DNA from: an uncultured Pelagibacteraceae bacterium
GTDB taxonomy: Bacteria > Pseudomonadota > Alphaproteobacteria > Pelagibacterales > Pelagibacteraceae
Length of the DNA stretch: 64,000 nucleotides
Reading direction: 5' to 3'
Assembly (NCBI GenBank): GCA_902551755.1
Contig: CACDEB010000002.1
Location: 1 to 64,000, forward strand
Shown here: positions 1 through 64,000 of the stretch, piece by piece
Layout: the number at the start of each line of letters is the position of its first letter
How positions within the stretch are numbered: position 1 is the stretch's first letter
Notes under the pieces: generated by a model
Told to the model about the DNA's origin: nothing
Databases searched by the model: none
What the model saw: only the letters and a program-made list of their open reading frames with translations
Made by a program: the position numbers and the translations under genes

Positions 1-59
1 ATTTAGATAAAGACACATCTTTACTAGAAATTAAAAATATAATTATAAATGAAAGATAA
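1..59 (+). CDS. 3' end of an upstream gene, probably DNA polymerase III delta' subunit (partial)
   Basis: An open frame enters from the left edge (first whole codon at 3) and ends at TAA 57-59, overlapping the metG start by 11 nt. Only 18 residues are visible, ending in ...IIINER, too few to identify by sequence. In alphaproteobacteria the gene directly before metG and tatD is commonly holB, so that is the best guess, from gene order alone. Confidence 0.45.
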   Translation, partial: LDKDTSLLEIKNIIINER

Positions 60-1578
60 TTTTTATATCACTACACCAATTTATTACCCTTCAGCAAAAC
101 CTCACATGGGGCATGCTTACTCAAGTATAGTAGCTGATTTTTTTGCACGTTTAAAAAGAATTCAAGGCCATAAAGTTTTTTTTTTAACTGGAACTGATGA
201 ACATGGCCAAAAAATACAAAGAGCGGCTGAGAAATCTAACAAAGATCCTTTAAAGTTCTGTGATGAAATAAGTAAGACTTTTAGAAACTTATCTTCATTA
301 CTTAATTTATCTAATGATGATTTTATAAGAACCACAGAAAAAAGACATGCATCAGCTGTTACTAATCTTTGGAATATTTTAGAAAAAAAAAAAGAAATAT
401 ATCTCTCAAAATATTCAGGTTGGTATTCTGTCTCTGATGAAGCCTTTTATAATGAAGATGAAATCGAAGATCTAGAAGGAAAAAAAATATCCAAATCGTC
501 CGGATCTCCTGTAGAGTGGGTTGAAGAAGAGTCTTACTTTTTTAAACTATCTAAATGGCAAGAACCACTTTTAAAATTTTATTCTGAAAATCCAAAATTT
601 ATATTACCAGAGAGTCGAAAAAATGAGGTAATTAGTTTTGTGAAAAGTGGATTAAAAGACTTATCCGTTAGTAGGAAATCTTTTTCTTGGGGGATTAAAG
701 TTCCATCAAATAAAGACCATGTAATATACGTATGGCTTGATGCTTTAACAAATTACCTGTCTGCTTTAAATTATCCTAAAGAGACAGAAAAGTTATATAA
801 AGATTTTTGGCCCGCTAATATTCATATTATAGGAAAAGATATTTTGAGATTTCATGCAGTATATTGGCCGGCCTTTTTATTAGCTGCAGGTATTAAACCT
901 CCGCAGAGAGTGTACGGTCACGGATGGATACTCTCTGGTGATGAAAAAATGTCAAAGTCTAAAGGTAATATTTTAGATCCTATTGAAATAATCGATATAT
1001 ATGGATTAGATGCATTGAGATACTACTTGCTTAAAGAAGTATCTTTTGGAAATGATGGAAATATTTCTAAGGAAAAATTAGAAAGTTGTATAAATAGTGA
1101 TTTAGCGAATAACTACGGTAATTTGTGTCAAAGAGTTATTTTGTTTTGTGAAAAAAATCTTGGACTTAAAGTTCCAGAATATAATTTTACGAAAGAAGAC
1201 CTCAGAATTCTTAATGATTTTAAAGAAAATTTAGAAAATATAGAAAAACAAATTAATGATCAAAACATTAATTACTATGTTGAGTATGTTGTAAATCAAT
1301 TATTTAAAGCTAATAAATATTTCAATGATCAAGCACCTTGGACTAAAAAAGATGATAGTCTGAGATTAAACACAATTGTGTTTGTATCCCTTGAATTGAT
1401 TAGAAAAATTTCAATTTTACTATATCCAATCATCCCTAATACTTCTTTAAAAGTGCTGAATATTTTTTCTATGAAGGAAAAAGATATAAAATTTGACACA
1501 ATAAGTAATAACGAATATTTAAAAGATAAAAAAGAAATTATTAAATTAGGTATTTTGTTTGAAAAAATAAAAAAATGA
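49..1578 (+). CDS. metG: Methionine--tRNA ligase
   Basis: Charges initiator and elongator tRNA-Met with methionine in the cytoplasm. This is a class I synthetase: the HIGH-type motif is PHMGH at residues 18-22 and the KMSKS loop is at 300-304, followed by the helical anticodon-binding domain. At 509 residues it is the compact form without the C-terminal EMAP-like tRNA-binding domain. The start ATG overlaps the tail of the preceding frame by 11 nt, and the stop overlaps the tatD start (ATGA), so the cluster is probably co-transcribed. Confidence 0.97.
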   Translation: MKDNFYITTPIYYPSAKPHMGHAYSSIVADFFARLKRIQGHKVFFLTGTDEHGQKIQRAAEKSNKDPLKFCDEISKTFRNLSSLLNLSNDDFIRTTEKRHASAVTNLWNILEKKKEIYLSKYSGWYSVSDEAFYNEDEIEDLEGKKISKSSGSPVEWVEEESYFFKLSKWQEPLLKFYSENPKFILPESRKNEVISFVKSGLKDLSVSRKSFSWGIKVPSNKDHVIYVWLDALTNYLSALNYPKETEKLYKDFWPANIHIIGKDILRFHAVYWPAFLLAAGIKPPQRVYGHGWILSGDEKMSKSKGNILDPIEIIDIYGLDALRYYLLKEVSFGNDGNISKEKLESCINSDLANNYGNLCQRVILFCEKNLGLKVPEYNFTKEDLRILNDFKENLENIEKQINDQNINYYVEYVVNQLFKANKYFNDQAPWTKKDDSLRLNTIVFVSLELIRKISILLYPIIPNTSLKVLNIFSMKEKDIKFDTISNNEYLKDKKEIIKLGILFEKIKK

Positions 1579-2336
1579 TAGATTCACATTGCCATTTAGA
1601 TCGAGAACCTCTTATATCTAATTTAAGTCAGGTCCTGACTAGAGCAAAAGATGCAGGTCTTGAAAAATTATTAACTATTTGTACTACTAGTAGAGGATAT
1701 AATGATATTCTTGATATTGTGTCTAAAGATCCAATGATCTATGGAACTTTCGGTATTCATCCGCACGAAACAAAAAATTATTTAATCGAAAAAGATGAGA
1801 TTGTAAAAAAAGTTAGGATGGACAGTAAGATTATTGGAGTAGGAGAGACCGGTTTAGATTTTTACTATAATAACAGTGATAAAGATACACAATTAAAGAG
1901 TTTTCAAAATCATATTGAAGCTGCAATGGATCTGAACATTCCCCTAATCATTCATTCAAGAAATGCAGAAAATGAAACTTATGAAATCCTTAAAAAGAAT
2001 TATCAGAAAAATTTAAAAATTCTTATGCATTGTTTTACTGGATCAACAGACTTTGCTTTAAATTTGCTTCCATTAAACGCTTATTTTTCTGCAAGCGGCA
2101 TAATTACATTTAAAAAGTCAACAGAGTTACACGAAACTTTTAAAAAGATTCCCGAAGATAAACTTTTAATAGAAACAGACAGTCCATTCTTATCTCCAGA
2201 ACCAAATAGAGGTAAAAAAAATGAACCTTCATTCATTAAATTTACTGCACAAAAACTTGCTAATCTTAGAAATATTGAGGTAGATAAGCTGATATTGCTT
2301 ACTACTAATAATTTTAATACTTTATTTTCTAAATAA
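1575..2336 (+). CDS. tatD: TatD family metal-dependent hydrolase / DNase
   Basis: A 253-residue TIM-barrel amidohydrolase of the TatD family, associated with 3'-5' exonuclease activity on DNA. The N-terminal metal ligands are DSHCHLD (residues 3-9), followed by VGETGLDFYY, a His in IHSRNA, a His in MHCFTG, and the terminal metal Asp in ETDSPFL. It overlaps metG by 4 nt (ATGA) and lies 3 nt before the next gene. The metG-tatD-MBL order is common in alphaproteobacteria. Confidence 0.93.
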   Translation: MIDSHCHLDREPLISNLSQVLTRAKDAGLEKLLTICTTSRGYNDILDIVSKDPMIYGTFGIHPHETKNYLIEKDEIVKKVRMDSKIIGVGETGLDFYYNNSDKDTQLKSFQNHIEAAMDLNIPLIIHSRNAENETYEILKKNYQKNLKILMHCFTGSTDFALNLLPLNAYFSASGIITFKKSTELHETFKKIPEDKLLIETDSPFLSPEPNRGKKNEPSFIKFTAQKLANLRNIEVDKLILLTTNNFNTLFSK

Positions 2337-2339
2337 TTC

Positions 2340-3110
2340 ATGAGATTTACAATTTTAGGATGTGGAAGTTCAATGGGAGTACCAAGACCTGATGGCAACT
2401 ATGGAAACTGTAATCCTAACAATAAAAAGAATATAAGAACAAGATGTTCGGCAGTAATTCAGGGTAAGTCATTAAATATTATTATAGATACTTCTCCAGA
2501 TATGAGGCAACAATTAATAAACAACAAGATTACAAATATTGATAAAGTTTTGTTTTCTCACATGCATGCTGACCAAACACATGGAATTAACGATCTAAGA
2601 GTCTTTTATTTAAAAAATAGAAAACCTGTCGATATTTATGCAGATTTACCAACGCAAAAATATTTGAATAAAACTTTTTCTTATTGTTTTAAAAGCAATT
2701 CTCGTGAATACCCAGCAACTTTAAAAATGAATTCTGTTAAGAAAGATCTCTATTTTAAAGATGGTCAAAAAAGAATTCACATTAGATCTATTAAAGTAAA
2801 GCACGGAAATGTTGACTGCACTTGTTATATAGTCGATAAGAAATTGGCCTATATAAGTGATGTAAGTGACATAAACAAAAATGACTTTAAATTCTTAAAA
2901 AATTTAAAATATTTAGTAATTGATTGTTTGTGGTACAGAGAACACCCATCTCATTTAAATTTAGATAAATCTTTAAGATTAATTGATACTCTTTCACCTA
3001 AAAAAGCTATTTTAACTAATCTGCATTCTGATTTAGATTATAATGAACTAAAAAAGAAGCTTAAAAAAAATATTGTTCCAGCTTACGATGGAATGAAAAT
3101 AAATTTATAA
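2340..3110 (+). CDS. MBL-fold metallo-hydrolase (PhnP-like)
   Basis: A 256-residue metallo-beta-lactamase-fold hydrolase. The zinc signature SHMHADQTHGI provides the HxHxDxxH ligands, with a further Asp in YISDVSDI and a His in NLHSDLDY near the C-terminus. The family resembles PhnP cyclic phosphodiesterases, but no phn genes are nearby, so the substrate is unknown. It ends convergently with gpx: the two stop codons meet in TTATAA at 3105-3110, so the genes overlap by 6 nt. Confidence 0.85.
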   Translation: MRFTILGCGSSMGVPRPDGNYGNCNPNNKKNIRTRCSAVIQGKSLNIIIDTSPDMRQQLINNKITNIDKVLFSHMHADQTHGINDLRVFYLKNRKPVDIYADLPTQKYLNKTFSYCFKSNSREYPATLKMNSVKKDLYFKDGQKRIHIRSIKVKHGNVDCTCYIVDKKLAYISDVSDINKNDFKFLKNLKYLVIDCLWYREHPSHLNLDKSLRLIDTLSPKKAILTNLHSDLDYNELKKKLKKNIVPAYDGMKINL

Positions 3111-3650
3111 AAGGCTCTCAATTTTAGATGTAATCTTTTTTGACATAGGTTTTGTAAAAGAATTATACGTTTCTTCAATTTTGCCTTCTTTATTAATCAA
3201 AATTTTGTGAAAGTTCCATTTAGGAATTGCAGATTTACCATAATTTTTTTCTGCCCATTTAAATAACTCATGTGAATTTTCACCTTTAACTTCGGTTATA
3301 GTTGTCATTGGAAAGTTAATGTTAAAATTTACTTCACAAAATTCTTTGACATCTGCGTCTGCTTTTTTTTCCTGGTTAAATGAATTTGATGGGACACCTA
3401 AAACAATTAGACCCTCCGATTTATACTTTTCCCACAATGACTGTAAATCATCATATTGTTTTGTAAATCCACAATAGCTCGCTGTGTTTACTACTAATAT
3501 TACTTTATTCTGGTAGTTTCCTAGATCGATTTGTTCACCTGAAATACTATTTATCTTAAAGTCAAAAAATACTTTATCGTAATTAGCTGATACATTGTTC
3601 TTTGGAAAAAAAATCATGAAAATTATTATAAGTAATGTTACTTTCTTCAC
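3105..3650 (-). CDS. Glutathione peroxidase-family protein, exported
   Basis: A 181-residue thioredoxin-fold peroxidase that reduces hydroperoxides. The catalytic motif is NTASYCGFTKQ, with Cys in place of selenocysteine; the Gln is conserved downstream and the Trp/Asn lie in KWNFHK. The hydrophobic N-terminus (MKKVTLLIIIFMIFF then a polar stretch) predicts a Sec signal, so it probably acts in the periplasm. It is the last gene of a minus-strand run behind nhaA (4 nt gap). Whether the reductant is glutathione or thioredoxin cannot be told. Confidence 0.88.
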   Translation of the reverse strand: MKKVTLLIIIFMIFFPKNNVSANYDKVFFDFKINSISGEQIDLGNYQNKVILVVNTASYCGFTKQYDDLQSLWEKYKSEGLIVLGVPSNSFNQEKKADADVKEFCEVNFNINFPMTTITEVKGENSHELFKWAEKNYGKSAIPKWNFHKILINKEGKIEETYNSFTKPMSKKITSKIESLL

Positions 3651-3654
3651 AACG

Positions 3655-4830
3655 TTACCTTTTGTCAGGTGTAAGTAATATTAAAAAATATCCTGCCAAT
3701 GTTGAAAGTAAAGATCCTGTTAAAACACCAATCTTTACTCCATCCATATATTGAGCATTCTCAACAAATGCTAAATTTCCAACAAACAAACTCATAGTAA
3801 ATCCGATTCCAGTCAGTATGCCTACACCATAAAAATTATACCAGCTTGAGTTCCCTGGCATTTGTGCAATCTTTAATTTTATTGATACATAAGAAAAAAC
3901 AAAAACTCCTAATTGTTTACCAACAAATAACCCTAATACTATTCCTAACGGTACTTTGTCTAATAAAGATGAAAGAGATAATCCTTCTAATGAAACTCCA
4001 GCATTAGCAAAAGCAAATAATGGCATTATTCCAAATGCAACATAAGGACTGATAGCGTGTTCAATCTTTATTAATAATGAAAAGTCTTTTTCTTTTTTTC
4101 TGTGTGGAATAGTAATTGCAAGCAAAACACCAGCTATAGTAGCGTGTATCCCTGAATTATGTGTGAAATCCCATAACAAAAGACCAATCAGTAAATAGGG
4201 GAAGAAAACTTTTATATTAAACTTATTGATTACTAATAAAATTATAAATGCTACTAGCATTAAAGATAAATACATTACATTTAAGTCACCAGAATAAAAT
4301 AAAGCTATAATTAAAATTGCTCCTAAATCATCTATAATTGCTAGTGCTGTGAGAAAAACTTTTAATGATAAAGGAACTCTCTTACCTAAAAGAGATAAAA
4401 CACCTAATGAAAAAGCAATATCTGTTGCTGAAGGTATAGCCCAACCATTTATAGTTTCAGGATCACCAAAATTTATTACTACATAGAATAATGCAGGAAC
4501 AACCATTCCACCTACAGCGGCTATTATTGGTAGCAATGCTTGTTTAATATTTGAAAGTTCTCCCTGTAAAAATTCTCTTTTAATTTCAAGTGTTACGAAA
4601 AAAAAGAAGATTGCCATTAAGGCATCATTAATCCAATGCAAGACTGATAATTTAAGCCCAAAGTTGTTTATACCAATGAATAAATACTTATTTAACGTTT
4701 CAAAATAAAGACTAGATAGATCAGAATTACTTATAATCAATGCTAAGATTGCACTTATAAGTAAGACCAAACCACTTGCGGCTTCTAATTTAAAAAACCA
4801 TTTAAACGGTGAGGAAATATAACTAAGCAT
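3655..4830 (-). CDS. nhaA: Na+/H+ antiporter NhaA
   Basis: A 391-residue inner-membrane antiporter that exchanges cytoplasmic Na+ for protons, fitting a marine cell. About 12 hydrophobic segments are visible, with the paired aspartates of the ion site in AIIDDLGAI, the family motif HWINDALMAIFFFFV near residue 65, and the SGIHATIAGVLLA segment. Length matches the family. It sits 3 nt downstream of the zinc-ribbon gene. Confidence 0.95.
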   Translation of the reverse strand: MLSYISSPFKWFFKLEAASGLVLLISAILALIISNSDLSSLYFETLNKYLFIGINNFGLKLSVLHWINDALMAIFFFFVTLEIKREFLQGELSNIKQALLPIIAAVGGMVVPALFYVVINFGDPETINGWAIPSATDIAFSLGVLSLLGKRVPLSLKVFLTALAIIDDLGAILIIALFYSGDLNVMYLSLMLVAFIILLVINKFNIKVFFPYLLIGLLLWDFTHNSGIHATIAGVLLAITIPHRKKEKDFSLLIKIEHAISPYVAFGIMPLFAFANAGVSLEGLSLSSLLDKVPLGIVLGLFVGKQLGVFVFSYVSIKLKIAQMPGNSSWYNFYGVGILTGIGFTMSLFVGNLAFVENAQYMDGVKIGVLTGSLLSTLAGYFLILLTPDKR

Positions 4831-4833
4831 GTC

Positions 4834-5298
4834 TTATTTTATCAAATTTTGAAAAAAAAGAGAAATATCTATTATAGACTGGTACAAATTGTCTAAATAT
4901 TTTTCAGCAAATGGGATGTACACAGAAATTTGGACTATAAAAGTGTCTACTATCAAAATGAAAGCGACAAAGGAAATAATAAACACCAAAAGAAGCTTAA
5001 AGAAATTTAATTGTTTGCCTTCCTTTTTTTTACTAGTTTTAGGTTTTTCTAATTCATCTGCTTTATCTTCAACAATTCCTTCATCATGCTGATCCTCTTC
5101 CTCATCTAAAATGCCAAAAGATTCTTGTGTTAACTCATCGTTAGATAGTTCATCTATATTATCATCAATGGGAATTGTATTTTTAGTATAAAACCACTCA
5201 TGTTTACAGTTACTACACTGTAATAGTCTTCCTTTATCAGGAATTTGGTCTTCTCTTACGTTAAAATTTTTACCACATGAAGGACAAACAATAATCAT
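4834..5298 (-). CDS. Zinc-ribbon membrane protein (MJ0042-type N-terminus)
   Basis: A 154-residue protein that opens with two Cys pairs, CPSCGKNF and CSNCKHEW, spaced as in the MJ0042/zinc-ribbon_5 domain common at the N-terminus of alphaproteobacterial membrane proteins. An acidic linker rich in Asp and Glu follows (residues about 45-85), then one transmembrane helix (about 100-120) and a short tail. Precise function is unknown. Confidence 0.75.
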   Translation of the reverse strand: MIIVCPSCGKNFNVREDQIPDKGRLLQCSNCKHEWFYTKNTIPIDDNIDELSNDELTQESFGILDEEEDQHDEGIVEDKADELEKPKTSKKKEGKQLNFFKLLLVFIISFVAFILIVDTFIVQISVYIPFAEKYLDNLYQSIIDISLFFQNLIK

Positions 5299-5355
5299 AA
5301 GACTTATATACCAGATTTTTATTAAATTTCTTTTAAATTTGCGCTGCTTTATCCT

Positions 5356-5383
5356 TTGAAAAAGCTAATATCTACTGTAATAG
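5356..5383 (+). promoter_or_regulatory. Possible promoter of tRNA-Pro
   Basis: TTGAAA at 5356-5361 resembles a -35 box, and TAATAG at 5378-5383, after a 16-nt spacer, is a poor -10 preceded by TG. Transcription would begin within about 10 nt of the mature tRNA. AT-rich DNA gives many such matches, so this is tentative. Confidence 0.25.
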
Positions 5384-5393
5384 TATTCAAATT

Positions 5394-5470
<77 letters not shown>

Positions 5471-5474
5471 TTTT

Positions 5475-5759
5475 ATGAAAAAAAAAGCTAAAATTTATAA
5501 ACCTACAAAAAGTTCAATGCAATCAGGTTTAATGAAGACTAAAGAGTGGGTATTAGAATATATTGTACATAATGAGCAAACAAATCCATTGATGGGATGG
5601 CAAAGTTCATCAAACACGTTATCAGAGGTAAAAATGACCTTTAATTCTAAAGAAGATGCAATTGATTATGCAAAAAAAAATAAAATAAATTATATAGTTG
5701 TTGAGCCTAATAAAAGATCAATTGTAAAAAAATCTTATGCAGATAATTTTTTAAAATAG
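5475..5759 (+). CDS. NDUFS4-like complex I accessory subunit (ETC complex I subunit family)
   Basis: A 94-residue protein of the NDUFS4 / 18-kDa subunit family, an accessory subunit of NADH:ubiquinone oxidoreductase found in mitochondria and alphaproteobacteria. Family hallmarks are the start AKIYKPTKSSMQSG, then TKEWVLE, NPLMGWQSS, and INYIVVEPNKR before a C-terminal KSYADNF. The ATG at 5475 is chosen because the upstream in-frame codons lie inside tRNA-Pro and encode nothing family-like. There is no room for a conventional ribosome-binding site. It is followed with no gap by the sbmA/bacA-like gene. Confidence 0.87.
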   Translation: MKKKAKIYKPTKSSMQSGLMKTKEWVLEYIVHNEQTNPLMGWQSSSNTLSEVKMTFNSKEDAIDYAKKNKINYIVVEPNKRSIVKKSYADNFLK

Positions 5760-6752
5760 ATGTTTAAATTTTTCACAAATAAAAAATGGTCATCTTGGAG
5801 TATTTTTGGATCTTTATTAATACTTGTTTCGACATGGTATCAAGTGCAGCTTGATGTAATGATTAATGAATGGTTTGGTGAATTTTATGACACTTTACAA
5901 AAGGCATTAACAACACCCAATTCTGTTACTGAAAAAGAATTCATATCATATCTCCTAACATTTGCTAAAATTGCGGGCGTATGGATGGTTATTTCTGTTG
6001 CAACTGATTATTTCACAAGTCATTGGACGTTTAGATGGAGAACAGCAATGGCTGATTATTATCATGAGAATTGGTCAAAGGCTAGATTGACGGAAGGTGC
6101 GTCTCAAAGAGTTCAAGAAGACACTTTAAAGTTTGCAAGAATAATGGAAGGTCTTGGCGTAGAATTATTAAGAAGTTTGATGACTTTGATTGCTTTCCTG
6201 CCAATTTTATGGGGCCTATCAAAACAAATAACAATGCTTCCTTTTTTTGGTGAAGTAAATCATGCATTAGTTTGGGTGGCCATAATTTCTGCACTAGGAG
6301 GAACAGTATTGTTGGCTGCTGTTGGCTTCAAATTACCTGGGATAGAATATGATATTCAAAAAGAGGAGGCTGCATACAGAAAGGAATTAGTATTGGGTGA
6401 GGATAATGTAAAAAGAGCAGGAATAAGTAACGTAGACTCATTGTATGGAAACGTAAGAAAAATACATTTTAAAATGTACTTTCATTATCTTTATTTTAAT
6501 GCCGTTAAGTGGAGTTACCTCCAAGGCATGGTTATTGTTCCTTATTTAGCTTTAGCTCCTACAATTGTTACTGGTGCAATAACTCTTGGATTTGTACAAC
6601 AAATTGCAAGAGCATTTAATAAAGTAGAAAACTCTTTACAATATTTAGTAAGAAGCTGGCCGATTATAGTTGAATTAATATCAGTACAAAGAAGATTATC
6701 TGAATTTGAAAGTAAATTAGAAAGAGCTACATTTGAACAAGAAAAAATTTGA
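5760..6752 (+). CDS. SbmA/BacA-like family inner-membrane transporter
   Basis: A 330-residue multi-pass membrane protein of the SbmA/BacA family, which in other bacteria imports peptides and affects very-long-chain lipid modification. Typical features are the N-terminal STWYQVQLDVMINEWFGEFY region, the central FRWRTAMADYYHENW segment, and IEGASQRVQEDT-like text near residue 115, with hydrophobic helices spread through the protein. No nucleotide-binding domain is present, as usual for this family. It starts directly after the NDUFS4-like stop and overlaps glpX by 1 nt. Confidence 0.83.
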   Translation: MFKFFTNKKWSSWSIFGSLLILVSTWYQVQLDVMINEWFGEFYDTLQKALTTPNSVTEKEFISYLLTFAKIAGVWMVISVATDYFTSHWTFRWRTAMADYYHENWSKARLTEGASQRVQEDTLKFARIMEGLGVELLRSLMTLIAFLPILWGLSKQITMLPFFGEVNHALVWVAIISALGGTVLLAAVGFKLPGIEYDIQKEEAAYRKELVLGEDNVKRAGISNVDSLYGNVRKIHFKMYFHYLYFNAVKWSYLQGMVIVPYLALAPTIVTGAITLGFVQQIARAFNKVENSLQYLVRSWPIIVELISVQRRLSEFESKLERATFEQEKI

Positions 6753-7702
6753 TGGATATTGATAAAGTTTTTCAGGATCAATTAATTAAAATTACACAAG
6801 AAGCTGCTATTTCAGTTTATCCTCACTTAGGTAAAAACAATAAAATTATTGCTGATGAAGCCGCAACTAATTCAATGAGAACTAATTTGAATAAAATGAA
6901 TATCAGAGGAAATATTGTAATAGGTGAGGGCGAAATGGATGAAGCTCCGATGTTATATATAGGAGAAAAAGTTGGCACTAAAAATGGACCTGAACTTGAT
7001 ATTGCAGTTGACCCTTTAGAAGGAACAAATTTTGCAGCAAAAAATTTACCTGGAGCCATCTCAGTAATTGCAATGTCAAATAAGAATGATTTATTTAATG
7101 CTCCAGAATCATATATGGAAAAAATTTCTTATCCAGAAGGTGTAGATCATAATGCAATCGATTTGGATTTTTCATTAAAAAAGAATTTGTCAAATTTAGC
7201 TGACTCAAAAAATAAAAGATTCGAAAGTTTAAGAATTTGTGTTCTAGATAGACCTAGACATAAAAAAATAATTGATGAAGCAAAATCTTTAAATATTGAT
7301 GTAAAACTAATTTCAGATGGAGATGTTTCAGGTGCATTATTAGTAACAGATGAAAAATATAATATTGATCTGTTTCTCGGAATAGGTGGGGGGCCCGAGG
7401 GAGTTTTGGCTGCTTCTGCTTTAGACACTTATGGTTGTGGTTTTCAGGGAAGATTTATATTTGACACAGATGCATTAAAAAAAAGAGCAAGCAAAATGGG
7501 GATTAATGATTTTGATAAAAAATATAAACTTAATGAAATTGTCAAAGGAGATAGTTTATTTTGTGCAACAGGGATTACAAAAGGCGATCTGGTGAATGGT
7601 GTAAAATTAAGAGACAATAAGATGGTCGTAAATACTTTGATAACCCACAAAAGTCAAAATATGAAAAAAATTGTTACTGGAGAAATAGATATAAAAAAAT
7701 GA
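6752..7702 (+). CDS. glpX: Fructose-1,6-bisphosphatase class II
   Basis: Hydrolyses fructose-1,6-bisphosphate to fructose-6-phosphate in gluconeogenesis. The 316-residue product shows the lithium-sensitive phosphatase motifs GEGEMDEAPML (about 58-68) and VDPLEGTN (about 86-93), plus GIGGGPEGVLAA. ATG 6752 (TGATG overlap with the previous stop) is preferred to the in-frame TTG at 6749. The 3' end overlaps recJ by 4 nt. Confidence 0.94.
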   Translation: MDIDKVFQDQLIKITQEAAISVYPHLGKNNKIIADEAATNSMRTNLNKMNIRGNIVIGEGEMDEAPMLYIGEKVGTKNGPELDIAVDPLEGTNFAAKNLPGAISVIAMSNKNDLFNAPESYMEKISYPEGVDHNAIDLDFSLKKNLSNLADSKNKRFESLRICVLDRPRHKKIIDEAKSLNIDVKLISDGDVSGALLVTDEKYNIDLFLGIGGGPEGVLAASALDTYGCGFQGRFIFDTDALKKRASKMGINDFDKKYKLNEIVKGDSLFCATGITKGDLVNGVKLRDNKMVVNTLITHKSQNMKKIVTGEIDIKK

Positions 7703-9384
7703 TATCTATTTCTGGGAAAGAGTGGAAAGAATACAAAATACCCAAACGTTTGATAGATAAATATTCCAGCGACTTTGATATTTCAGAAAATTTATCGAAA
7801 TTTTATTTAACACGCAATTTCAATATAGAAGATATTTTGATTAAAGAAGCTAGTAATAATAATCTAAATATCTTTTCTAAAGATAAAGACTTTATATCAG
7901 CGTCTGAAATGCTTATCAATATCATAAGAAATAAACAAAAAACTTTAATATTTGGTGATTATGATGTGGATGGAATTTCCTCAATTACAATTCTATCAAG
8001 CTTTTTTAAATATTTAAATCATCCATTTAAATATGTAATTCCGGATAGATTTATAGATGGTTATGGTCCAAATATAAGATTATTAGAGCAAAATTTAGAG
8101 AAAGAAATAAACAATATAATTTTTTTAGATTGTGGATCAAATTCTCATGATGTTATTAGTCATTTAAAGACGAAAAAAATTAAGACTATCATAGTAGATC
8201 ATCATATTTTGAATAATTTAAATATACCAAAATCAGATATTTTAATAAATCCTGTAAAAAATAATCAAAAAAAAATTAACAACAATGTTTGCGCTGCAAC
8301 TTTAACTTTTTTCTTAATAGATATAATAAATAAAAAATTAGGTTCTAAATTTGAATTAAACGATTATTTAATTTATTGTTTAATATCTACCATTTGTGAT
8401 GTAATGCCTTTAAAGGGTTTTAATAGAAAAATGTTAGCATTTGGTTTTAAAAACTTAATAGTTAAAAATAAAGGATTAAAAAAACTAATTAGCAACAATC
8501 TAAAAAAAAAAATAACCTACCAAGATATTGGATTTAATATAGGGCCATTGATAAATTCTTCTGGAAGAATTGCTAAGGCAAATGATGTAGTTGAATTATT
8601 TCTTACTCAAAATGATGATAAAATTGATAAGATATTGAATAAGATGAATACTCATAACGTAACAAGAAAAAAAATTGAACAAGAAAATTTGGACTTAATA
8701 GATTTTCAAAAATATTATAGTAAAAAAGTAATATTTATTTACAATAAAAAATTTCATGAAGGTGTAATAGGTATACTTGCTGCAAAGTTGTCAAAGATAT
8801 TCAACAAACCATGTTTTATAATGACCGAGTCTCATGACTTATTAAAATGCTCAATAAGATCAGCAAATAATGTGAAAATTAACAAGACTATAAATAAACT
8901 TATTGCTAATAAATTGATAATCTCTGGAGGTGGTCACGATGAGGCTGGAGGCTTTTCTGCCAAAAAAGGATGTCTTTCTGATATTGAGGAATTTCTAAAT
9001 AATGAATATAGAACTCTTAAAACAAGAAACTATTCATATTTTGATACTTTTGCAATTTTCCCAAAAAAGGATAGCTCTATAATTAATGACTTAAAATCTT
9101 TAGAGCCATTTGGAAAGGATAATCCTGAACCCATTTTCTATTTTAAAAATATAAAATCAATTAAATCTAAGATTATTAATAAAAGACATGTTCAAAATAT
9201 TTTAAAAAATAAAAGTGGAAGATCAATTAAAAGTATTAGCTTTGACTGCGTCAATTCTGAACTAGGTAAATACTTATTAAACTTTAAAAAAGAATTTGAT
9301 TTAATTGGAAGTATTGTTGAAAACAATTGGAATGATAAAAAAAATTTAGAATTAAGAGTAATTGATATAATTCGAAGGACATAA
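7699..9384 (+). CDS. recJ: Single-stranded-DNA-specific exonuclease RecJ
   Basis: A 5'-3' ssDNA exonuclease in recombination and mismatch repair. The 561-residue protein has the DHH-family catalytic set: FGDYDVDG (85-92), a metal-binding LDCGS, VDHH (166-169), and the DHHA1 motif SGGGHDEAGG near residue 410, then the C-terminal OB-type domain. Length is normal. It starts by ATGA overlap with glpX, closing this plus-strand run before tRNA-Glu. Confidence 0.95.
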   Translation: MISISGKEWKEYKIPKRLIDKYSSDFDISENLSKFYLTRNFNIEDILIKEASNNNLNIFSKDKDFISASEMLINIIRNKQKTLIFGDYDVDGISSITILSSFFKYLNHPFKYVIPDRFIDGYGPNIRLLEQNLEKEINNIIFLDCGSNSHDVISHLKTKKIKTIIVDHHILNNLNIPKSDILINPVKNNQKKINNNVCAATLTFFLIDIINKKLGSKFELNDYLIYCLISTICDVMPLKGFNRKMLAFGFKNLIVKNKGLKKLISNNLKKKITYQDIGFNIGPLINSSGRIAKANDVVELFLTQNDDKIDKILNKMNTHNVTRKKIEQENLDLIDFQKYYSKKVIFIYNKKFHEGVIGILAAKLSKIFNKPCFIMTESHDLLKCSIRSANNVKINKTINKLIANKLIISGGGHDEAGGFSAKKGCLSDIEEFLNNEYRTLKTRNYSYFDTFAIFPKKDSSIINDLKSLEPFGKDNPEPIFYFKNIKSIKSKIINKRHVQNILKNKSGRSIKSISFDCVNSELGKYLLNFKKEFDLIGSIVENNWNDKKNLELRVIDIIRRT

Positions 9385-9388
9385 AAAC

Positions 9389-9417
9389 TTGATTAATTTT
9401 TTTTTTTACTCTAAAAG
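9389..9417 (+). promoter_or_regulatory. Possible promoter of tRNA-Glu
   Basis: TTGATT at 9389-9394, followed by a T-rich 17-nt spacer and TAAAAG at 9412-9417, is a weak -35/-10 pair about 11 nt before the mature tRNA. Tentative. Confidence 0.25.
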
Positions 9418-9428
9418 AGGTGAAATTT

Positions 9429-9503
9429 GGTCCCTTCGTCTATCGGTTAGGACACATGGTTTTCATCCATGAAAGAGGGGTTCGATTCCCCTAGGGACCG
9501 CCA
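9429..9503 (+). tRNA. tRNA-Glu (anticodon UUC)
   Basis: A 75-nt cloverleaf with acceptor GGTCCCT (9429-9435) paired to AGGGACC (9493-9499), discriminator G and an encoded CCA. The anticodon stem CATGG/CCATG holds loop TTTTCAT with TTC. The T-arm contains GGTTCGATTCC. It marks the left edge of the glycan region; the GIY-YIG gene starts 2 nt after CCA. Confidence 0.97.
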
Positions 9504-9505
9504 CA

Positions 9506-9790
9506 ATGAAATATTTTGTATATTTATTAGTGTCAAAAAAAAATTGTAAGATTTCTTCTTATGTTGGAATGACTAAAGATCTAAGTAAAAGGATCACTCT
9601 TCATAACTCTTCTAAAGGAGCCAAATATACCAGGGGAAAAAAATGGTTTTTAGCTTATAAAAAATCTTACAATTCTAAATCAAAAGCCTTAAAAGAGGAA
9701 TATAGTCTCAAAAAAGACAAAAAAAAAAGGGAGAAAATTAAACTAAGATTTAATTTTAAAAATGAAAATTTCAATACTTTTACCTTATAA
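9506..9790 (+). CDS. GIY-YIG nuclease-domain protein (UPF0213-like)
   Basis: A 94-residue stand-alone GIY-YIG domain. The first motif is the VYLLVS strand and the second is YVG (19-21), followed by KRITLHN with the conserved Arg, and a Glu near residue 64. Proteins like this act on DNA, but cellular roles are poorly defined. Its ATG is 2 nt after tRNA-Glu CCA, leaving no room for a normal ribosome-binding site. Its 3' end overlaps the next gene by 29 nt. Confidence 0.82.
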   Translation: MKYFVYLLVSKKNCKISSYVGMTKDLSKRITLHNSSKGAKYTRGKKWFLAYKKSYNSKSKALKEEYSLKKDKKKREKIKLRFNFKNENFNTFTL

Positions 9791-11873
9791 GGAAAACTTT
9801 TCACCCCAATATCCAGGAGCTGTTTCATTGTTTATTAAATCTATGAATAAGTTAAGTATTTATAAAAAAGAAATTACTGTATATGGTTCGACAGATCTCA
9901 AAGAAAAATTTTCAGATAATTATATTAATATTCAATTAAAAAAAAGTTTTTTAAAAAGTCAAACACGTGATTATGTCAATAAATTTGTAGAATTACATAA
10001 AGATCAAAATACTGATGTTATTGAGATTCATAATAGACCTAATTATGTTGATTTTTTAAAATCTTTAAACTCAAAAAAAGTTTTATATTTTCACAATGAC
10101 CCTATATCGATGATAGGTTCTAAATCAGCATTAGAGAGAAAAGAATTAATTAGAAGTTGTGCAAAAATTATTTTTAATAGTGAGTGGTCCAAAAAACAGT
10201 TTTTGAAAAAGCTTGATAAATTTTATCATAAATCTGAAAAGCTGGAAGTAATACACCAATCAATTGATAAAGAGGAAGTTGATATCAATAAAAAAGAAAA
10301 ATTAATTACTTTCGTAGGAAAACTAAATTCGGCAAAAGGTTACGATTTATTTGGTAAAGCTATTTTAAGAATATTAGACAAACACAAAGACTGGAAATCT
10401 ATTGTAATTGGAGATGAACCAAGAGAAAAGCTTATTTTCAAACATAGGAATCTTAAAGTTCTAGGTTTCCAAAATCATACAAGAGTTTTGAATATTTTTA
10501 AGAAAACAAGTATCGCAGTAGCTTGCTCAAGATGGGAGGAGCCTTTCGGTAGAACAAGCTTAGAAGCATCAAGTCGTGGTTGCGCAGTTATAGTTTCAAA
10601 CAGAGGGGGTTTACCGGAAACTATTACAAATGGTATTATTGTTAGAAATTTGAACGATAAAAATCTATATAATTCCATTAATAAATTAATTAAGAATAAT
10701 AAACAAAGAAAAAATTTACAGAAATCTTCTTTAAAAAACTTCTATTTAACTGATGAATACATTTGTAAAAAAATAGACAATTATCGAGAAAAAATTGTAA
10801 ATCAAAAATTAAATTTAAATGGATCTTTAAATTTAAAGAAATTAAAAATTTTACATGTAACCAACTTTAATGAAAGACATAACGGAAGATTATTTTATAA
10901 TACAGGAAAAAGGATTAATAACGGGCTTATAAGACTAAATCATAGCGTTTTAGAATTTAGTGATAGAGATATAGTTAGTTATTATAGAAGTTTAAATGAT
11001 ATCAATGGTTCAAAAAGACTAAATAAAAAATTAATTGAAGTAATAAGCAACTATGTTCCAGATATAATTATCCTCGGCCATGCTGATCTAATTAAAAAAG
11101 AAACTTTAAGTTTTATTAAAAAAAATTATCCTAATATAAAAATGTGCCAGTGGTTTTTAGATAGAATGGACACACAATGGTTAAGCAATAAAAAAAGATT
11201 TTTAGATAAAATTGATATGATGGATGCAAGTTTTTGTACGACAGAGCCTAAATCACTCAATATACCGAATAAGTATAAGGTTTTTTATATACCAAATCCT
11301 GTAGATGAGTCTTTTGAGAAATTAGAGAATTATAAAAATAAGAATTTCAATAATGATGTTTTTTTTGCAATGAGCCATGGTGTTCATAGAGGTGTGCTCA
11401 AAAAAGGTAAGTTCGATCAAAGGGAAAATTTTATAAATAAATTAATTTCTGTGACTCCAAATATAAGATTTGATTTATATGGAATGAATGGAGTTCAACC
11501 AGTTTGGGCAGATAATTATTTATATGCAATATCACAATCAAAAATAGGTTTAAACTTAAGTCAAGGTAAACCAGCCCAGTTTTATTCTAGTGATAGATTT
11601 GCTCAACTAATTGGAAACGGTTTATTAGTAATGGTTGATGAAAAAACAAAAATAGGAAACTTTTTTAATAGAGATGAAATTATTCTTTATAAAAATGTTA
11701 ATGATTTATCGTCAAAAATAATAAAATACAGTAATGATAACAAGTTAAGATGTAAAATTGCGAAAAAAGGTAGAGATAAATACTTCAAATATTTTAATTC
11801 TACAATCGTAGCTAATTTTATAGTGAACAAAACCATTGGAACAAAGAAAAAATTTTTTTGGGAAAATGTTTAA
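9762..11873 (+). CDS. Two-domain glycosyltransferase (GT4-like N-terminus, CgeB-like C-terminus)
   Basis: A 703-residue protein with two tandem GT-B-type units. Residues about 1-345 look like a GT4 enzyme: VGKLNSAKGYDLF opens the donor-binding half, and EEPFGRTSLEASSRGCAVI is the E-x7-E type sugar-nucleotide site. Residues about 356-703 restart with KLKILHVTNFNERHNG and end in GLNLSQGKPAQFYSSDRFAQ, resembling CgeB/DUF3880 glycosyltransferases. It probably adds two sugars in surface polysaccharide synthesis. It is followed directly by a GT2 gene. Confidence 0.8.
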   Translation: MKISILLPYKENFSPQYPGAVSLFIKSMNKLSIYKKEITVYGSTDLKEKFSDNYINIQLKKSFLKSQTRDYVNKFVELHKDQNTDVIEIHNRPNYVDFLKSLNSKKVLYFHNDPISMIGSKSALERKELIRSCAKIIFNSEWSKKQFLKKLDKFYHKSEKLEVIHQSIDKEEVDINKKEKLITFVGKLNSAKGYDLFGKAILRILDKHKDWKSIVIGDEPREKLIFKHRNLKVLGFQNHTRVLNIFKKTSIAVACSRWEEPFGRTSLEASSRGCAVIVSNRGGLPETITNGIIVRNLNDKNLYNSINKLIKNNKQRKNLQKSSLKNFYLTDEYICKKIDNYREKIVNQKLNLNGSLNLKKLKILHVTNFNERHNGRLFYNTGKRINNGLIRLNHSVLEFSDRDIVSYYRSLNDINGSKRLNKKLIEVISNYVPDIIILGHADLIKKETLSFIKKNYPNIKMCQWFLDRMDTQWLSNKKRFLDKIDMMDASFCTTEPKSLNIPNKYKVFYIPNPVDESFEKLENYKNKNFNNDVFFAMSHGVHRGVLKKGKFDQRENFINKLISVTPNIRFDLYGMNGVQPVWADNYLYAISQSKIGLNLSQGKPAQFYSSDRFAQLIGNGLLVMVDEKTKIGNFFNRDEIILYKNVNDLSSKIIKYSNDNKLRCKIAKKGRDKYFKYFNSTIVANFIVNKTIGTKKKFFWENV

Positions 11874-12743
11874 ATGTTTTCGATAATTATTCCTACATTT
11901 AATAATTTAGATTATCTAAAATTATGTATTAAAAGTATTCGACAAAACTCAAAATATACACATCAAATTATTCCTCATGTAAATATTGGCGAAGACGGGA
12001 CATGTGATTTTTTAAAAGATGAGAATATTGATTTTACTTTTACTAAGTACAATTCAGGAATTTGTGAAGGAATGAATACAGCATCAAAAAAGTCGAAATT
12101 TAAATATATATTATACTCTCATGACGACTTTTATTTTTGTCCGGGTTGGGATGAAGTCTTAAAAAATGAGGTTGATGCTATTGGCCACAATAACTTTTAT
12201 TTATCTGGAGTTATGATGAATAATGGACCAATCAAATTCAATGCTGGATCAGATATTAAAAATTTTGACGAAAATAAAGTTTTAAATGAATACCAAAATT
12301 ACAATCATTATGATTTTCAGGGATCGACATGGGCACCGCATCTTCTGCATAGAGACTTATGGGAAAAGGTAGGGGGTTTTAGTGAGGAATTCTTTCCTGG
12401 CACTGGTTCAGATCCTGATTTAAACATGAAGTTATGGAAAGAGGGAGTAAGAGTATTTAAAGGAGTTAATAATTGTAAAGTTTATCATTTTGGCTCAATA
12501 GTCACACGAAAATATAAAAATCATCCAACAATTATCACAGAATCGGGCAGCAAAGGTGGAAAAATTTTTCTTTTAAAATGGGGTATAACAATTAAATTTT
12601 TTAAAAAATTTTATTTAAGATCAGACCAAAAATATGATGGACCTTTAAATAAACCAATTAAAAATTTAAACTTTTTTATTAAACTTATGTTATGTAAATT
12701 AAACTATATATATCTTAAATTAATTAATAATTTTAAAAAATGA
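11874..12743 (+). CDS. Family 2 glycosyltransferase
   Basis: A 289-residue GT-A fold enzyme. It opens with FSIIIPTFNNLDYLKLCI, the usual nucleotide-binding start, and the metal-binding acidic motif is SHDDF (about 82-86). The acceptor-side SDPDLNMKLWKEGVRVF is typical of GT2. It begins 0 nt after the previous stop and overlaps the next gene by 4 nt. Donor and acceptor sugars are unknown. Confidence 0.85.
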   Translation: MFSIIIPTFNNLDYLKLCIKSIRQNSKYTHQIIPHVNIGEDGTCDFLKDENIDFTFTKYNSGICEGMNTASKKSKFKYILYSHDDFYFCPGWDEVLKNEVDAIGHNNFYLSGVMMNNGPIKFNAGSDIKNFDENKVLNEYQNYNHYDFQGSTWAPHLLHRDLWEKVGGFSEEFFPGTGSDPDLNMKLWKEGVRVFKGVNNCKVYHFGSIVTRKYKNHPTIITESGSKGGKIFLLKWGITIKFFKKFYLRSDQKYDGPLNKPIKNLNFFIKLMLCKLNYIYLKLINNFKK

Positions 12744-13549
12744 GCGACTTATATATCTACTGTCTGACATCAAAAAAATATAATCTTTTTAAATATTTAC
12801 CATTGAATATAATTCCCTTAGGTCTTGGGGATAGTGTTTATCCTAAAGACTTTTTAAATGAAAAATTAGGTATAAACATTTCAAAACATAATAAATATCT
12901 TGCTGAAATGACTGGAATATATTGGGTTTATAAAAACCAAATAAACAAATTTAAAAATGATGATTGGATTGGTTTTTGTCATTATAGAAGGTTTTGGCTT
13001 AATGATTTATATAATCAAAATCACAAAATAAAATCATCCCTGATCTCCAAATTACTCATAAATAATGGAAAATTTAAAAAATTTGATGTTATACTTGCTC
13101 AACCAACAAAACTTAAGAGAGAAACAATCATGGATCATTTCATCAATAATCATGGTGACAAAATGATTTTTGAAGCAATAAATTTTTTGGATGAACAAAC
13201 TGCGAAAGATTTTAAAGTTTATCTTAATAATAGAGAATTTAGTTGTTGCAACATGTTTATCACAAAGCCGAAAATTCTAATAGATTATTGTGAATTTGTT
13301 TTTCCATATTTACTCAAGATACTTAAATATTGCGAAGATAATAATCTATGCACTGGCAAAAATACCAAGTTACCAGCTTATTTTATTGAGAGATTTACCT
13401 CTTTTTGGTTTCATAAAAACACAAATGTTAGTTATTTATCTTATGCTCAATTAAATAATTTTTTTGCTTCTGATTTTTTAAATAAATTTATAAATACATT
13501 TAAGTTACCTGGGACTTTTATGTTTTATCCAACAGTTTTAGATATATAA
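12740..13549 (+). CDS. DUF4422 domain protein, probable glycosyltransferase
   Basis: A 269-residue protein with the DUF4422 signature: KYLAEMTGIYWVYKN, then GFCHYRRFW near residue 78, and a Cys-containing SCCNMFITKP. The domain occurs in capsule and exopolysaccharide clusters and is thought to be a glycosyltransferase. It overlaps the preceding GT2 by 4 nt and lies 8 nt before glf, supporting a shared glycan pathway. Confidence 0.78.
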   Translation: MSDLYIYCLTSKKYNLFKYLPLNIIPLGLGDSVYPKDFLNEKLGINISKHNKYLAEMTGIYWVYKNQINKFKNDDWIGFCHYRRFWLNDLYNQNHKIKSSLISKLLINNGKFKKFDVILAQPTKLKRETIMDHFINNHGDKMIFEAINFLDEQTAKDFKVYLNNREFSCCNMFITKPKILIDYCEFVFPYLLKILKYCEDNNLCTGKNTKLPAYFIERFTSFWFHKNTNVSYLSYAQLNNFFASDFLNKFINTFKLPGTFMFYPTVLDI

Positions 13550-13557
13550 TGTGAGAA

Positions 13558-14679
13558 ATGATTGAGTCAGATGTGATTATTGTTGGAGGAGGACCAGTAG
13601 GATGTGTTTTAGCTAATAAGTTATCAAATGAATTGAACTTAAAATGCTTGATAATTGAAAAAAGAAACCATATTGCCGGAAATTGCTACGATGAATACAA
13701 TAAAAAAGGATTATTATACCACAAATATGGTCCTCATTATTTAAGATTCAAAAATCGAAAGACTCTAAATTACTTATCTAAATTTACAAAATGGATACCT
13801 GGAGAATATATAGTCAAATCATATGTAAATAAAAAATTATACCCTATACCAATAAATCTCGAAACTTTAGAAATGTTTTTTAACAGAAAATTTAATTCAA
13901 AAAAAGATGTCGTGGATTTCTTGGATAAAAAGAAAATAAAACTAAAAAAAATTAAGAACGCAGAAGATTTTATTCTATCAAAGTTGGGTAAAGAAATTTA
14001 TGAGAATTTTTATAAAAATTACACGATTAAACAATGGGGCATACATCCTAGAAATCTGTCTAAAACCATAACGGGAAGACTTCCCATTAGAATTAATCGT
14101 AATCCGTATTATGTTAAGGAAAAACTGAGATTAATGCCCAAAAAAGGTTTTACTGAAATGTTTAAAAAGATGATTAATAATAAAAATGTTACGGTTAGAT
14201 TAAATACTGATTTTAATAAAATTAAAAGAAATTTACGATTTAAACATTTCCTTATTTATACCGGAGAACCGGATAGGTATTTTAATTATAAGTATGGAAA
14301 GTTAAACTGGAGATCTTTAATTTTCAAGTTTAAGAACCATAAAAAGAAACTTTTACAAAAATGTGTTCAGTATAATTATCCCAATGATTATAAGTACACC
14401 AGAACTGTTGAAATAAAACATGTGACTAAGCAAAAAAGCAATTATACAGTTATTTCAAAGGAATACCCAACCAATAAAGGTGATCCTTATTATCCCATAA
14501 TAAATGATAAGAACCTGAGATTGTTCAAAAAATATGAAAAATTGATGAATAAAGAGGCTAAGAATAATATTTTTTTTGAGGGTAGGTTAGCCAGATACAC
14601 CTATTATAATACCGACGAAGTGATCGAAAGAGCTCTAGATCTATACTTAAATTTAAAAAAAAAATTCAAAAAAATTTAA
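13558..14679 (+). CDS. glf: UDP-galactopyranose mutase
   Basis: Converts UDP-galactopyranose to UDP-galactofuranose, the donor for Galf-containing surface glycans, using reduced FAD. The N-terminal dinucleotide fold is IIVGGGPVGCVLA (7-19), followed by the EKRNHIAGNCYDE segment, NYTIKQWGIHP in the substrate region, and a C-terminal EGRLARYTYYNTDEVI close to the family's FAD end motif. 373 residues is the expected length. The neighbouring glycosyltransferases may include the galactofuranosyl transferase. Confidence 0.88.
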   Translation: MIESDVIIVGGGPVGCVLANKLSNELNLKCLIIEKRNHIAGNCYDEYNKKGLLYHKYGPHYLRFKNRKTLNYLSKFTKWIPGEYIVKSYVNKKLYPIPINLETLEMFFNRKFNSKKDVVDFLDKKKIKLKKIKNAEDFILSKLGKEIYENFYKNYTIKQWGIHPRNLSKTITGRLPIRINRNPYYVKEKLRLMPKKGFTEMFKKMINNKNVTVRLNTDFNKIKRNLRFKHFLIYTGEPDRYFNYKYGKLNWRSLIFKFKNHKKKLLQKCVQYNYPNDYKYTRTVEIKHVTKQKSNYTVISKEYPTNKGDPYYPIINDKNLRLFKKYEKLMNKEAKNNIFFEGRLARYTYYNTDEVIERALDLYLNLKKKFKKI

Positions 14680-14681
14680 AA

Positions 14682-15545
14682 TTAAAAATCTTCAATACGT
14701 TTGAAGGATTTGTTATTCATTATTGAGTTTATTAAGCCATTTAATCTAATTTGGTATTTTGATTTAGTTACTTTATTACCAGAAATAGTATTAAGACAAA
14801 TCCTAAAGATTATTCTTAATAAAACAGGCAAAAACAGGACAAGGGCTGTTAATTTGCCGTATCTTTTTCTATAATAATAAAACTTTGACCAAATGAAATG
14901 CCATGAATACAGACTCTTAAGTTTACTAAGTTCTTCTTCATTTTTTGTTTCAACAGATGTACCGATATCATGATATACTTTTTGAGAGTTTACTTGGTAA
15001 ATCTTAAAGTTATTTTTATTTGATCTAAAACAATAATCAGTTTCTTCAAAATAAAGGAAGAAATTTTCATCAAATCCTCTATTTTTATCAAATACCTCAG
15101 AACAAAAAAACATTGCGGATCCACTTATTGACTCTATTAATCCATATTTTTCATTTATATTCGATTGCTTATGTGATTTCTCACTTACATTTTCAAATCT
15201 AGGTCCCAAAGCTCCAAAATTATCATTTAACTCTTTTGCTGATTCATAAAAAGCACTGATTAATTTATCATCGATTTTCTGCATATCTGGATTCAAAACA
15301 AAAAAGTATTTCGTGGCAACATGTGTCCTTGCTAGATTTATTGCACTTCCATATCCATTATTTTCAGAAAATATTATTTCTATTTTTTTTCCTAGTTTAG
15401 AAAGCTCAATATCTATTGATTTATCTAAAGAGTTTTCAACTATTATTATTTTAATATTATTTGAAATATCCTTAATTAAATTGGTTAATTTCTTTTTACT
15501 TTTATGTGAAACTATGACTATTGTAATATTATTAGCAAAATTCAT
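14682..15545 (-). CDS. Family 2 glycosyltransferase (rhamnosyltransferase-like)
   Basis: A 287-residue GT2 enzyme read opposite to the glycan genes, with its stop 2 nt from the glf stop. Motifs are ITIVIVSHKSKKKL at the start, NNGYGSAINLA, the acidic NPDM near residues 85-88, and FLYFEETDYCFR, characteristic of GT2 dTDP-sugar transferases. A hydrophobic segment (LVLFLPVLLRIIFRI) near residue 245 suggests membrane attachment. Confidence 0.83.
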   Translation of the reverse strand: MNFANNITIVIVSHKSKKKLTNLIKDISNNIKIIIVENSLDKSIDIELSKLGKKIEIIFSENNGYGSAINLARTHVATKYFFVLNPDMQKIDDKLISAFYESAKELNDNFGALGPRFENVSEKSHKQSNINEKYGLIESISGSAMFFCSEVFDKNRGFDENFFLYFEETDYCFRSNKNNFKIYQVNSQKVYHDIGTSVETKNEEELSKLKSLYSWHFIWSKFYYYRKRYGKLTALVLFLPVLLRIIFRICLNTISGNKVTKSKYQIRLNGLINSIMNNKSFKRIEDF

Positions 15546-15557
15546 TATATCTTACTT

Positions 15558-16511
15558 TTATACCTTTATCTTATTCAGAGCATTATTTTTAAAGATATTT
15601 GCTTCTTTAATATATCTTCTTACCATTTGAGTTGTTTTATGACCTGTCATAGCCATTATGCTTCTTTCATCAGCACCAGACTCAGCAGCTACAGTAGCAA
15701 ATCCTGATCTTAAACTATGCCCTGCAAAGTTTTTATTTTCAATACCTGCTAAATTTAGATATTCTTTCATTAATAAAACTACTGATTGATCTGTTAGTCT
15801 TTTATCCGTTAATATTGAGCCTTTGGAAAATCTTCTAAAAATAGGTCCTGATTTTACTTTTGATATTTCCAGCCATTTTTTTAAACTGGTTACCGGGCAA
15901 TAAGTTTCATTAGTAAAGTAGGGCAGCCCCTTAATCATTCCTTCCCCAAATTGATCTGTTTTTGATCTTCTAATGGTAATTTTGAGACCTTCAGGAACAA
16001 ATTCTAAGTCCTCATGATCAATTGAAATCAACTCAGTTCTTCTAAATCCACCTCCAAACCCTATTAATATAATTGATCTATCTCTTAATTTTTTTATTTC
16101 CTCAATTTTTTGTTGATCAATTACATTAACTATTGATTTTAAATGATTGATTAATATAGGTTTTTTTCCTTTCTGAAAGCTTCCTTTAACCCTTTTTATA
16201 CCTAATAAATTTTCAGTAATTATTGGATGTTTTGTATCTAAATAATACCCTTTTAACTTATGAACCATACTTATTGATACCAATCTTCTTCTTAAAGTGC
16301 TTATTTTTGAATTTTTGGATAGATGAGTTAAGTAAATAGAGACTATCTTTGGCTCTGTTGGTAAAGAATTTAAACCATGTTTAGTGCAAAAAGCTCCAAA
16401 GTCTTTGAAATCCGACTTATAAGCTCTTAACGTATTATTTGCTTTTGAGCTTTTAAGATTATTTAAAGTTGCTTCATGAAGCGATTTAAGATCTGTTGTT
16501 AATTTATTCAT
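15558..16511 (-). CDS. Tyrosine recombinase, Cre-like
   Basis: A 317-residue site-specific recombinase. The N-terminal core-binding domain (about 1-110) has a Cre-like pattern: NTLRAYKSDFKDFGAFC, PTEPKIVSIYL. The catalytic set is Arg157 (FRRTEL), Lys184 (RRSKT), His265/Arg268 (GHSLRSG), His291 (TGHKT) and Tyr300 (RRYIKEA), so the active site looks complete. ATG 16511 is chosen over an in-frame TTG at 16529 because that codon lies inside a long dyad at 16513-16547. It could be an integrase that moved the adjacent glycan genes, or a resident resolvase. Confidence 0.88.
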   Translation of the reverse strand: MNKLTTDLKSLHEATLNNLKSSKANNTLRAYKSDFKDFGAFCTKHGLNSLPTEPKIVSIYLTHLSKNSKISTLRRRLVSISMVHKLKGYYLDTKHPIITENLLGIKRVKGSFQKGKKPILINHLKSIVNVIDQQKIEEIKKLRDRSIILIGFGGGFRRTELISIDHEDLEFVPEGLKITIRRSKTDQFGEGMIKGLPYFTNETYCPVTSLKKWLEISKVKSGPIFRRFSKGSILTDKRLTDQSVVLLMKEYLNLAGIENKNFAGHSLRSGFATVAAESGADERSIMAMTGHKTTQMVRRYIKEANIFKNNALNKIKV

Positions 16512-16512
16512 A

Positions 16513-16547
16513 ATTACTATTGATAACAATTAATTATCATTAGTAAT
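16513..16547. repeat. Lox-like inverted repeat beside the recombinase start
   Basis: The left arm ATTACTATTGATAA (16513-16526) and right arm TTATCATTAGTAAT (16534-16547) are complementary at 13 of 14 positions around a 7-nt spacer, CAATTAA. That is the layout of a tyrosine-recombinase crossover site, and it lies 1 nt from the recombinase ATG. It could equally be an operator. In DNA this AT-rich, dyads of similar quality occur by chance, so position carries most of the weight. Confidence 0.5.
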
Positions 16548-16593
16548 AATATAAGTCATTTAAGATGTCAAGCAAATAAGTTAATTTGTTTTT

Positions 16594-16758
16594 ATGTTAA
16601 AATATATAATTTTAGCTTTAGCTTTTATTGGAATAGTTTTCTTTGTGCTGTTTAAATTTGAAAAATTGGATAAGCCTGAGAAAAAGAAATCCATATATAT
16701 TTTGATAGCAGTATTAATTTTAAGCTTAGCTGGAATTGTTTCATTATTGTACTTTTAG
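16594..16758 (+). CDS. Small two-helix membrane protein (54 aa), unknown function
   Basis: A short frame from ATG 16594 to TAG 16756-16758. The product has a hydrophobic N-terminal helix (LKYIILALAFIGIVFFVLF), a charged turn (KFEKLDKPEKKKS), and a second hydrophobic helix (IYILIAVLILSLAGIVSLL). The layout is that of a real hairpin membrane peptide, with the Lys/Glu loop probably cytoplasmic. It lies between the recombinase and the structured RNA. Not recognised as a named family. Confidence 0.55.
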   Translation: MLKYIILALAFIGIVFFVLFKFEKLDKPEKKKSIYILIAVLILSLAGIVSLLYF

Positions 16759-16791
16759 AGTTATTAACGTTATTCACACCTATCCTATTTA

Positions 16792-16808
16792 ATCGCTTAA
16801 AAAGTGAT
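16792..16808 (+). other. Small hairpin upstream of the structured RNA
   Basis: ATCGCTT (16792-16798) pairs with AAGTGAT (16802-16808, one G-T pair) around an AAA loop. It may be the 5' element of the RNA that follows or a chance fold; no T-run follows it. Confidence 0.3.
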
Positions 16809-16844
16809 ACATTCAACCTAAGCAGTTTGTTATTGTGAAATGAA

Positions 16845-17027
16845 TTAAGGGGCAACCCTTAACTGGCCGACTGGGGAAAGGCCGAGAGGACCAAGCCCAG
16901 GGGGCAGAAAGTCTTACGGAGTAGCGCTAAAATCGTAGGGCGGAAGGCATGGCGGTAGCGCATACAACGACGTGCCAAAACTACTGTTCTTTGCACCGTA
17001 AAAAGTGCAAGGAAACAGGGGTTTTTT
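16845..17027 (+). ncRNA. GC-rich structured RNA of unknown class
   Basis: Positions 16861-16980 contain 70 G or C out of 120 in a genome that is mostly A and T, and no protein frame explains it. Helices visible: TTAAGGG/CCCTTAA (16845-16862) capped by GCAA; CTGGG/CCCAG (16871-16900) enclosing GGCC-GAGA-GGACC; AGTAG (16920-16924) with CTACT (16981-16985); GGCATG (16946-16951) with CGTGCC (16971-16976), crossing CGCTA (16925-16929) with TAGCG (16956-16960), a possible pseudoknot. A terminator ends it. Hallmarks of RNase P, tmRNA, SRP and 6S RNA were not seen. It may be a free RNA or a leader of the MGMT gene. Confidence 0.75.
16984..17027 (+). terminator. Intrinsic terminator of the structured RNA
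   Basis: The stem 16984-16996 pairs with 17005-17018 (13 pairs, one bulged A, 8-nt loop), followed by GGG and a TTTTTT run at 17022-17027. The T-run fixes plus-strand polarity. It ends 4 nt before the ATG at 17032, so it could also act as an attenuator for that gene. Confidence 0.7.
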
Positions 17028-17031
17028 CTTC

Positions 17032-17301
17032 ATGAAAGGTACTAAATTTCAATTACAAGTATGGAATTATCTTAAAAAGATACCTAAAGGATCTGTAAAA
17101 ACATATAAACAAGTAGCTATAGCAATAAATAAGCCAAAATCAGCTCGTGCGGTTGCTAATGCCTGTGCTAAGAACCCTTATGCTCCAAATATACCTTGTC
17201 ATAGGGTTATTAGGTCTGACGGAGGCCTCGGAGGCTATTCTGGTAGAGGTGGAGTTAATCAAAAATTGAAATTGTTGAGGTCAGAAAAGGTTGATATTTA
17301 G
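17032..17301 (+). CDS. MGMT-type methyltransferase, C-terminal DNA-binding domain only
   Basis: An 89-residue protein equal to the C-terminal domain of O6-alkylguanine-DNA alkyltransferases, which move alkyl groups from guanine O6 to a Cys. It has the helix-turn-helix region (SVKTYKQVAIAINKPKSARAV) and an intact active site PCHRV with Cys56, so it is not an alkyltransferase-like (Trp-substituted) protein. The N-terminal Ada/Ogt domain is absent. ATG 17032 is chosen because the upstream in-frame GTG lies inside the terminator hairpin. No ribosome-binding site is visible. Confidence 0.85.
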   Translation: MKGTKFQLQVWNYLKKIPKGSVKTYKQVAIAINKPKSARAVANACAKNPYAPNIPCHRVIRSDGGLGGYSGRGGVNQKLKLLRSEKVDI

Positions 17302-17711
17302 GGCTTTTTTTCACTCAAAAACCCAATAAAATCAACGTTTTTTTTAATATTTAGTCTATAAATTGATATTATTAATAAATTCAACGATCAGTTGCACCGT
17401 TCTGAGCATAATTCTTAAAATTGACCCCTCTATGGCCGTTTAAATAGCATATTCAATATCTGCATTGGTCTAAAATTATGGAATAACAATAGTATTAGAT
17501 ACCCCCCTTTTTTTGATTTTTCACAGACTTTGAACTAATATTAGTGGCTATTTTAAAGGTTTTTTCATTTTTATCATTAATTTACGGTTTTTTGTTAGTT
17601 TTTTTACCAATAAAATTCTTTTAAAGCTACTAATAATATTCAATAATAACAATGGTTTACAATAATATATGAATGTATTACTTAACTAATAAGTAAACTT
17701 ATATTACCTAT
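17302..17711. other. Gene-free stretch, no recognised feature
   Basis: About 410 nt without a credible frame, the longest in the window. It begins with a weak hairpin GGGCTTTTTT...AAAAACCC (about 17301-17324), contains a CCCCCC-TTTTTTT tract near 17502-17514, and ends with a TTACTT/AAGTAA hairpin (17678-17696) downstream of the minus-strand DMT gene. I see no tRNA, known riboswitch or repeated unit in it. Confidence 0.6.
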
Positions 17712-18563
17712 TTATTTAAGTCTTTTAACTATGTTCTCTCGTCTTGATATATAAATACCACTAAGAATAATAATAAATAAACCAAGGAAAGTCCATTTAT
17801 CAGGGAAATCGCTAAAGAAGTAATATCCTATTATAATATTTGTAACTATCTCAAAGTAACTAAATGGAGCTAATTTCGAAGCATCTGCATATTTAAGAGA
17901 CAATATAATAAATAAATGACCTACACATGCAAATATTCCAATAGCTGCCATCATAGACCATTGATTTAAGGTAGGTTTAATCCATACGAAAGGCATAACA
18001 AATGAGATTATTATGGCCCCTACTACACCAGTTAATAATAAAGTTAATAATGGATTATCAGATGAACTTAGTTTTCGTGTAATTATTAAATAAAAACCAT
18101 ACATAACCCCAGTACCTAAAGCTGCTAAACTTGCTAAGTTTATTTCTACAAATCCTGGTCTGATTACTACCATAGATCCAATAAAACCAATTATAACTGC
18201 AGACCATCTTCTAAAACCAACTTTCTCACCTAAAAAAATTGGAGAAAATGCTGTAACAATTAAAGGAGCAATGAATGCTAATGTAAGAGCCTTTGCCAAC
18301 GAAATTATTGAAATCGAATAAAAAAAACAAACGTTTGCGGTTAATAAAATTAAACCTCTAATAAGTTGTAGTTTAGGTTTATCAGTCCAAACAAGATTTT
18401 TTCTAAAAAAGAAAAACATTATTGGTAATGTAAATGCTACAGTGAAAAAGTATCGTGCCCACGTAATTTGTAAAACTGGAAGATCAGAACTGAGATATTT
18501 AGCAAAACCATCCATTATGGGGAGCATTACCCACGCTAATAGATTAAAAGTTATAGCTTTCAT
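17712..18563 (-). CDS. DMT-superfamily (EamA) transporter
   Basis: A 283-residue inner-membrane protein with about ten hydrophobic helices in two EamA repeats, the second beginning near residue 140 (ALGTGVMYGFYLIITRK). The repeat start MLPIMDGFAKYLSS and ITWARYFFTVAF are typical of S-adenosylmethionine/metabolite DMT carriers. It lies 13 nt after the AEC permease gene. The substrate cannot be inferred. Confidence 0.85.
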   Translation of the reverse strand: MKAITFNLLAWVMLPIMDGFAKYLSSDLPVLQITWARYFFTVAFTLPIMFFFFRKNLVWTDKPKLQLIRGLILLTANVCFFYSISIISLAKALTLAFIAPLIVTAFSPIFLGEKVGFRRWSAVIIGFIGSMVVIRPGFVEINLASLAALGTGVMYGFYLIITRKLSSSDNPLLTLLLTGVVGAIIISFVMPFVWIKPTLNQWSMMAAIGIFACVGHLFIILSLKYADASKLAPFSYFEIVTNIIIGYYFFSDFPDKWTFLGLFIIILSGIYISRRENIVKRLK

Positions 18564-18576
18564 TTATATATTATAT

Positions 18577-19473
18577 TTAATTGAAATATCTTAAAGCAAA
18601 GAATACCACAATAGGAATAGTGATAAATGACATTAAAGTTGATGTAACAATTGTACTTGCAATACTATCAACAATTTTTTTGGGAGAATACATGCTTCCA
18701 ACTAAATAGTTCAATATAGCACTTGGCATAGCACTTTGTATTAAAAGTACTCCTGCAGGAAATCCTGAAAGATCAAAATAATAAATAACAGCAAAGCCTA
18801 TAATGGGACCTATTATAACTCTTAAAAATGAGAATATAATCGAGTCTCGAAAAGAAAATTTAAACCTTGTTAATGCAATACCCAAAGACATCAATACCAG
18901 AAAAATAGTTGCATAAGTCAGAAGAAAAGTTGTGTTTTCAAGAAACAAAGGTGTTTTGATATCAAAAAATAGAAAAAAAACAGAGACTATAATTGCGTAT
19001 ACAGGTGGACTTTTAATAAGAATATCAAATGAAAATTTTTTTTTTGCTAAAAAAACACCTAGTGTAAAATGAAAAAGAATAATTACGGAAGCAACAGCAG
19101 AAGCTACTCCTAAACCTTGAGTTCCATAGGCAAATAAACAAATTGGAACACCCATATTCCCAGTATTTGGAAGAATTAATGGTGGAAGTTCCATACTAAG
19201 ATCTTTTTTAAGGAGAAAAAGTATTATAAGTCCAATTATTGCAAAACCACCAATCATTAAAATAGCATATGCAAAGTAATGAACAAAAATACTTAGAGTT
19301 ATGCCTGTTGTCGTAACAGTATAAAAGATCATCGCTGGTGTACCAATATTTCCAGCAAAATTTGTTATAAAATTAGTGTCAAATTTTGGATTTTTTTTAC
19401 CTAAATAGTAACCAATACCTATGACAAAAAAAACTGGAAAAATAACTTCAAATATCTTTACGTATATTTCCAT
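18577..19473 (-). CDS. AEC-family (auxin efflux carrier-like) permease
   Basis: A 298-residue membrane protein with about ten helices. It has the AEC features FFVIGIGYYLGKK at the start, LPNTGNMGVPICLFAYG near residue 100, and a terminal repeat with MPSAILNYLVGSMY. Family members in bacteria export or import small carboxylates and other metabolites. It lies 2 nt after hom, which hints at a link to amino-acid metabolism but proves no substrate. Confidence 0.85.
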   Translation of the reverse strand: MEIYVKIFEVIFPVFFVIGIGYYLGKKNPKFDTNFITNFAGNIGTPAMIFYTVTTTGITLSIFVHYFAYAILMIGGFAIIGLIILFLLKKDLSMELPPLILPNTGNMGVPICLFAYGTQGLGVASAVASVIILFHFTLGVFLAKKKFSFDILIKSPPVYAIIVSVFFLFFDIKTPLFLENTTFLLTYATIFLVLMSLGIALTRFKFSFRDSIIFSFLRVIIGPIIGFAVIYYFDLSGFPAGVLLIQSAMPSAILNYLVGSMYSPKKIVDSIASTIVTSTLMSFITIPIVVFFALRYFN

Positions 19474-19475
19474 TA

Positions 19476-20765
19476 CTAAAAAAGCCTTAATAAAACAGGC
19501 TTTTTAAGCACATTTTTGTTTTTTTGTAATGATCTAACACATTTATCTGAATTTATTTGTTTAGTTGCATGTGTAATAATAACAATTGAAGCTGTTTTGT
19601 TTTTATTATTCGGAATTTGTATTAATCTTTGAATAGAAATTTTATTATTAGCTAAGTTTTTTGTGATTTGAGATAATACACCCTGTTTGTCTTTTACTTC
19701 AAATCGAATATACAGAGAATTTTCATAATTATTAAGATCATAACTTCTAATTTTATTTCGTTTTGCATTAGGAATGCCAAAAGGATATTTAATATTTCCT
19801 CTCAAAATTGACATTAAATCTGACATTAGTGCCGATGATGTAGGTTCAGGCCCTGCCCCTTCACCTTGTAAAACACTTTCTCCAACTGGTTTTCCTTCTA
19901 ATATTACTGCGTTCATTACGCCGCCTACATTTCCAATATATGTATTCTTTTTGACCAAACACGGGTGAACCCTTTCAAAAAGCTTGTTATTGATGATTTC
20001 TGTAATACCTAATAATTTTATTCTAAGATTTAATTGATCTGCTATTTCAAAATCCTTTGGTTCGACATTTTCTATTCCTTCCATTAAAGAAACTGAATTC
20101 GATAAACGTTTATTAAATGCTAAAGCAGATAGAATTTTAACTTTAGCAAGAGCGTCATACCCATTTAAATCTAATTTTGGATTACCTGGTTCCGCATACC
20201 CCAATTTTTGGGCTTTGGTTAGGACATTTTTAAAATTATCTTTTGTTTTTTCCATCTCAGATAATATGTAATTACATGTTCCGTTCAATATTCCATAAAC
20301 TTTTGTAATGTGATTGGTTGCAAGACTATCTTTAATTGTTCTAAGAATTGGAATACCACCTCCAACAGATGCTTCAAACTCTAAATTTACTCTTTTATTT
20401 TCAGCAATTGAAGAAAGTTTGTCACCATGTTTTGATATTAAGGCCTTGTTTGGTGTTATGACATGAATTTTCCTATTCAAAGCAAACTCAACACATCTCT
20501 TTGACATTCCATCTGATAACCCAATACATTCAAATAAAATATCAACTTGTTTACTCTTAAGCATTTTAATTGGATCTTTAAAAAAGATTTTTTTATTTAT
20601 TGGATATCTTCTTTTTTTATTTTTATTTCTTGCTGACAAACCAACAATTTTTATTTTTTTTCCTGTTAAAAGCTGAATAGTTTTTTGATTTCTTTTAAGC
20701 TCATTATAAAGAAAAATTCCTATTTGTCCTAAACCTACAATTGCTATATTAAATTCTTTTTTCAT
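19476..20765 (-). CDS. hom: Homoserine dehydrogenase
   Basis: Reduces aspartate semialdehyde to homoserine for methionine and threonine synthesis. The NAD(P) fold IVGLGQIGIFLYNEL lies at residues 9-23, the catalytic region has GGGIPILRTIKDSL and ILNGTCNYIL, and a C-terminal ACT domain (about 350-410) suggests feedback by an amino acid. At 429 residues it is the monofunctional form. Its start overlaps the lipoprotein stop by 1 nt (TAATG). The homoserine could feed metY at 23018. Confidence 0.95.
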   Translation of the reverse strand: MKKEFNIAIVGLGQIGIFLYNELKRNQKTIQLLTGKKIKIVGLSARNKNKKRRYPINKKIFFKDPIKMLKSKQVDILFECIGLSDGMSKRCVEFALNRKIHVITPNKALISKHGDKLSSIAENKRVNLEFEASVGGGIPILRTIKDSLATNHITKVYGILNGTCNYILSEMEKTKDNFKNVLTKAQKLGYAEPGNPKLDLNGYDALAKVKILSALAFNKRLSNSVSLMEGIENVEPKDFEIADQLNLRIKLLGITEIINNKLFERVHPCLVKKNTYIGNVGGVMNAVILEGKPVGESVLQGEGAGPEPTSSALMSDLMSILRGNIKYPFGIPNAKRNKIRSYDLNNYENSLYIRFEVKDKQGVLSQITKNLANNKISIQRLIQIPNNKNKTASIVIITHATKQINSDKCVRSLQKNKNVLKKPVLLRLF

Positions 20766-20923
20766 TAGTCTATATTTGGGTAATCTTTAATGTTTCCATT
20801 ATTTTCAATCAAAACTCTAAACTCTTCAAAAGTCATTTTTTTATTAATGTCGATAACCTCTGTCTTAAGATCTTGTTTAGTGCATGAAGTTATAAAAATG
20901 AATATTATTAAAAAGTATCTCAT
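20765..20923 (-). CDS. Small lipoprotein (52 aa), unknown function
   Basis: A short frame between argC and hom: ATG at 20921-20923 overlaps the argC stop by 4 nt (ATGA), and its TAA overlaps the hom ATG by 1 nt. The product starts MRYFLIIFIFITSCTKQD, a lipoprotein signal with lipobox FITSC, followed by about 35 polar residues (TFEEFRVLIENNGN). The two-sided overlap and lipobox make it a convincing gene. No family is recognised. Confidence 0.7.
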   Translation of the reverse strand: MRYFLIIFIFITSCTKQDLKTEVIDINKKMTFEEFRVLIENNGNIKDYPNID

Positions 20924-21936
20924 TTTAAACCCTCGTTTAATCTAAAATTAAAGATAAGATTTAAATTTTGAATAGCTTGACCTGCTCCACCTTTTATCAA
21001 ATTATCTATACTGCTAAGAATAATTAATTTTTTCTTATCTTTAGATTTACAAACTGATATTTGACAGTTATTTGTGTTAATAACATCATTAGTGGTTAGA
21101 GCTTTGTTCTTCAATATTTTTATAAATTTATGATTCATATAAAATCTTCTTAATTCATTGTATATCTTATTCAAATTTGCTTTGCTTTTATAATTTAAAT
21201 AAATAGTTGATAAAATCCCACGAAACATAGGTAGGATATGAGGAGTGAAAGTAAATTCTATGCTCTTTTTAATATAACTCAATTCCTGCTGAATTTCTGC
21301 ATTATGTCTATGAGAACCTATTCCATAAGCGCTTGTTGAACCATATAGATTTTTATTTTTAAATTTTTTATGAACGCCACGACCAGCTCCAGAAAAACCT
21401 GATTTTGAATCAATAATAATATTCTTAAAATCAATTAAATTTTTTTTGATTAAAGGAAATAGCGGTAAAAGTATAGATGTGGGGTAACAGCCTGGACAAG
21501 CTATAATTTTTGCTTTTGATAAATTTTTCTTATTAATTTCAGATAAGCCATAAACACTTTTCTTAAGATTATCTAAAGATTTATGTTTAATCCCATAATA
21601 TTTGTTATAAATTTTTGGATTCTTTAATCTAAAATCAGCTGATAGATCAATCATGATATTTTTTTTTAATAGTTTGTTAGCAATTTTTTGAGACTCACCA
21701 TTGGGTAATGATGTAAATATAACATCCACATCTTTAAATAGTTTATAATTAATCTTAATTATCTTTGGTAGCTTATATTTCTTTAAATCTTTATCATAGG
21801 ATGAAATATTCTTACCAACAGATGTATTGCCACAAAGATATTTTATTTTAATATTTTTGTGTTTACATAAGAGTTTTACTAACTGAGTTCCGATATAACC
21901 CGTTGAGCCAGCAATTAATACATTAAGTTTGTCCAT
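20920..21936 (-). CDS. argC: N-acetyl-gamma-glutamyl-phosphate reductase
   Basis: Reduces N-acetylglutamyl phosphate to the semialdehyde in arginine synthesis. The NADP fold is VLIAGSTGYIGTQLVKLL (6-23), and the catalytic Cys is in IACPGCYPTSILLPL. The glycine-rich SGFSGAGRGVHKK and the GSHRHNAEI segment are also conserved. 338 residues is normal. It starts about 30 nt downstream of rpsI, in the usual alphaproteobacterial order rplM-rpsI-argC. Confidence 0.95.
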   Translation of the reverse strand: MDKLNVLIAGSTGYIGTQLVKLLCKHKNIKIKYLCGNTSVGKNISSYDKDLKKYKLPKIIKINYKLFKDVDVIFTSLPNGESQKIANKLLKKNIMIDLSADFRLKNPKIYNKYYGIKHKSLDNLKKSVYGLSEINKKNLSKAKIIACPGCYPTSILLPLFPLIKKNLIDFKNIIIDSKSGFSGAGRGVHKKFKNKNLYGSTSAYGIGSHRHNAEIQQELSYIKKSIEFTFTPHILPMFRGILSTIYLNYKSKANLNKIYNELRRFYMNHKFIKILKNKALTTNDVINTNNCQISVCKSKDKKKLIILSSIDNLIKGGAGQAIQNLNLIFNFRLNEGLK

Positions 21937-21969
21937 AAATTATTATAACAGTTGATTGTAAAAAAGTAA

Positions 21970-22392
21970 TTATCTTTTAGAAAACTGAAAGCTTCTTCTT
22001 GCTTTTCTATGACCGTATTTTTTACGCTCAACAGAACGAGAATCTCTCGTGGTAAGTTTTTCTTTTTTTAAAGGAGCTTTAAATGAAGCATCGAATAACA
22101 ATAAAGCTTTTGAAATACCATGAATCATAGCTCCAACTTGGCCGCTATGTCCACCGCCCTTCACAGAACATCTTACGTCGTAAGAAGTTGATTGTTCAAT
22201 AAGCTCAAAAGGACGTAACAATTGATTCACATGATTAGATCTTTTAAAATATTCGTCATATTTCTTACCATTAACAAAAATATTACCACTACCCTTTTTA
22301 AGCCAAACTTTAGCAATTGACTTTTTTCGTCTTCCAGTAGCGTATTTACCGTCTATGAAATTACCCATGCTTTGTATATTTTCTGTAGCCAT
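21970..22392 (-). CDS. rpsI: 30S ribosomal protein S9
   Basis: A 140-residue small-subunit protein that reaches the P-site tRNA with its C-terminal tail. The signatures are ATGRRKKSIAKVWLKKGSG near residue 18, GGGHSGQVGAMIHGISKAL, and the basic end KYGHRKARRSFQFSKR. It is 2 nt downstream of rplM, the universal partner. Confidence 0.98.
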   Translation of the reverse strand: MATENIQSMGNFIDGKYATGRRKKSIAKVWLKKGSGNIFVNGKKYDEYFKRSNHVNQLLRPFELIEQSTSYDVRCSVKGGGHSGQVGAMIHGISKALLLFDASFKAPLKKEKLTTRDSRSVERKKYGHRKARRSFQFSKR

Positions 22393-22394
22393 AA

Positions 22395-22853
22395 TTAATT
22401 CCTGACAATATTTTTATTATTTAATTTTGACACATCAATTAATTCTGGACTTTGAGACTCATGAGGATGTTTTTCTCCAACATAAACTTTAAGTTTTGAC
22501 AATTGTTTTTTTCCTAAAGCTCCACCTGGTAACATTCTTTTTACTGCCAATTTTAATACTTCCTCAGGTTTTTTTTGATGTAATTTTTCAGGTGTTGTTT
22601 CTTTTATACCCCCGGGATAACCTGTGTGTCGGTAGTATTTTTTATTTTCAAATTTATTTCCAGTAAATTTTATATGTTCTATATTTTTTACCACTACAAA
22701 ATCACCATGATCCATGTGAGGTGAAAATTTAGGGCTATTTTTACCTCTAATTATTTTTGTAATTATAGTAGCTAATCTACCTACAACTGCATTTTTGGCA
22801 TCAATTTCATACCACTTACAGTTTATTTCACTTTTTTTAACGAATTTAGTCAT
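22395..22853 (-). CDS. rplM: 50S ribosomal protein L13
   Basis: A 152-residue early-assembly large-subunit protein. Conserved text includes WYEIDAKNAVVGRLAT, the MDHGDFVVVKN segment, YYRHTGYPGG, and AVKRMLPGGALGKKQLSKLKVY. It is the first gene of the minus-strand run rplM-rpsI-argC, and its start lies back-to-back with the metY leader. Confidence 0.98.
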   Translation of the reverse strand: MTKFVKKSEINCKWYEIDAKNAVVGRLATIITKIIRGKNSPKFSPHMDHGDFVVVKNIEHIKFTGNKFENKKYYRHTGYPGGIKETTPEKLHQKKPEEVLKLAVKRMLPGGALGKKQLSKLKVYVGEKHPHESQSPELIDVSKLNNKNIVRN

Positions 22854-22950
22854 GTTTGCGGGGATTAATACTTAGAAATAGCCTATTGTCAAATTATTAT
22901 ATTTATCTTGTTTTTTATAATTATCTTATGATAGCCTAAATAATTATATG

Positions 22951-23011
22951 AAAGTAGTGCATAATTCACAATTTCTACTAATCAAAAAACACAAATCATC
23001 AACGAAGGGAG
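22951..23011 (+). promoter_or_regulatory. Candidate SAM-V riboswitch in the metY leader
   Basis: A stem AGTAG (22954-22958) with CTACT (22976-22980) encloses a 17-nt loop reading TGCATAATTCACAATTT. An A-rich linker follows and then AAGGGAG at 23005-23011, which is also the metY ribosome-binding site, 6 nt from ATG. SAM-V (a SAM-II relative) is known upstream of metY in Pelagibacter and uses this hairpin-plus-pseudoknot layout near the start. I could not assign the second, pseudoknot helix by eye. Confidence 0.5.
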
Positions 23012-23017
23012 AAAAAA

Positions 23018-24343
23018 ATGAGTAAATCAAAGAATCCAGAGACTATTGCTCTACATGGTGGTGAATATAGAAGTGATCCAGCAACTACAGCAGTTGCCGT
23101 TCCGATTTATAGAACAACATCATATCAGTTTAATAATACTGGACATGCAGCAAATCTATTTGCGCTCAAGGAGTTTGGAAATATCTATACAAGGATCATG
23201 AACCCAACAAATGATGTTTTAGAAAAAAGAGTTGCAGCAATTGAAAATGGTTTAGCTTGTGTGACTGTTGGTTCTGGTCAAGCAGCTTCTACTTTTGCAA
23301 TTCTAAACGTGTGTCAGTCAGGTGATAACTTTGTTAGTTCAACAGATCTATATGGTGGAACAGTAAACTTATTTACACATACATTAAAAAAACTTGGTAT
23401 TGAAGTAAGGTACGCTGATCCATCTGATCCAAAAAATTTTGAAAAAGCAATAGATGACAGAACAAGATGTTTCTATGCAGAAACATTACCTAATCCTGCT
23501 TTAAGAGTTTTCCCAATTAAAGAAGTTTCTGATATTGGAAGAAAGCACAATATACCTCTAATAATGGATAATACAGCAGCCCCAGTCATATGTAAGCCAT
23601 TAGATCATGGCGCAGCTGTTGTTGTTCATTCTTTAACTAAATTCATTGGAGGTCATGGCACAGTAATCGGTGGATGTTTAGTAGATGGGGGAAATTTTGA
23701 CTGGACAGCTGATCCAAAAAGACAACCTTTGTTTAATGAACCGGATATGAGTTACGGTGGAGCAAAATGGGGTGAAGTTGTACCTCAATTGACTGGAGCT
23801 AATGTATCCTTTGCAGTAAGAGCAAGAGTATGTCTATTAAGGGACTTAGGAGCACCTTTAGCACCTGACAACGCTTGGGGTATCATACAAGGTCTAGAGA
23901 CAGCACCTTTAAGAATGAAACAACACTGTTCAAACGCTGAAAAAGCAGTTGACTTTCTAACTAAACACAAAAATGTTGAAAGAGTTATATATCCAACACT
24001 TCACAAAGGAGCAGTTGGAGATAGAACTAAGAAATATTTTTCTGGGGGAAATGGTGCTTTAGTTGGAATTGAAGTAAAAGGCGGTGTAGAAGCTGGTAAA
24101 AAGTTTATTGAAGCATTAAAGATGTTTTACCATGTAGCAAATATTGGAGATGCGAGAAGTTTAGCTATACACCCTGCTACAACGACACATAGTCAGCTTA
24201 CTGAAGAAGAATTATTAGCAGCTGGTGTAACTCCTGGATACATAAGACTATCAATTGGTATAGAACATCCAGATGATATCATAGCAGACTTGAAACAAGC
24301 ACTTGATGCTTCAGGTAAACCAAGTCTGAAGGCTGTAAGTTAA
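23018..24343 (+). CDS. metY: O-acetylhomoserine aminocarboxypropyltransferase (sulfhydrylase)
   Basis: Makes homocysteine from O-acetylhomoserine and sulfide, giving direct sulfur assimilation into methionine. It is a PLP enzyme of the Cys/Met family (441 residues): YTRIMNPTNDVLE, the PLP Lys in VHSLTKFIGGHG (near residue 208), and GDARSLAIHPATTTHSQL are visible. A clear AAGGGAG ribosome-binding site precedes it, unusual among its neighbours. Its base composition is richer in G and C than flanking genes. The 3' end overlaps ctaA convergently (TTAA). Confidence 0.95.
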   Translation: MSKSKNPETIALHGGEYRSDPATTAVAVPIYRTTSYQFNNTGHAANLFALKEFGNIYTRIMNPTNDVLEKRVAAIENGLACVTVGSGQAASTFAILNVCQSGDNFVSSTDLYGGTVNLFTHTLKKLGIEVRYADPSDPKNFEKAIDDRTRCFYAETLPNPALRVFPIKEVSDIGRKHNIPLIMDNTAAPVICKPLDHGAAVVVHSLTKFIGGHGTVIGGCLVDGGNFDWTADPKRQPLFNEPDMSYGGAKWGEVVPQLTGANVSFAVRARVCLLRDLGAPLAPDNAWGIIQGLETAPLRMKQHCSNAEKAVDFLTKHKNVERVIYPTLHKGAVGDRTKKYFSGGNGALVGIEVKGGVEAGKKFIEALKMFYHVANIGDARSLAIHPATTTHSQLTEEELLAAGVTPGYIRLSIGIEHPDDIIADLKQALDASGKPSLKAVS

Positions 24344-25356
24344 TTTTTCTTAGTGTTTATAAATAAATAATAAACACTTAAGCTTACGAGTAGAATTGAA
24401 CTAATTTGGTGCATAGATGCGATAAACATTTGTGCACCACTAGTTACTGTCAAAATTCCTAACACTATTTGAAGTAATAATATTAAACCTAAAGCTATAA
24501 CTGTTTTATTAAACTTTATTAACTTTTTTGAAATTACTAAATAAAGAGTTATTAAATATACAAACATTATAATGTAGGCAAGATTTCGATGCATAAATTG
24601 AACAAGAGACGGTTCGCTAAAAGCTGTAATCTTAAACAAATTGTAAAGATTATTATCATTTGGAAAAAAAGTTGATCCCATCAATGGCCATGAATTATAA
24701 ATTTTTCCAGCATCCATACCTGAAACAAAAGCACCAAGAATTATTTGTAAAAAAATCAAGAAAATGAATATTTCAGGTAATTTAAATTTTATATACCCAT
24801 AACTTGAGTTCAATTTTATTTTAAGATTGAAAATTTGCCAAAGTATAAGTGTTAAAATGATAAAGGCAGTTGTTAAATGAAGAGATAATCTAAAATGACT
24901 TACATCAACGTTGTTTACTAATCCGCTCATAACCATATACCAACCTATAAACCCTTGAGCACATATTAGTACAAATATAAATATATATGATTTAGTTTTT
25001 TTGAAACCTAGTCTGAAAATAAAATATATTAATGGTATTAGAAAAAATAAACCTATTATTCTACCCAAAAATCTATGAGCCCACTCCCACCAAAAAATTA
25101 CTTTAAATTCATCTAGTGACATATTGAAGTTTTGTAATTTATATTCAGGTATTTCCTTATATAAATTAAAATAAGCAACCCATTCAGTATTTGAAAGAGG
25201 TGGTAAAAATCCTTTAAATAATTCCCATTCAGTAATTGATAGACCTGAGTCAGTTAATCTTGTAAGCCCACCAACAACTATTATTGATGAAACTAAGACA
25301 AACATAATAATCAACCAAAAAGACAGCAAATTTTCGATACTTTTATTTATGTACAT
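24340..25356 (-). CDS. ctaA: Heme A synthase (CtaA/COX15)
   Basis: Oxidises the heme O methyl group to give heme A for aa3-type cytochrome oxidase, in the inner membrane. The 338-residue protein has eight hydrophobic helices and the type 2 (COX15) features GGLTRLTDSGLSITEWELFKG after helix 1, WEWAHRFLGRIIG with a heme-ligand His, and FMHRNLAYII and SMHQISSILLV with later ones. Divergent from the chorismate mutase gene across about 43 nt. Confidence 0.94.
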   Translation of the reverse strand: MYINKSIENLLSFWLIIMFVLVSSIIVVGGLTRLTDSGLSITEWELFKGFLPPLSNTEWVAYFNLYKEIPEYKLQNFNMSLDEFKVIFWWEWAHRFLGRIIGLFFLIPLIYFIFRLGFKKTKSYIFIFVLICAQGFIGWYMVMSGLVNNVDVSHFRLSLHLTTAFIILTLILWQIFNLKIKLNSSYGYIKFKLPEIFIFLIFLQIILGAFVSGMDAGKIYNSWPLMGSTFFPNDNNLYNLFKITAFSEPSLVQFMHRNLAYIIMFVYLITLYLVISKKLIKFNKTVIALGLILLLQIVLGILTVTSGAQMFIASMHQISSILLVSLSVYYLFINTKKN

Positions 25357-25399
25357 ATATGAATAAATATAATAATTATTATTAAATCCAAAAGATTAA

Positions 25400-25693
25400 A
25401 TGTCGCCTAATAATAGAAAGAAATTAATTGTTTTAAGAAAAAAACTAGATTTACTTGATAATCAACTGATTAAAATATTAAAAAAGAGATTTAATATTGT
25501 TCAAAACGTCTTGAAGCTTAAAGAAAAAAAGAGTGATATAATTGACAGAAAAAGAATTAATGTAATTTTAAATAATATTAAGAAAAAATCTAAAAAAAAT
25601 AAGATAGATACTAGGATTACCCTAAAGGTATGGAAAAGTATGATTAACGCATTTATTCAATACGAATTTAGAAATTTTAAGAAAAAAAGATAA
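25400..25693 (+). CDS. Chorismate mutase (AroQ type)
   Basis: A 97-residue all-helical protein converting chorismate to prephenate for Phe and Tyr. The first helix (LRKKLDLLDNQLIKILKKRFNI) has the conserved Arg and Asp pattern, followed by K in KLKEKK, the DRKRINVILNNI helix, and a C-terminal WKSMINAFIQYE helix. It is a free-standing domain rather than a PheA fusion. It ends 4 nt before the rpmG stop, convergent. Confidence 0.82.
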   Translation: MSPNNRKKLIVLRKKLDLLDNQLIKILKKRFNIVQNVLKLKEKKSDIIDRKRINVILNNIKKKSKKNKIDTRITLKVWKSMINAFIQYEFRNFKKKR

Positions 25694-25697
25694 TTAA

Positions 25698-25889
25698 TTA
25701 TTTACTGTGTGGTGGAAGTTTTTTTTCGATAAAAACTTCATGTTTTCTTGTTGCGGGATTGTATTTTTTTGCCTTTAACTTGATCTTAGCTTTTTCACCG
25801 CCAGCTGGTTTTTTCACATAATAGAAAAAAGGACTATCAGGTTTAGATTCGGGAACTAATCTTACTTTAACGTGTGTTTTTTTTGCCAT
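25698..25889 (-). CDS. rpmG: 50S ribosomal protein L33
   Basis: A 63-residue ribosomal protein. It begins MAKKTHVKVRLVPES and contains FFYYVKKPAG and KKYNPATRKHEVFIEKK. It lacks zinc-binding cysteines, so it is the Zn-free form. Its start lies inside the 3' end of the upstream MerR gene (23-nt overlap), suggesting coupled translation. Confidence 0.95.
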   Translation of the reverse strand: MAKKTHVKVRLVPESKPDSPFFYYVKKPAGGEKAKIKLKAKKYNPATRKHEVFIEKKLPPHSK

Positions 25890-26247
25890 TTGACGTTTTT
25901 AAATCTTTAATTAATTTATTTATTTTGTTTAGTTTAAACTTTAAATCTACGGCATTTATAGTTTGATTTTTTTTACCGTCAATATCAAAAAGATCTTCAT
26001 TTAAGTGTTTTTTTACACCTAATATAGTCATTCCTTTATCTTTTAGTAAAAACTTAATTTTTTTAAGAAGATCTATATTTTCATCGTCATAATATCTTCT
26101 TTTATTAATGATGATTGGTTTTATTTGTTTAAATTCACTCTCCCAATATCTTATCGTATGAGTATTTTTTTTATCTCCAGAGGACTCTAATTCCAATATT
26201 TCTGCAACTTCGCCAATTGTTTTATAAGCTTTCGAGGTTTTTTTCAT
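25867..26247 (-). CDS. MerR-family transcriptional regulator
   Basis: A 126-residue DNA-binding protein with the N-terminal winged helix YKTIGEVAEILEL...HTIRYWESEFKQIKP and RRYYDDENIDLLKKI, as in MerR-type regulators found after ihfA in alphaproteobacteria. No sensor domain or Cys cluster follows, so the signal is unknown. It overlaps ihfA by 26 nt and rpmG by 23 nt. Confidence 0.88.
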   Translation of the reverse strand: MKKTSKAYKTIGEVAEILELESSGDKKNTHTIRYWESEFKQIKPIIINKRRYYDDENIDLLKKIKFLLKDKGMTILGVKKHLNEDLFDIDGKKNQTINAVDLKFKLNKINKLIKDLKTSNGKKNTR

Positions 26248-26536
26248 TTTTAGTATTAATAAATTCTTTAAAATCCTTAGACGGTTTAAATAATATCACA
26301 TTTCTTTCTTTAATAATTTTCTCTTCTTTGGTCTTAGGATTTCTTCCAATACGTTTTTTTTTAAAACGTACGTGAAAAGTTCCAAAGTTTGTTATTTTAA
26401 CAACTTTATATTTCTTAAGATTTTTAATAATATCAGATAAAATATCTTCAAGGATACTTTCGGACATTTTTTTTGAGAAACCTATTTGCATAAATACAGA
26501 ATTTATGATCTCTTTTTTTGTAAGGTTTACTCTCAT
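26222..26536 (-). CDS. ihfA: Integration host factor alpha-like DNA-binding protein
   Basis: A 104-residue HU/IHF-fold protein that bends DNA. The N-terminal TKKEIINSVFMQIGFSKK helix, the KITNFGTFHVRFKKKRIGRNPKTKE arm (DNA-inserting Pro in the RNPKT loop), and NVILFKPSKDFKEFIN match IhfA. Position downstream of plsX agrees with the standard order, though fabH, usually between them, is absent here. Confidence 0.93.
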   Translation of the reverse strand: MRVNLTKKEIINSVFMQIGFSKKMSESILEDILSDIIKNLKKYKVVKITNFGTFHVRFKKKRIGRNPKTKEEKIIKERNVILFKPSKDFKEFINTKNEKNLESL

Positions 26537-27540
26537 TAATTTATTATATTATGTTTAATCTTTTCAATTAAATTTCCATTTACTATTTTTTCACAAACCT
26601 TTAGTGAGTTAGAAAAACCAATATAATCTGTTGAACCATGACTTTTAACCACAGGAGAGTTAAGACCTATAAGGATTGCTCCATTATAGAGTCTAGGATC
26701 TAATTTATCCTTAACCTTTTTTAAATTCCTTATATTTAAAAATGATAGAACTTTTCCATACAAATTTGATGTCATTGAATTCTTCACTTCTTTCATTATG
26801 AAATTTGCAGTCCCCTCTGCCGTTTTAAGTGCGATGTTTCCAGTAAAACCATCTGTAACAATAACATTTACATCACCGGACATAATATTGTTACCTTCGA
26901 TATAACCAGCAAAATTGAATTCATCATTTTTTTTTTCACTTAAAATTTTGTAGGCACTTTTTATTGTTTCGTTACCTTTTATATCCTCAGATCCAATGTT
27001 TAATAATGCCACCTTTGGCTGCTCCTTAGGAAAAAGAGATTTAAATAACGACGAGCCCATTATTGCAAAGTCAGTTAAATTTTTTTCACTGCACTCTATG
27101 TTAGCTCCAAGATCAAGAACAACATTCATTCCCAATTTATTTGGCCATAAAGCAGACAAAGCCGGTTTATCAATATTTTCGATCATTTCTAAATTCATTT
27201 TTGCAATAACAAATAGTGCACCAGTATTTCCTGCAGATATTATTATATCAGATTCTTTTGATTTGACGCTTTCGATTGCTTTCCACATACTAGAATTTTT
27301 TCCCTTTCTAGCAGCTGATAATGGAGAGTCAGTATCAAGTATTTTGTCTTTTGTATCAAAAATCTTAAAAGAGTTTCCTTCTAAATTTTTTATTAATTCA
27401 CCTATTTCCTTCTCATTACCAAATATGTTATAATTTATGTTTTTTGTTGATTTAGAATGATGAATTATTCCATCAATAGTTTTTTTTGGTGAACCTTCCC
27501 CACCCATTGCATCAACTGCAATATTTAAGATTTTGGTCAT
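26536..27540 (-). CDS. plsX: Phosphate acyltransferase PlsX
   Basis: Makes acyl-phosphate from acyl-ACP for the first step of phospholipid synthesis (with PlsY). The 334-residue protein shows IAVDAMGGEGSPKKTIDG at the start, IISAGNTGALFVIAK, LGANIECSEKNLTDFAIMG and VTDGFTGNIALKTAEG. It lies 9 nt after rpmF and overlaps ihfA by 1 nt. Confidence 0.96.
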   Translation of the reverse strand: MTKILNIAVDAMGGEGSPKKTIDGIIHHSKSTKNINYNIFGNEKEIGELIKNLEGNSFKIFDTKDKILDTDSPLSAARKGKNSSMWKAIESVKSKESDIIISAGNTGALFVIAKMNLEMIENIDKPALSALWPNKLGMNVVLDLGANIECSEKNLTDFAIMGSSLFKSLFPKEQPKVALLNIGSEDIKGNETIKSAYKILSEKKNDEFNFAGYIEGNNIMSGDVNVIVTDGFTGNIALKTAEGTANFIMKEVKNSMTSNLYGKVLSFLNIRNLKKVKDKLDPRLYNGAILIGLNSPVVKSHGSTDYIGFSNSLKVCEKIVNGNLIEKIKHNIIN

Positions 27541-27549
27541 AAAGAAAAT

Positions 27550-27729
27550 TTATTCCTTAGGATCTAGTACCTGTCTACCTTTGTAAGTACCAGTTTTTAG
27601 ATCTAAATGATGTGAAAGACGATACTCACCAGATTTTTTATCTTCAATAACATTTTTTGTATTGAATTGTATATGTGATCTTCTTTTTCCAGCTCTTGAT
27701 TTAGTTGTTTTACGTTTTGGTACAGCCAT
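27550..27729 (-). CDS. rpmF: 50S ribosomal protein L32
   Basis: A 59-residue ribosomal protein: [19 protein letters not shown], then a short middle and [17 protein letters not shown]. This is the usual alphaproteobacterial L32 without the zinc Cys. It is the conserved upstream neighbour of plsX. The gene reads from CAT 27727-27729 to a TAA at 27550-27552. Confidence 0.96.
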
Positions 27730-27732
27730 AAT

Positions 27733-28206
27733 TTAAAATTTATGATTTATTACACCCTTTGTAAATGATTTTAAAGTAGTTTTCGATAGATATATCTCAA
27801 AGTTATTAAAATAATTAACAATTTTGAGATGATTATCTTTCAGATTGTAATAAAAACTCAAAATTTCACCTTTTTTTTCATTGTTTAAACCATTCCAATC
27901 ATTAATTTTATCCAAAATTGAGTAAAAAATATTAATATAATCTTTCATTTTTTTATTTATTGATACATCACCATAACCAATTTCTCTAAGACTTAATTCA
28001 ACTTGCCTAAAAAAATAATCAAAAAATTTCTGGAGATATTCCTTGTCTGTATTTTTTTTGTATGCCCTTAGAAAGAATGCAAAATGAAACAATAAGATAA
28101 GTATTCTATCTGAAAAGGTGTCTTTATCAGTAAATATAGAAAAAAGACTTTTATTTCTAGAGAGATTAACTAAAGTGTTATATAAAATTACAAATTCTTT
28201 TATCAT
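27733..28206 (-). CDS. Ubiquinol-cytochrome c chaperone family protein (CBP3-like)
   Basis: A 157-residue all-helical protein of the Cbp3/UQCC family, which helps assemble cytochrome bc1. Features are YNTLVNLSRNKSLF at the start, the helix FAFFLRAY, and YLQKFFDYFFRQVELSLREIGYGD followed by NKKMKDYINIFYSIL, as in alphaproteobacterial relatives. Its start codon shares two bases with the divergent bamE start (CATG at 28204-28207). DUF177/YceD, usually next, is not present. Confidence 0.8.
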   Translation of the reverse strand: MIKEFVILYNTLVNLSRNKSLFSIFTDKDTFSDRILILLFHFAFFLRAYKKNTDKEYLQKFFDYFFRQVELSLREIGYGDVSINKKMKDYINIFYSILDKINDWNGLNNEKKGEILSFYYNLKDNHLKIVNYFNNFEIYLSKTTLKSFTKGVINHKF

Positions 28207-28675
28207 GAAAAATTTACTTCTTATTATTTTATTCTTAACTATAGCAAATTGTTCTTTAAATCTAGTAGATGATCACCATGGCGTTTATTTTATTGAGAAA
28301 AAAATGAAAAAAATACAAGTTAACAACACAAATAAAAACGATTTAGTTAAGATTTTTGGAGAACCTTCAACTAAGAGTACCTTTGACAATGATGTGTGGA
28401 TATATATAGAGAGAAAAATTACAAATACTCATTTTCTTGGAAAGAGAGAATTAGTTGTAAACAACGTACTCGTGCTTGAAATAGACAATAGAGGTTTATT
28501 AGCAAAAATTGACTTTTATGATATTGATGACATGAAAAAGTTAAAATTTGATAAAGATAATACAGATATTACGTTTGGTAAGAAAGATTTTATATATAAT
28601 TTCTTATCAAGTATGCGACAAAAAATTAATGATCCTCTAGGTGTAAGAAAAAAACGAAGACAACAGGGTCAGTAA
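28205..28675 (+). CDS. bamE: Outer-membrane assembly lipoprotein BamE (SmpA/OmlA)
   Basis: A 156-residue lipoprotein component of the BAM complex that inserts outer-membrane proteins. The signal MKNLLLIILFLTIANC ends in lipobox TIANC, and the SmpA core follows: NTNKNDLVKIFGEPSTKS, DVWIYIERK, VLVLEIDNRGLLAKIDFYD. The ATG at 28205 is chosen because it directly precedes the signal peptide; the longer frame reads back through the divergent gene. Confidence 0.9.
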   Translation: MKNLLLIILFLTIANCSLNLVDDHHGVYFIEKKMKKIQVNNTNKNDLVKIFGEPSTKSTFDNDVWIYIERKITNTHFLGKRELVVNNVLVLEIDNRGLLAKIDFYDIDDMKKLKFDKDNTDITFGKKDFIYNFLSSMRQKINDPLGVRKKRRQQGQ

Positions 28676-28679
28676 TTTA

Positions 28680-30785
28680 TTAACCTGCAATTACCGCTAA
28701 AAGTAATAGAGCTACAATATTTGTAATCTTTATCATTGGATTTACGGCTGGACCTGCGGTATCTTTATAAGGATCCCCAACTGTATCACCAGTAACTGCA
28801 GCTTTATGAGCTTCGGAACCTTTTCCACCGTGATTACCGTCTTCAATATATTTTTTTGCGTTATCCCATGCACCACCACCAGCTGTCATAGAAATTGCAA
28901 CAAATAGACCAGTGATTATAACTCCAAGTAACATAGCGCCCACAGATGATAATGCAGCTACCTGACCACCAATTTGATAAATAATTAGATATAGAACTAT
29001 TGGAGATAAAACAGGTAAGAGAGAGGGTAAAATCATCTCTTTTATTGCCGCTTTAGTTAACAAATCTACTAACTTCCCATAATCTGGTTTTGCTTTTCTT
29101 TTCATTATACCAGGTATCTTTTTAAATTGTCTTCTAACCTCAATTACAACTGCGCCCCCTGCTCTTCCTACAGCTTGCATACCCATAGATCCAAATAGGT
29201 AAGGCAACATTCCACCAACTAAAAGACCCACAACTACAAATGGGTTTGATAGATCAAAGCTTACAACAACATTTTCTAATTTGGATCCTGGAAGCTCTGA
29301 GAAAAATTTAATATCCTCTGTATATGCAGCAAATAAAACTAAAGCACCTAATCCAGCAGAACCGATCGCATATCCTTTAGTTACAGCTTTTGTAGTGTTA
29401 CCAACTGCATCCAAAGCATCAGTAGTCTTTCTTACATTTTTAGGTAAGTTTGACATTTCAGCTATTCCTCCAGCATTGTCTGTTACCGGTCCGTAAGCAT
29501 CTAATGCTACCACCATTCCAGCAAGAGCTAACATAGCAGTTACAGCAATAGCTATTCCATATAATCCTGCAATAAAATTTGTTAATAAAATTCCTCCAAC
29601 AATAATTAGTGCTGGGATTGCTGTTGCTTCCATAGAAACAGCTAGTCCCTGGATTACATTTGTCCCATGACCAGTTGTAGATGAAGATGCAACACTTTTC
29701 ACTGGTCTATAATTCGTACCAGTGTAATATTCTGTTACCCATATAAGAAGACCTGTAATTACTAATCCAATCACACTACAGTAATAAAGACTTAAACCAG
29801 TAAATTGTTTATCACCAATTGAATATGCCTTTTCTAAACCCAAAACATAATCAGTAAGGGGATATAAAACTAATAGAGATGTAATTGCAGTAACAATGAA
29901 CCCTTTATAAAGAGCAAGCATTATATTTTTTGATGAACCTAATCTAACAAAAAAAGTACCAAGAATTGAGGTAATTATACAAGCACCTCCAATTGTAAGA
30001 GGATAAACCATCATCATTAAATCATTTTGAAAAAAGATTGATGATAAAACCATTGTAGCAACAATAGTTACTGCATAAGTTTCAAATAAATCAGCTGCCA
30101 TTCCTGCACAGTCACCAACATTATCCCCGACATTGTCTGCTATTACTGCTGGGTTTCTTGGATCATCTTCAGGAATTCCGGCTTCAACTTTTCCAACTAA
30201 ATCTGCGCCTACATCAGCTCCTTTAGTAAAAATTCCACCACCTAATCGAGCAAAAATCGAAATAAGTGAAGCACCAAATCCTAAAGCAATAAGTGCATTA
30301 ATTAATTCTCTTTTATCAACGTTAAATTTTAAGAGTAAATAATAGTAAACTGCTATAGATAACAAAGCTAATCCAGCTACTAACATTCCAGTAACTGCGC
30401 CAGACTTAAATGCAATTGATAAACCTTTTGATAAACCTTTTCTAGATGCTTCAGCGGTTCTAACATTAGCCTGAACTGAAACTAACATTCCTACATAACC
30501 AGCAATACCAGATAATGCAGCACCAATTAAGTAACCTAAACCCACTAGAAAACTAAAAGAGAAACTTATAATTACAAGAACTACAAAACCAACAATTGCA
30601 ATAGTTTTATACTGTCTATTTAAATACGCTTTTGCTCCAATTTGAATTGCAGATGCAATTTCTTGCATCTTGGAGTTTCCTGTACTTGAAGCTAAAATAT
30701 TTTTTCCTGTAAAATATCCGTAAACTATGGATAAGATACCTGCTAGAATTGTGTAGATTAATATTGTTTCGACATTATAGTTCAT
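28680..30785 (-). CDS. hppA: Membrane-bound proton-pumping pyrophosphatase
   Basis: Couples hydrolysis of PPi to H+ export across the inner membrane, an energy saver known in SAR11. The 701-residue protein has about 16 helices and the motifs [33 protein letters not shown] and, near the end, [15 protein letters not shown]. The [10 protein letters not shown] segment has Lys where K+-dependent enzymes have Ala, so it is predicted to be K+-independent. Confidence 0.97.
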
Positions 30786-30865
30786 AAAATCCTTATGTAT
30801 TTAAAGTTTCTATTTAAAAAAAATGGACATTACAAAAATAAGTGTAAAAGGCAATATAATATTAT

Positions 30866-31828
30866 TTAAAATTGATGAGTATAACCAAGGTTTTTATTTA
30901 TTCTAAACTTCTTATTTCCTTTTAAAATACAAGAATCTTGGTGTTTTTTTAAGATTTTACCGATTCTATGAATTTTAAGTTTTTTATTTTTAGCGTACCT
31001 ATCGATTAAGGATCGGTTTTTTTTACGAGAAGTAAAAATAATTTCATAATCGTCACCATTAAAAACCGTATTTTCAATTTTTAATCTTTTATTTCTAATG
31101 AATACCTTCTTGAGTTGACTCGATAATTTAATGTCATCCAATTTAATTGAAAAACCATATTTTTGTTGTCTTATCATTTTTTTCAAGTCAATCAACAAAC
31201 CATCGGATATATCAATAGAAGTATTTGCGAATTTTTGTAAGAGATTTACCATCTTTAAATTAATGGATGGCATATAAAATTTAGAAATGAAGTATTTCCT
31301 TAAATATTTTGGTATTGAAATTTTTTTTTTTAATATTTGAAGACCTATGAAGCTATCTCCTAAGTGACCCGTAATGTATATATCGTCTCCAACCATTGAA
31401 CTATGTCTTTTAATAATCTTATTGGAAAATCCTATAACACAACATGTAAAAGAGTTGGTATTAGAATAAACGGTATCACCACCAGATAATTCAATATCAA
31501 ATCGTTTTTGTTCTAACGATAAAGAGTTTGAAATCTTTTTTAAATTTTTGTTTGAGAAAGATTTTGAGTTACCACTTGCTGATATGAAATAATATTTAGG
31601 TTTAACACCCTTACAAATTAAATCCGATAGTGATGATCTTAAAATCTTTTTAATTACAAGATCGGGTGCTTTAAAATTAGGAAAGTGTACTTTTTCAACA
31701 TAAGTATCAACTGATACTGCTAATTTTTTTGAATTATCAAAAAAAATATCATCATTAAGACCTTGAGATGAACTTTTTTTTTTGGTTAAACTTTTAAGAA
31801 ATTTGTCAATTAGTTGAACTTCGTTCAT
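30866..31828 (-). CDS. thiL: Thiamine-monophosphate kinase
   Basis: Phosphorylates thiamine phosphate to the active cofactor TPP. The 320-residue ATP-grasp-like PurM fold shows SVDTYVEKVHF, an SLSDLICKGVKPKY segment, ELSGGDTVYSN, TSIDISDGLLIDL and NGDDYEIIFTSRKK. It is 1 nt after nusB, the usual neighbour. In SAR11 the cell can make only part of the thiamine pathway, but this last step is kept. Confidence 0.93.
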   Translation of the reverse strand: MNEVQLIDKFLKSLTKKKSSSQGLNDDIFFDNSKKLAVSVDTYVEKVHFPNFKAPDLVIKKILRSSLSDLICKGVKPKYYFISASGNSKSFSNKNLKKISNSLSLEQKRFDIELSGGDTVYSNTNSFTCCVIGFSNKIIKRHSSMVGDDIYITGHLGDSFIGLQILKKKISIPKYLRKYFISKFYMPSINLKMVNLLQKFANTSIDISDGLLIDLKKMIRQQKYGFSIKLDDIKLSSQLKKVFIRNKRLKIENTVFNGDDYEIIFTSRKKNRSLIDRYAKNKKLKIHRIGKILKKHQDSCILKGNKKFRINKNLGYTHQF

Positions 31829-32224
31829 TTAGGCTCTGATCTTATTTGATATTTTATCTAATAGTGCATTAAGATATTTCGTTTGTGTTAAATCTATAAA
31901 ATAATTAGATGCATTTAGATATTCTTTGATAATTATTTTTGAAGAAACATTTGGTTTATATAAAAATTCAAAAATAGCACTTTTTATTATAATAATAAAA
32001 ATTTTATCTAGCTTTTTTAGTTTTATATCATTTTCTAAATGTATTTGAATTTCATTATCTATTACTTCGTTACGTTCAATTGTACCTTTTACAACATCTT
32101 TTATAAATTTTTTAAATCTGTGTTTAGGAAATGTTAATACCTCTTCTTTATTAAAAAATTTTCCATATAATTTTTGAATTATAATTACTCTTGGATTGTT
32201 TTTTGGACTGTATTGTGGTTGCAT
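31829..32224 (-). CDS. nusB: Transcription antitermination factor NusB
   Basis: A 131-residue helical protein that binds boxA RNA with NusE in rRNA antitermination. The C-terminal helices (IIIKSAIFEFLYKPNVSSKIIIKEYLNASNYF, with the conserved Lys/Glu pattern) are recognisable, followed by LNALLDKIS. The N-terminal half is divergent. Gene order ribH-nusB-thiL supports the call. Confidence 0.88.
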   Translation of the reverse strand: MQPQYSPKNNPRVIIIQKLYGKFFNKEEVLTFPKHRFKKFIKDVVKGTIERNEVIDNEIQIHLENDIKLKKLDKIFIIIIKSAIFEFLYKPNVSSKIIIKEYLNASNYFIDLTQTKYLNALLDKISNKIRA

Positions 32225-32229
32225 CTTTT

Positions 32230-32643
32230 TTAATTATCGCTAATCAAAAGTTCAATTGCTGCATTCGCAGCTTCTTTACCTTTGTTTTTATTTGATTTAT
32301 CAGCACGTTCAATTGCTTGGTATTTATTTAGGCAAGTTAAAATTCCATTTCCAATAGGTTTTTTACTTTCAATTGATAATTTCATTATTGCATCTATTGA
32401 AGATTTGCTGATAAAATCAAAATGAGGTGTTTCACCTTTGATGACACATCCTAACGCTATAAAAGCATCATATTTTTTTAAATTTTTTGATATCGCATAT
32501 GGTATTTCGAAAACACCAGGAACATAAATAATTTTTGTTTTAAATTTTTTTTTATGATTATTTAGAACATCATTTGCACCACTAACTAGCATATTGATGA
32601 TATCTTCATAATATTTTGATGCGACTATACAAATTTTTTTCAT
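32230..32643 (-). CDS. ribH: 6,7-dimethyl-8-ribityllumazine synthase
   Basis: Condenses the pyrimidine intermediate with dihydroxybutanone phosphate, the penultimate riboflavin step. The 137-residue protein shows VPGVFEIPYAISKN, the catalytic-loop ALGCVIKGETPHFDFI, and GNGILTCLNKYQAIERAD. It is 4 nt inside the end of ribB and upstream of nusB. Confidence 0.96.
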   Translation of the reverse strand: MKKICIVASKYYEDIINMLVSGANDVLNNHKKKFKTKIIYVPGVFEIPYAISKNLKKYDAFIALGCVIKGETPHFDFISKSSIDAIMKLSIESKKPIGNGILTCLNKYQAIERADKSNKNKGKEAANAAIELLISDN

Positions 32644-33743
32644 TTTATAATTTCTTGTTTAGTAATTCTAATTCCAAAACCTTCTAAGCCAATAACTTTT
32701 TTTGGTGATCTGGTAACTAATATCATATTTTTAACTTTTAAAGCTTTAATTATTTGTGCACCAATACCATAGTTTCTAATTAGTTTATCAGCACCTATTT
32801 TATTCTTTTTATCAGATTTAAAGTCTCTTAAAGTAGAAGATACAGATTTTAAATTAGAGTCTCTTATAAAAACTAATATACAATTATTATAATCTTTAAA
32901 ATAATCTAATGTATTATTAAATGAATTAGGCAATCTCTTTCCTAGTAGATAACTTTCAACCAAATTAGAAGATATAACTCGTACTCTAGTATTTTTACTG
33001 GGGCTGATTTTACCTTTTATTAATGCAAAATGTTCAGAACCATCAAGTTGATTTTCAAAAATTTTAATTTGATATTTTTTATTTTTAATTACAATTTTAT
33101 CAGTTTTTTTAAGCTTAACTAATTTTTCATTCTTTAATCTATAAGAAATTAAATCCTCTATTTTTGCTATAGCCAATTTATGTTTATTAGCAAATTCAAA
33201 AAGCTCTTTGCCTTTTGTCATTACTCCTTTATCGTTCATTATTTCACATATAACCGCGGAAGGATTTTTTTTGGCTAGTTTCGATATATCAACTGATGCT
33301 TCCGTATGACCTGCTCTTACTAAAACTCCACCATCTTTTGAGATGATTGGAAATATATGTCCTGGTGAAACTATATCTTTTTTTTTAACATTTGTTTTTA
33401 TTGCTGTTTTAATTGTTAAAGATCTATCTTTAGCAGAAATACCAGTTGTAACACCTCTTCTAGCCTCTATTGAAATTGTAAAAGCTGTTTGGTTTCTTGA
33501 TTTATTAATTGGAGACATGAGAGAAAGATTTAATTTTTTAGCTTGCTTATTCGTTAACGCTAAACAAATTAACCCTCTTCCATATTTAGCCATAAAATTA
33601 ATTTTCTTTGGAGAGACATTTGAAGCTGGTATTACTAAATCTCCTTCATTTTCTCTATTTTCATCATCTACAAGAATATACATTTCACCTTTTTTGGCTT
33701 TACGAATAATGTTTTCTACAGAGCTAAACTTTTTTGTTTTCAT
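32640..33743 (-). CDS. ribB: 3,4-dihydroxy-2-butanone-4-phosphate synthase fused to a degenerate GTP cyclohydrolase II domain (RibBX type)
   Basis: The first about 205 residues form an active DHBP synthase: DDENRENEGDLVIPAS, RGLICLALT, ARRGVTTGISAKDRS and AGHTEASVDISKLA. The C-terminal GTP cyclohydrolase II part keeps EHFALIKG and RNYGIGAQIIKAL, but lacks the three zinc cysteines (CLTGDVFGSLRCDC in active forms) and the RQEGRGIGL motif. It is therefore probably inactive as a cyclohydrolase, like known RibBX proteins, and the cell needs RibA elsewhere. It overlaps ribE by 20 nt. Confidence 0.88.
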   Translation of the reverse strand: MKTKKFSSVENIIRKAKKGEMYILVDDENRENEGDLVIPASNVSPKKINFMAKYGRGLICLALTNKQAKKLNLSLMSPINKSRNQTAFTISIEARRGVTTGISAKDRSLTIKTAIKTNVKKKDIVSPGHIFPIISKDGGVLVRAGHTEASVDISKLAKKNPSAVICEIMNDKGVMTKGKELFEFANKHKLAIAKIEDLISYRLKNEKLVKLKKTDKIVIKNKKYQIKIFENQLDGSEHFALIKGKISPSKNTRVRVISSNLVESYLLGKRLPNSFNNTLDYFKDYNNCILVFIRDSNLKSVSSTLRDFKSDKKNKIGADKLIRNYGIGAQIIKALKVKNMILVTRSPKKVIGLEGFGIRITKQEIIK

Positions 33744-34320
33744 AAAATTTTTTTACATATTTTGAAAGAATATCTATTTCAATATTGACAATATCATTAA
33801 CCTTTAAACTTGATAAATTAGTAAGTTTTAAGGTATGCGGAATGCACCAAATTTGAAAGTTATTACCTTTTATTTTTGATATTGTAAGCGAAACACCGTT
33901 TATAAGTATTGAAGCTTTAGGTATTAAATATTTTGAAAATTTATTTTCAATTTTAAATTCTAATACAATTGATTTACCCACTTTTTTAATTTTTTTTAGT
34001 AAAGAAGTGCAATCAACATGGCCTTGGCATATATGACCTGAAATATCTTGACCATATTTTAAAGGAAGTTCAAGATTTATCTTTTGACCAATTTTAAGAT
34101 ACTTAAATTTTGATTTATTGATACTTTCTTTGGATAGATAAAATTCTAATAAGTCTTTTCTTTTTGAAACCAATGTAAGACAAACACCATCACATGCAAT
34201 GGATGAGCCAATATCTTTTTTGTCTAATTTAAGCTTGCTCTTTATAAATATTTTTGTACCTGCATTTAATTTCGAAAATTTTGATACAGTTCCCTGTTGA
34301 TATATAATTCCATTAAACAT
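33724..34320 (-). CDS. ribE: Riboflavin synthase alpha subunit
   Basis: Dismutates two lumazine molecules to riboflavin. The 198-residue protein has the two repeated barrels: MFNGIIYQQGTV with SIACDGVCLTLVS in the first, and SGHICQGHVDCTSLL with ILINGVSLTISK in the second. It lies between ribD (3 nt upstream) and ribB in the rib operon. Confidence 0.94.
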   Translation of the reverse strand: MFNGIIYQQGTVSKFSKLNAGTKIFIKSKLKLDKKDIGSSIACDGVCLTLVSKRKDLLEFYLSKESINKSKFKYLKIGQKINLELPLKYGQDISGHICQGHVDCTSLLKKIKKVGKSIVLEFKIENKFSKYLIPKASILINGVSLTISKIKGNNFQIWCIPHTLKLTNLSSLKVNDIVNIEIDILSKYVKKFYENKKV

Positions 34321-34323
34321 TTT

Positions 34324-35406
34324 TTAAATAAATCTTGTAATTCTGTTTTTATCAAAATACTGATTGATATTACTCTTAATTCTAAATTTTTTTGATAATT
34401 TATAAACTATTTTTTTAATGTTTAATTTACCAGATTGTCTCAATTTATTATCTGTTTTTATTAAATAAAATTCATTAAATAAATTTTTATCCATCATTTT
34501 GTTTGTAAATTGATTTCCACCCTCAACTAATAAAAAACGAATATTGTTTTGGTATAAAATTGACATGACTTTTCTTAAGTCAAATTCACCATTTCTTTGG
34601 AGTTTAACATTGATTAGTTTTACTTTTTTACTCTTTAGAAACTTTATCTTTTTTTTATCACCTGAGTTATAAAAAATAATAATTTTAGTACTCTTTGATT
34701 TAAAAATATTTGCGTTTTTTTTTACTTTTAAATTTTTATCTATAATAACTTTTATTGGTGAATACTCATTTAAACCAGATAATCTACAATCCAATAATGG
34801 ATTGTCTTCGTTAATTGTCTTGTAAGTGACTAATATAGCTTGGTTTTTATATCTAAGATAATGAGAGAAAGATTGAGTATATGTATTAGAAATATATTTT
34901 GATTTAGAACTTTTAATAAAAAAATCTTTTGAGCATGCTATTTTTCCTACCACATATGGTTGTTTATATTTTCTTTGAAAAATATAAGGTTTATAAAATT
35001 CATTTATCTTTGGTACATTAATATTTTTAACTTTGATTTTTTTTGATTTTAGAATTTGTTTAGCTCTTTTTGAGGATCTTTCATCAATATCATGAGCACC
35101 ATAAACAAGCCTGGAAATCTTTTTATCTATTATAATGTTAGTGCAAGGGGGTGTTTTTCCGTAATGACTGCAAGGTTCTAACGTTACATAAAGAGATGAA
35201 CCTTTGGTTATTTTCTTGTCAATTTTATTTAATAAACTAAACTCAGAGTGAGGTGTTCCATTATAACCGGTGGAAGCTAACGAAATAACCTCATCATTTT
35301 TAACAAGAATACTTCCAACAGAGGGATTTGTCCCTGTTAAACCCTCCATATTTTTTGCTAAATTCAAAGCTAAATTTAAATAGAGCTTATCTTTTTTTGA
35401 AGACAT
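34324..35406 (-). CDS. ribD: Bifunctional riboflavin deaminase/reductase
   Basis: Deaminates and reduces the pyrimidine intermediate after GTP cyclohydrolase. The N-terminal deaminase (about 1-145) has HSEFSLLN and [18 protein letters not shown] with zinc ligands; the reductase half includes NPLLDCRL and LLVEGGNQF. 360 residues is normal. It overlaps nrdR by 20 nt. Confidence 0.94.
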
Positions 35407-35845
35407 CTATTTTGTCTACAAATTGTACAAAGTCTTTTTCTTCTCTGAAATTTCTATAAACAGATGCAAATCTTACATAAGCTACTGGGTCTAAATTTTT
35501 TAAACCATCCATAACCATTTTTCCAATTGCATTAGATGAAATTTCATTTTGTCCCAACTCTTCAAGCGATCTTGAAATATTAGTAATAAATTTTTCGACA
35601 GTTTCAGTATCAATGGGTCTTTTTTTTAGAGCAATGTAAATTGACTTTGATAATTTATCTCTATCAAATGGTGATTTTCTTCCACTCTTTTTAACAACCA
35701 TTAATTCTCTAAATTGGATTCTTTCAAAAGTAGTAAATCTTTCTCCACATGTACAAAGTCTCCTTCTTCTTATTGCAGTACCATCTTCGGTTGGACGTGA
35801 ATCCACAACCGATGTTTCACCTTTTTTTTCACATGGACAAATCAT
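35387..35845 (-). CDS. nrdR: Transcriptional repressor NrdR
   Basis: A 152-residue regulator that represses ribonucleotide reductase genes via an ATP-cone. It has the zinc ribbon ([15 protein letters not shown] ... [14 protein letters not shown]) and the ATP-cone beginning [16 protein letters not shown]. The first Cys pair is CPC instead of the common CPxC. Its place between glyA and ribD is standard in alphaproteobacteria. Confidence 0.94.
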
Positions 35846-35848
35846 TTA

Positions 35849-37159
35849 CTATTTTAAATTTTTATAAATCGGAAATTTTGAACACAGTGAAATTACTTCT
35901 TCTCTTACTTCTGCTTCAACTTTCGCATTATCGTCTGGATTTGCTGATAAACCTTTTATTGTTTTAGTTATTAGTTCACCTACTTTTTTGAATTCATCTA
36001 AACCAAAACCCCTTGTAGTTGCAGCTTGTGTTCCTAATCTTATTCCAGATGTTATCATTGGACTTTCTGTATCATATGGAATTCCATTTTTATTACATGT
36101 TATGTTAGCTCTACATAAACTGTCAGCTGCAATATTTCCTTTTACATTGAACGGTCTTAAGTCTACCAACATTAAATGAGTATCAGTTCCGCCTGAATAT
36201 ATTTTAAAACCATTGTTTTTTAATGTCTCAGCTAAAATTTTTGCATTAGCCATTACATTTGAAATATAATTTCTAAATTCTGGTTTTAATGCTTCAAGGA
36301 ACCCAACTGCTTTTGCAGCAATTATGTGCATCAAAGGTCCACCTTGATAACCTGGGAAAACTGCAGAATTAAATTTTTTAGACAAAGCTTCATTATTAGT
36401 TAAAATAATTCCACCACGTGCACTTCTAAAAACTTTATGAGTTGTTGAAGTAACAACGTCAGCATATTCTACTGGATTTGGATATCCTTTACCTGCAACT
36501 AAACCTGAAAAGTGAGCCATATCTACCATAAAATATGCTCCTACTTTATCTGCAATCTCCCTAAACTTTTTAAAATCAATTTGTCTAGAGTACGCACTTC
36601 CACCTGCAATTATAAGTTTTGGTTTATTCTCAACTGCAAGTTTCTCTATAGACTCATAATCTAGTAATTCTGTTTTTTTATCTACATCATATGCGATTGC
36701 GTTAAACCATTTTCCTGAAACAGATGCTTTTGACCCGTGAGTAAGGTGACCACCGGAATTTAAACTCATTCCCATTATAGTATCACCTGGTTTTAGTAAT
36801 GCTAAGAAGACTGCTCCATTAGCTTGAGCTCCTGAATGAGGTTGGCTATTAGCAAATTTACAATTAAATAATTTCTTTAGTCTTTCGTTAGCTAAGTTTT
36901 CAGCCACATCAACATGATCGCATCCGTTATAATATCTTTTTCCTGGATAACCTTCAGCATACTTATTAGTTAATACAGATCCTTGAGCTTCAAGAAGAGC
37001 ATTAGAAACAATATTCTCTGATGCAATTAGTTCAATATGTTGTTGTTGCCTAGCTAATTCATCATTAATAGCTTTATAAATTTCCGGATCAGTATCTGAT
37101 AAGTTTTTTTCAAAAAAGTTTTGATACTCTATATTTGTATATTTACCTTCACTAAACAT
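35849..37159 (-). CDS. glyA: Serine hydroxymethyltransferase
   Basis: Interconverts serine and glycine with methylene-THF, central to one-carbon flow from the sarcosine oxidase genes in this window. The 436-residue PLP enzyme shows [31 protein letters not shown], and the PLP-lysine region [18 protein letters not shown]. It is 3 nt downstream of the rpiB gene's end. Confidence 0.97.
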
Positions 37160-37162
37160 AAT

Positions 37163-37591
37163 TTATTTTATTTTTTTTACCCTTCTCAAGTGTCTACCAC
37201 TTTCGAATCTAGTTTTCAAAAAAATATTAACACAATTTAAAGCTAATTTTGCGCTAATAAATCTCGATCCTAAAGCGATTATATTGGCATCATTATGTAA
37301 TCTCGATAATTTGGTATTTTCAATGCTATAACACAATGCAGCCCTTATATTTTTAACCTTGTTTGCGACTATTGACATTCCAACACCTGAGCCACAAACT
37401 AATATCCCACGATTTTTTTTACTTTTTGCAACACTTTTTGCTAATTTTTTTGCAAAATCTGGATAATCTACAGAATTATCATTACTGGGTCCTAAGTCGA
37501 AAATTTTTAATTTTTTCTTTTTTAATGAATGTTTTATTTTTTCTTTTAGTTTAAATCCAGCGTGGTCTGAAGATATATAAATTTTATTCAA
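37163..37591 (-). CDS. rpiB: Ribose-5-phosphate isomerase B
   Basis: Interconverts ribose 5-phosphate and ribulose 5-phosphate. Family text starts at once with IYISSDHAGFKLKE and continues CGSGVGMSIVANKVKNIRAAL and a C-terminal LKTRFESGRH. TTG 37591 is chosen because it follows the hydroxylase stop by 1 nt and gives the family's usual length (142 residues); the longer frame to 37702 only reads through that gene. Confidence 0.88.
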   Translation of the reverse strand: MNKIYISSDHAGFKLKEKIKHSLKKKKLKIFDLGPSNDNSVDYPDFAKKLAKSVAKSKKNRGILVCGSGVGMSIVANKVKNIRAALCYSIENTKLSRLHNDANIIALGSRFISAKLALNCVNIFLKTRFESGRHLRRVKKIK

Positions 37592-37592
37592 A

Positions 37593-38183
37593 TTAATTAA
37601 ATTTGTAATCAAGTACACAAGCAACAAGATGAATTCTATTCTCTTCGCCACCATTAAATGCATTGTGATACTTTTTATTATTCGTAATCCAAACTGATCC
37701 ATCAGCTGGCATGTGTTTAGCTACATTATCTATTACCATTATACATCCAGGGTTTGTTATAATTGGAATATGTAATCTAGGCTCCGGATCACGATGCCAA
37801 CTTAAAGTAGATCTTGGTTCCTTCAATAATAATCTTACTCTGCCTAACTTATATTTTTTTGATAATTCTTCATAAACAGTTTTAAAATAAGTATCTTTAT
37901 ATTCATCTATGAACTGTGTGTACTTTTCTTCGTCAATCATTTTGTCTCTTGAAACTTCTTTTCCATCACTGCTTGGTTTTGTCCAAAATACTCCACGAAC
38001 ATTATTTCCTTTAATTGATTCTGGATCTCCTGGTATTTGATTTAATGAAATTCCGGCAAAGTGAGGAATTCCTAGACTTGTGTCAAAACCTTTTAGGTTT
38101 AAAACTTTTGTGCAAGCTTCTCGAAGTTTGGTAATATCGAATTTGATATCTTGTTTTTGAAAATCGTTAAATGATAGTGACAT
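37593..38183 (-). CDS. Aspartyl/asparaginyl beta-hydroxylase-like 2OG-Fe(II) dioxygenase
   Basis: A 196-residue protein. The iron motif HxD is in STLSWHRDPEPRLHIPI, and the distal His and 2OG-binding Arg lie in YHNAFNGGEENRIHLVA, matching the Asp/Asn hydroxylase family. Homologues hydroxylate proteins or small amino-acid compounds; the substrate is unknown. It heads the rpiB-glyA-nrdR-rib operon, a fixed link worth noting. Confidence 0.85.
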   Translation of the reverse strand: MSLSFNDFQKQDIKFDITKLREACTKVLNLKGFDTSLGIPHFAGISLNQIPGDPESIKGNNVRGVFWTKPSSDGKEVSRDKMIDEEKYTQFIDEYKDTYFKTVYEELSKKYKLGRVRLLLKEPRSTLSWHRDPEPRLHIPIITNPGCIMVIDNVAKHMPADGSVWITNNKKYHNAFNGGEENRIHLVACVLDYKFN

Positions 38184-38252
38184 TTTATAACTTTTTTATT
38201 AATAGCTTATAAACTATTTTTATATATATTACTATTGTCGCATTAAAAAACA

Positions 38253-39254
38253 TTGAGAATGATTATCACTGGTAAATACCCCAAATTGAGAATGAGAAGA
38301 TCAAGAAAAACTGATTGGATGAGAAAATTAGTTAGAGAGAATTCTCTTTCTAGCAATGATTTTATATTACCAATCTTTGTAACAGAGGGAAAAAATAAAA
38401 AGATTCCAATTAAAACTATGCCTGAAGTTTTTAGATATAGTGTCGATAAACTTGGTCATATTGTTGATAGAGCCCTAAAACTTAAAATTCCAATGGTGGC
38501 AATTTTTCCTCAAACAAACAGTGGTTTAAAAGACTCTTATGGTAGCGAAGCTTTAAATGAAAATAATTTAGTTTGTAAGGCTATTAGAAAAATTAAAGAT
38601 AAATACAAAAATGAAATCGGTATAATGACTGATGTAGCTTTAGATCCATATACATCTCATGGACATGATGGAATTTTACGAGATAAAAGAATTCTTAATG
38701 ATGAAACGATAGAAATATTAATTCAACAATCTCTTTTACAAGCTCAAATGGGTAGTGATGTTATAGCGCCATCAGATATGATGGATGGGCGTATTGGTGA
38801 GATTAGACAAGAACTTGATAATAATTCGCTTAAAGATATTAAGATATTATCTTATGCTGTAAAATATGCATCTTCTTTTTATGGTCCCTTTAGGGATGCA
38901 GTTGGATCAAAAAAATCTTTAAAAGGTGACAAAAAAACATATCAGATGGACTTCAGTAATTCCGAAGAAGCTTTAAGAGAAGTGGCATTAGATATTAAAG
39001 AAGGAGCAGATCTTGTGATGGTGAAACCTGGTCTTCCCTACCTCGATATAATAAAAAAAGTGAAAGAAAATTTTAAAATACCAGTTTTGGCTTACCAAGT
39101 TTCAGGTGAATATAGTTTGTTAATGAATGGTATTAACAAAGGATTAATAAATGAAAACTCCATTTACGAAACTCTTATGTCATTTAAAAGAGCTGGTGCT
39201 AATGCAATAATTTCATATTTTGCAGATAGAATAGACAAAATTATTAAAAATTAA
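38253..39254 (+). CDS. hemB: Delta-aminolevulinic acid dehydratase (porphobilinogen synthase)
   Basis: Condenses two 5-aminolevulinate molecules in heme synthesis. The 333-residue protein shows DVALDPYTSHGHDG, with Asp and Ala in place of the zinc cysteines, so it is the Mg/metal-independent class. Both active-site lysines are present: one follows the DAVGSKKSLKGD region and the other is in MVKPGLPYLD. The 3' end overlaps recO convergently at TTAA. Confidence 0.96.
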   Translation: MRMIITGKYPKLRMRRSRKTDWMRKLVRENSLSSNDFILPIFVTEGKNKKIPIKTMPEVFRYSVDKLGHIVDRALKLKIPMVAIFPQTNSGLKDSYGSEALNENNLVCKAIRKIKDKYKNEIGIMTDVALDPYTSHGHDGILRDKRILNDETIEILIQQSLLQAQMGSDVIAPSDMMDGRIGEIRQELDNNSLKDIKILSYAVKYASSFYGPFRDAVGSKKSLKGDKKTYQMDFSNSEEALREVALDIKEGADLVMVKPGLPYLDIIKKVKENFKIPVLAYQVSGEYSLLMNGINKGLINENSIYETLMSFKRAGANAIISYFADRIDKIIKN

Positions 39255-39931
39255 GATTTAAAATCATCAATGAATTTTTTTCTTTGATGAGGAAAATTAA
39301 TACTATTAGGTAAAAAAAGATTTGTTTGTAAATACTCACTTATAAGATTCAAACCGTCTATAATATCTTGAGTATTTACATTATCTCCATCTTTGGAAAT
39401 AAGAAAATTAGGAACTTTAATTTTTTTTTGATTTGTAGTAATAAAAAATTCATCCTTTCCATTGGATTCTTTTTTTGCATATTTCTTTACATCTAAGTCA
39501 AAACCAATCAGTCTTAGAAAATCAAGTTCCCAATAAATATAATTTATATACCAATCTTCTTTTTCTAGAATTGAAAATAACTTATGAACAAGCTCATAAA
39601 TTGATGTATTCTCTTGATTTTCTACAGTCAGTAATTTTACTAAATTTAATGCTGCATTAATGCAGTACATAGATCTTTTTTGGGAGAAAAATATTGGAGT
39701 GTTTACTTTTAAAATTTCAACTTTAAAATATCCAAAACTGTCATTACTTTTCGAATTATAATTTAAATGAAGCTCATTGCCAATTTGTAAATAGTTTTTG
39801 ATTTTTTTTGATGATGCTCCGAAAATAATACCTGAGCACTTACCATGATTTTTAGTATAGAAATTAACAATAGTTGAATTTTCTTGAAATTTATTCTTTG
39901 ACAACAAAATACCTGTATCTGTCCAATTCAT
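39251..39931 (-). CDS. recO: DNA repair protein RecO
   Basis: Loads RecA with RecF/RecR. The 226-residue protein starts WTDTGILLSKNKFQENSTIVNFYTKNHGKCSG, the OB-fold beginning typical of RecO, followed by a helical domain. Zinc cysteines are not obvious. It overlaps rnc by 4 nt; era, normally between them, is absent. Confidence 0.9.
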   Translation of the reverse strand: MNWTDTGILLSKNKFQENSTIVNFYTKNHGKCSGIIFGASSKKIKNYLQIGNELHLNYNSKSNDSFGYFKVEILKVNTPIFFSQKRSMYCINAALNLVKLLTVENQENTSIYELVHKLFSILEKEDWYINYIYWELDFLRLIGFDLDVKKYAKKESNGKDEFFITTNQKKIKVPNFLISKDGDNVNTQDIIDGLNLISEYLQTNLFLPNSINFPHQRKKFIDDFKS

Positions 39932-40590
39932 TTTTTAAAAGTACCCAATAATTTTAAAGCAGCTTTCTGTTCAGCTTCTTTTTTAGAATTACCAATTCCT
40001 AAATATTTTTTTGAATTTTTTATTTTGACTGAAACTTTTATAACAGGTTTATGTCTTGGGCCTTTGTTTTCTATCACATTATAAATTGGAAGGGTTTTAT
40101 ATAATTTTAGAGAATATTCTTGAAGCATTGTTTTTGGATCTCTGTAAATTGTTAATTTTTCATTTAAAAATCTTTTCCAGTAATTTAAAATGAATTTTTC
40201 AGTTACTTCCAATCCTTGATCTAAATACAAGGCACCAACAATTGATTCAACTGTATCTGCTAAAATTTTGTTTTCTATTTTTGAATTTTCTTTGTTGTCT
40301 CCTACTAAAACATAATCCTTTAAAGATAAATAATTAGAAATTTCAACACATCTTTTCCTATTTACTAATGATGCCAATTTTTTATCAAGATCCCCTTCTT
40401 TATCATTTGGAAATAATTTATATAAATTCTTTGATATAATTAATCCTAATACTCTATCACCTAAAAATTCTAATTTTTCATTGTTATTAAGTGGATTATT
40501 ACTTTTGTGTGTTAGGCTTTGTATTAGGAGATTTTGATTTTTAAATTTAACACCTATTATTTTTTCAAAAGAACTTATATTTTTTTTCAT
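39928..40590 (-). CDS. rnc: Ribonuclease III
   Basis: Cleaves double-stranded RNA, including rRNA precursors. The 220-residue protein has the catalytic NEKLEFLGDRVLGL motif (Glu and Asp ligands), the second acidic site ILADTVESIVGALYLDQG, and a C-terminal dsRNA-binding domain with GIGNSKKEAEQKAALKLL. It overlaps lepB by 1 nt. Confidence 0.96.
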   Translation of the reverse strand: MKKNISSFEKIIGVKFKNQNLLIQSLTHKSNNPLNNNEKLEFLGDRVLGLIISKNLYKLFPNDKEGDLDKKLASLVNRKRCVEISNYLSLKDYVLVGDNKENSKIENKILADTVESIVGALYLDQGLEVTEKFILNYWKRFLNEKLTIYRDPKTMLQEYSLKLYKTLPIYNVIENKGPRHKPVIKVSVKIKNSKKYLGIGNSKKEAEQKAALKLLGTFKK

Positions 40591-41315
40591 TATTTAATTT
40601 TTTTAAAGAATCTGTCTAATCTAAAACTTTTATTCCACTTCCAAAACTCAATAAATCTTCCTATTTTTTTGTCTGTTGAAAAAAAAATAAATCTAGCCTT
40701 GCCAACAATATTATCGCGATGTACATAGCCAACGCTTGTTAAAAAGCGACTATCCTTCGAACAATCTCTATTGTCTCCTAAAAAAAAATAATGATTATCA
40801 GGTACAACAAATTCATCTGAATTTTGATACGATCCAAAATTATTATAAGCAGTTAAATATTCTTTATTTCCTATTTTTTCTTCAAAAAGATTTGTTTCTA
40901 AAACTTCACCACCACAATATATTTCCATTTCTGACTTCACTTTAGATTTAAGGATTTCAACGTCGTTAAGATATAGATTACCGTCTATAAATTGAATCTT
41001 ATCTCCCGGTCCACCTATAAGTCTTTTAATATAATCAGTTCTGTTATCCGCAGGAGTTTTGAATACAATAATGTCTCCCCTCTCTGGTTCATCGAAAAAA
41101 ATACGTTTTTTAATAGGACCTAAACTAAAAGGAAATGAATGCTTGCTATATCCATAAGTATATTTAGTTACAAAAATCCTATCTCCTACCAACAAAGTAG
41201 GCTCCATTGATGATGAAGGAATATAAAAAGGTTGAATTAATAAAGACCTAATTACAATAGCAATTACTAAAGCATAAAATATAGTTTTGATATTATCTAT
41301 AATTTTTTGTTTCAT
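40590..41315 (-). CDS. lepB: Signal peptidase I
   Basis: Removes signal peptides from exported proteins; anchored by an N-terminal helix (IKTIFYALVIAIVIRSLLI). The Ser-Lys dyad is in IPSSSMEPTLLVGDRIFV and DYIKRLIGGPGDKI, with GDNRDCSKDSR later. 241 residues. Part of the pdxJ-acpS-lepB-rnc run. Confidence 0.96.
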   Translation of the reverse strand: MKQKIIDNIKTIFYALVIAIVIRSLLIQPFYIPSSSMEPTLLVGDRIFVTKYTYGYSKHSFPFSLGPIKKRIFFDEPERGDIIVFKTPADNRTDYIKRLIGGPGDKIQFIDGNLYLNDVEILKSKVKSEMEIYCGGEVLETNLFEEKIGNKEYLTAYNNFGSYQNSDEFVVPDNHYFFLGDNRDCSKDSRFLTSVGYVHRDNIVGKARFIFFSTDKKIGRFIEFWKWNKSFRLDRFFKKIK

Positions 41316-41707
41316 TTAATCTTTTGAGTTATAACGTATGCAACTGAATATTCTCTTTCATCTGATAATGACAGAAAAATTTTAACTTTTTTCAATTTAA
41401 GTTTTCTTTTTAATATATTTTTTAACTTATTGCTTAAAGTAATGTAGGGTTTACCACTTCTTTTTTTTGATACATTTATATCTTTAAAATTAATATTATG
41501 TACAAAACCAGTACCAAGAGATTTTACGAAAGCTTCCTTAGCAGCGAATCTTTTTGAAAAAAATAAAACTTTCTGATTAATTTTTTTTGAGTCTTTAATT
41601 TCAGTAGATGTGAATATTCTATTAATAAAATTTTTGTTTTTAATAAGTTTTTTTATACGACTATTTTTAACAATGTCTGTTCCTACGCCAAAAATATTCA
41701 AAGTCAT
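41312..41707 (-). CDS. acpS: Holo-[acyl-carrier-protein] synthase
   Basis: Adds the 4'-phosphopantetheine arm to ACP. The 131-residue protein starts with IFGVGTDIVKNSRI and has RFAAKEAFVKSLGTG, the Mg-binding and substrate motifs, ending in LSLSDEREYSVAYV. It overlaps both neighbours by 4 nt. Confidence 0.93.
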   Translation of the reverse strand: MTLNIFGVGTDIVKNSRIKKLIKNKNFINRIFTSTEIKDSKKINQKVLFFSKRFAAKEAFVKSLGTGFVHNINFKDINVSKKRSGKPYITLSNKLKNILKRKLKLKKVKIFLSLSDEREYSVAYVITQKIK

Positions 41708-42417
41708 CTTACGATCTTTTTGAATTCTTTAATAATACTGGGCATACCAGACTCTAAACTTTCACCTATGATAAAGTGACCAATATTAAATTCTTTTATG
41801 TATGGAATTTTTCTCAAAATTTTCGTTGTTTTGTAATCTAAGCCGTGTCCTGCGTGTACTTCAATGTCATAATCAAATGCTAATTTACTTGCATCTTTAA
41901 TTCTCTTTAGTTCATTTGAAAATTTTGCACCTTTTTTAACTAAAATTGATATTTTTCCTGTGTGCAGCTCAACACATTTCGCTCCTATTTTTTTTGAGAT
42001 TTCAATATTTTGTTTTGAAGGGTCTATAAATAAACTTGTTCTGATTTTAGCTTTATTTAGTCTGGATATAATTTCTTTTAAATTATGAAAATTTTTTTTT
42101 AAATCTATTCCCCCTTCTGTGGTAATTTCTTTTCTTTTTTCTGGTACTATACAAACATAATTAGGCATGTTTCTAAGAGCAATTTTTAACATTTTGTTAT
42201 TACATGCCATCTCTAAGTTTATTTTAATTCTTTTTTTACAAAGTTTTTTTAAATCTAAGTCTCTAATGTGTCTTCTGTCTTCTCTTAGATGGACTGTTAT
42301 AGAGTCGGCTCCAGAATTAATTGCAATATCTGCAAATTTTAAAATATTTGGATGATTTTCTCCTCTAGCATTTCTTAATGTAGCCACATGATCAATATTA
42401 ACACCGAGTTTGGACAT
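41704..42417 (-). CDS. pdxJ: Pyridoxine 5'-phosphate synthase
   Basis: Makes pyridoxine phosphate (DXP-dependent vitamin B6 pathway). The 237-residue TIM barrel has GVNIDHVATLRNARGE at the start, DSITVHLREDRRHI, and the late HAGHGLDYKTT. It shares one base with the end of pyrE. Confidence 0.95.
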   Translation of the reverse strand: MSKLGVNIDHVATLRNARGENHPNILKFADIAINSGADSITVHLREDRRHIRDLDLKKLCKKRIKINLEMACNNKMLKIALRNMPNYVCIVPEKRKEITTEGGIDLKKNFHNLKEIISRLNKAKIRTSLFIDPSKQNIEISKKIGAKCVELHTGKISILVKKGAKFSNELKRIKDASKLAFDYDIEVHAGHGLDYKTTKILRKIPYIKEFNIGHFIIGESLESGMPSIIKEFKKIVR

Positions 42418-42998
42418 TATCTTAGATATCTACTTCCTGGTTTTGTAATTTGGATATTCTTTAAAGATGTTGGTAATTTATTTCTCTTATAAACTGGAAT
42501 ATCTAGTTTTACTTGAGATATAATTTTTTTTGTTATTTTTAATTTTTTCGATCTGTCTATTAGGCAAGCGATTCCAACAAACTTTCCACCAAATCTTTTA
42601 ATAAGTCTTACACACTCCAATGAAGATTTTCCTGTAGTGATTACGTCTTCTACTATTAATATTTTTGCTTTTTTTTTAATATTAAAACCTCTTCTAAGTT
42701 TAAATTTTTTATCTACTCTTTCACAAAAAATAGTCTCTTTTTTTAACAATCTTCCTATCTCATAACCAATAATTACACCTCCCATTGCTGGGGATAGAAT
42801 GATATCAAAACTTTTGATATTTCTTTTAATTTTTGTTGCCAAGGAACTTATAAATTTTTTAGCTTGAGTTGGTTTGCTTAAAAGCTTAGCACATTGAACA
42901 TATTGGGGTGAATGTAGACCAGATGAAAGTACGAAGTGTCCTTCTAAAAGAGCGTCAGTTTTTTTTAAAACTGCCAAAGAATTTTTTAAAGAAAGCAT
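42417..42998 (-). CDS. pyrE: Orotate phosphoribosyltransferase
   Basis: Makes OMP from orotate and PRPP. The PRPP site is ILIVEDVITTGKSSLE, and GHFVLSSGLHSPQYVQ is the usual substrate region of PyrE. 193 residues. The start lies 44 nt inside the spoT end, an unusually long overlap even here, but the shorter in-frame starts would remove conserved sequence. Confidence 0.92.
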   Translation of the reverse strand: MLSLKNSLAVLKKTDALLEGHFVLSSGLHSPQYVQCAKLLSKPTQAKKFISSLATKIKRNIKSFDIILSPAMGGVIIGYEIGRLLKKETIFCERVDKKFKLRRGFNIKKKAKILIVEDVITTGKSSLECVRLIKRFGGKFVGIACLIDRSKKLKITKKIISQVKLDIPVYKRNKLPTSLKNIQITKPGSRYLR

Positions 42999-44697
42999 AT
43001 TTTTTGTTTTTGTGTCTTATAATTTTAAATTTATACTCTCTTTGTTTTAACTCACTTATTAATTTTGTAAAGTTTTTGAGATCAGAAATAATTAGATTAA
43101 ATCTAAAATTAATGGAGGTTTTAGTTTTTTCTACCATTTCAACACTAGAAATGTTTACATGATTTTCACCAATCATAGTTGTCACTGTTCCAAGAACACC
43201 TGGTTTATCAGGTAACGAGATCCAAAGAATAGTATTATATATTTTGTCAGTTGGTTTAGAATTTTCTCTATATTGCCAATATCTCCTAATTGCAGCTCTC
43301 GCTTTACCTGTTTTAGCTGAACTTAACCAATGTAAAGATGGTGACTCTTTCTTTGATGTTGTAATCTTAACTACATCACCATTTCTTAAGATACTTTGTA
43401 AATGACTGTCTTTACCATTTATTTCTGATCCAATAGCAGTATCTCCAATTTGTGTATGTACAGCATAAGCAAAATCTATTGGGGTAGCATCTTTTGGAAG
43501 TTTAATCACAGATCCCTTTGGTGTAAAGCAAAATACATTTTCTTGAAACATTTGAAGTTTAGTATATTCATAAAAGTCCTCTGGATTTTCATTTCTCTCT
43601 ATTATTTCAACTAGATCTTTCAACCAATCGTATTCTTTCCAAGTCAAAGAATTAAATTTTTCAGAAGATTTATATTTCCAATGAGAAGCAATTCCTCTTT
43701 GGGCGTATTCATGCATCTGCATTGTTCTTAATTGAATTTCAATAGGTCTTTTGTTTGGACCAATTATAGCGGTATGTAATGATTGATATTTATTTATTTT
43801 AGGAGATGAAATATAATCTTTAAATCTTCCAGGTATACAATTCCACTTTTTGTGGAACACACCCAAAGTCTTATAACAATCTGATACATCGTCAACAATT
43901 ACCCTAAATCCGATTATATCTGTGATTTGCTCTAGCGAAGTTCTTTTTTTTTGAATTTTTCTCCAAATAGAAAAAGGTGTTTTCTCTCTACCAAATATTT
44001 TAACATTTAATCCTTCTGCTTTTAAAATTTTTTGAAACTCCTCGGAAATCATATTAAAATTTGAAATATTATTTTCTTTTATTTCATCAAGTCTTTTCTT
44101 AACGAGATGTCTTGCTTCAGGATTTAAAATTTCAAAAGAAAGATCTTCCAACTCATCTCTAATTCTATTCATGCCCATTCTGTCTGCTAATGGAGCATAT
44201 ATTTCCATCGTTTCTTTAGCTTTTCTAATTTGTTTTTCTTTGAGTTTTACAAATTTAATTGTTCTCATGTTATGAAGTCTGTCAGCTAATTTTACAAGAA
44301 GGACTCTTATGTCTTTAGAGGTTGCTATGATTAATTTTCTAAAATTTTCAGCTTTAGAGTCTTGAGCTGCTCGATTTTCAAATGCAGAGATTTTTGTGAC
44401 ACCTTCCACTAAATCAGCAACTTCTTGACCAAATTCTTCCTTGATTGTTTTATAAGTAGCTCTAGTATCTTCAATCGTATCGTGTAATAATCCAGTTGCA
44501 ATAGTTGCGCTATCAAGTTTTAAATCTGAAAGGATATTTGCTACAGCTATTGGGTGAATAATATATGGCACACCTTCATCCCTTTTTTGTTTCTTGTGAG
44601 CCTCGAGAGCGAAATTATAAGCTTTAGTTAAAGTTGTCGGGTTTAAAAACTTATTATATTCCCTTACCTTATTTATTAATTCTTCAGATTTAAGCAT
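42955..44697 (-). CDS. spoT: RelA/SpoT-family (p)ppGpp synthetase/hydrolase
   Basis: Controls (p)ppGpp. The hydrolase domain has the intact HD motif HDTIEDT (72-78). The synthetase has DIIGFRVIVDD and PGRFKDYISSPKINKYQSLHT. A TGS domain follows (VFCFTPKGSVIKLPKDATPIDFAYAVH), and a C-terminal ACT domain (about 505-565). At 580 residues it is shorter than typical (about 700); the region between TGS and ACT is compressed. It overlaps folK by 8 nt. Confidence 0.94.
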   Translation of the reverse strand: MLKSEELINKVREYNKFLNPTTLTKAYNFALEAHKKQKRDEGVPYIIHPIAVANILSDLKLDSATIATGLLHDTIEDTRATYKTIKEEFGQEVADLVEGVTKISAFENRAAQDSKAENFRKLIIATSKDIRVLLVKLADRLHNMRTIKFVKLKEKQIRKAKETMEIYAPLADRMGMNRIRDELEDLSFEILNPEARHLVKKRLDEIKENNISNFNMISEEFQKILKAEGLNVKIFGREKTPFSIWRKIQKKRTSLEQITDIIGFRVIVDDVSDCYKTLGVFHKKWNCIPGRFKDYISSPKINKYQSLHTAIIGPNKRPIEIQLRTMQMHEYAQRGIASHWKYKSSEKFNSLTWKEYDWLKDLVEIIERNENPEDFYEYTKLQMFQENVFCFTPKGSVIKLPKDATPIDFAYAVHTQIGDTAIGSEINGKDSHLQSILRNGDVVKITTSKKESPSLHWLSSAKTGKARAAIRRYWQYRENSKPTDKIYNTILWISLPDKPGVLGTVTTMIGENHVNISSVEMVEKTKTSINFRFNLIISDLKNFTKLISELKQREYKFKIIRHKNKKYAFFKKFFGSFKKN

Positions 44698-45241
44698 ATT
44701 TAATTATACCATTACTTTGATAAATCTTTATATCACTAATTGATTTGGGGTTTAATTTTTTTATTAAAATATCTATTTTTTGCTTATTTTTTGGATGTAT
44801 CCAGTTTTTTTTTATTTCATATAATGGAATTAAAGTAAAATTTCTTTGATGCATTCTTGGGTGTGGAGTAATAATTTTTTCTCCTTTATGAATAATGCTT
44901 TTGCAAGTATTGTTGAAATCAATAATATCAATATCGCAAGTTCGTGGTGCATTTTTTATACTTTTTTTTCTTCCTAATAATGTTTCTATTTTTTTTATTT
45001 TTTCAAACAAATCGATAATTGTTAAATCTGTTTTACATTCAATGATGAGGTTTAAAAATTTTGGATTCGATTGGTTTGGCCATGATGGTGTTTCATAAAG
45101 TTTTGAGACTTTTAGAAAGTAACAAAAATGTGATAAATGAAACTTAGTTTTTTCAATATTATCAGCTCTATTTCCCAAATTTGAGCCTAGCGCCAGTATG
45201 ATTGTATTATGACGATCTTCTAAAATATCTTGCTTTATCAC
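44690..45241 (-). CDS. folK: 2-amino-4-hydroxy-6-hydroxymethyldihydropteridine pyrophosphokinase
   Basis: Activates the pterin for folate synthesis. The core is [48 protein letters not shown], and [18 protein letters not shown]. The GTG at 45241 is a provisional start; a shorter product beginning near the TIILALGSN segment, right after the smpB stop, is possible. The still longer frame overlaps smpB for 180 nt and is not family-like. Confidence 0.85.
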
Positions 45242-45674
45242 GGTTCCAGTCCCTTGTTTTTTTTGTTTGTCGTTTATCAAATCTTTTTTTACCTTTTGCG
45301 ACGGCAATCTCCAACTTTGCTCTCCCTTTTTTAAAATACATTTTAAGAGGTATAAGTGACAACCCATCTCTATTAACTTTACCAATTAATTTTTTTATCT
45401 CTCTTTTATTTAATAACAGCTTTCTCTCTTCTCTAGGATTATGGTTAGTAAAACTTGCCTCTTTATAAATTGGTATGTGTGAATTTACTAAAAAAAACTC
45501 ACCATCTTTTTCAATAGCATATGATTCTGCTATATTTACTTTTCCTTCTCTTACAGACTTAATCTCAGATCCTTTTAATACAATTCCTGCCTCTAAAATT
45601 TCTTGGAAAAAAAAATTAAAGGATGCTTTTCTATTTAAACAAATTATTTTTTTTCCAGGTTCTTTTTTTACCAT
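45207..45674 (-). CDS. smpB: SsrA-binding protein SmpB
   Basis: Partner of tmRNA in ribosome rescue. The 155-residue protein contains [52 protein letters not shown], and the C-terminal [20 protein letters not shown] tail that enters the decoding centre. It is 1 nt after dapA. Confidence 0.96.
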
Positions 45675-45675
45675 G

Positions 45676-46557
45676 CTACAATAATTTTGCAGACAATAAT
45701 GCTTCTTTTACTTTTTCCTTAGTGGATTCTTGTATTTTAACTAATGGCAGTCTAACATCATCACTGCACAGACCTAAAAGTTTAGCTGCATATTTTGCAG
45801 GTGCTGGATTGCTTTCAATAAAAAGAGCTTTATGAAGTGGTTGAAGCAAAGCATCAATTCTTTCAGCCTCTTTAATTTCATTATCAGAATTTGATTTTGA
45901 AAACTTTTGAAAATCAGAACATAGCTTTGGTGCTATATTTGCTGTAACTGAAATTATACCAACACCTCCTCTTTTATTAAATTCAAAAGCAAGACCATCT
46001 TCACCAGTTAGCTGAATAAAATCAGGACCCAATTTTTTTAAAGTTTGATCAAGTCTATTTAGGTCTCCTGTTGCATCTTTTACACCTGCAATATTTTTAA
46101 GTTCATAAAGTCTTGCCATTGTATCAACTGACATATCAATAACGCAGCGACTTGGAATGTTATAAATAATAATTGGCAAACTTGTATTATCATTAATTGA
46201 TTTATAATGTTGATATAAACCTTCTTGTGTTGGTTTGTTGTAATATGGAGTAACTACAAGTACGCCATCTGCTCCTGCCTTTTCTGCATGCTTTGTTAGA
46301 GCTACAGCTTCAGTTGTAGAATTTGATCCAGTGCCTGCAATTACCGGAATTTTGCCTTTTGCTTCTTTAATGCAAAGCTCAATGACTTTTTCATGCTCTT
46401 CATGGCTCAATGTGGGCGATTCACCAGTTGTTCCTGCAGGAACTAAACCATTTGTGCCATTTTCAATATGAAAATTTATTAGTTTGATATAACAATCTTC
46501 GTCTAATTTATTATTCTTAAACGGAGTTAATAACGCAACATTTGATCCTTTAAACAT
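45676..46557 (-). CDS. dapA: 4-hydroxy-tetrahydrodipicolinate synthase
   Basis: Condenses aspartate semialdehyde and pyruvate for lysine and peptidoglycan. The 293-residue barrel has [14 protein letters not shown], the [15 protein letters not shown] motif with Tyr, IIYNIPSRC, and the Schiff-base Lys in [13 protein letters not shown]. It heads the minus-strand operon dapA-smpB-folK-spoT-pyrE-pdxJ-acpS-lepB-rnc-recO. Confidence 0.96.
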
Positions 46558-46597
46558 ATAACTTTATAACATAGATTATCGATTCATTTACAAAAAT

Positions 46598-48847
46598 ATG
46601 ATCTTTTTTAAAATATTTATCAAATTTATTTTAATCTTTCTGTTAATTTTAGGCTCATATTCATTTTCAAGTGAGTTAATTATTCCACCAAAAAAACCAA
46701 CATTATCTGATGAGGTTATAAAAAAGATTATATCAAAAAAAAATATTATACCTCCAATAAAACCTACAGTTAAAAAAGAGAAAAAAATTCAAGAAGAAAA
46801 TAAAGAAAAGGTTGAAAAAGTAGAAACCGATAAGGATTTTCAAAATATAGGGATTTTGCTACCTAAAAAGAAACCAACAATAATTGTTAAAAAGACAGAG
46901 CCAAAAAAAGAGAAAGTTAAAAAATCAAAATACTATAGCAAAAAAGACGTAAAAATAGCTCAACAATCTTTAGATTTAATTAAAAGAAAAAAGTGGCAAA
47001 GTGCAATTAAAATTGCTTCTCGTGCAAAAGATAAGTCAATTTATGATTTCACAATGTGGAGATACCTATTAGAAAGAAACAATAATGCAAATTATTCTGA
47101 CTATAGTTCATTTTTAAAAAGAAATGAAACTTATCCTCGTCGTGGTAGAATTGAATATCTATCTGAAAAGAAATTATCAGTTAAAAAAATTGGTCACAAA
47201 AAAATAATAGATTTATTTGAGGATAAAAAACCATTGAGTGGATACGGAGAGATAGTTTTAGGGGAAAGCTTATTAGAAGATGGGCAAAATGTAGACGGTA
47301 TAAAGTTGATAAAAAAAGGATGGATTACTGCCGATTTATCTAAAGCAGAACTAAGACCTACATACAAACGAATAAAAAAATATTTGTCATCAGAAGACCA
47401 CATTAGAAGGGCTGATCACCTAGCTTGGGAAAATAAATATTGGGATTTAAAAAGAATGTTAAGATATTTACCGAAAGATTATCAGCTTCTTTATACTGCG
47501 AGGCAATTGCTAATGAGTAAATCATATGGTGTAGACAATGCAATTTCAAAAGTGCCTGAAAGTTTCAGAAATGACCCAGGTCTTAACTATGACAGATTAA
47601 AATGGAGAAGAAAAAGAGGTCGAGTAGATAGCTCATTAGAAATTTTGTTAAACATTAAGAATACTAAGAGTTATATGGTAAGACCAGACAAATGGTGGGT
47701 GGAAAGGTCAATTATTGGAAGATCGTTAATTTATAAAAAGAAATATCAAACAGCCTACAAAATTGTCAATAACCACTCATTAGAGCAAGGAACTCCGGAA
47801 TACGCTGAGGCAGAATGGTTTAGTGGATGGATCGCTTTAAGTTTTTTAAATGATCCAATTTTAGCAAGAGAACACTTTAAATCTTTTTATCAAAATGTTG
47901 GTTATCCAATAAGTTTATCTAGAGGAGCATTTTGGTTAGGAAGAACGTATGAAAAACTGGGTGACCCCGTAACAGCTGATAAATATTACAGTGAAGCGTC
48001 TAAATTTCCGACTACATATTATGGACAACTTGCACATATGAAAATTAAACCAGACGAAACATTTTCTTTAAATGAAACTATGAAAGTAAACGATAAATAC
48101 AAAAAAGAATTTAAGGACAAGAAATTATATAAACTCGTTTATTTACTTTATGAGATAGAAAGAGATAAATATACAAAACATATTTTACGTCATTTAGCTC
48201 TTGATAATATAGATCAAGGAAGTGAAGTTCTAGCTGCAGAACTTGCTACTGAAATTTCAAGATATGATTTTGCAATTCAAATATCTAAATTGGCATCTTA
48301 TGAAAAAAGATTTCACAATCAATATAACTATCCTGTTATCAGCACACCAACTATGGTTGGGGAAAGAAAAATTCCTAACCCGGCATTGATACTTGCAGTT
48401 ATAAGACAAGAGAGTGAATTTGATAGTAAAGCAAATAGTTACGCTGGTGCGAGAGGTATGATGCAACTTATGACTTACACAGCTAAGATTGTTGCAAAAC
48501 AAGCTAAGCTACCATATTCAAAATCAAGATTAACTTCAGATCCTGAATACAATATTAATTTAGGGTCTCATTATTTAGCAGGTTTAATTTTAGAATATGA
48601 TGGTGCCTATCCTTTTGCTATTGCCGCTTATAATGCGGGCCCTAAAAGAGTAAGATATTGGAAAAAAATAAATAAAAATCCTCAAAAGGATCAAGTGGAT
48701 TATGTTGATTGGATTGAGCTTATAAAATTTAAAGAAACAAGAAACTATGTTCAAAGAGTTTTAGAAAATTATAACGTTTATCGATATGTGCTAGAGCAAA
48801 AGCCTATCAAAATGAAAGATTTTTTCGCTAATTACCCGCTATACTAA
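46598..48847 (+). CDS. slt: Soluble lytic murein transglycosylase
   Basis: A 749-residue periplasmic enzyme that cleaves peptidoglycan. The N-terminus is a signal peptide (FIKFILIFLLILGSYSFS), then a Lys/Pro-rich linker with repeated IPPKKPT-like units (about 28-100), a long superhelical region, and the C-terminal SLT domain starting ALILAVIRQESEFDSKANS with catalytic Glu, plus GARGMMQLM and AIAAYNAGPKRV. Divergent from dapA. Confidence 0.93.
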   Translation: MIFFKIFIKFILIFLLILGSYSFSSELIIPPKKPTLSDEVIKKIISKKNIIPPIKPTVKKEKKIQEENKEKVEKVETDKDFQNIGILLPKKKPTIIVKKTEPKKEKVKKSKYYSKKDVKIAQQSLDLIKRKKWQSAIKIASRAKDKSIYDFTMWRYLLERNNNANYSDYSSFLKRNETYPRRGRIEYLSEKKLSVKKIGHKKIIDLFEDKKPLSGYGEIVLGESLLEDGQNVDGIKLIKKGWITADLSKAELRPTYKRIKKYLSSEDHIRRADHLAWENKYWDLKRMLRYLPKDYQLLYTARQLLMSKSYGVDNAISKVPESFRNDPGLNYDRLKWRRKRGRVDSSLEILLNIKNTKSYMVRPDKWWVERSIIGRSLIYKKKYQTAYKIVNNHSLEQGTPEYAEAEWFSGWIALSFLNDPILAREHFKSFYQNVGYPISLSRGAFWLGRTYEKLGDPVTADKYYSEASKFPTTYYGQLAHMKIKPDETFSLNETMKVNDKYKKEFKDKKLYKLVYLLYEIERDKYTKHILRHLALDNIDQGSEVLAAELATEISRYDFAIQISKLASYEKRFHNQYNYPVISTPTMVGERKIPNPALILAVIRQESEFDSKANSYAGARGMMQLMTYTAKIVAKQAKLPYSKSRLTSDPEYNINLGSHYLAGLILEYDGAYPFAIAAYNAGPKRVRYWKKINKNPQKDQVDYVDWIELIKFKETRNYVQRVLENYNVYRYVLEQKPIKMKDFFANYPLY

Positions 48848-48858
48848 TTTCTGAAAAA

Positions 48859-48953
48859 TGGCGGAAGGAGAGGGATTCGAACCCTCGGTACACCTTTTCA
48901 AGCGTACGGCGGTTTAGCAAACCGCTGGTTTAAACCAGCTCACCCATCCTTCC
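48859..48953 (-). tRNA. tRNA-Ser (anticodon GCU)
   Basis: A 95-nt tRNA with long variable arm. The acceptor strands are GGAAGGA (5') and TCCTTCC (3'), with discriminator G and CCA at 48859-48861. The anticodon stem GCGGT/ACCGC holds loop TTGCTAA with GCT. It reads Ser codons AGC/AGU and runs opposite to both neighbours. Confidence 0.96.
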
Positions 48954-48977
48954 TTATATACTGTGTAACTTGAAATC

Positions 48978-48991
48978 ATTGAATATTCAAT
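48978..48991. promoter_or_regulatory. Perfect 14-bp palindrome upstream of soxB
   Basis: ATTGAATATTCAAT is perfectly self-complementary and ends 24 nt before the soxB ATG. A looser outer pair, CTTGA (48969-48973) and TCAAG (48997-49001), flanks it. It could be an operator for the sarcosine oxidase operon, or chance in AT-rich DNA. Confidence 0.35.
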
Positions 48992-49015
48992 ATTTATCAA
49001 GTAATTTCTCAAAAA

Positions 49016-50269
49016 ATGAAAAATAAATATTCTATATTTTCTTTAATAAAGAATGCTTTTAGCAACCATGAAAATTGGCAAAGAGCATGGAGAGACCCTG
49101 AACCTAAAAAAGAGTATGATGCTGTAATTGTTGGTGGCGGCGGTCACGGTTTAGCCACTGCATATTATTTAGCGAAAAAACATAATTTAACAAAAATTGC
49201 TGTTGTTGAGAAAGGTTGGATTGGTGGAGGTAACACTGGAAGAAATACTACAATTATCAGATCAAATTATTTATGGGACGCCAGCGCAGGTTTATATGAC
49301 CACGCATTAAAGATTTGGGAAGGTTTGTCCCAAGAACTTAATTATAATGTAATGTTCAGCCAAAGAGGAGTTATGAATTTGGCACATAATTTACAAGATG
49401 TAAGAGATCTAAAAAGAAGAACTCACGCAAATAGATTAAATGGTATTGATGCTGTTTGGTTGGAAACAGATGAAGTAAAAAAATTTTGTCCGATAATAAA
49501 TACTTCTCAAGATATTAGGTATCCAGTATTAGGTGGTACATTGCAAAAAAGAGCTGGTACAGCTAGACATGATGCTGTTGCTTGGGGTTATGCAAGAGGT
49601 GCTGATGAAATGGGAGTTGATATAATTCAAAATTGCGAAGTCAAAGGTATTAAGAGAAATGGAGATTCAGTTGAAGGTCTAGAAACAACAAAAGGATTTA
49701 TTAAAACTAAAAAGATTGGCGTTGTTGCTGCAGGACATTCAAGCGTAATAGCAAATATGGCAGGACTTAAGTTACCACTCGAAAGTAAACCTTTACAAGC
49801 GCTTGTATCAGAGCCAGTAAAACCAATAATCGATACTGTTGTAATGTCAAATGCTGTTCATGCTTATGTGAGTCAATCAGATAAAGGTGAATTAGTTATT
49901 GGTGCGGGAACTGACTCTTATGTTTCTTACACTCAAAAGGGAAGCTTTAATATTGTAGAAGAAACACTTAAAGCTATATTAGAATTATATCCAATTTTTA
50001 GTAGAATGAAGATGTTAAGACAATGGGGTGGAATTGTTGACATTTGTCCAGATGCAAGCCCGATAATTAGTAAAACATCAATCAAAGGTCTTTATTTTAA
50101 TTGTGGTTGGGGAACTGGTGGATTTAAAGCAACACCTGGTTCGGGCGACTTATTTGCTCATACAATCGCTAATGATGAACCTCATAAATTAAATGCTGCA
50201 TTTAACATTAATAGATTTGTAAGTGGTGATCTAGTAGATGAACATGGAGCAGCAGCTGTTGCCCACTAA
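49016..50269 (+). CDS. soxB: Sarcosine oxidase beta subunit
   Basis: Part of the heterotetrameric enzyme that oxidises sarcosine (N-methylglycine) to glycine with transfer of the methyl group to folate. The 417-residue flavoprotein has [19 protein letters not shown] (36-54), the [10 protein letters not shown] motif, and [11 protein letters not shown], whose His185 matches the covalent FMN site. It heads soxBDAG and lies 62 nt past tRNA-Ser. Confidence 0.95.
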
Positions 50270-50544
50270 TGTTTTTAATTAATTGTCCATATTGTGGTGA
50301 AAGAGATCAATCAGAATTTGTTTCTGGTGGTGAAGCTCATATAGCAAGACCAAAACAACCTACCGAATTAAATGATGATCAATGGGCAGAATATTTATTT
50401 ATGAGAAAAAATATTAAGGGTATCCAATTTGAAAGATGGAATCATGCGCATGGATGTAGAAAATGGTTTAATGTAGCCCGTGACACCTCAAATGATAAAA
50501 TAGAAAAAATATACAAAATGGGTGAACAACCACCAAAATTATAA
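50269..50544 (+). CDS. soxD: Sarcosine oxidase delta subunit
   Basis: A 91-residue zinc-binding subunit. Zinc ligands come from INCPYCGERDQSEF and WNHAHGCRKWF. It shares one base with the ends of soxB and soxA, so the three are translated in tight linkage. Confidence 0.95.
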   Translation: MFLINCPYCGERDQSEFVSGGEAHIARPKQPTELNDDQWAEYLFMRKNIKGIQFERWNHAHGCRKWFNVARDTSNDKIEKIYKMGEQPPKL

Positions 50545-53500
50545 TGTCCAAAAATCTAAGAATAAATAATAAACAATTTGTAGACGAAACAAGAAAACTA
50601 TCTTTTATTTTTAATGGAAAAAAATTATACGGATATAAAGGCGATACATTAGCATCTGCCCTACTTTCAAACGATATCCATCTTGTGGGAAGAAGTTTTA
50701 AGTACCATAGACCAAGAGGAATAATGACATCTGGTTCTGAGGAACCAAATGCAATTCTTCAAATAGGAAATGACGATGCTTTAACTGATCCTAACGTACG
50801 AGCTACTGAAATCGAATTATATGATGGTTTAATTTGTAACAGTCAGAATTGTTGGCCAAGTGTAAAATTTGATATAGGTGGAATAAATAACTTTTTATCA
50901 CCTCTCCTTCCTGCAGGTTTTTATTATAAAACATTTATGTGGCCAGCAAGTTTTTGGGAGAAGTACGAATACTTTATTCGTAAATCTGCTGGCTTAGGAA
51001 AATCCCCAAAGAAACAAGATCCAGATATGTACGACCATAGATATATGCACTGTGATATCTTAATAGTTGGAGGTGGTGTTTCCGGTTTAATAGCGGCTAA
51101 AATAGCTTCTGATGATAATAAAAAAGTTTTATTGTTAGAAGACAAAGAATTATTAGGAGGTTCATTAATTTATGATGACAATGATATCTCTAAAATTGAT
51201 AATCAAAAAAGCAGTGAATGGTTAAAAAAACTCATTGAAAATATTAAAAATGATAAAAATATCATTATTAAAACAAGAACAAGTCTTGCTGCTTATCATA
51301 ATTACAACTTTTTACTAGCAAGGCAAAATTTAACTGATCATTTAAGTGTTAATGACCGTAGTAATAAAATCAGACAAAGGCTTTACAAAATAAGAGCAAA
51401 AAAAGTAATTATCGCCACTGGCGCTATAGAAAGACCTCAAGTTTTTCATAACAACGATAGACCAGGTATAATGTTAGCATCAGCTGTGAAAAAATACATA
51501 GACTATTATGGCGTAAGATGTGGTTTAGAAAATGTTATATTTACTAATAATGACAGTGCTTATGAAACAGCCTTATCATTATATAAATCAGGCACAAAAT
51601 TAAATGCAATAATAGATATAAGAGATAATTCATCTTCAGAAATAGTAAATAAAGTTAAAAGTCTAGGGATACAAATTTATTGGAACCATACAGTAGTAAA
51701 CACTAAAGGTTATAAAAGAATTAACAAAATAACAATAATGAAGCTAAATGATAAAGGCAATGATGTTGTCGGAAAAAAGATAGAATTGAATTGTGATTGC
51801 TTAGCAATTTCTGGTGGCTGGACTCCGATGGTTCATCTATTTACACAATCTGGTGGTAAACTTAAGTTTGATAACAAAGATAATATTTTTGTTCCAGATA
51901 AAACAAATTTAAATCAATTAAGTATTGGTTCTGCAAAAGGAGATTTCGAATTAGATGATGTTTTAAAAAATTCAATAAAAGATACAAAAAAGTTTTTGCA
52001 GATTGAAAATTCTAATTTTGATAAAATTGATGTTAAATGCTCTAAAGAAAAAGAGAAAAAAAATATATGGTTACTTCCATCAGATAAACCGTTAAGTAAA
52101 ACAAAACCATTTTTAGATTATCAAAATGATAGTACTGCAAAAGATATAAAATTAGCTTTACGAGAAGGCTTTAAATCAATTGAACACGTAAAAAGATATA
52201 CAACGACTGGTATGGGTACAGATCAAGGTAAACTTGCTAATATGCATGCCTTGGGTATAGTTGCAGATACAACTAATACTAATATGGGTGATCTAGGTAC
52301 GACAACGTTTAGACCACCATATACACCACTTACTTTTGGAACCATAGTAGGTAGAAACGTTGGACAATTTTTTGATATTTTTAGAAAAACTCCTATACAT
52401 GACTGGCACGTTGATAATAATGCAAAGTTTGAAAATGTCGGTCAATGGAAACGTGCTTGGTATTATCCAAAAGATGGTGAGTCAATGCATGATGCTGTTC
52501 AAAGAGAAAGTAAAGCTGCAAGAGAGTCTAGTGGAATATTAGATGCTTCAACACTCGGTAAAATCGACATTCAAGGAACTGATGCAAATGAGTTTCTTAA
52601 TAGAATTTACACAAATGCTTGGTCAAAATTGCAAATAGGTAAATGTAGATATGGTTTAATGTTGAATGAAGATGGTATGGTTTACGATGATGGAGTCACA
52701 ACAAAACTAGGTGAAAATCACTATTTAATGACAACAACAACTGGTGGTGCTGCAAATGTCATGTCCAAACTTGAAGATTATTTACAAACAGAATGGCCAG
52801 AATTAGATGTATTTTTAACATCAGTTACGGATCATTATGCAACAGCAAGTGTATGTGGTCCAAACGCAAAAAAAATCATTAATAAAATTTTTAAAAATTT
52901 AGATTTATCTGATGAAAGTTTCCCACATATGTCATTTAAAGAGGTAAAGCTAGACAATATAAACTGTAGAATAATGCGTATAAGTTTTACAGGTGAACTA
53001 AGTTATGAAATTAATGTGGAAGCATCATACGGTAAATATATTTGGGAAAAATGTATTGGAGCTGGAAAAGAATTTAACATTACCCCTTATGGAACTGAAA
53101 CTATGCACCTTTTAAGGGCTGAAAAAGGATTTATCATTGTTGGCCAAGATACTGATGGAACGATGACACCAGTAGATCTTCAAATGGATTGGATAATTAG
53201 TAAAAAAAAATATGACTTTATTGGTAAACGATCTCTATATAGAAGCGATACTATTAGAGAAGATAGAAAACAATTAGTCGGACTCTTAACTGATGACCCT
53301 AATGAAATTTTAGAGGAAGGTGCTCAAATTGTTAAAGACGAAAATAAAAAGCCTGTGAATATGCTCGGACATGTAACTTCAAGCTATTTCAGTCCAACTT
53401 TAAAAAAATCTATTGCTTTAGCAGTTTTGAAAGAAGGTAAAAAACTCAAGGGACAAAAACTCTTGGTTCCAATGATAGATAAAACAATTAAAGTAACTGT

Positions 53501-53549
53501 ATCAGACACAGTCTTCTTAGATAAAGAAAATGAGAGAATAAATGGATAA
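50544..53549 (+). CDS. soxA: Sarcosine oxidase alpha subunit
   Basis: A 1001-residue subunit with three parts: an N-terminal 2Fe-2S-like fold without the cluster cysteines (about 10-100, SFKYHRPRGIMTSG), an NAD/FAD-binding core (ILIVGGGVSGLIAAKIA near 175, and IIATGAIERPQVF), and a C-terminal GcvT-like aminomethyltransferase half (about 600-1000) that binds tetrahydrofolate. It makes glycine plus 5,10-methylene-THF, linking to glyA. It overlaps soxG by 8 nt. Confidence 0.95.
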   Translation: MSKNLRINNKQFVDETRKLSFIFNGKKLYGYKGDTLASALLSNDIHLVGRSFKYHRPRGIMTSGSEEPNAILQIGNDDALTDPNVRATEIELYDGLICNSQNCWPSVKFDIGGINNFLSPLLPAGFYYKTFMWPASFWEKYEYFIRKSAGLGKSPKKQDPDMYDHRYMHCDILIVGGGVSGLIAAKIASDDNKKVLLLEDKELLGGSLIYDDNDISKIDNQKSSEWLKKLIENIKNDKNIIIKTRTSLAAYHNYNFLLARQNLTDHLSVNDRSNKIRQRLYKIRAKKVIIATGAIERPQVFHNNDRPGIMLASAVKKYIDYYGVRCGLENVIFTNNDSAYETALSLYKSGTKLNAIIDIRDNSSSEIVNKVKSLGIQIYWNHTVVNTKGYKRINKITIMKLNDKGNDVVGKKIELNCDCLAISGGWTPMVHLFTQSGGKLKFDNKDNIFVPDKTNLNQLSIGSAKGDFELDDVLKNSIKDTKKFLQIENSNFDKIDVKCSKEKEKKNIWLLPSDKPLSKTKPFLDYQNDSTAKDIKLALREGFKSIEHVKRYTTTGMGTDQGKLANMHALGIVADTTNTNMGDLGTTTFRPPYTPLTFGTIVGRNVGQFFDIFRKTPIHDWHVDNNAKFENVGQWKRAWYYPKDGESMHDAVQRESKAARESSGILDASTLGKIDIQGTDANEFLNRIYTNAWSKLQIGKCRYGLMLNEDGMVYDDGVTTKLGENHYLMTTTTGGAANVMSKLEDYLQTEWPELDVFLTSVTDHYATASVCGPNAKKIINKIFKNLDLSDESFPHMSFKEVKLDNINCRIMRISFTGELSYEINVEASYGKYIWEKCIGAGKEFNITPYGTETMHLLRAEKGFIIVGQDTDGTMTPVDLQMDWIISKKKYDFIGKRSLYRSDTIREDRKQLVGLLTDDPNEILEEGAQIVKDENKKPVNMLGHVTSSYFSPTLKKSIALAVLKEGKKLKGQKLLVPMIDKTIKVTVSDTVFLDKENERING

Positions 53550-54087
53550 TATTAATACAGCTATTAAAGACAAAAGAGAATATTCAGATTTAAATCTTAA
53601 AGAGGTAGAACCAATTACTAAAATTAACTTACGTGGAAAAAAAAGAGAGTTCTTTACAAAAGTTGGCCAAGTACTCTCTGTTATTTTACCAACGGAAAGT
53701 AATACATCTACAAGTAACCAAGAGTTAAGTGCTTTGTGGTTAAGTCCAGATGAATGGATGATTTATACAAAAAGCATGAATAAAGAAATTTTTGATAGAG
53801 TTTTTAAAGAAATTTCATCACTTAACTACGGAGCAGTTACAAATGTAAGTGACCAATGGGTGTGTATTAATATTTCTGGGGTTAAATTATACGAATTACT
53901 CTCAATGAGTTGTCCATTTGATTTCTCAAAATTTAAAGATACTAAAGGATCCACAACCCAAACTATAATTAATCATATTGATGTAATCATTCATAACCTG
54001 GGTGATAACAATATAAATTTATTTGTAAGACGATCGTTTTCTAACCATTTATGGGATTGGCTTAATGACGGGGCGAATTTATTGTAA
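53542..54087 (+). CDS. soxG: Sarcosine oxidase gamma subunit
   Basis: A 181-residue subunit with the GcvT-like fold of SoxG. ALWLSPDEWMIYT near residue 65, AVTNVSDQWVCINISG and the C-terminal VRRSFSNHLWDWL are typical. It closes soxBDAG; the ABC binding-protein gene follows after 58 nt. Confidence 0.9.
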   Translation: MDNINTAIKDKREYSDLNLKEVEPITKINLRGKKREFFTKVGQVLSVILPTESNTSTSNQELSALWLSPDEWMIYTKSMNKEIFDRVFKEISSLNYGAVTNVSDQWVCINISGVKLYELLSMSCPFDFSKFKDTKGSTTQTIINHIDVIIHNLGDNNINLFVRRSFSNHLWDWLNDGANLL

Positions 54088-54145
54088 AATTTAACTGCGT
54101 CAAGGTTAGCATAGAAAAATATCATAAATTATCTTATTAATTCTT

Positions 54146-54910
54146 ATGAAAAAAATTATCATATTATTATTTACTTTATTGTTCTCATTTTCAGCAAACG
54201 CTTCTTCTTTAGACAAAATTCTTTCAAATGGAGAGTTAAGAGTTGGTACAACTGGAGACTGGGATCCAATGACTATAAAAGATCCTTCTACAAATACCTA
54301 TAAAGGTTTTGACATTGATGTAATGAACGAACTTGCAAAAGATATGGGTGTAAAAATTAAGTTTGTTCCTGCTGAATGGAAAACTATAGTTTCTGGAATA
54401 ACTTCAGACAGATATGATATTTCAACAAGTGTAACAAAAACTCCTAAAAGAGCAGAAGTGGCAGGTTTCACAGAGACTTATTACAAATATGGAACGGTTC
54501 CACTGGTTTTAAAGAAAAATTTAAGTAAATTTTCAACTTGGGACTCTCTAAACAATAAAGATGTTACAATCGCTACAACGCTTGGAACTTCACAAGAGGA
54601 AAAAGCTAAAGAATTTTTCCCTAAATCAAAATTAAATTCAGTAGAGGCACCTGCAAGAGATTTTCAGGAAGTACTAGCAGGAAGAGCTGATGGTAATATT
54701 ACAAGTTCAACTGAAGCCAACAAATTAGTTATAAAATATCCACAATTAGCAATTGTTCCAGATGGTGAAAAAAATCCTGCTTTCTTAGCTATGATGGTTG
54801 GTAAAAATGATGATAAGTGGAGAAAGTACGTTAACGATTGGATCAATAAGAAAAAGAAATCTGGTTTCTTCAAAGAACTTTTAGCAAAATACAATCTTAA
54901 AAGCTTATAA
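54146..54910 (+). CDS. ABC transporter substrate-binding protein (polar amino-acid type)
   Basis: A 254-residue periplasmic binding protein. The signal peptide [19 protein letters not shown] precedes [21 protein letters not shown], the family-3 solute-binding start, then [20 protein letters not shown]. The domain binds amino acids or related compounds. Position behind soxG suggests, but does not prove, uptake of a methylated amine such as sarcosine. Confidence 0.9.
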
Positions 54911-54950
54911 TAAATTAGCTATTAATAATTAATTCTTTATAAATATAAGT

Positions 54951-55685
54951 GTGAAAAACTTATTTTTATTATTCTCATTGTTATTCCTATTATCATGTGG
55001 AAAGCAGGAATTAGATTGGTTAATATTATCTCCCAACAATGTTAACGGTTTAACAAATCTAAAATTTTTATTAAGTGGATTTACAACAACTATCTTTATA
55101 TCTATCGTATCAATATCTCTATCAATAGTATTGGGATTAATAGTTGCTATCCCCTCCTTAGCCAAAAATAAATTTTTAACATACTTAAATATAGGTTATG
55201 TCGAAATAGTTAGAGCTATACCTTTGTTGGTTTTGATTTTATGGATTTATTATGGATTGCCTATTATGACAGGAATTAGTTTTAGTCCATTTGTATCTGG
55301 TATTATAGCTTTATCTATTAGTGAAAGCGCATTTCAGGCTGAAATTTTTAGAGCTGGAATAAACTCAATTAGGAAACCTCAATGGGAAGCTGGAAGTTCT
55401 TTAGGTCTTAATTTTTTTAGAAAATTAAGACTCGTCATTCTTCCTCAAGCTATAAGAAATATACTACCTGCTATTGGAAATCAGTTTGTATACGTTCTAA
55501 AAATGTCTTCTTTAGTTTCGATTATTGGTATTGGAGATTTGACTAGAAAGGCGAATGAGCTTGTTGTTACTACATATAGACCTCTAGAAATATATACGTT
55601 TTTGATCTTAGAGTATCTTATATTAATTTTAATTGTATCATTCTTAGTAAGACGGCTTGAAAAAAAAATGAAAAAGGATAGTTAA
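54951..55685 (+). CDS. ABC transporter permease (polar amino-acid type) with lipoprotein-like N-terminus
   Basis: A 244-residue His/Glu/Gln-type permease, start GTG 54951. The first about 22 residues (LFLLFSLLFLLSCGKQE) look like a lipoprotein signal with lipobox LLSCG, ahead of the permease core. The core has YVEIVRAIPLLVLILWIYYG, then ISESAFQAEIFRAGINSI, and the EAGSSLGLNFFRK ATPase-contact loop. It follows the binding-protein gene by 40 nt. No ATP-binding subunit is encoded next to it. Confidence 0.88.
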   Translation: MKNLFLLFSLLFLLSCGKQELDWLILSPNNVNGLTNLKFLLSGFTTTIFISIVSISLSIVLGLIVAIPSLAKNKFLTYLNIGYVEIVRAIPLLVLILWIYYGLPIMTGISFSPFVSGIIALSISESAFQAEIFRAGINSIRKPQWEAGSSLGLNFFRKLRLVILPQAIRNILPAIGNQFVYVLKMSSLVSIIGIGDLTRKANELVVTTYRPLEIYTFLILEYLILILIVSFLVRRLEKKMKKDS

Positions 55686-55686
55686 T

Positions 55687-57063
55687 CTAACTTTTTATAA
55701 AAAAATATTTTTTATTATCTTTAAACATATAATTAAAAAAAGATCCTATAAAAAATAATACTATTAATCCCATTAACCAATTTGTAACTAATATTGTATA
55801 AAAGATATCGCTATAATCCCCTCCTTTAATATTAATAACGTACCACAAACATAAAAAAGGAATTGCAGTAAGCCTTAATATACTCAGATACAAACTAAAG
55901 ATGGGTCTCTTAAGAGCCTGGAATACAGCAGTAGTAATAAAAAAAGTGGGATATATAGGGCCTATCAATGCTGCAATCTTTAAATATAGAGATCCAAATT
56001 TAATAGTTTCTAAATCATCAGTAATTAATCCAAGGAGATTTTCTGCCCCAAAATACAGAATAAAACCAGCCATGATCATAAACGAGCAACCAAATATTAA
56101 TGCTTTTTTATAAAGATCTCTTATTCTTTCAAAATTTCTAGCTCCGAAGTTTTGGCCTCCGATTGATAATACAGCCGTATTCAATGCTATGACTGGTAAT
56201 AAGAAAACTTGTTCTATTCTAAGTGCAGCTCCATAACCAGCTGAAGCAATATCTCCAAATTTTCCTACAAAATATAATACATTAAATATACCAACACCAA
56301 TTAACAGCATGCTAAACATGATTGGTACAGATTGAAAAGTAAGATTACTTAAAAAGTTAATTTTTGGAATAAAACACTTTGCATATAAATACTCTTTAAG
56401 TTTACAACAATAAACTTTTTGTGCTAAATAGATTGTTCCAATAAGTTGGCAAATTACTGTAGCAATGGCAATACCTGAAATTCCAAAAGCAGGTATTATC
56501 GAAAAACCAAAAATAAAAATTGGATTAAGTATGATGTTTAAAAAAAAGGTAAATATAAGTACGTTTCTATAACTTTTTGTATCCCCTTGAGCGTTTAATG
56601 TTCCATTTAAAGATATTTGGATTAATACTATTACTGTGCAATAAAAAATTATATCTAAATATTCCCTGGTCAAAATAATATTTTCTGGAGAGGACCCTAA
56701 TAATTGAAGCAGATAATTGGAAGAGTTAATTCCTACAAATGTAACTAATAATGAAATGATTATCGCAAAAATTATTGATTGAGCAACATATAATGAAGCG
56801 ACTTTTTCTTTTTTTTCACCTATAGAATTTCCTATAAGTGTATTAGTGCCAGCTCCAACTCCAACACCTATTGCGATAATAATAAAATAAATTGGAAAAG
56901 ATTTTGCTAAAGCACTTAGTGCATCAGGTGATATCTTTCCAGCAAAAAATGTATCAACCAGATTATAAAAAGTTTGAAATAACGATCCAATACTGGCTGG
57001 GAGTGTAACTCTTCTTAGAAGTTGCCACATTGGATCCGCTGTTAAATTAATCTTCTTAACCAT
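55687..57063 (-). CDS. MATE-family efflux transporter
   Basis: A 458-residue inner-membrane protein with 12 helices in two halves. The start LTADPMWQLLRRVTLPASIGSLFQTFYNLVDTFF, and GVGAGTNTLIGNSIGEKK and IGGQNFGARNFERIRDLYKKAL in the halves, are MATE (DinF/NorM-like) features. It is usually driven by Na+ or H+. It is last in the minus-strand run from gatC. Confidence 0.92.
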   Translation of the reverse strand: MVKKINLTADPMWQLLRRVTLPASIGSLFQTFYNLVDTFFAGKISPDALSALAKSFPIYFIIIAIGVGVGAGTNTLIGNSIGEKKEKVASLYVAQSIIFAIIISLLVTFVGINSSNYLLQLLGSSPENIILTREYLDIIFYCTVIVLIQISLNGTLNAQGDTKSYRNVLIFTFFLNIILNPIFIFGFSIIPAFGISGIAIATVICQLIGTIYLAQKVYCCKLKEYLYAKCFIPKINFLSNLTFQSVPIMFSMLLIGVGIFNVLYFVGKFGDIASAGYGAALRIEQVFLLPVIALNTAVLSIGGQNFGARNFERIRDLYKKALIFGCSFMIMAGFILYFGAENLLGLITDDLETIKFGSLYLKIAALIGPIYPTFFITTAVFQALKRPIFSLYLSILRLTAIPFLCLWYVINIKGGDYSDIFYTILVTNWLMGLIVLFFIGSFFNYMFKDNKKYFFIKS

Positions 57064-57966
57064 CTATTTGTAGATTTTTTTAAACATGTAATTTTTTTTT
57101 TCTTTTTTTGCTTTATCAATTTGACTTTGTCTCATTCTAAATCGTTTTTTTTGTTCTATGCTTGATTTATTATAACAATTAGGACATGAAACACCTTCTT
57201 CAAATTTCACAGATTTCTTATCTTTAACAGAAATAGGTTCTCTACATCCAGCACAAATTGAATATTTGCCTCTATTTAAATTATGATTCACAGAAACACG
57301 ATTATCAAATACAAAACATTCACCTTTCCATAAGCTTTCTTTTCTGTCGATTTTTGACAAATAATTAATAATGCCGCCCTTTAACTGAAAAACATTTTTA
57401 TAACCTTTGTTATATAAATAATCGCTAGCCTTTTCGCATCGAATACCTCCTGTACAAAACATTCCGATTTTTGAGTTTTTATTAAACTTTTTAAAATATT
57501 TAGAAAAATCTCTAAAGTTGTTTAATTTTGGATTTATGGATCTCTTGAAAGTCCCAATCCTAAACTCAAAATCTTTTCTAGTATCAATTATATAGGTGTC
57601 TTTGTTAAAAACAAAATTATTCCATTCCTTAGGAGAAAGATGATTATCTTTAATTTTTTTTTTAAGTCTTTTTCCAATTGGAACAACTTCCTTTTTAACC
57701 TTCACCCTCCCCTTATGAAAAGGAATAAATCTATTAAAAGAAATATTTTCATTATCAAATTTTGTAATGGCAAAGATTTTTTTAAGATTGATTTTTATTT
57801 GTTTAGTATTTTTTTTTAGAAAAGAAATTGATCCATTAATCCCCTCAGGTGAGATAATAATAGTTCCTTTAATTTTGTAATCATCTATAAAATTTTGAAG
57901 TTTGTCTTTGAGTTTACTGATTTTTTTTAATTGTTTAAATTTATAAAAACCAAAGATGGTATACAT
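57064..57966 (-). CDS. trhO: tRNA uridine(34) hydroxylase TrhO / rhodanese-like (YceA)
   Basis: Hydroxylates U34 of certain tRNAs. The 300-residue protein has an N-terminal acylphosphatase-like part, the rhodanese loop MFCTGGIRCEKASDYL with catalytic Cys, and a C-terminal zinc-type tail with CAGCREPI and CPNCY. Position after the OMT gene shares one base. Confidence 0.92.
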   Translation of the reverse strand: MYTIFGFYKFKQLKKISKLKDKLQNFIDDYKIKGTIIISPEGINGSISFLKKNTKQIKINLKKIFAITKFDNENISFNRFIPFHKGRVKVKKEVVPIGKRLKKKIKDNHLSPKEWNNFVFNKDTYIIDTRKDFEFRIGTFKRSINPKLNNFRDFSKYFKKFNKNSKIGMFCTGGIRCEKASDYLYNKGYKNVFQLKGGIINYLSKIDRKESLWKGECFVFDNRVSVNHNLNRGKYSICAGCREPISVKDKKSVKFEEGVSCPNCYNKSSIEQKKRFRMRQSQIDKAKKEKKNYMFKKIYK

Positions 57967-58622
57967 TATAATTTTCTACAAATTGAAAAGCCATCACCTA
58001 TTGGGATAATCATATTTTCAACTCTTATATCGTTATTAACATAAGTATTAAAATCTCGAATTATCTCAGTTAAGTATTCTTTATTGTTTTTATCTACAAC
58101 TTCGCCATGCCACAAAACATTATCAATAATTATGAAACCATCCCTTTTTAATAAGTTTAAAGACAATTCATAATATTTTTTGTAATTCTCTTTATCAGCA
58201 TCTATAAAAATCAAATCAAACAATTTTTTTTGGGTTATTAATTTATTAATTCCATTTATTGCTTCATCAATAATAATATTAATTTTTTCTGAAACTTTTG
58301 CCTTTTCAAAGTAATTTTTCGCTACTAATGAAGTATCTTTGTTTTTATCGATGGTGGTGATCTTAGAGTCGTTTTCTAGACCAATGCTCATACTTAATGA
58401 GCTAAGACCAGTAAAAGTACCGATTTCTAAAATTTCTTTAGGTTTAAATAATTTTGTTACTAAATATAAAAAATGACATTGGTTGATTGAAATTTGTAAT
58501 TTCTTTTTTTTTCCAAGTGTGCCGTTATACTTAATAATTTCATCTTGTACTGGATGTAATTTTAAAGAGTGATCATCAATATATTTTTCTATTTGCTTAT
58601 TAATAGGTAGATTTGAACTCAT
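57966..58622 (-). CDS. Class I SAM-dependent O-methyltransferase
   Basis: A 218-residue enzyme of the caffeoyl-CoA/catechol O-methyltransferase group. SAM motifs are EIGTFTGLSSLSMS and TTIDKN, and IFIDADKENYKKYYE carries the divalent-metal Asp. DGFIIIDNVLWHGEV follows. The substrate is unknown. It sits 1 nt after gatB. Confidence 0.88.
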   Translation of the reverse strand: MSSNLPINKQIEKYIDDHSLKLHPVQDEIIKYNGTLGKKKKLQISINQCHFLYLVTKLFKPKEILEIGTFTGLSSLSMSIGLENDSKITTIDKNKDTSLVAKNYFEKAKVSEKINIIIDEAINGINKLITQKKLFDLIFIDADKENYKKYYELSLNLLKRDGFIIIDNVLWHGEVVDKNNKEYLTEIIRDFNTYVNNDIRVENMIIPIGDGFSICRKL

Positions 58623-58623
58623 G

Positions 58624-60087
58624 CTAGTTCAATTTTTTCTTTAAAATATCATTTACTAATTTAGGATTAGCTTTGCCATCTGTCTTTTTCATAACTTGAC
58701 CAACAAAAAAACCAAACAATTTATCTTTACCAGATTTAAATAATTCAACATTTTTAGGATTTTCTTTAATTACATCATCTACAATTTTTTCAATTTTATT
58801 AGGGTCGCTTTGTTGTTTCAATCCCTTTTCGTCAATAATGCTTTTTGGATCTTTGCTTTCATTTGCCATTATTTCAAAAACTGTTTTTGCAATTTTGCCA
58901 GAAATAGTACCGTCTTTAATCAAGTTAATTAAAGATGATAAATTTTTAGATGAAATAGGACTTTGTGATATTTCTAAATTTCTATCATTAAGTAATGCAA
59001 ATAATTCACCTGTTATCCAGTTTGTTGCTAGCTTAATATCTGAATTTTTAATTACATCCTCAAAATATTTTGATGTTTCAATATCAGATACTAATATATT
59101 TGCCTCGTATGGAGTTAATTTAAACTTTTCTACAAATCTTTTTTTCTTTTCATCGGGAAGTTCAGGTATTTCCTTTTTTATTTTTGATATGAAATCGTCA
59201 GTTAATTCAAGTGGTAACAAGTCAGGATCAGGAAAGTATCTATAATCGTGAGCATCTTCTTTTGATCTCATCGATCTAGTCTCATTTTTTTTAGTATCAA
59301 AAAGACGAGTTTCTTGATCAATAGAGCCTCCCTCTTCTAATATATCAGCTTGACGGTTTGCTTCATATTCAATTGCCATTTGCATAAATTTTATAGAATT
59401 GACGTTTTTAATTTCACATCTTGTACCTAAATTTTTATCTCCTGTCTTTCTGATTGAAACATTCACATCAGCTCTTAAAGATCCTTCTTGCATATTTCCA
59501 TCACAAGTTCCAAGATATCTCATAATTGATCTAAGTTTTTTGATGTATAAATTTACTTCCTCTGGAGATCTTAAGTCTGGTTTGCTTACTATTTCCATAA
59601 GGGCAACTCCAGATCTATTTAAGTCTACGAGGGTGTTTTGGGGATCAATGTCATGAATACTTTTTCCTGCATCTTGCTCTAAATGCAGCCTTTCAATACC
59701 AACCTTTTTTTCTCCATCTGGTAAATCTAATAAAATTGAACCTTCGCCAACTATTGGATCTTTGTATTGAGAAATTTGATATCCTTGTGGTAAATCAGCG
59801 TAAAAATAGTTTTTCCTATCAAAAATTGATCTTTTATTTATCGCTGCATTAAGTCCTATGCCCGTTTTTACTGCTTGCTTTATACAAAATTCATTTATTA
59901 CTGGTAGCATTCCAGGAAATGCAGCATCTACCAAACTCACCTGGGTATTTGGTTCAGCGCCAAAGTTTGTAGGCGAGTCAGAAAATAGCTTGGATTTTGA
60001 AAGAACTTGAGCATGAACTTCTAAACCAATTATAACTTCGTATTCTGAGTTACCTCTCTTTATTAAATATTCTTTATTTTTACTCAT
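58624..60087 (-). CDS. gatB: Asp-tRNA(Asn)/Glu-tRNA(Gln) amidotransferase subunit B
   Basis: Kinase-like subunit of GatCAB, which makes Gln-tRNA and/or Asn-tRNA by amidating the misacylated tRNA. The 487-residue protein shows [50 protein letters not shown], and a C-terminal YqeY-like domain. Because it is here, the cell probably lacks glutaminyl-tRNA synthetase. It overlaps gatA by 4 nt. Confidence 0.97.
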
Positions 60088-61541
60088 TTAATCCACCAAT
60101 CCTGCAAATTATTTTTGAAACTTAATTCTTTTTCCATTGAGTATGAAATATTTAATAAATTCTGCTCTTCAAATGCTTTGCCTATTAGTTGTAAGCCTAA
60201 AGGATAATTATTTTTATCTTTACCTGCTGGAATAGATATAGCTGGCAGTCCTGACAAATTGACTGGCACTGTAAAGATATCATTAAGATACATTGATACA
60301 GGATCATCTGTTTTGTCACCAATCTTAAAGGCTGAACTAGGTGTGGAAGGAGTTAAAATTGCATCTACAGATTTATAAGCTTCATCAAAATCATTTTTGA
60401 TTAATCTTCTAATTTTTTGTGCTTTTAAATAATAAGCATCATAATAACCAGATGACAAAACATATGTTCCAATCATTATTCTTCTTTTCACTTCATCACC
60501 AAAACCTTCTGATCTTGTGTTTTCATACATACTGATTAAATTTTCTCCCGTAGAACGATATCCGTACTTTACTCCATCATACCTAGCTAGGTTAGAAGAT
60601 GCTTCAGCTGGTGCAACTATATAATAAGCAGGCAATGCGTAGTTGGTATGAGGTAAAGATATATCAATAATTTTCGCTCCTAAATTTTTTAGTAAAGTAA
60701 TTCCATCTTGCCACAAACTTTCAATCTCCTTAGGCATGCCATCGACTCTATATTCTTTTGGAATACCAATTTTTTTTCCTTTAATATTAGAACTTAACGA
60801 TTTGAAATAATCACCTCTCTTAAAATTTACCGAAGTTGAATCTTTTGTATCGTACTTACTTATAACATCTAACATTATTGCAGCGTCTGACACATCCTGG
60901 GTCATTGGTCCTGCTTGATCTAATGAAGAAGCAAATGCAACAATACCATATCGAGAACAACTGCCATATGTTGGTTTCAAACCCACGGTACCAGTAAAAG
61001 ATGCTGGTTGTCTTATTGAACCTCCAGTATCAGTTCCAATAGTTGCTGGTGTCAATTTAGCTGCAAGTGCTGAAGCTGATCCACCTGAAGACCCACCTGG
61101 CACAACTTTTTTACCAACTGGGCTTTCAACATTTCCGAAAAAACTAGTTTCATTTGAAGAACCCATTGCAAATTCATCACAATTGAGTTTTCCAAGTAAA
61201 ATAGCCCCTTCATCCCATAAATGCTGGGTTACAGTGGACTCGTAACTAGGAATAAAATTTGAAAGTATTTTACTTCCAGCTGTTGTCTTTAGATTATTGG
61301 TACAAAAAAGATCTTTAACTGCAAGAGGAACTCCAGGGAGCTTGTATTCAAAATTTCCCTTTTCGTCAAATTTTTTCGCTTTTTCAATTGCATTTTCAAA
61401 ATCGGTAGTGATGTATGTATTTAAATTTTTCGATTTTTCAGCTCTAGCAATATATGCGTTTGTAATTTCTTGAGCAGACAATTCTTTCTTTTTAATTTTA
61501 TCAATTAAAGCTGATAAAGTAAGATTTATAATATCACTCAT
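60084..61541 (-). CDS. gatA: Asp-tRNA(Asn)/Glu-tRNA(Gln) amidotransferase subunit A
   Basis: Glutamine-hydrolysing subunit. The 485-residue amidase has the Ser-cisSer-Lys triad: [23 protein letters not shown] and [12 protein letters not shown]. It overlaps gatC by 4 nt and gatB by 4 nt, so the three products are translated as a set. Confidence 0.97.
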
Positions 61542-61825
61542 TCTACAACCTTTGGTACGACAAAAAAATCTTTATTTTCGTCTGGTGAATTTTTTAAGAT
61601 TTGTTCCCTTATATCTTTTGTTTTGACCTCATCTACTCTTAATTTCAATGATGTTTCTGCAATTGATGTCAGTGGGTCAACTTTTTTAGTATCGACTTTA
61701 TTTAGCGCTTCGATAAATTCAAAAATAGAATTTAGATCTTTTTCTAGTTCTTTTGCTTTTTTATCATCTATGGAAATTCTTGATAATTTTGCTATATGTT
61801 TAATTGTTTTAAGATCTATGCTCAT
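61538..61825 (-). CDS. gatC: Asp-tRNA(Asn)/Glu-tRNA(Gln) amidotransferase subunit C
   Basis: A 95-residue linker subunit that stabilises GatA on GatB. The start IDLKTIKHIAKLSRISIDDKK, the FEFIEALNKVDT helix, and the C-terminal [19 protein letters not shown] are typical. It heads the minus-strand operon gatCAB, divergent from ruvX across 50 nt. Confidence 0.95.
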   Translation of the reverse strand: MSIDLKTIKHIAKLSRISIDDKKAKELEKDLNSIFEFIEALNKVDTKKVDPLTSIAETSLKLRVDEVKTKDIREQILKNSPDENKDFFVVPKVVE

Positions 61826-61875
61826 ATGATAATTAAATTTAATGGAAAAATATCATTATATAAGAAAAAAACAAT

Positions 61876-62331
61876 ATGATCACTTTAAAGGAACTCAAGT
61901 CTAAAATTGATAAAAACGCAAGGTTAATTGGTTTAGATCTTGGAAAAAAGAGAATTGGTGTTTCAATCTGTGATCATAGACGAATTATAGCGACTCCTTT
62001 TAAAACTATAAAATATGTTGATCATGAAAATTTTATCACTGAACTTTTAGAAATAATTGATCAAGAAAATATAAAGGCTATTATTGTAGGAAATCCATTG
62101 AATATGGATGGAAGTAAAGGCCCCTCTTCTCAATCAGCTTTAGATAAAGCTAAGATTATTGAGAATAAAACAAATACACCTGTGGCCTTATGGGATGAGA
62201 GATTGTCAACTGTCGGTGCCTTTAAGATATCAAGTCAATTAGACATTAATGTATCTAAAAGAGTTCAAAAAATAGATGAAAATGCAGCAACGTTTATATT
62301 GCAGGGAGCGATTGAATTCTTAAATAATTAA
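61876..62331 (+). CDS. ruvX: Putative pre-16S rRNA nuclease / Holliday junction resolvase-like YqgF
   Basis: A 151-residue RNase H-fold protein. Acidic catalytic sites are [15 protein letters not shown] and [11 protein letters not shown], followed by [16 protein letters not shown]. Homologues mature 16S rRNA ends. It is followed by pyrB 41 nt later. Confidence 0.93.
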
Positions 62332-62372
62332 GCTTGCAATATCAATGCTTTAAAGCTATAGAGTTGGTTTTA

Positions 62373-63314
62373 ATGGCTATAAACAACAACGCTATTAAAA
62401 TTTCACAAAAACACCTACTGGGTATCCAAGACCTTTCTATTTCAGATGTAAAACTTATCTTAGATGAAGCAAAAAAATTTATTTCACTTAACAAGAGTAA
62501 AAACAAAAAGTTAGATATTCTTAGAGGAAAAACTCAAATAAATCTTTTTTTTGAACCTTCGACGAGAACCCAAAGTTCTTTTGAACTAGCTGGAAAAAGA
62601 CTGGGTGCAGATGTGATGTCGATGAATATAACTAATTCTGCTATTAAAAAAGGTGAAACATTAATCGACACTGCAATGACACTTAATGCAATGCATCCAG
62701 ATATAATTGTAGTAAGACATCAAGATAGTGGTGCATCAAATCTTCTTTCACAGAAAGTAAATTGTTCAGTTTTAAATGCTGGTGATGGTAGACGTGAACA
62801 TCCAACACAAGCATTACTAGATGCGCTTACAATAATTGAAAAAAAGAAAAAAATTGAAGGTTTGCGAATTGCAATTTGTGGGGACATTTTACACTCAAGA
62901 GTAGCTAGATCAAATATTTTTTTGTTAAATATGTTAGGTGCTGAGGTCAATATAGTTGCCCCAACAAATCTCATGCCAAAAGATATTGAAAAATTTGGAG
63001 TAAAAACATTTTCAAATATGAAAGAAGGTGTGAAAGATTGCGATATAGTTATGATGTTAAGGTTACAAAATGAGAGGATGAGTAGTTCATTTTTGTCATC
63101 AAATAGAGAATATTATGAGTATTATGGCTTAACTCCTGACAAACTAGAAAAAGCGAAGAAAGATGCAATAATTATGCATCCTGGACCAATGAATAGAGGT
63201 ATTGAAATTGATACCAAACTTGCTGACGATATAAATAAAAGCGTAATCAAAGAACAGGTCGAATTAGGTGTTGCTGTGAGAATGGCTTGTTTAAAAATCT
63301 TTTGTGAAAAATGA
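62373..63314 (+). CDS. pyrB: Aspartate carbamoyltransferase catalytic subunit
   Basis: Joins carbamoyl phosphate to aspartate, the first committed pyrimidine step. The 313-residue protein has [18 protein letters not shown], the [16 protein letters not shown] segment, and [15 protein letters not shown] 62373 is preferred to an upstream TTG at 62334, whose extra residues are not conserved. No PyrI regulatory gene follows; the pyrC-like gene overlaps by 4 nt. Confidence 0.94.
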
Positions 63315-64000
63315 AGAAACAATATTTTTTAAATGCAAACATAGTTGATCCAGCTAATTCTGTAGAGGAATTAGGTGGTTTAATTATAAATGAAGATGGA
63401 AAAATTGAAGCAATAGGAAAAAAAGTAAATAAAAATAATATTCCCTCACGTGAAAAATTCATAGATCTCGAAGAAAAATATATATTTCCCGGTTTAATCG
63501 ATATGAGGGTTTTTGTTGGGGAGCCAGGCTTTGAGTATAAAGAGAATTTTAAAACATTAAGTAATGCCGCCTTGGCAGGTGGGGTTACATCTGTTGTGAC
63601 AATGCCAAATACTTCACCTGTTATTGATAACGTTTCCATGGTTGATTTTTTAAAAAGGAGAGGACGAGATAAATCAAAAATAAATATATATCCAACTGCT
63701 ACCTTAACTAAAAATCTTGAAGGTAATAATATGAATGAGTTCGGCCTTTTACAAAAAAAAGGAATAATTGGTTTCACAGATGGAATAAAAACAATTCAAA
63801 ACACAAGAGTAATGTCTAGAATAATGAAATCAGCTTACGATTTGAACTCATTAATCATACAACATGCTGAAGATTTCGAATTAGCAAAAAACGGCCAGGT
63901 TAATGATGGGATTATTGCAACTAAATTAGGTCTACACGGAATACCAGATTATGCAGAGAAAATAATTGTTGAAAGAGACTTAAGTTTACTTCAGGATTAT
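63311..64000 (+). CDS. Dihydroorotase-like protein (pseudo-dihydroorotase), runs off the window
   Basis: Starts ATG 63311, overlapping pyrB by 4 nt, and is open to the right edge (230 residues seen). The amidohydrolase fold is clear: [38 protein letters not shown]. The metal motif DxHxH reads D64-M-R-V-F68, so both His ligands are missing. Such PyrC' proteins beside pyrB usually support the transcarbamoylase rather than catalyse; a real PyrC would be needed elsewhere. Confidence 0.88.

What the first reader, a model, noticed from the sequence alone, without database searches (positions are those of the whole stretch)
16845..17027. Unassigned GC-rich structured RNA with its own terminator
In a strongly AT-rich window, 16861-16980 has 70 G or C in 120 nt, with several compensated helices, two GNRA tetraloops (GCAA, GAGA), a possible pseudoknot between 16925-16960 and 16946-16976, and an intrinsic terminator. 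Such GC islands in SAR11 have been a successful guide to real RNAs. RNase P, tmRNA, SRP and 6S hallmarks were looked for and not found.
Basis: partly seen in the sequence, partly recalled or inferred. Interest (0 to 1): 0.75.

Follow-up and report, generated by a model that had tools for sequence, protein, structure and literature searches.

The report
IMES-2 noncoding RNA in SAR11
The GC-rich island is a real structured RNA gene, but it is a catalogued one (the marine RNA family IMES-2, whose function I could not find), here shown to have a likely loop-to-loop fold, a conserved upstream region, and a habit of being absent from close relatives.

Summary
The gene is about 190 nt: hairpins P1-P4 plus a terminator hairpin ending near 17027. 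In 98 distinct sequences, 94.3% of cells pair and 32 of 44 pairs have two-sided changes (0/500 shuffles). The suspected pseudoknot is a kissing interaction, 16924-16928 with 16957-16961 (96.9% paired, compensated at 3 of 5 pairs). Conserved upstream elements accompany the RNA in three gene neighbourhoods, which favours a free-standing RNA. It occurs once per genome in 139 of 297 Pelagibacterales genomes, is missing from the same gene junction in 18 of 18 examined relatives without it, and needs at least four gains or losses. 6S RNA (0/34), Hfq (0/35) and ProQ (0/35) were not found in tested SAR11 genomes. Best guess: a trans-acting, protein-binding RNA; function unproven. A known family with added structural and evolutionary detail; modest interest.

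The parts
16761..16778 (+). tandem DnaA-box-like upstream element (TTATTAACG TTATTCACA), of a kind seen upstream of many IMES-2 copies
   Evidence: alignment; pair regex in 22 of 53 IMES-2 loci against 8 hits in 800 kb of sampled SAR11 DNA, one of them an IMES-2 locus. The DnaA-box likeness is recalled, not tested
16791..16810 (+). conserved upstream element around GTGAT (16804-16808)
   Evidence: GTGAT or GCGAT within 110 nt in 122 of 122 distinct upstream stretches; the last such match lies 33-36 nt before Rfam position 1 in 110 of them
16828..16836 (+). probable extended -10 (TG T TATTGT); start of transcription inferred at about 16842-16844
   Evidence: read from sequence and alignment; the consensus scanner found no promoter here
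16838..16978 (+). IMES-2 RNA, full Rfam model
   Evidence: RF02035 158.8 bits, E 9.7e-42, model 1-141 of 141
16845..16862 (+). hairpin P1, GCAA loop
   Evidence: structure; 100% of cells paired in 98 sequences
16863..16907 (+). hairpin P2 with internal loop GAAA/CAAG and GAGA tetraloop
16911..16941 (+). hairpin P3; loop holds one side of the kissing pairing (16924-16928 GCGCU)
   Evidence: 8 of 8 pairs with changes on both sides; kissing pairing
16946..16976 (+). hairpin P4; loop holds the other side (16957-16961 AGCGC)
16984..17027 (+). P5: bulged terminator hairpin 16984-17018, then U-run 17022-17027
   Evidence: fold; 11 of 12 pairs with two-sided changes, 84.9% of cells paired; not flagged by scanner
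17032..17301 (+). neighbour: O6-methylguanine-DNA methyltransferase-like protein, start codon just after the terminator
   Evidence: Pfam PF01035, E 9.7e-33; coordinates
16594..16758 (+). neighbour: 54-aa putative membrane protein (by reading)
   Evidence: no Pfam match; similar small ORFs beside the methyltransferase in relatives, by reading
15558..16529 (-). neighbour: tyrosine recombinase
   Evidence: Pfam PF00589, E 2e-19

Best explanation
The element is the IMES-2 RNA of a Pelagibacterales (SAR11) genome: a free-standing noncoding RNA of about 190 nt with its own upstream promoter-like region and terminator (supported by homology, covariation and conserved flanks; transcription itself not shown). 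It has two modules: a strongly conserved 5' module (P1 GNRA hairpin plus P2) and a 3' module (P3, P4) folded back by a loop-loop kissing helix. Inferred, about 0.4 likely: it works in trans as a compact protein-binding RNA (a small ribonucleoprotein or protein-sequestering RNA), the 5' module being the recognition part and the 3' module a scaffold, without Hfq or ProQ. It is dispensable: several lineages lack it.
For: Identity. Structure. Same RNA with similar upstream elements in three neighbourhoods (recombinase/methyltransferase; mnmA; a third in G001/G007). Module independence: in L040 and L162 P1-P2 is 66/66 and 65/66 identical to L036 while P3-P4 is 29/67 in both, yet L040 keeps the kissing pairing. 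No Hfq or ProQ match in 35 genomes. Conserved GNRA loops and internal loop.
Against: No expression, binding or phenotype data. No protein partner identified. Conserved loops could equally serve base pairing with targets. In the window's neighbourhood the next gene begins within a few bases of the terminator, so an added cis role is possible.
Confidence: 0.6

Rival explanations
1. Base-pairing regulatory sRNA that acts on mRNAs without Hfq or ProQ, using single-stranded stretches (such as the AAA linker between P2 and P3, or the stretch after P4) as part of a seed.
For: Free-standing RNA with terminator; CAGAAA at the P2-P3 junction is kept even in the distant relatives L032 and L033.
Against: Most invariant columns lie in helices, tetraloops, the internal loop or the kissing loops; Hfq and ProQ not found in 35 genomes. 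No target search was done.
Confidence: 0.25
2. Cis attenuator of the downstream methyltransferase: the terminator hairpin holds its ribosome-binding region and a signal toggles read-through.
For: In the window the start codon (17032) follows the U-run (17022-17027) by a few bases; in 25 of 33 loci that my crude pattern caught, the start lies -2 to 10 bases from the first T-run, and the other 8 catches were false matches inside the hairpin.
Against: In the second neighbourhood (mnmA upstream in 26 of 26, an oppositely oriented 233-aa protein gene downstream in 24 of 26) and the third, no methyltransferase follows; in G001 and G007 it lies elsewhere. In 18 of 18 examined relatives without the RNA the gene exists without it.
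Confidence: 0.1
3. A 6S-like RNA that binds RNA polymerase, replacing the 6S RNA not found in these genomes.
For: 6S model RF00013 finds nothing in the own genome and in 0 of 34 relatives while it rings in Caulobacter.
Against: Several short hairpins rather than one long bubbled duplex (the 6S fold is recalled); no Rfam match to 6S at E up to 10; the 20 tested genomes without IMES-2 also lack a 6S match.
Confidence: 0.06
4. Attachment site or passenger of the neighbouring tyrosine recombinase.
For: Recombinase beside it in the first neighbourhood; in L150 the RNA is joined inside the P3 loop to a recombinase reading frame.
Against: No second copy of the P3 or P4 loop region in the window beyond chance; the recombinase lies near the methyltransferase in 18 of 18 loci without the RNA and was not detected in the 26 mnmA-type loci. 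L150 is a single-cell assembly with an inverted join, so most likely an amplification chimera (inference).
Confidence: 0.03

Closest known systems
IMES-2 RNA motif, Rfam RF02035
   Same: Full-length match far above the gathering score; P1-P4 as in the printed Rfam consensus.
   Different: The printed consensus shows nested helices only and ends before the terminator; kissing helix, upstream elements, domain exchange and repeated absence are added here. Whether the original description drew the loop pairing could not be checked (paper not held).
IMES-1 RNA, Rfam RF02034
   Same: Shares the IMES name.
   Different: Not found in 35 SAR11 genomes; no control genome rang either, so this is weak.
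6S RNA, Rfam RF00013
   Same: Similar size (6S model 187 positions), free-standing.
   Different: No match; different architecture.

Membership tests
IMES-2 (RF02035) | covariance model score above the gathering score | tested here: met
   158.8 against 54.7 bits, E 9.7e-42, model 1-141 of 141
IMES-2 (RF02035) | consensus helices P1-P4 formed | tested here: met
   two P2 pairs flagged non-standard in this sequence; 94.3% of cells paired over 98 sequences, kissing helix included; one P4 position is a G.A apposition and never a standard pair
IMES-2 (RF02035) | found in marine bacteria | tested here: met
   139 of 297 Pelagibacterales genomes; 120 of 120 held named contigs have Pelagibacter, Pelagibacteraceae or Pelagibacterales in the title
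IMES-2 (RF02035) | expressed as a discrete RNA | not testable with these tools
   no transcriptome tool; the two 2009 papers I looked for are not held
6S RNA | match to RF00013 | tested here: not met
   none at E up to 10 for 16500-17400; none in the own genome
RNase P, tmRNA, SRP RNA | match to their Rfam models at this locus | tested here: not met
   none listed at E up to 10
cis-regulatory leader (riboswitch or attenuator) | same downstream gene or pathway across occurrences | tested here: not met
   methyltransferase in one neighbourhood only; other downstream genes elsewhere
Hfq- or ProQ-dependent sRNA | chaperone encoded in the genome | tested here: not met
   Hfq 0 of 35 (rings in 5 of 14 controls, E. 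coli and Caulobacter among them); ProQ 0 of 35 (rings in E. coli only)

The most novel reading that the evidence does not exclude
IMES-2 is a two-module ribonucleoprotein RNA of streamlined ocean bacteria in which no Hfq, ProQ or 6S was found: its 5' module is a fixed protein-recognition element, its kissing-loop 3' module is an exchangeable scaffold swapped between lineages by recombination, and it is a dispensable global regulator whose loss marks SAR11 ecotypes.
Probability: 0.15. Interest if true: 0.6.

Novelty: already known. Interest (0 to 1): 0.3.

Why it matters
The RNA itself is catalogued, so the finding is not a discovery. In the searches made here no function for it was found. The kissing helix, the conserved upstream elements, the exchange of whole domains and the clean presence or absence at one gene junction give concrete handles: comparable genomes with and without the gene exist, and mutations that break and restore the loop pairing can be named from natural variants.

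Tried and rejected
Origin of replication: the upstream DnaA-box-like pair suggested oriC; sampled GC skew (20 stretches of 20 kb in each of two closed genomes) puts the RNA near the skew maximum in G015 and mid-arm in G001, not at a minimum. Rejected.

Replacement for 6S: 6S is not found with or without IMES-2 (14 genomes with, 20 without), so there is no complementary pattern.

IMES-1 as a stand-in where IMES-2 is missing: 0 of 35, but nothing rang in the controls either.

Phage carriage: two exact patterns found nothing in viral contigs, and blastn found nothing in phage records. Exact patterns would miss diverged copies.

Divergent copies in genomes without a match: own model R1 gave five weak hits (13-18 bits, L095-L099). 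Four (L095, L096, L098, L099) read as protein-coding sequence (rpoA/rplQ-like by my reading), the fifth was not identified; none matched Rfam. R1 in whole-genome mode missed G001 and G007, which it finds when given the loci, so its genome-wide negative is weak; its negative on the 18 methyltransferase loci, with L118 and L032 ringing as controls, is better evidence, but a diverged copy elsewhere in those genomes is not excluded.

Regulon of the GTGAT upstream element: a pattern search over six genomes gave 15 hits, one of them an IMES-2 locus, against 7 for the reversed control. Of five looked at, three lie in coding sequence by my reading and two do not (L243, before a gene for a periplasmic binding protein by reading, and L254); no RNA family matched in six of these loci. 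No regulon found, two sites left open.

Literature: 'IMES-2' as a whole word occurs in one held paper, a squid genome that lists it as possible environmental contamination (passage read). Further searches (listings only, 12 and 46 empty) showed no paper on its function. PMC2704228 was read as outline, one of two parts of section 5, section 10 and passages; PMC5069720, PMC2864571 and PMC6429828 by passages. Two Nature 2009 papers that I recall as describing IMES RNAs and ocean small RNAs are not held.

Rows used: of 120 loci held, the 80 listed were used for sequence and neighbourhood work and the 40 others only for titles; of these 80, three too close to a contig end were dropped before alignment, and identical cores were merged (130 to 98).

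Full report
The observation. The stretch 16861-16980 holds 70 G or C in 120 bases, and no 120-base stretch outside 16835-16999 in the 64-kb window (28.8% GC) has 68 or more. The strand folds far better than shuffles (-73 kcal/mol, z -4.30, 0 of 200).

What it is. A scan of the whole window against Rfam 15 gives IMES-2 (RF02035) at 16838-16978, plus strand, 158.8 bits against a gathering score of 54.7, E 9.7e-42, over model positions 1-141 of 141. A permissive scan of 16500-17400 lists no other family except two microRNA matches far below their gathering scores. The RNA continues past the Rfam model into a bulged terminator hairpin and a run of six T at 17022-17027; the simple scanner found neither this terminator nor a promoter here.

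Distribution. RF02035 exceeds its cut-off in 139 of 297 Pelagibacterales genomes, one match each, and in 75 of 150 of those at least 90% complete; in the class it rings in 3 of 385, all in the window's own family. An exact pattern from the first helices found 120 stretches in named genome contigs, the scan stopping at its limit; all 120 titles name Pelagibacter, Pelagibacteraceae or Pelagibacterales. Two exact patterns found nothing in viral contigs and blastn found nothing in phage records.

Structure. On 28 sequences with terminator and kissing helix included (alignment not fitted to a structure), 92.5% of cells pair and 37 of 56 pairs have two-sided changes, against 20.2 in shuffles, 0 of 500. 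On 98 distinct sequences (the window's own included) fitted to the nested model, 94.3% of cells pair and 32 of 44 pairs have two-sided changes (shuffled mean 19.0, 0 of 500); sliding the partner by one to three columns drops pairing to 34-42%. The fit leans towards the nested helices, and these shuffles do not keep relatedness. The kissing helix was not part of the fitted model. Taken alone it pairs in 96.9% of cells, 3 of 5 pairs have two-sided changes (9 of 500 shuffles reach this), and 11 cells change on both sides against 1.3 (0 of 500). Against it: the number of further pair types is no higher than in shuffles (388 of 500 reach it), the structure slid by +1 has 16 two-sided cells (though only 31.1% pairing), two of the five pairs never vary, and one pair is broken in 15 of 98 sequences. 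The compensated variants are GUACU/AGUAC (L040, L122, L162), UCGCU/AGCGA (L050, L149, L172) and GCACU/AGUGC (L032, L033), which I count as about three events. L150, probably a chimeric assembly, is among the 98 rows and was not dropped. One position in P4 is a G.A apposition (92 of 96, A.G in 3).

Upstream. Of 122 distinct upstream stretches all carry GTGAT or GCGAT within 110 bases, the last such match 33-36 bases before Rfam position 1 in 110; among 120 anchored rows a C nine bases before the anchor is invariant (the GTGAT columns are invariant by construction). Further up lies a pair of DnaA-box-like sequences; the name is a resemblance from memory. A regular expression for the pair hits 22 of 53 IMES-2 loci and 8 places in 800 kb of sampled SAR11 DNA, one of those an IMES-2 locus.

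Neighbourhood. In the window's neighbourhood the RNA lies between a tyrosine recombinase on the other strand, a small or DUF2938 membrane protein, and an O6-methylguanine-DNA methyltransferase-like gene. Of 80 named loci 54 are of this type, the probable chimera L150 among them, and 26 of a second, in which it follows mnmA (mnmA by Pfam), with recX-like and cysQ-like genes (by reading) further up. In a third (G001, G007) the neighbours differ again. One downstream gene cannot be its constant target. Of 20 same-genus genomes without a match, 18 have a methyltransferase hit; in all 18 loci the recombinase lies within the 2.0-3.3 kb held, on the opposite strand, and model R1 finds no IMES-2 there while it rings in two control loci. 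In eight of these the methyltransferase directly follows the small protein gene with the recombinase start in view. A quick tree of recombinase, methyltransferase and EamA proteins (103 rows: 85 with the RNA, kept of 123 given because they hold both of the first two genes, and 18 without) needs 8 changes of presence, at least 4 forced by starred branches (SH-aLRT only). The tree cannot tell loss from gain and the locus may recombine. The closed genome of strain HTCC1062 seems to lack the gene: the table of GC-rich intergenic regions in PMC2704228 shows none with these flanks; this is inference.

Modularity. In L040 and L162 the P1-P2 half is 66/66 and 65/66 identical to L036 of the same neighbourhood, but the P3-P4 half is 29/67 in both and nearer L122 (49/65 and 46/65). 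This looks like exchange of a whole domain, with the kissing pairing kept.

Mechanism. Not shown. Against a cis role for one gene: three neighbourhoods. Against a chaperone-dependent sRNA: Hfq and ProQ models find nothing in 35 SAR11 genomes while E. coli rings for both, and Caulobacter for Hfq only. Against a 6S replacement: a different fold, and no link between 6S and IMES-2 presence (0 of 34). I commit to a trans-acting protein-binding RNA (about 0.4), then an Hfq-independent base-pairing RNA (0.25).

Verdict. Ordinary in identity; function not found. The added points are the compensated kissing helix, the conserved upstream region, the domain exchange and the patchy presence. Whether the original description already drew the loop pairing could not be checked.

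Noticed in passing
L040 and L162, IMES-2 RNA: First half of the RNA identical or nearly so to related loci (66/66, 65/66 against L036), second half only 29/67: a whole-domain exchange inside one RNA gene.
   Followed up: partly
L150:263-386: IMES-2 broken inside the P3 loop and joined to a recombinase reading frame; single-cell assembly, so probably an amplification chimera.
   Followed up: partly
35 Pelagibacterales genomes: No Hfq and no ProQ match in any, and no 6S match in 34 plus the own genome: SAR11 may lack these usual RNA regulators.
   Followed up: partly
window 9762-15545: Run of glycosyltransferase-like and UDP-galactopyranose-mutase-like genes (by reading of the translations) beside a tyrosine recombinase; the genes left of the recombinase differ between relatives: looks like a surface-sugar island.
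   Followed up: no
window 16511-16550: Near-palindrome (ATTACTATTGATAA...TTATCATTAGTAAT) at the start of the recombinase gene, also seen in relatives without IMES-2: possible operator.
   Followed up: no
G015:C1 near 1338870: IMES-2 lies near the cumulative GC-skew maximum (terminus side) in this closed genome, but not in G001.
   Followed up: partly
window 17005: The longest reading frame of the methyltransferase begins at a GTG inside the terminator hairpin; the likely start is the ATG at 17032.
   Followed up: no
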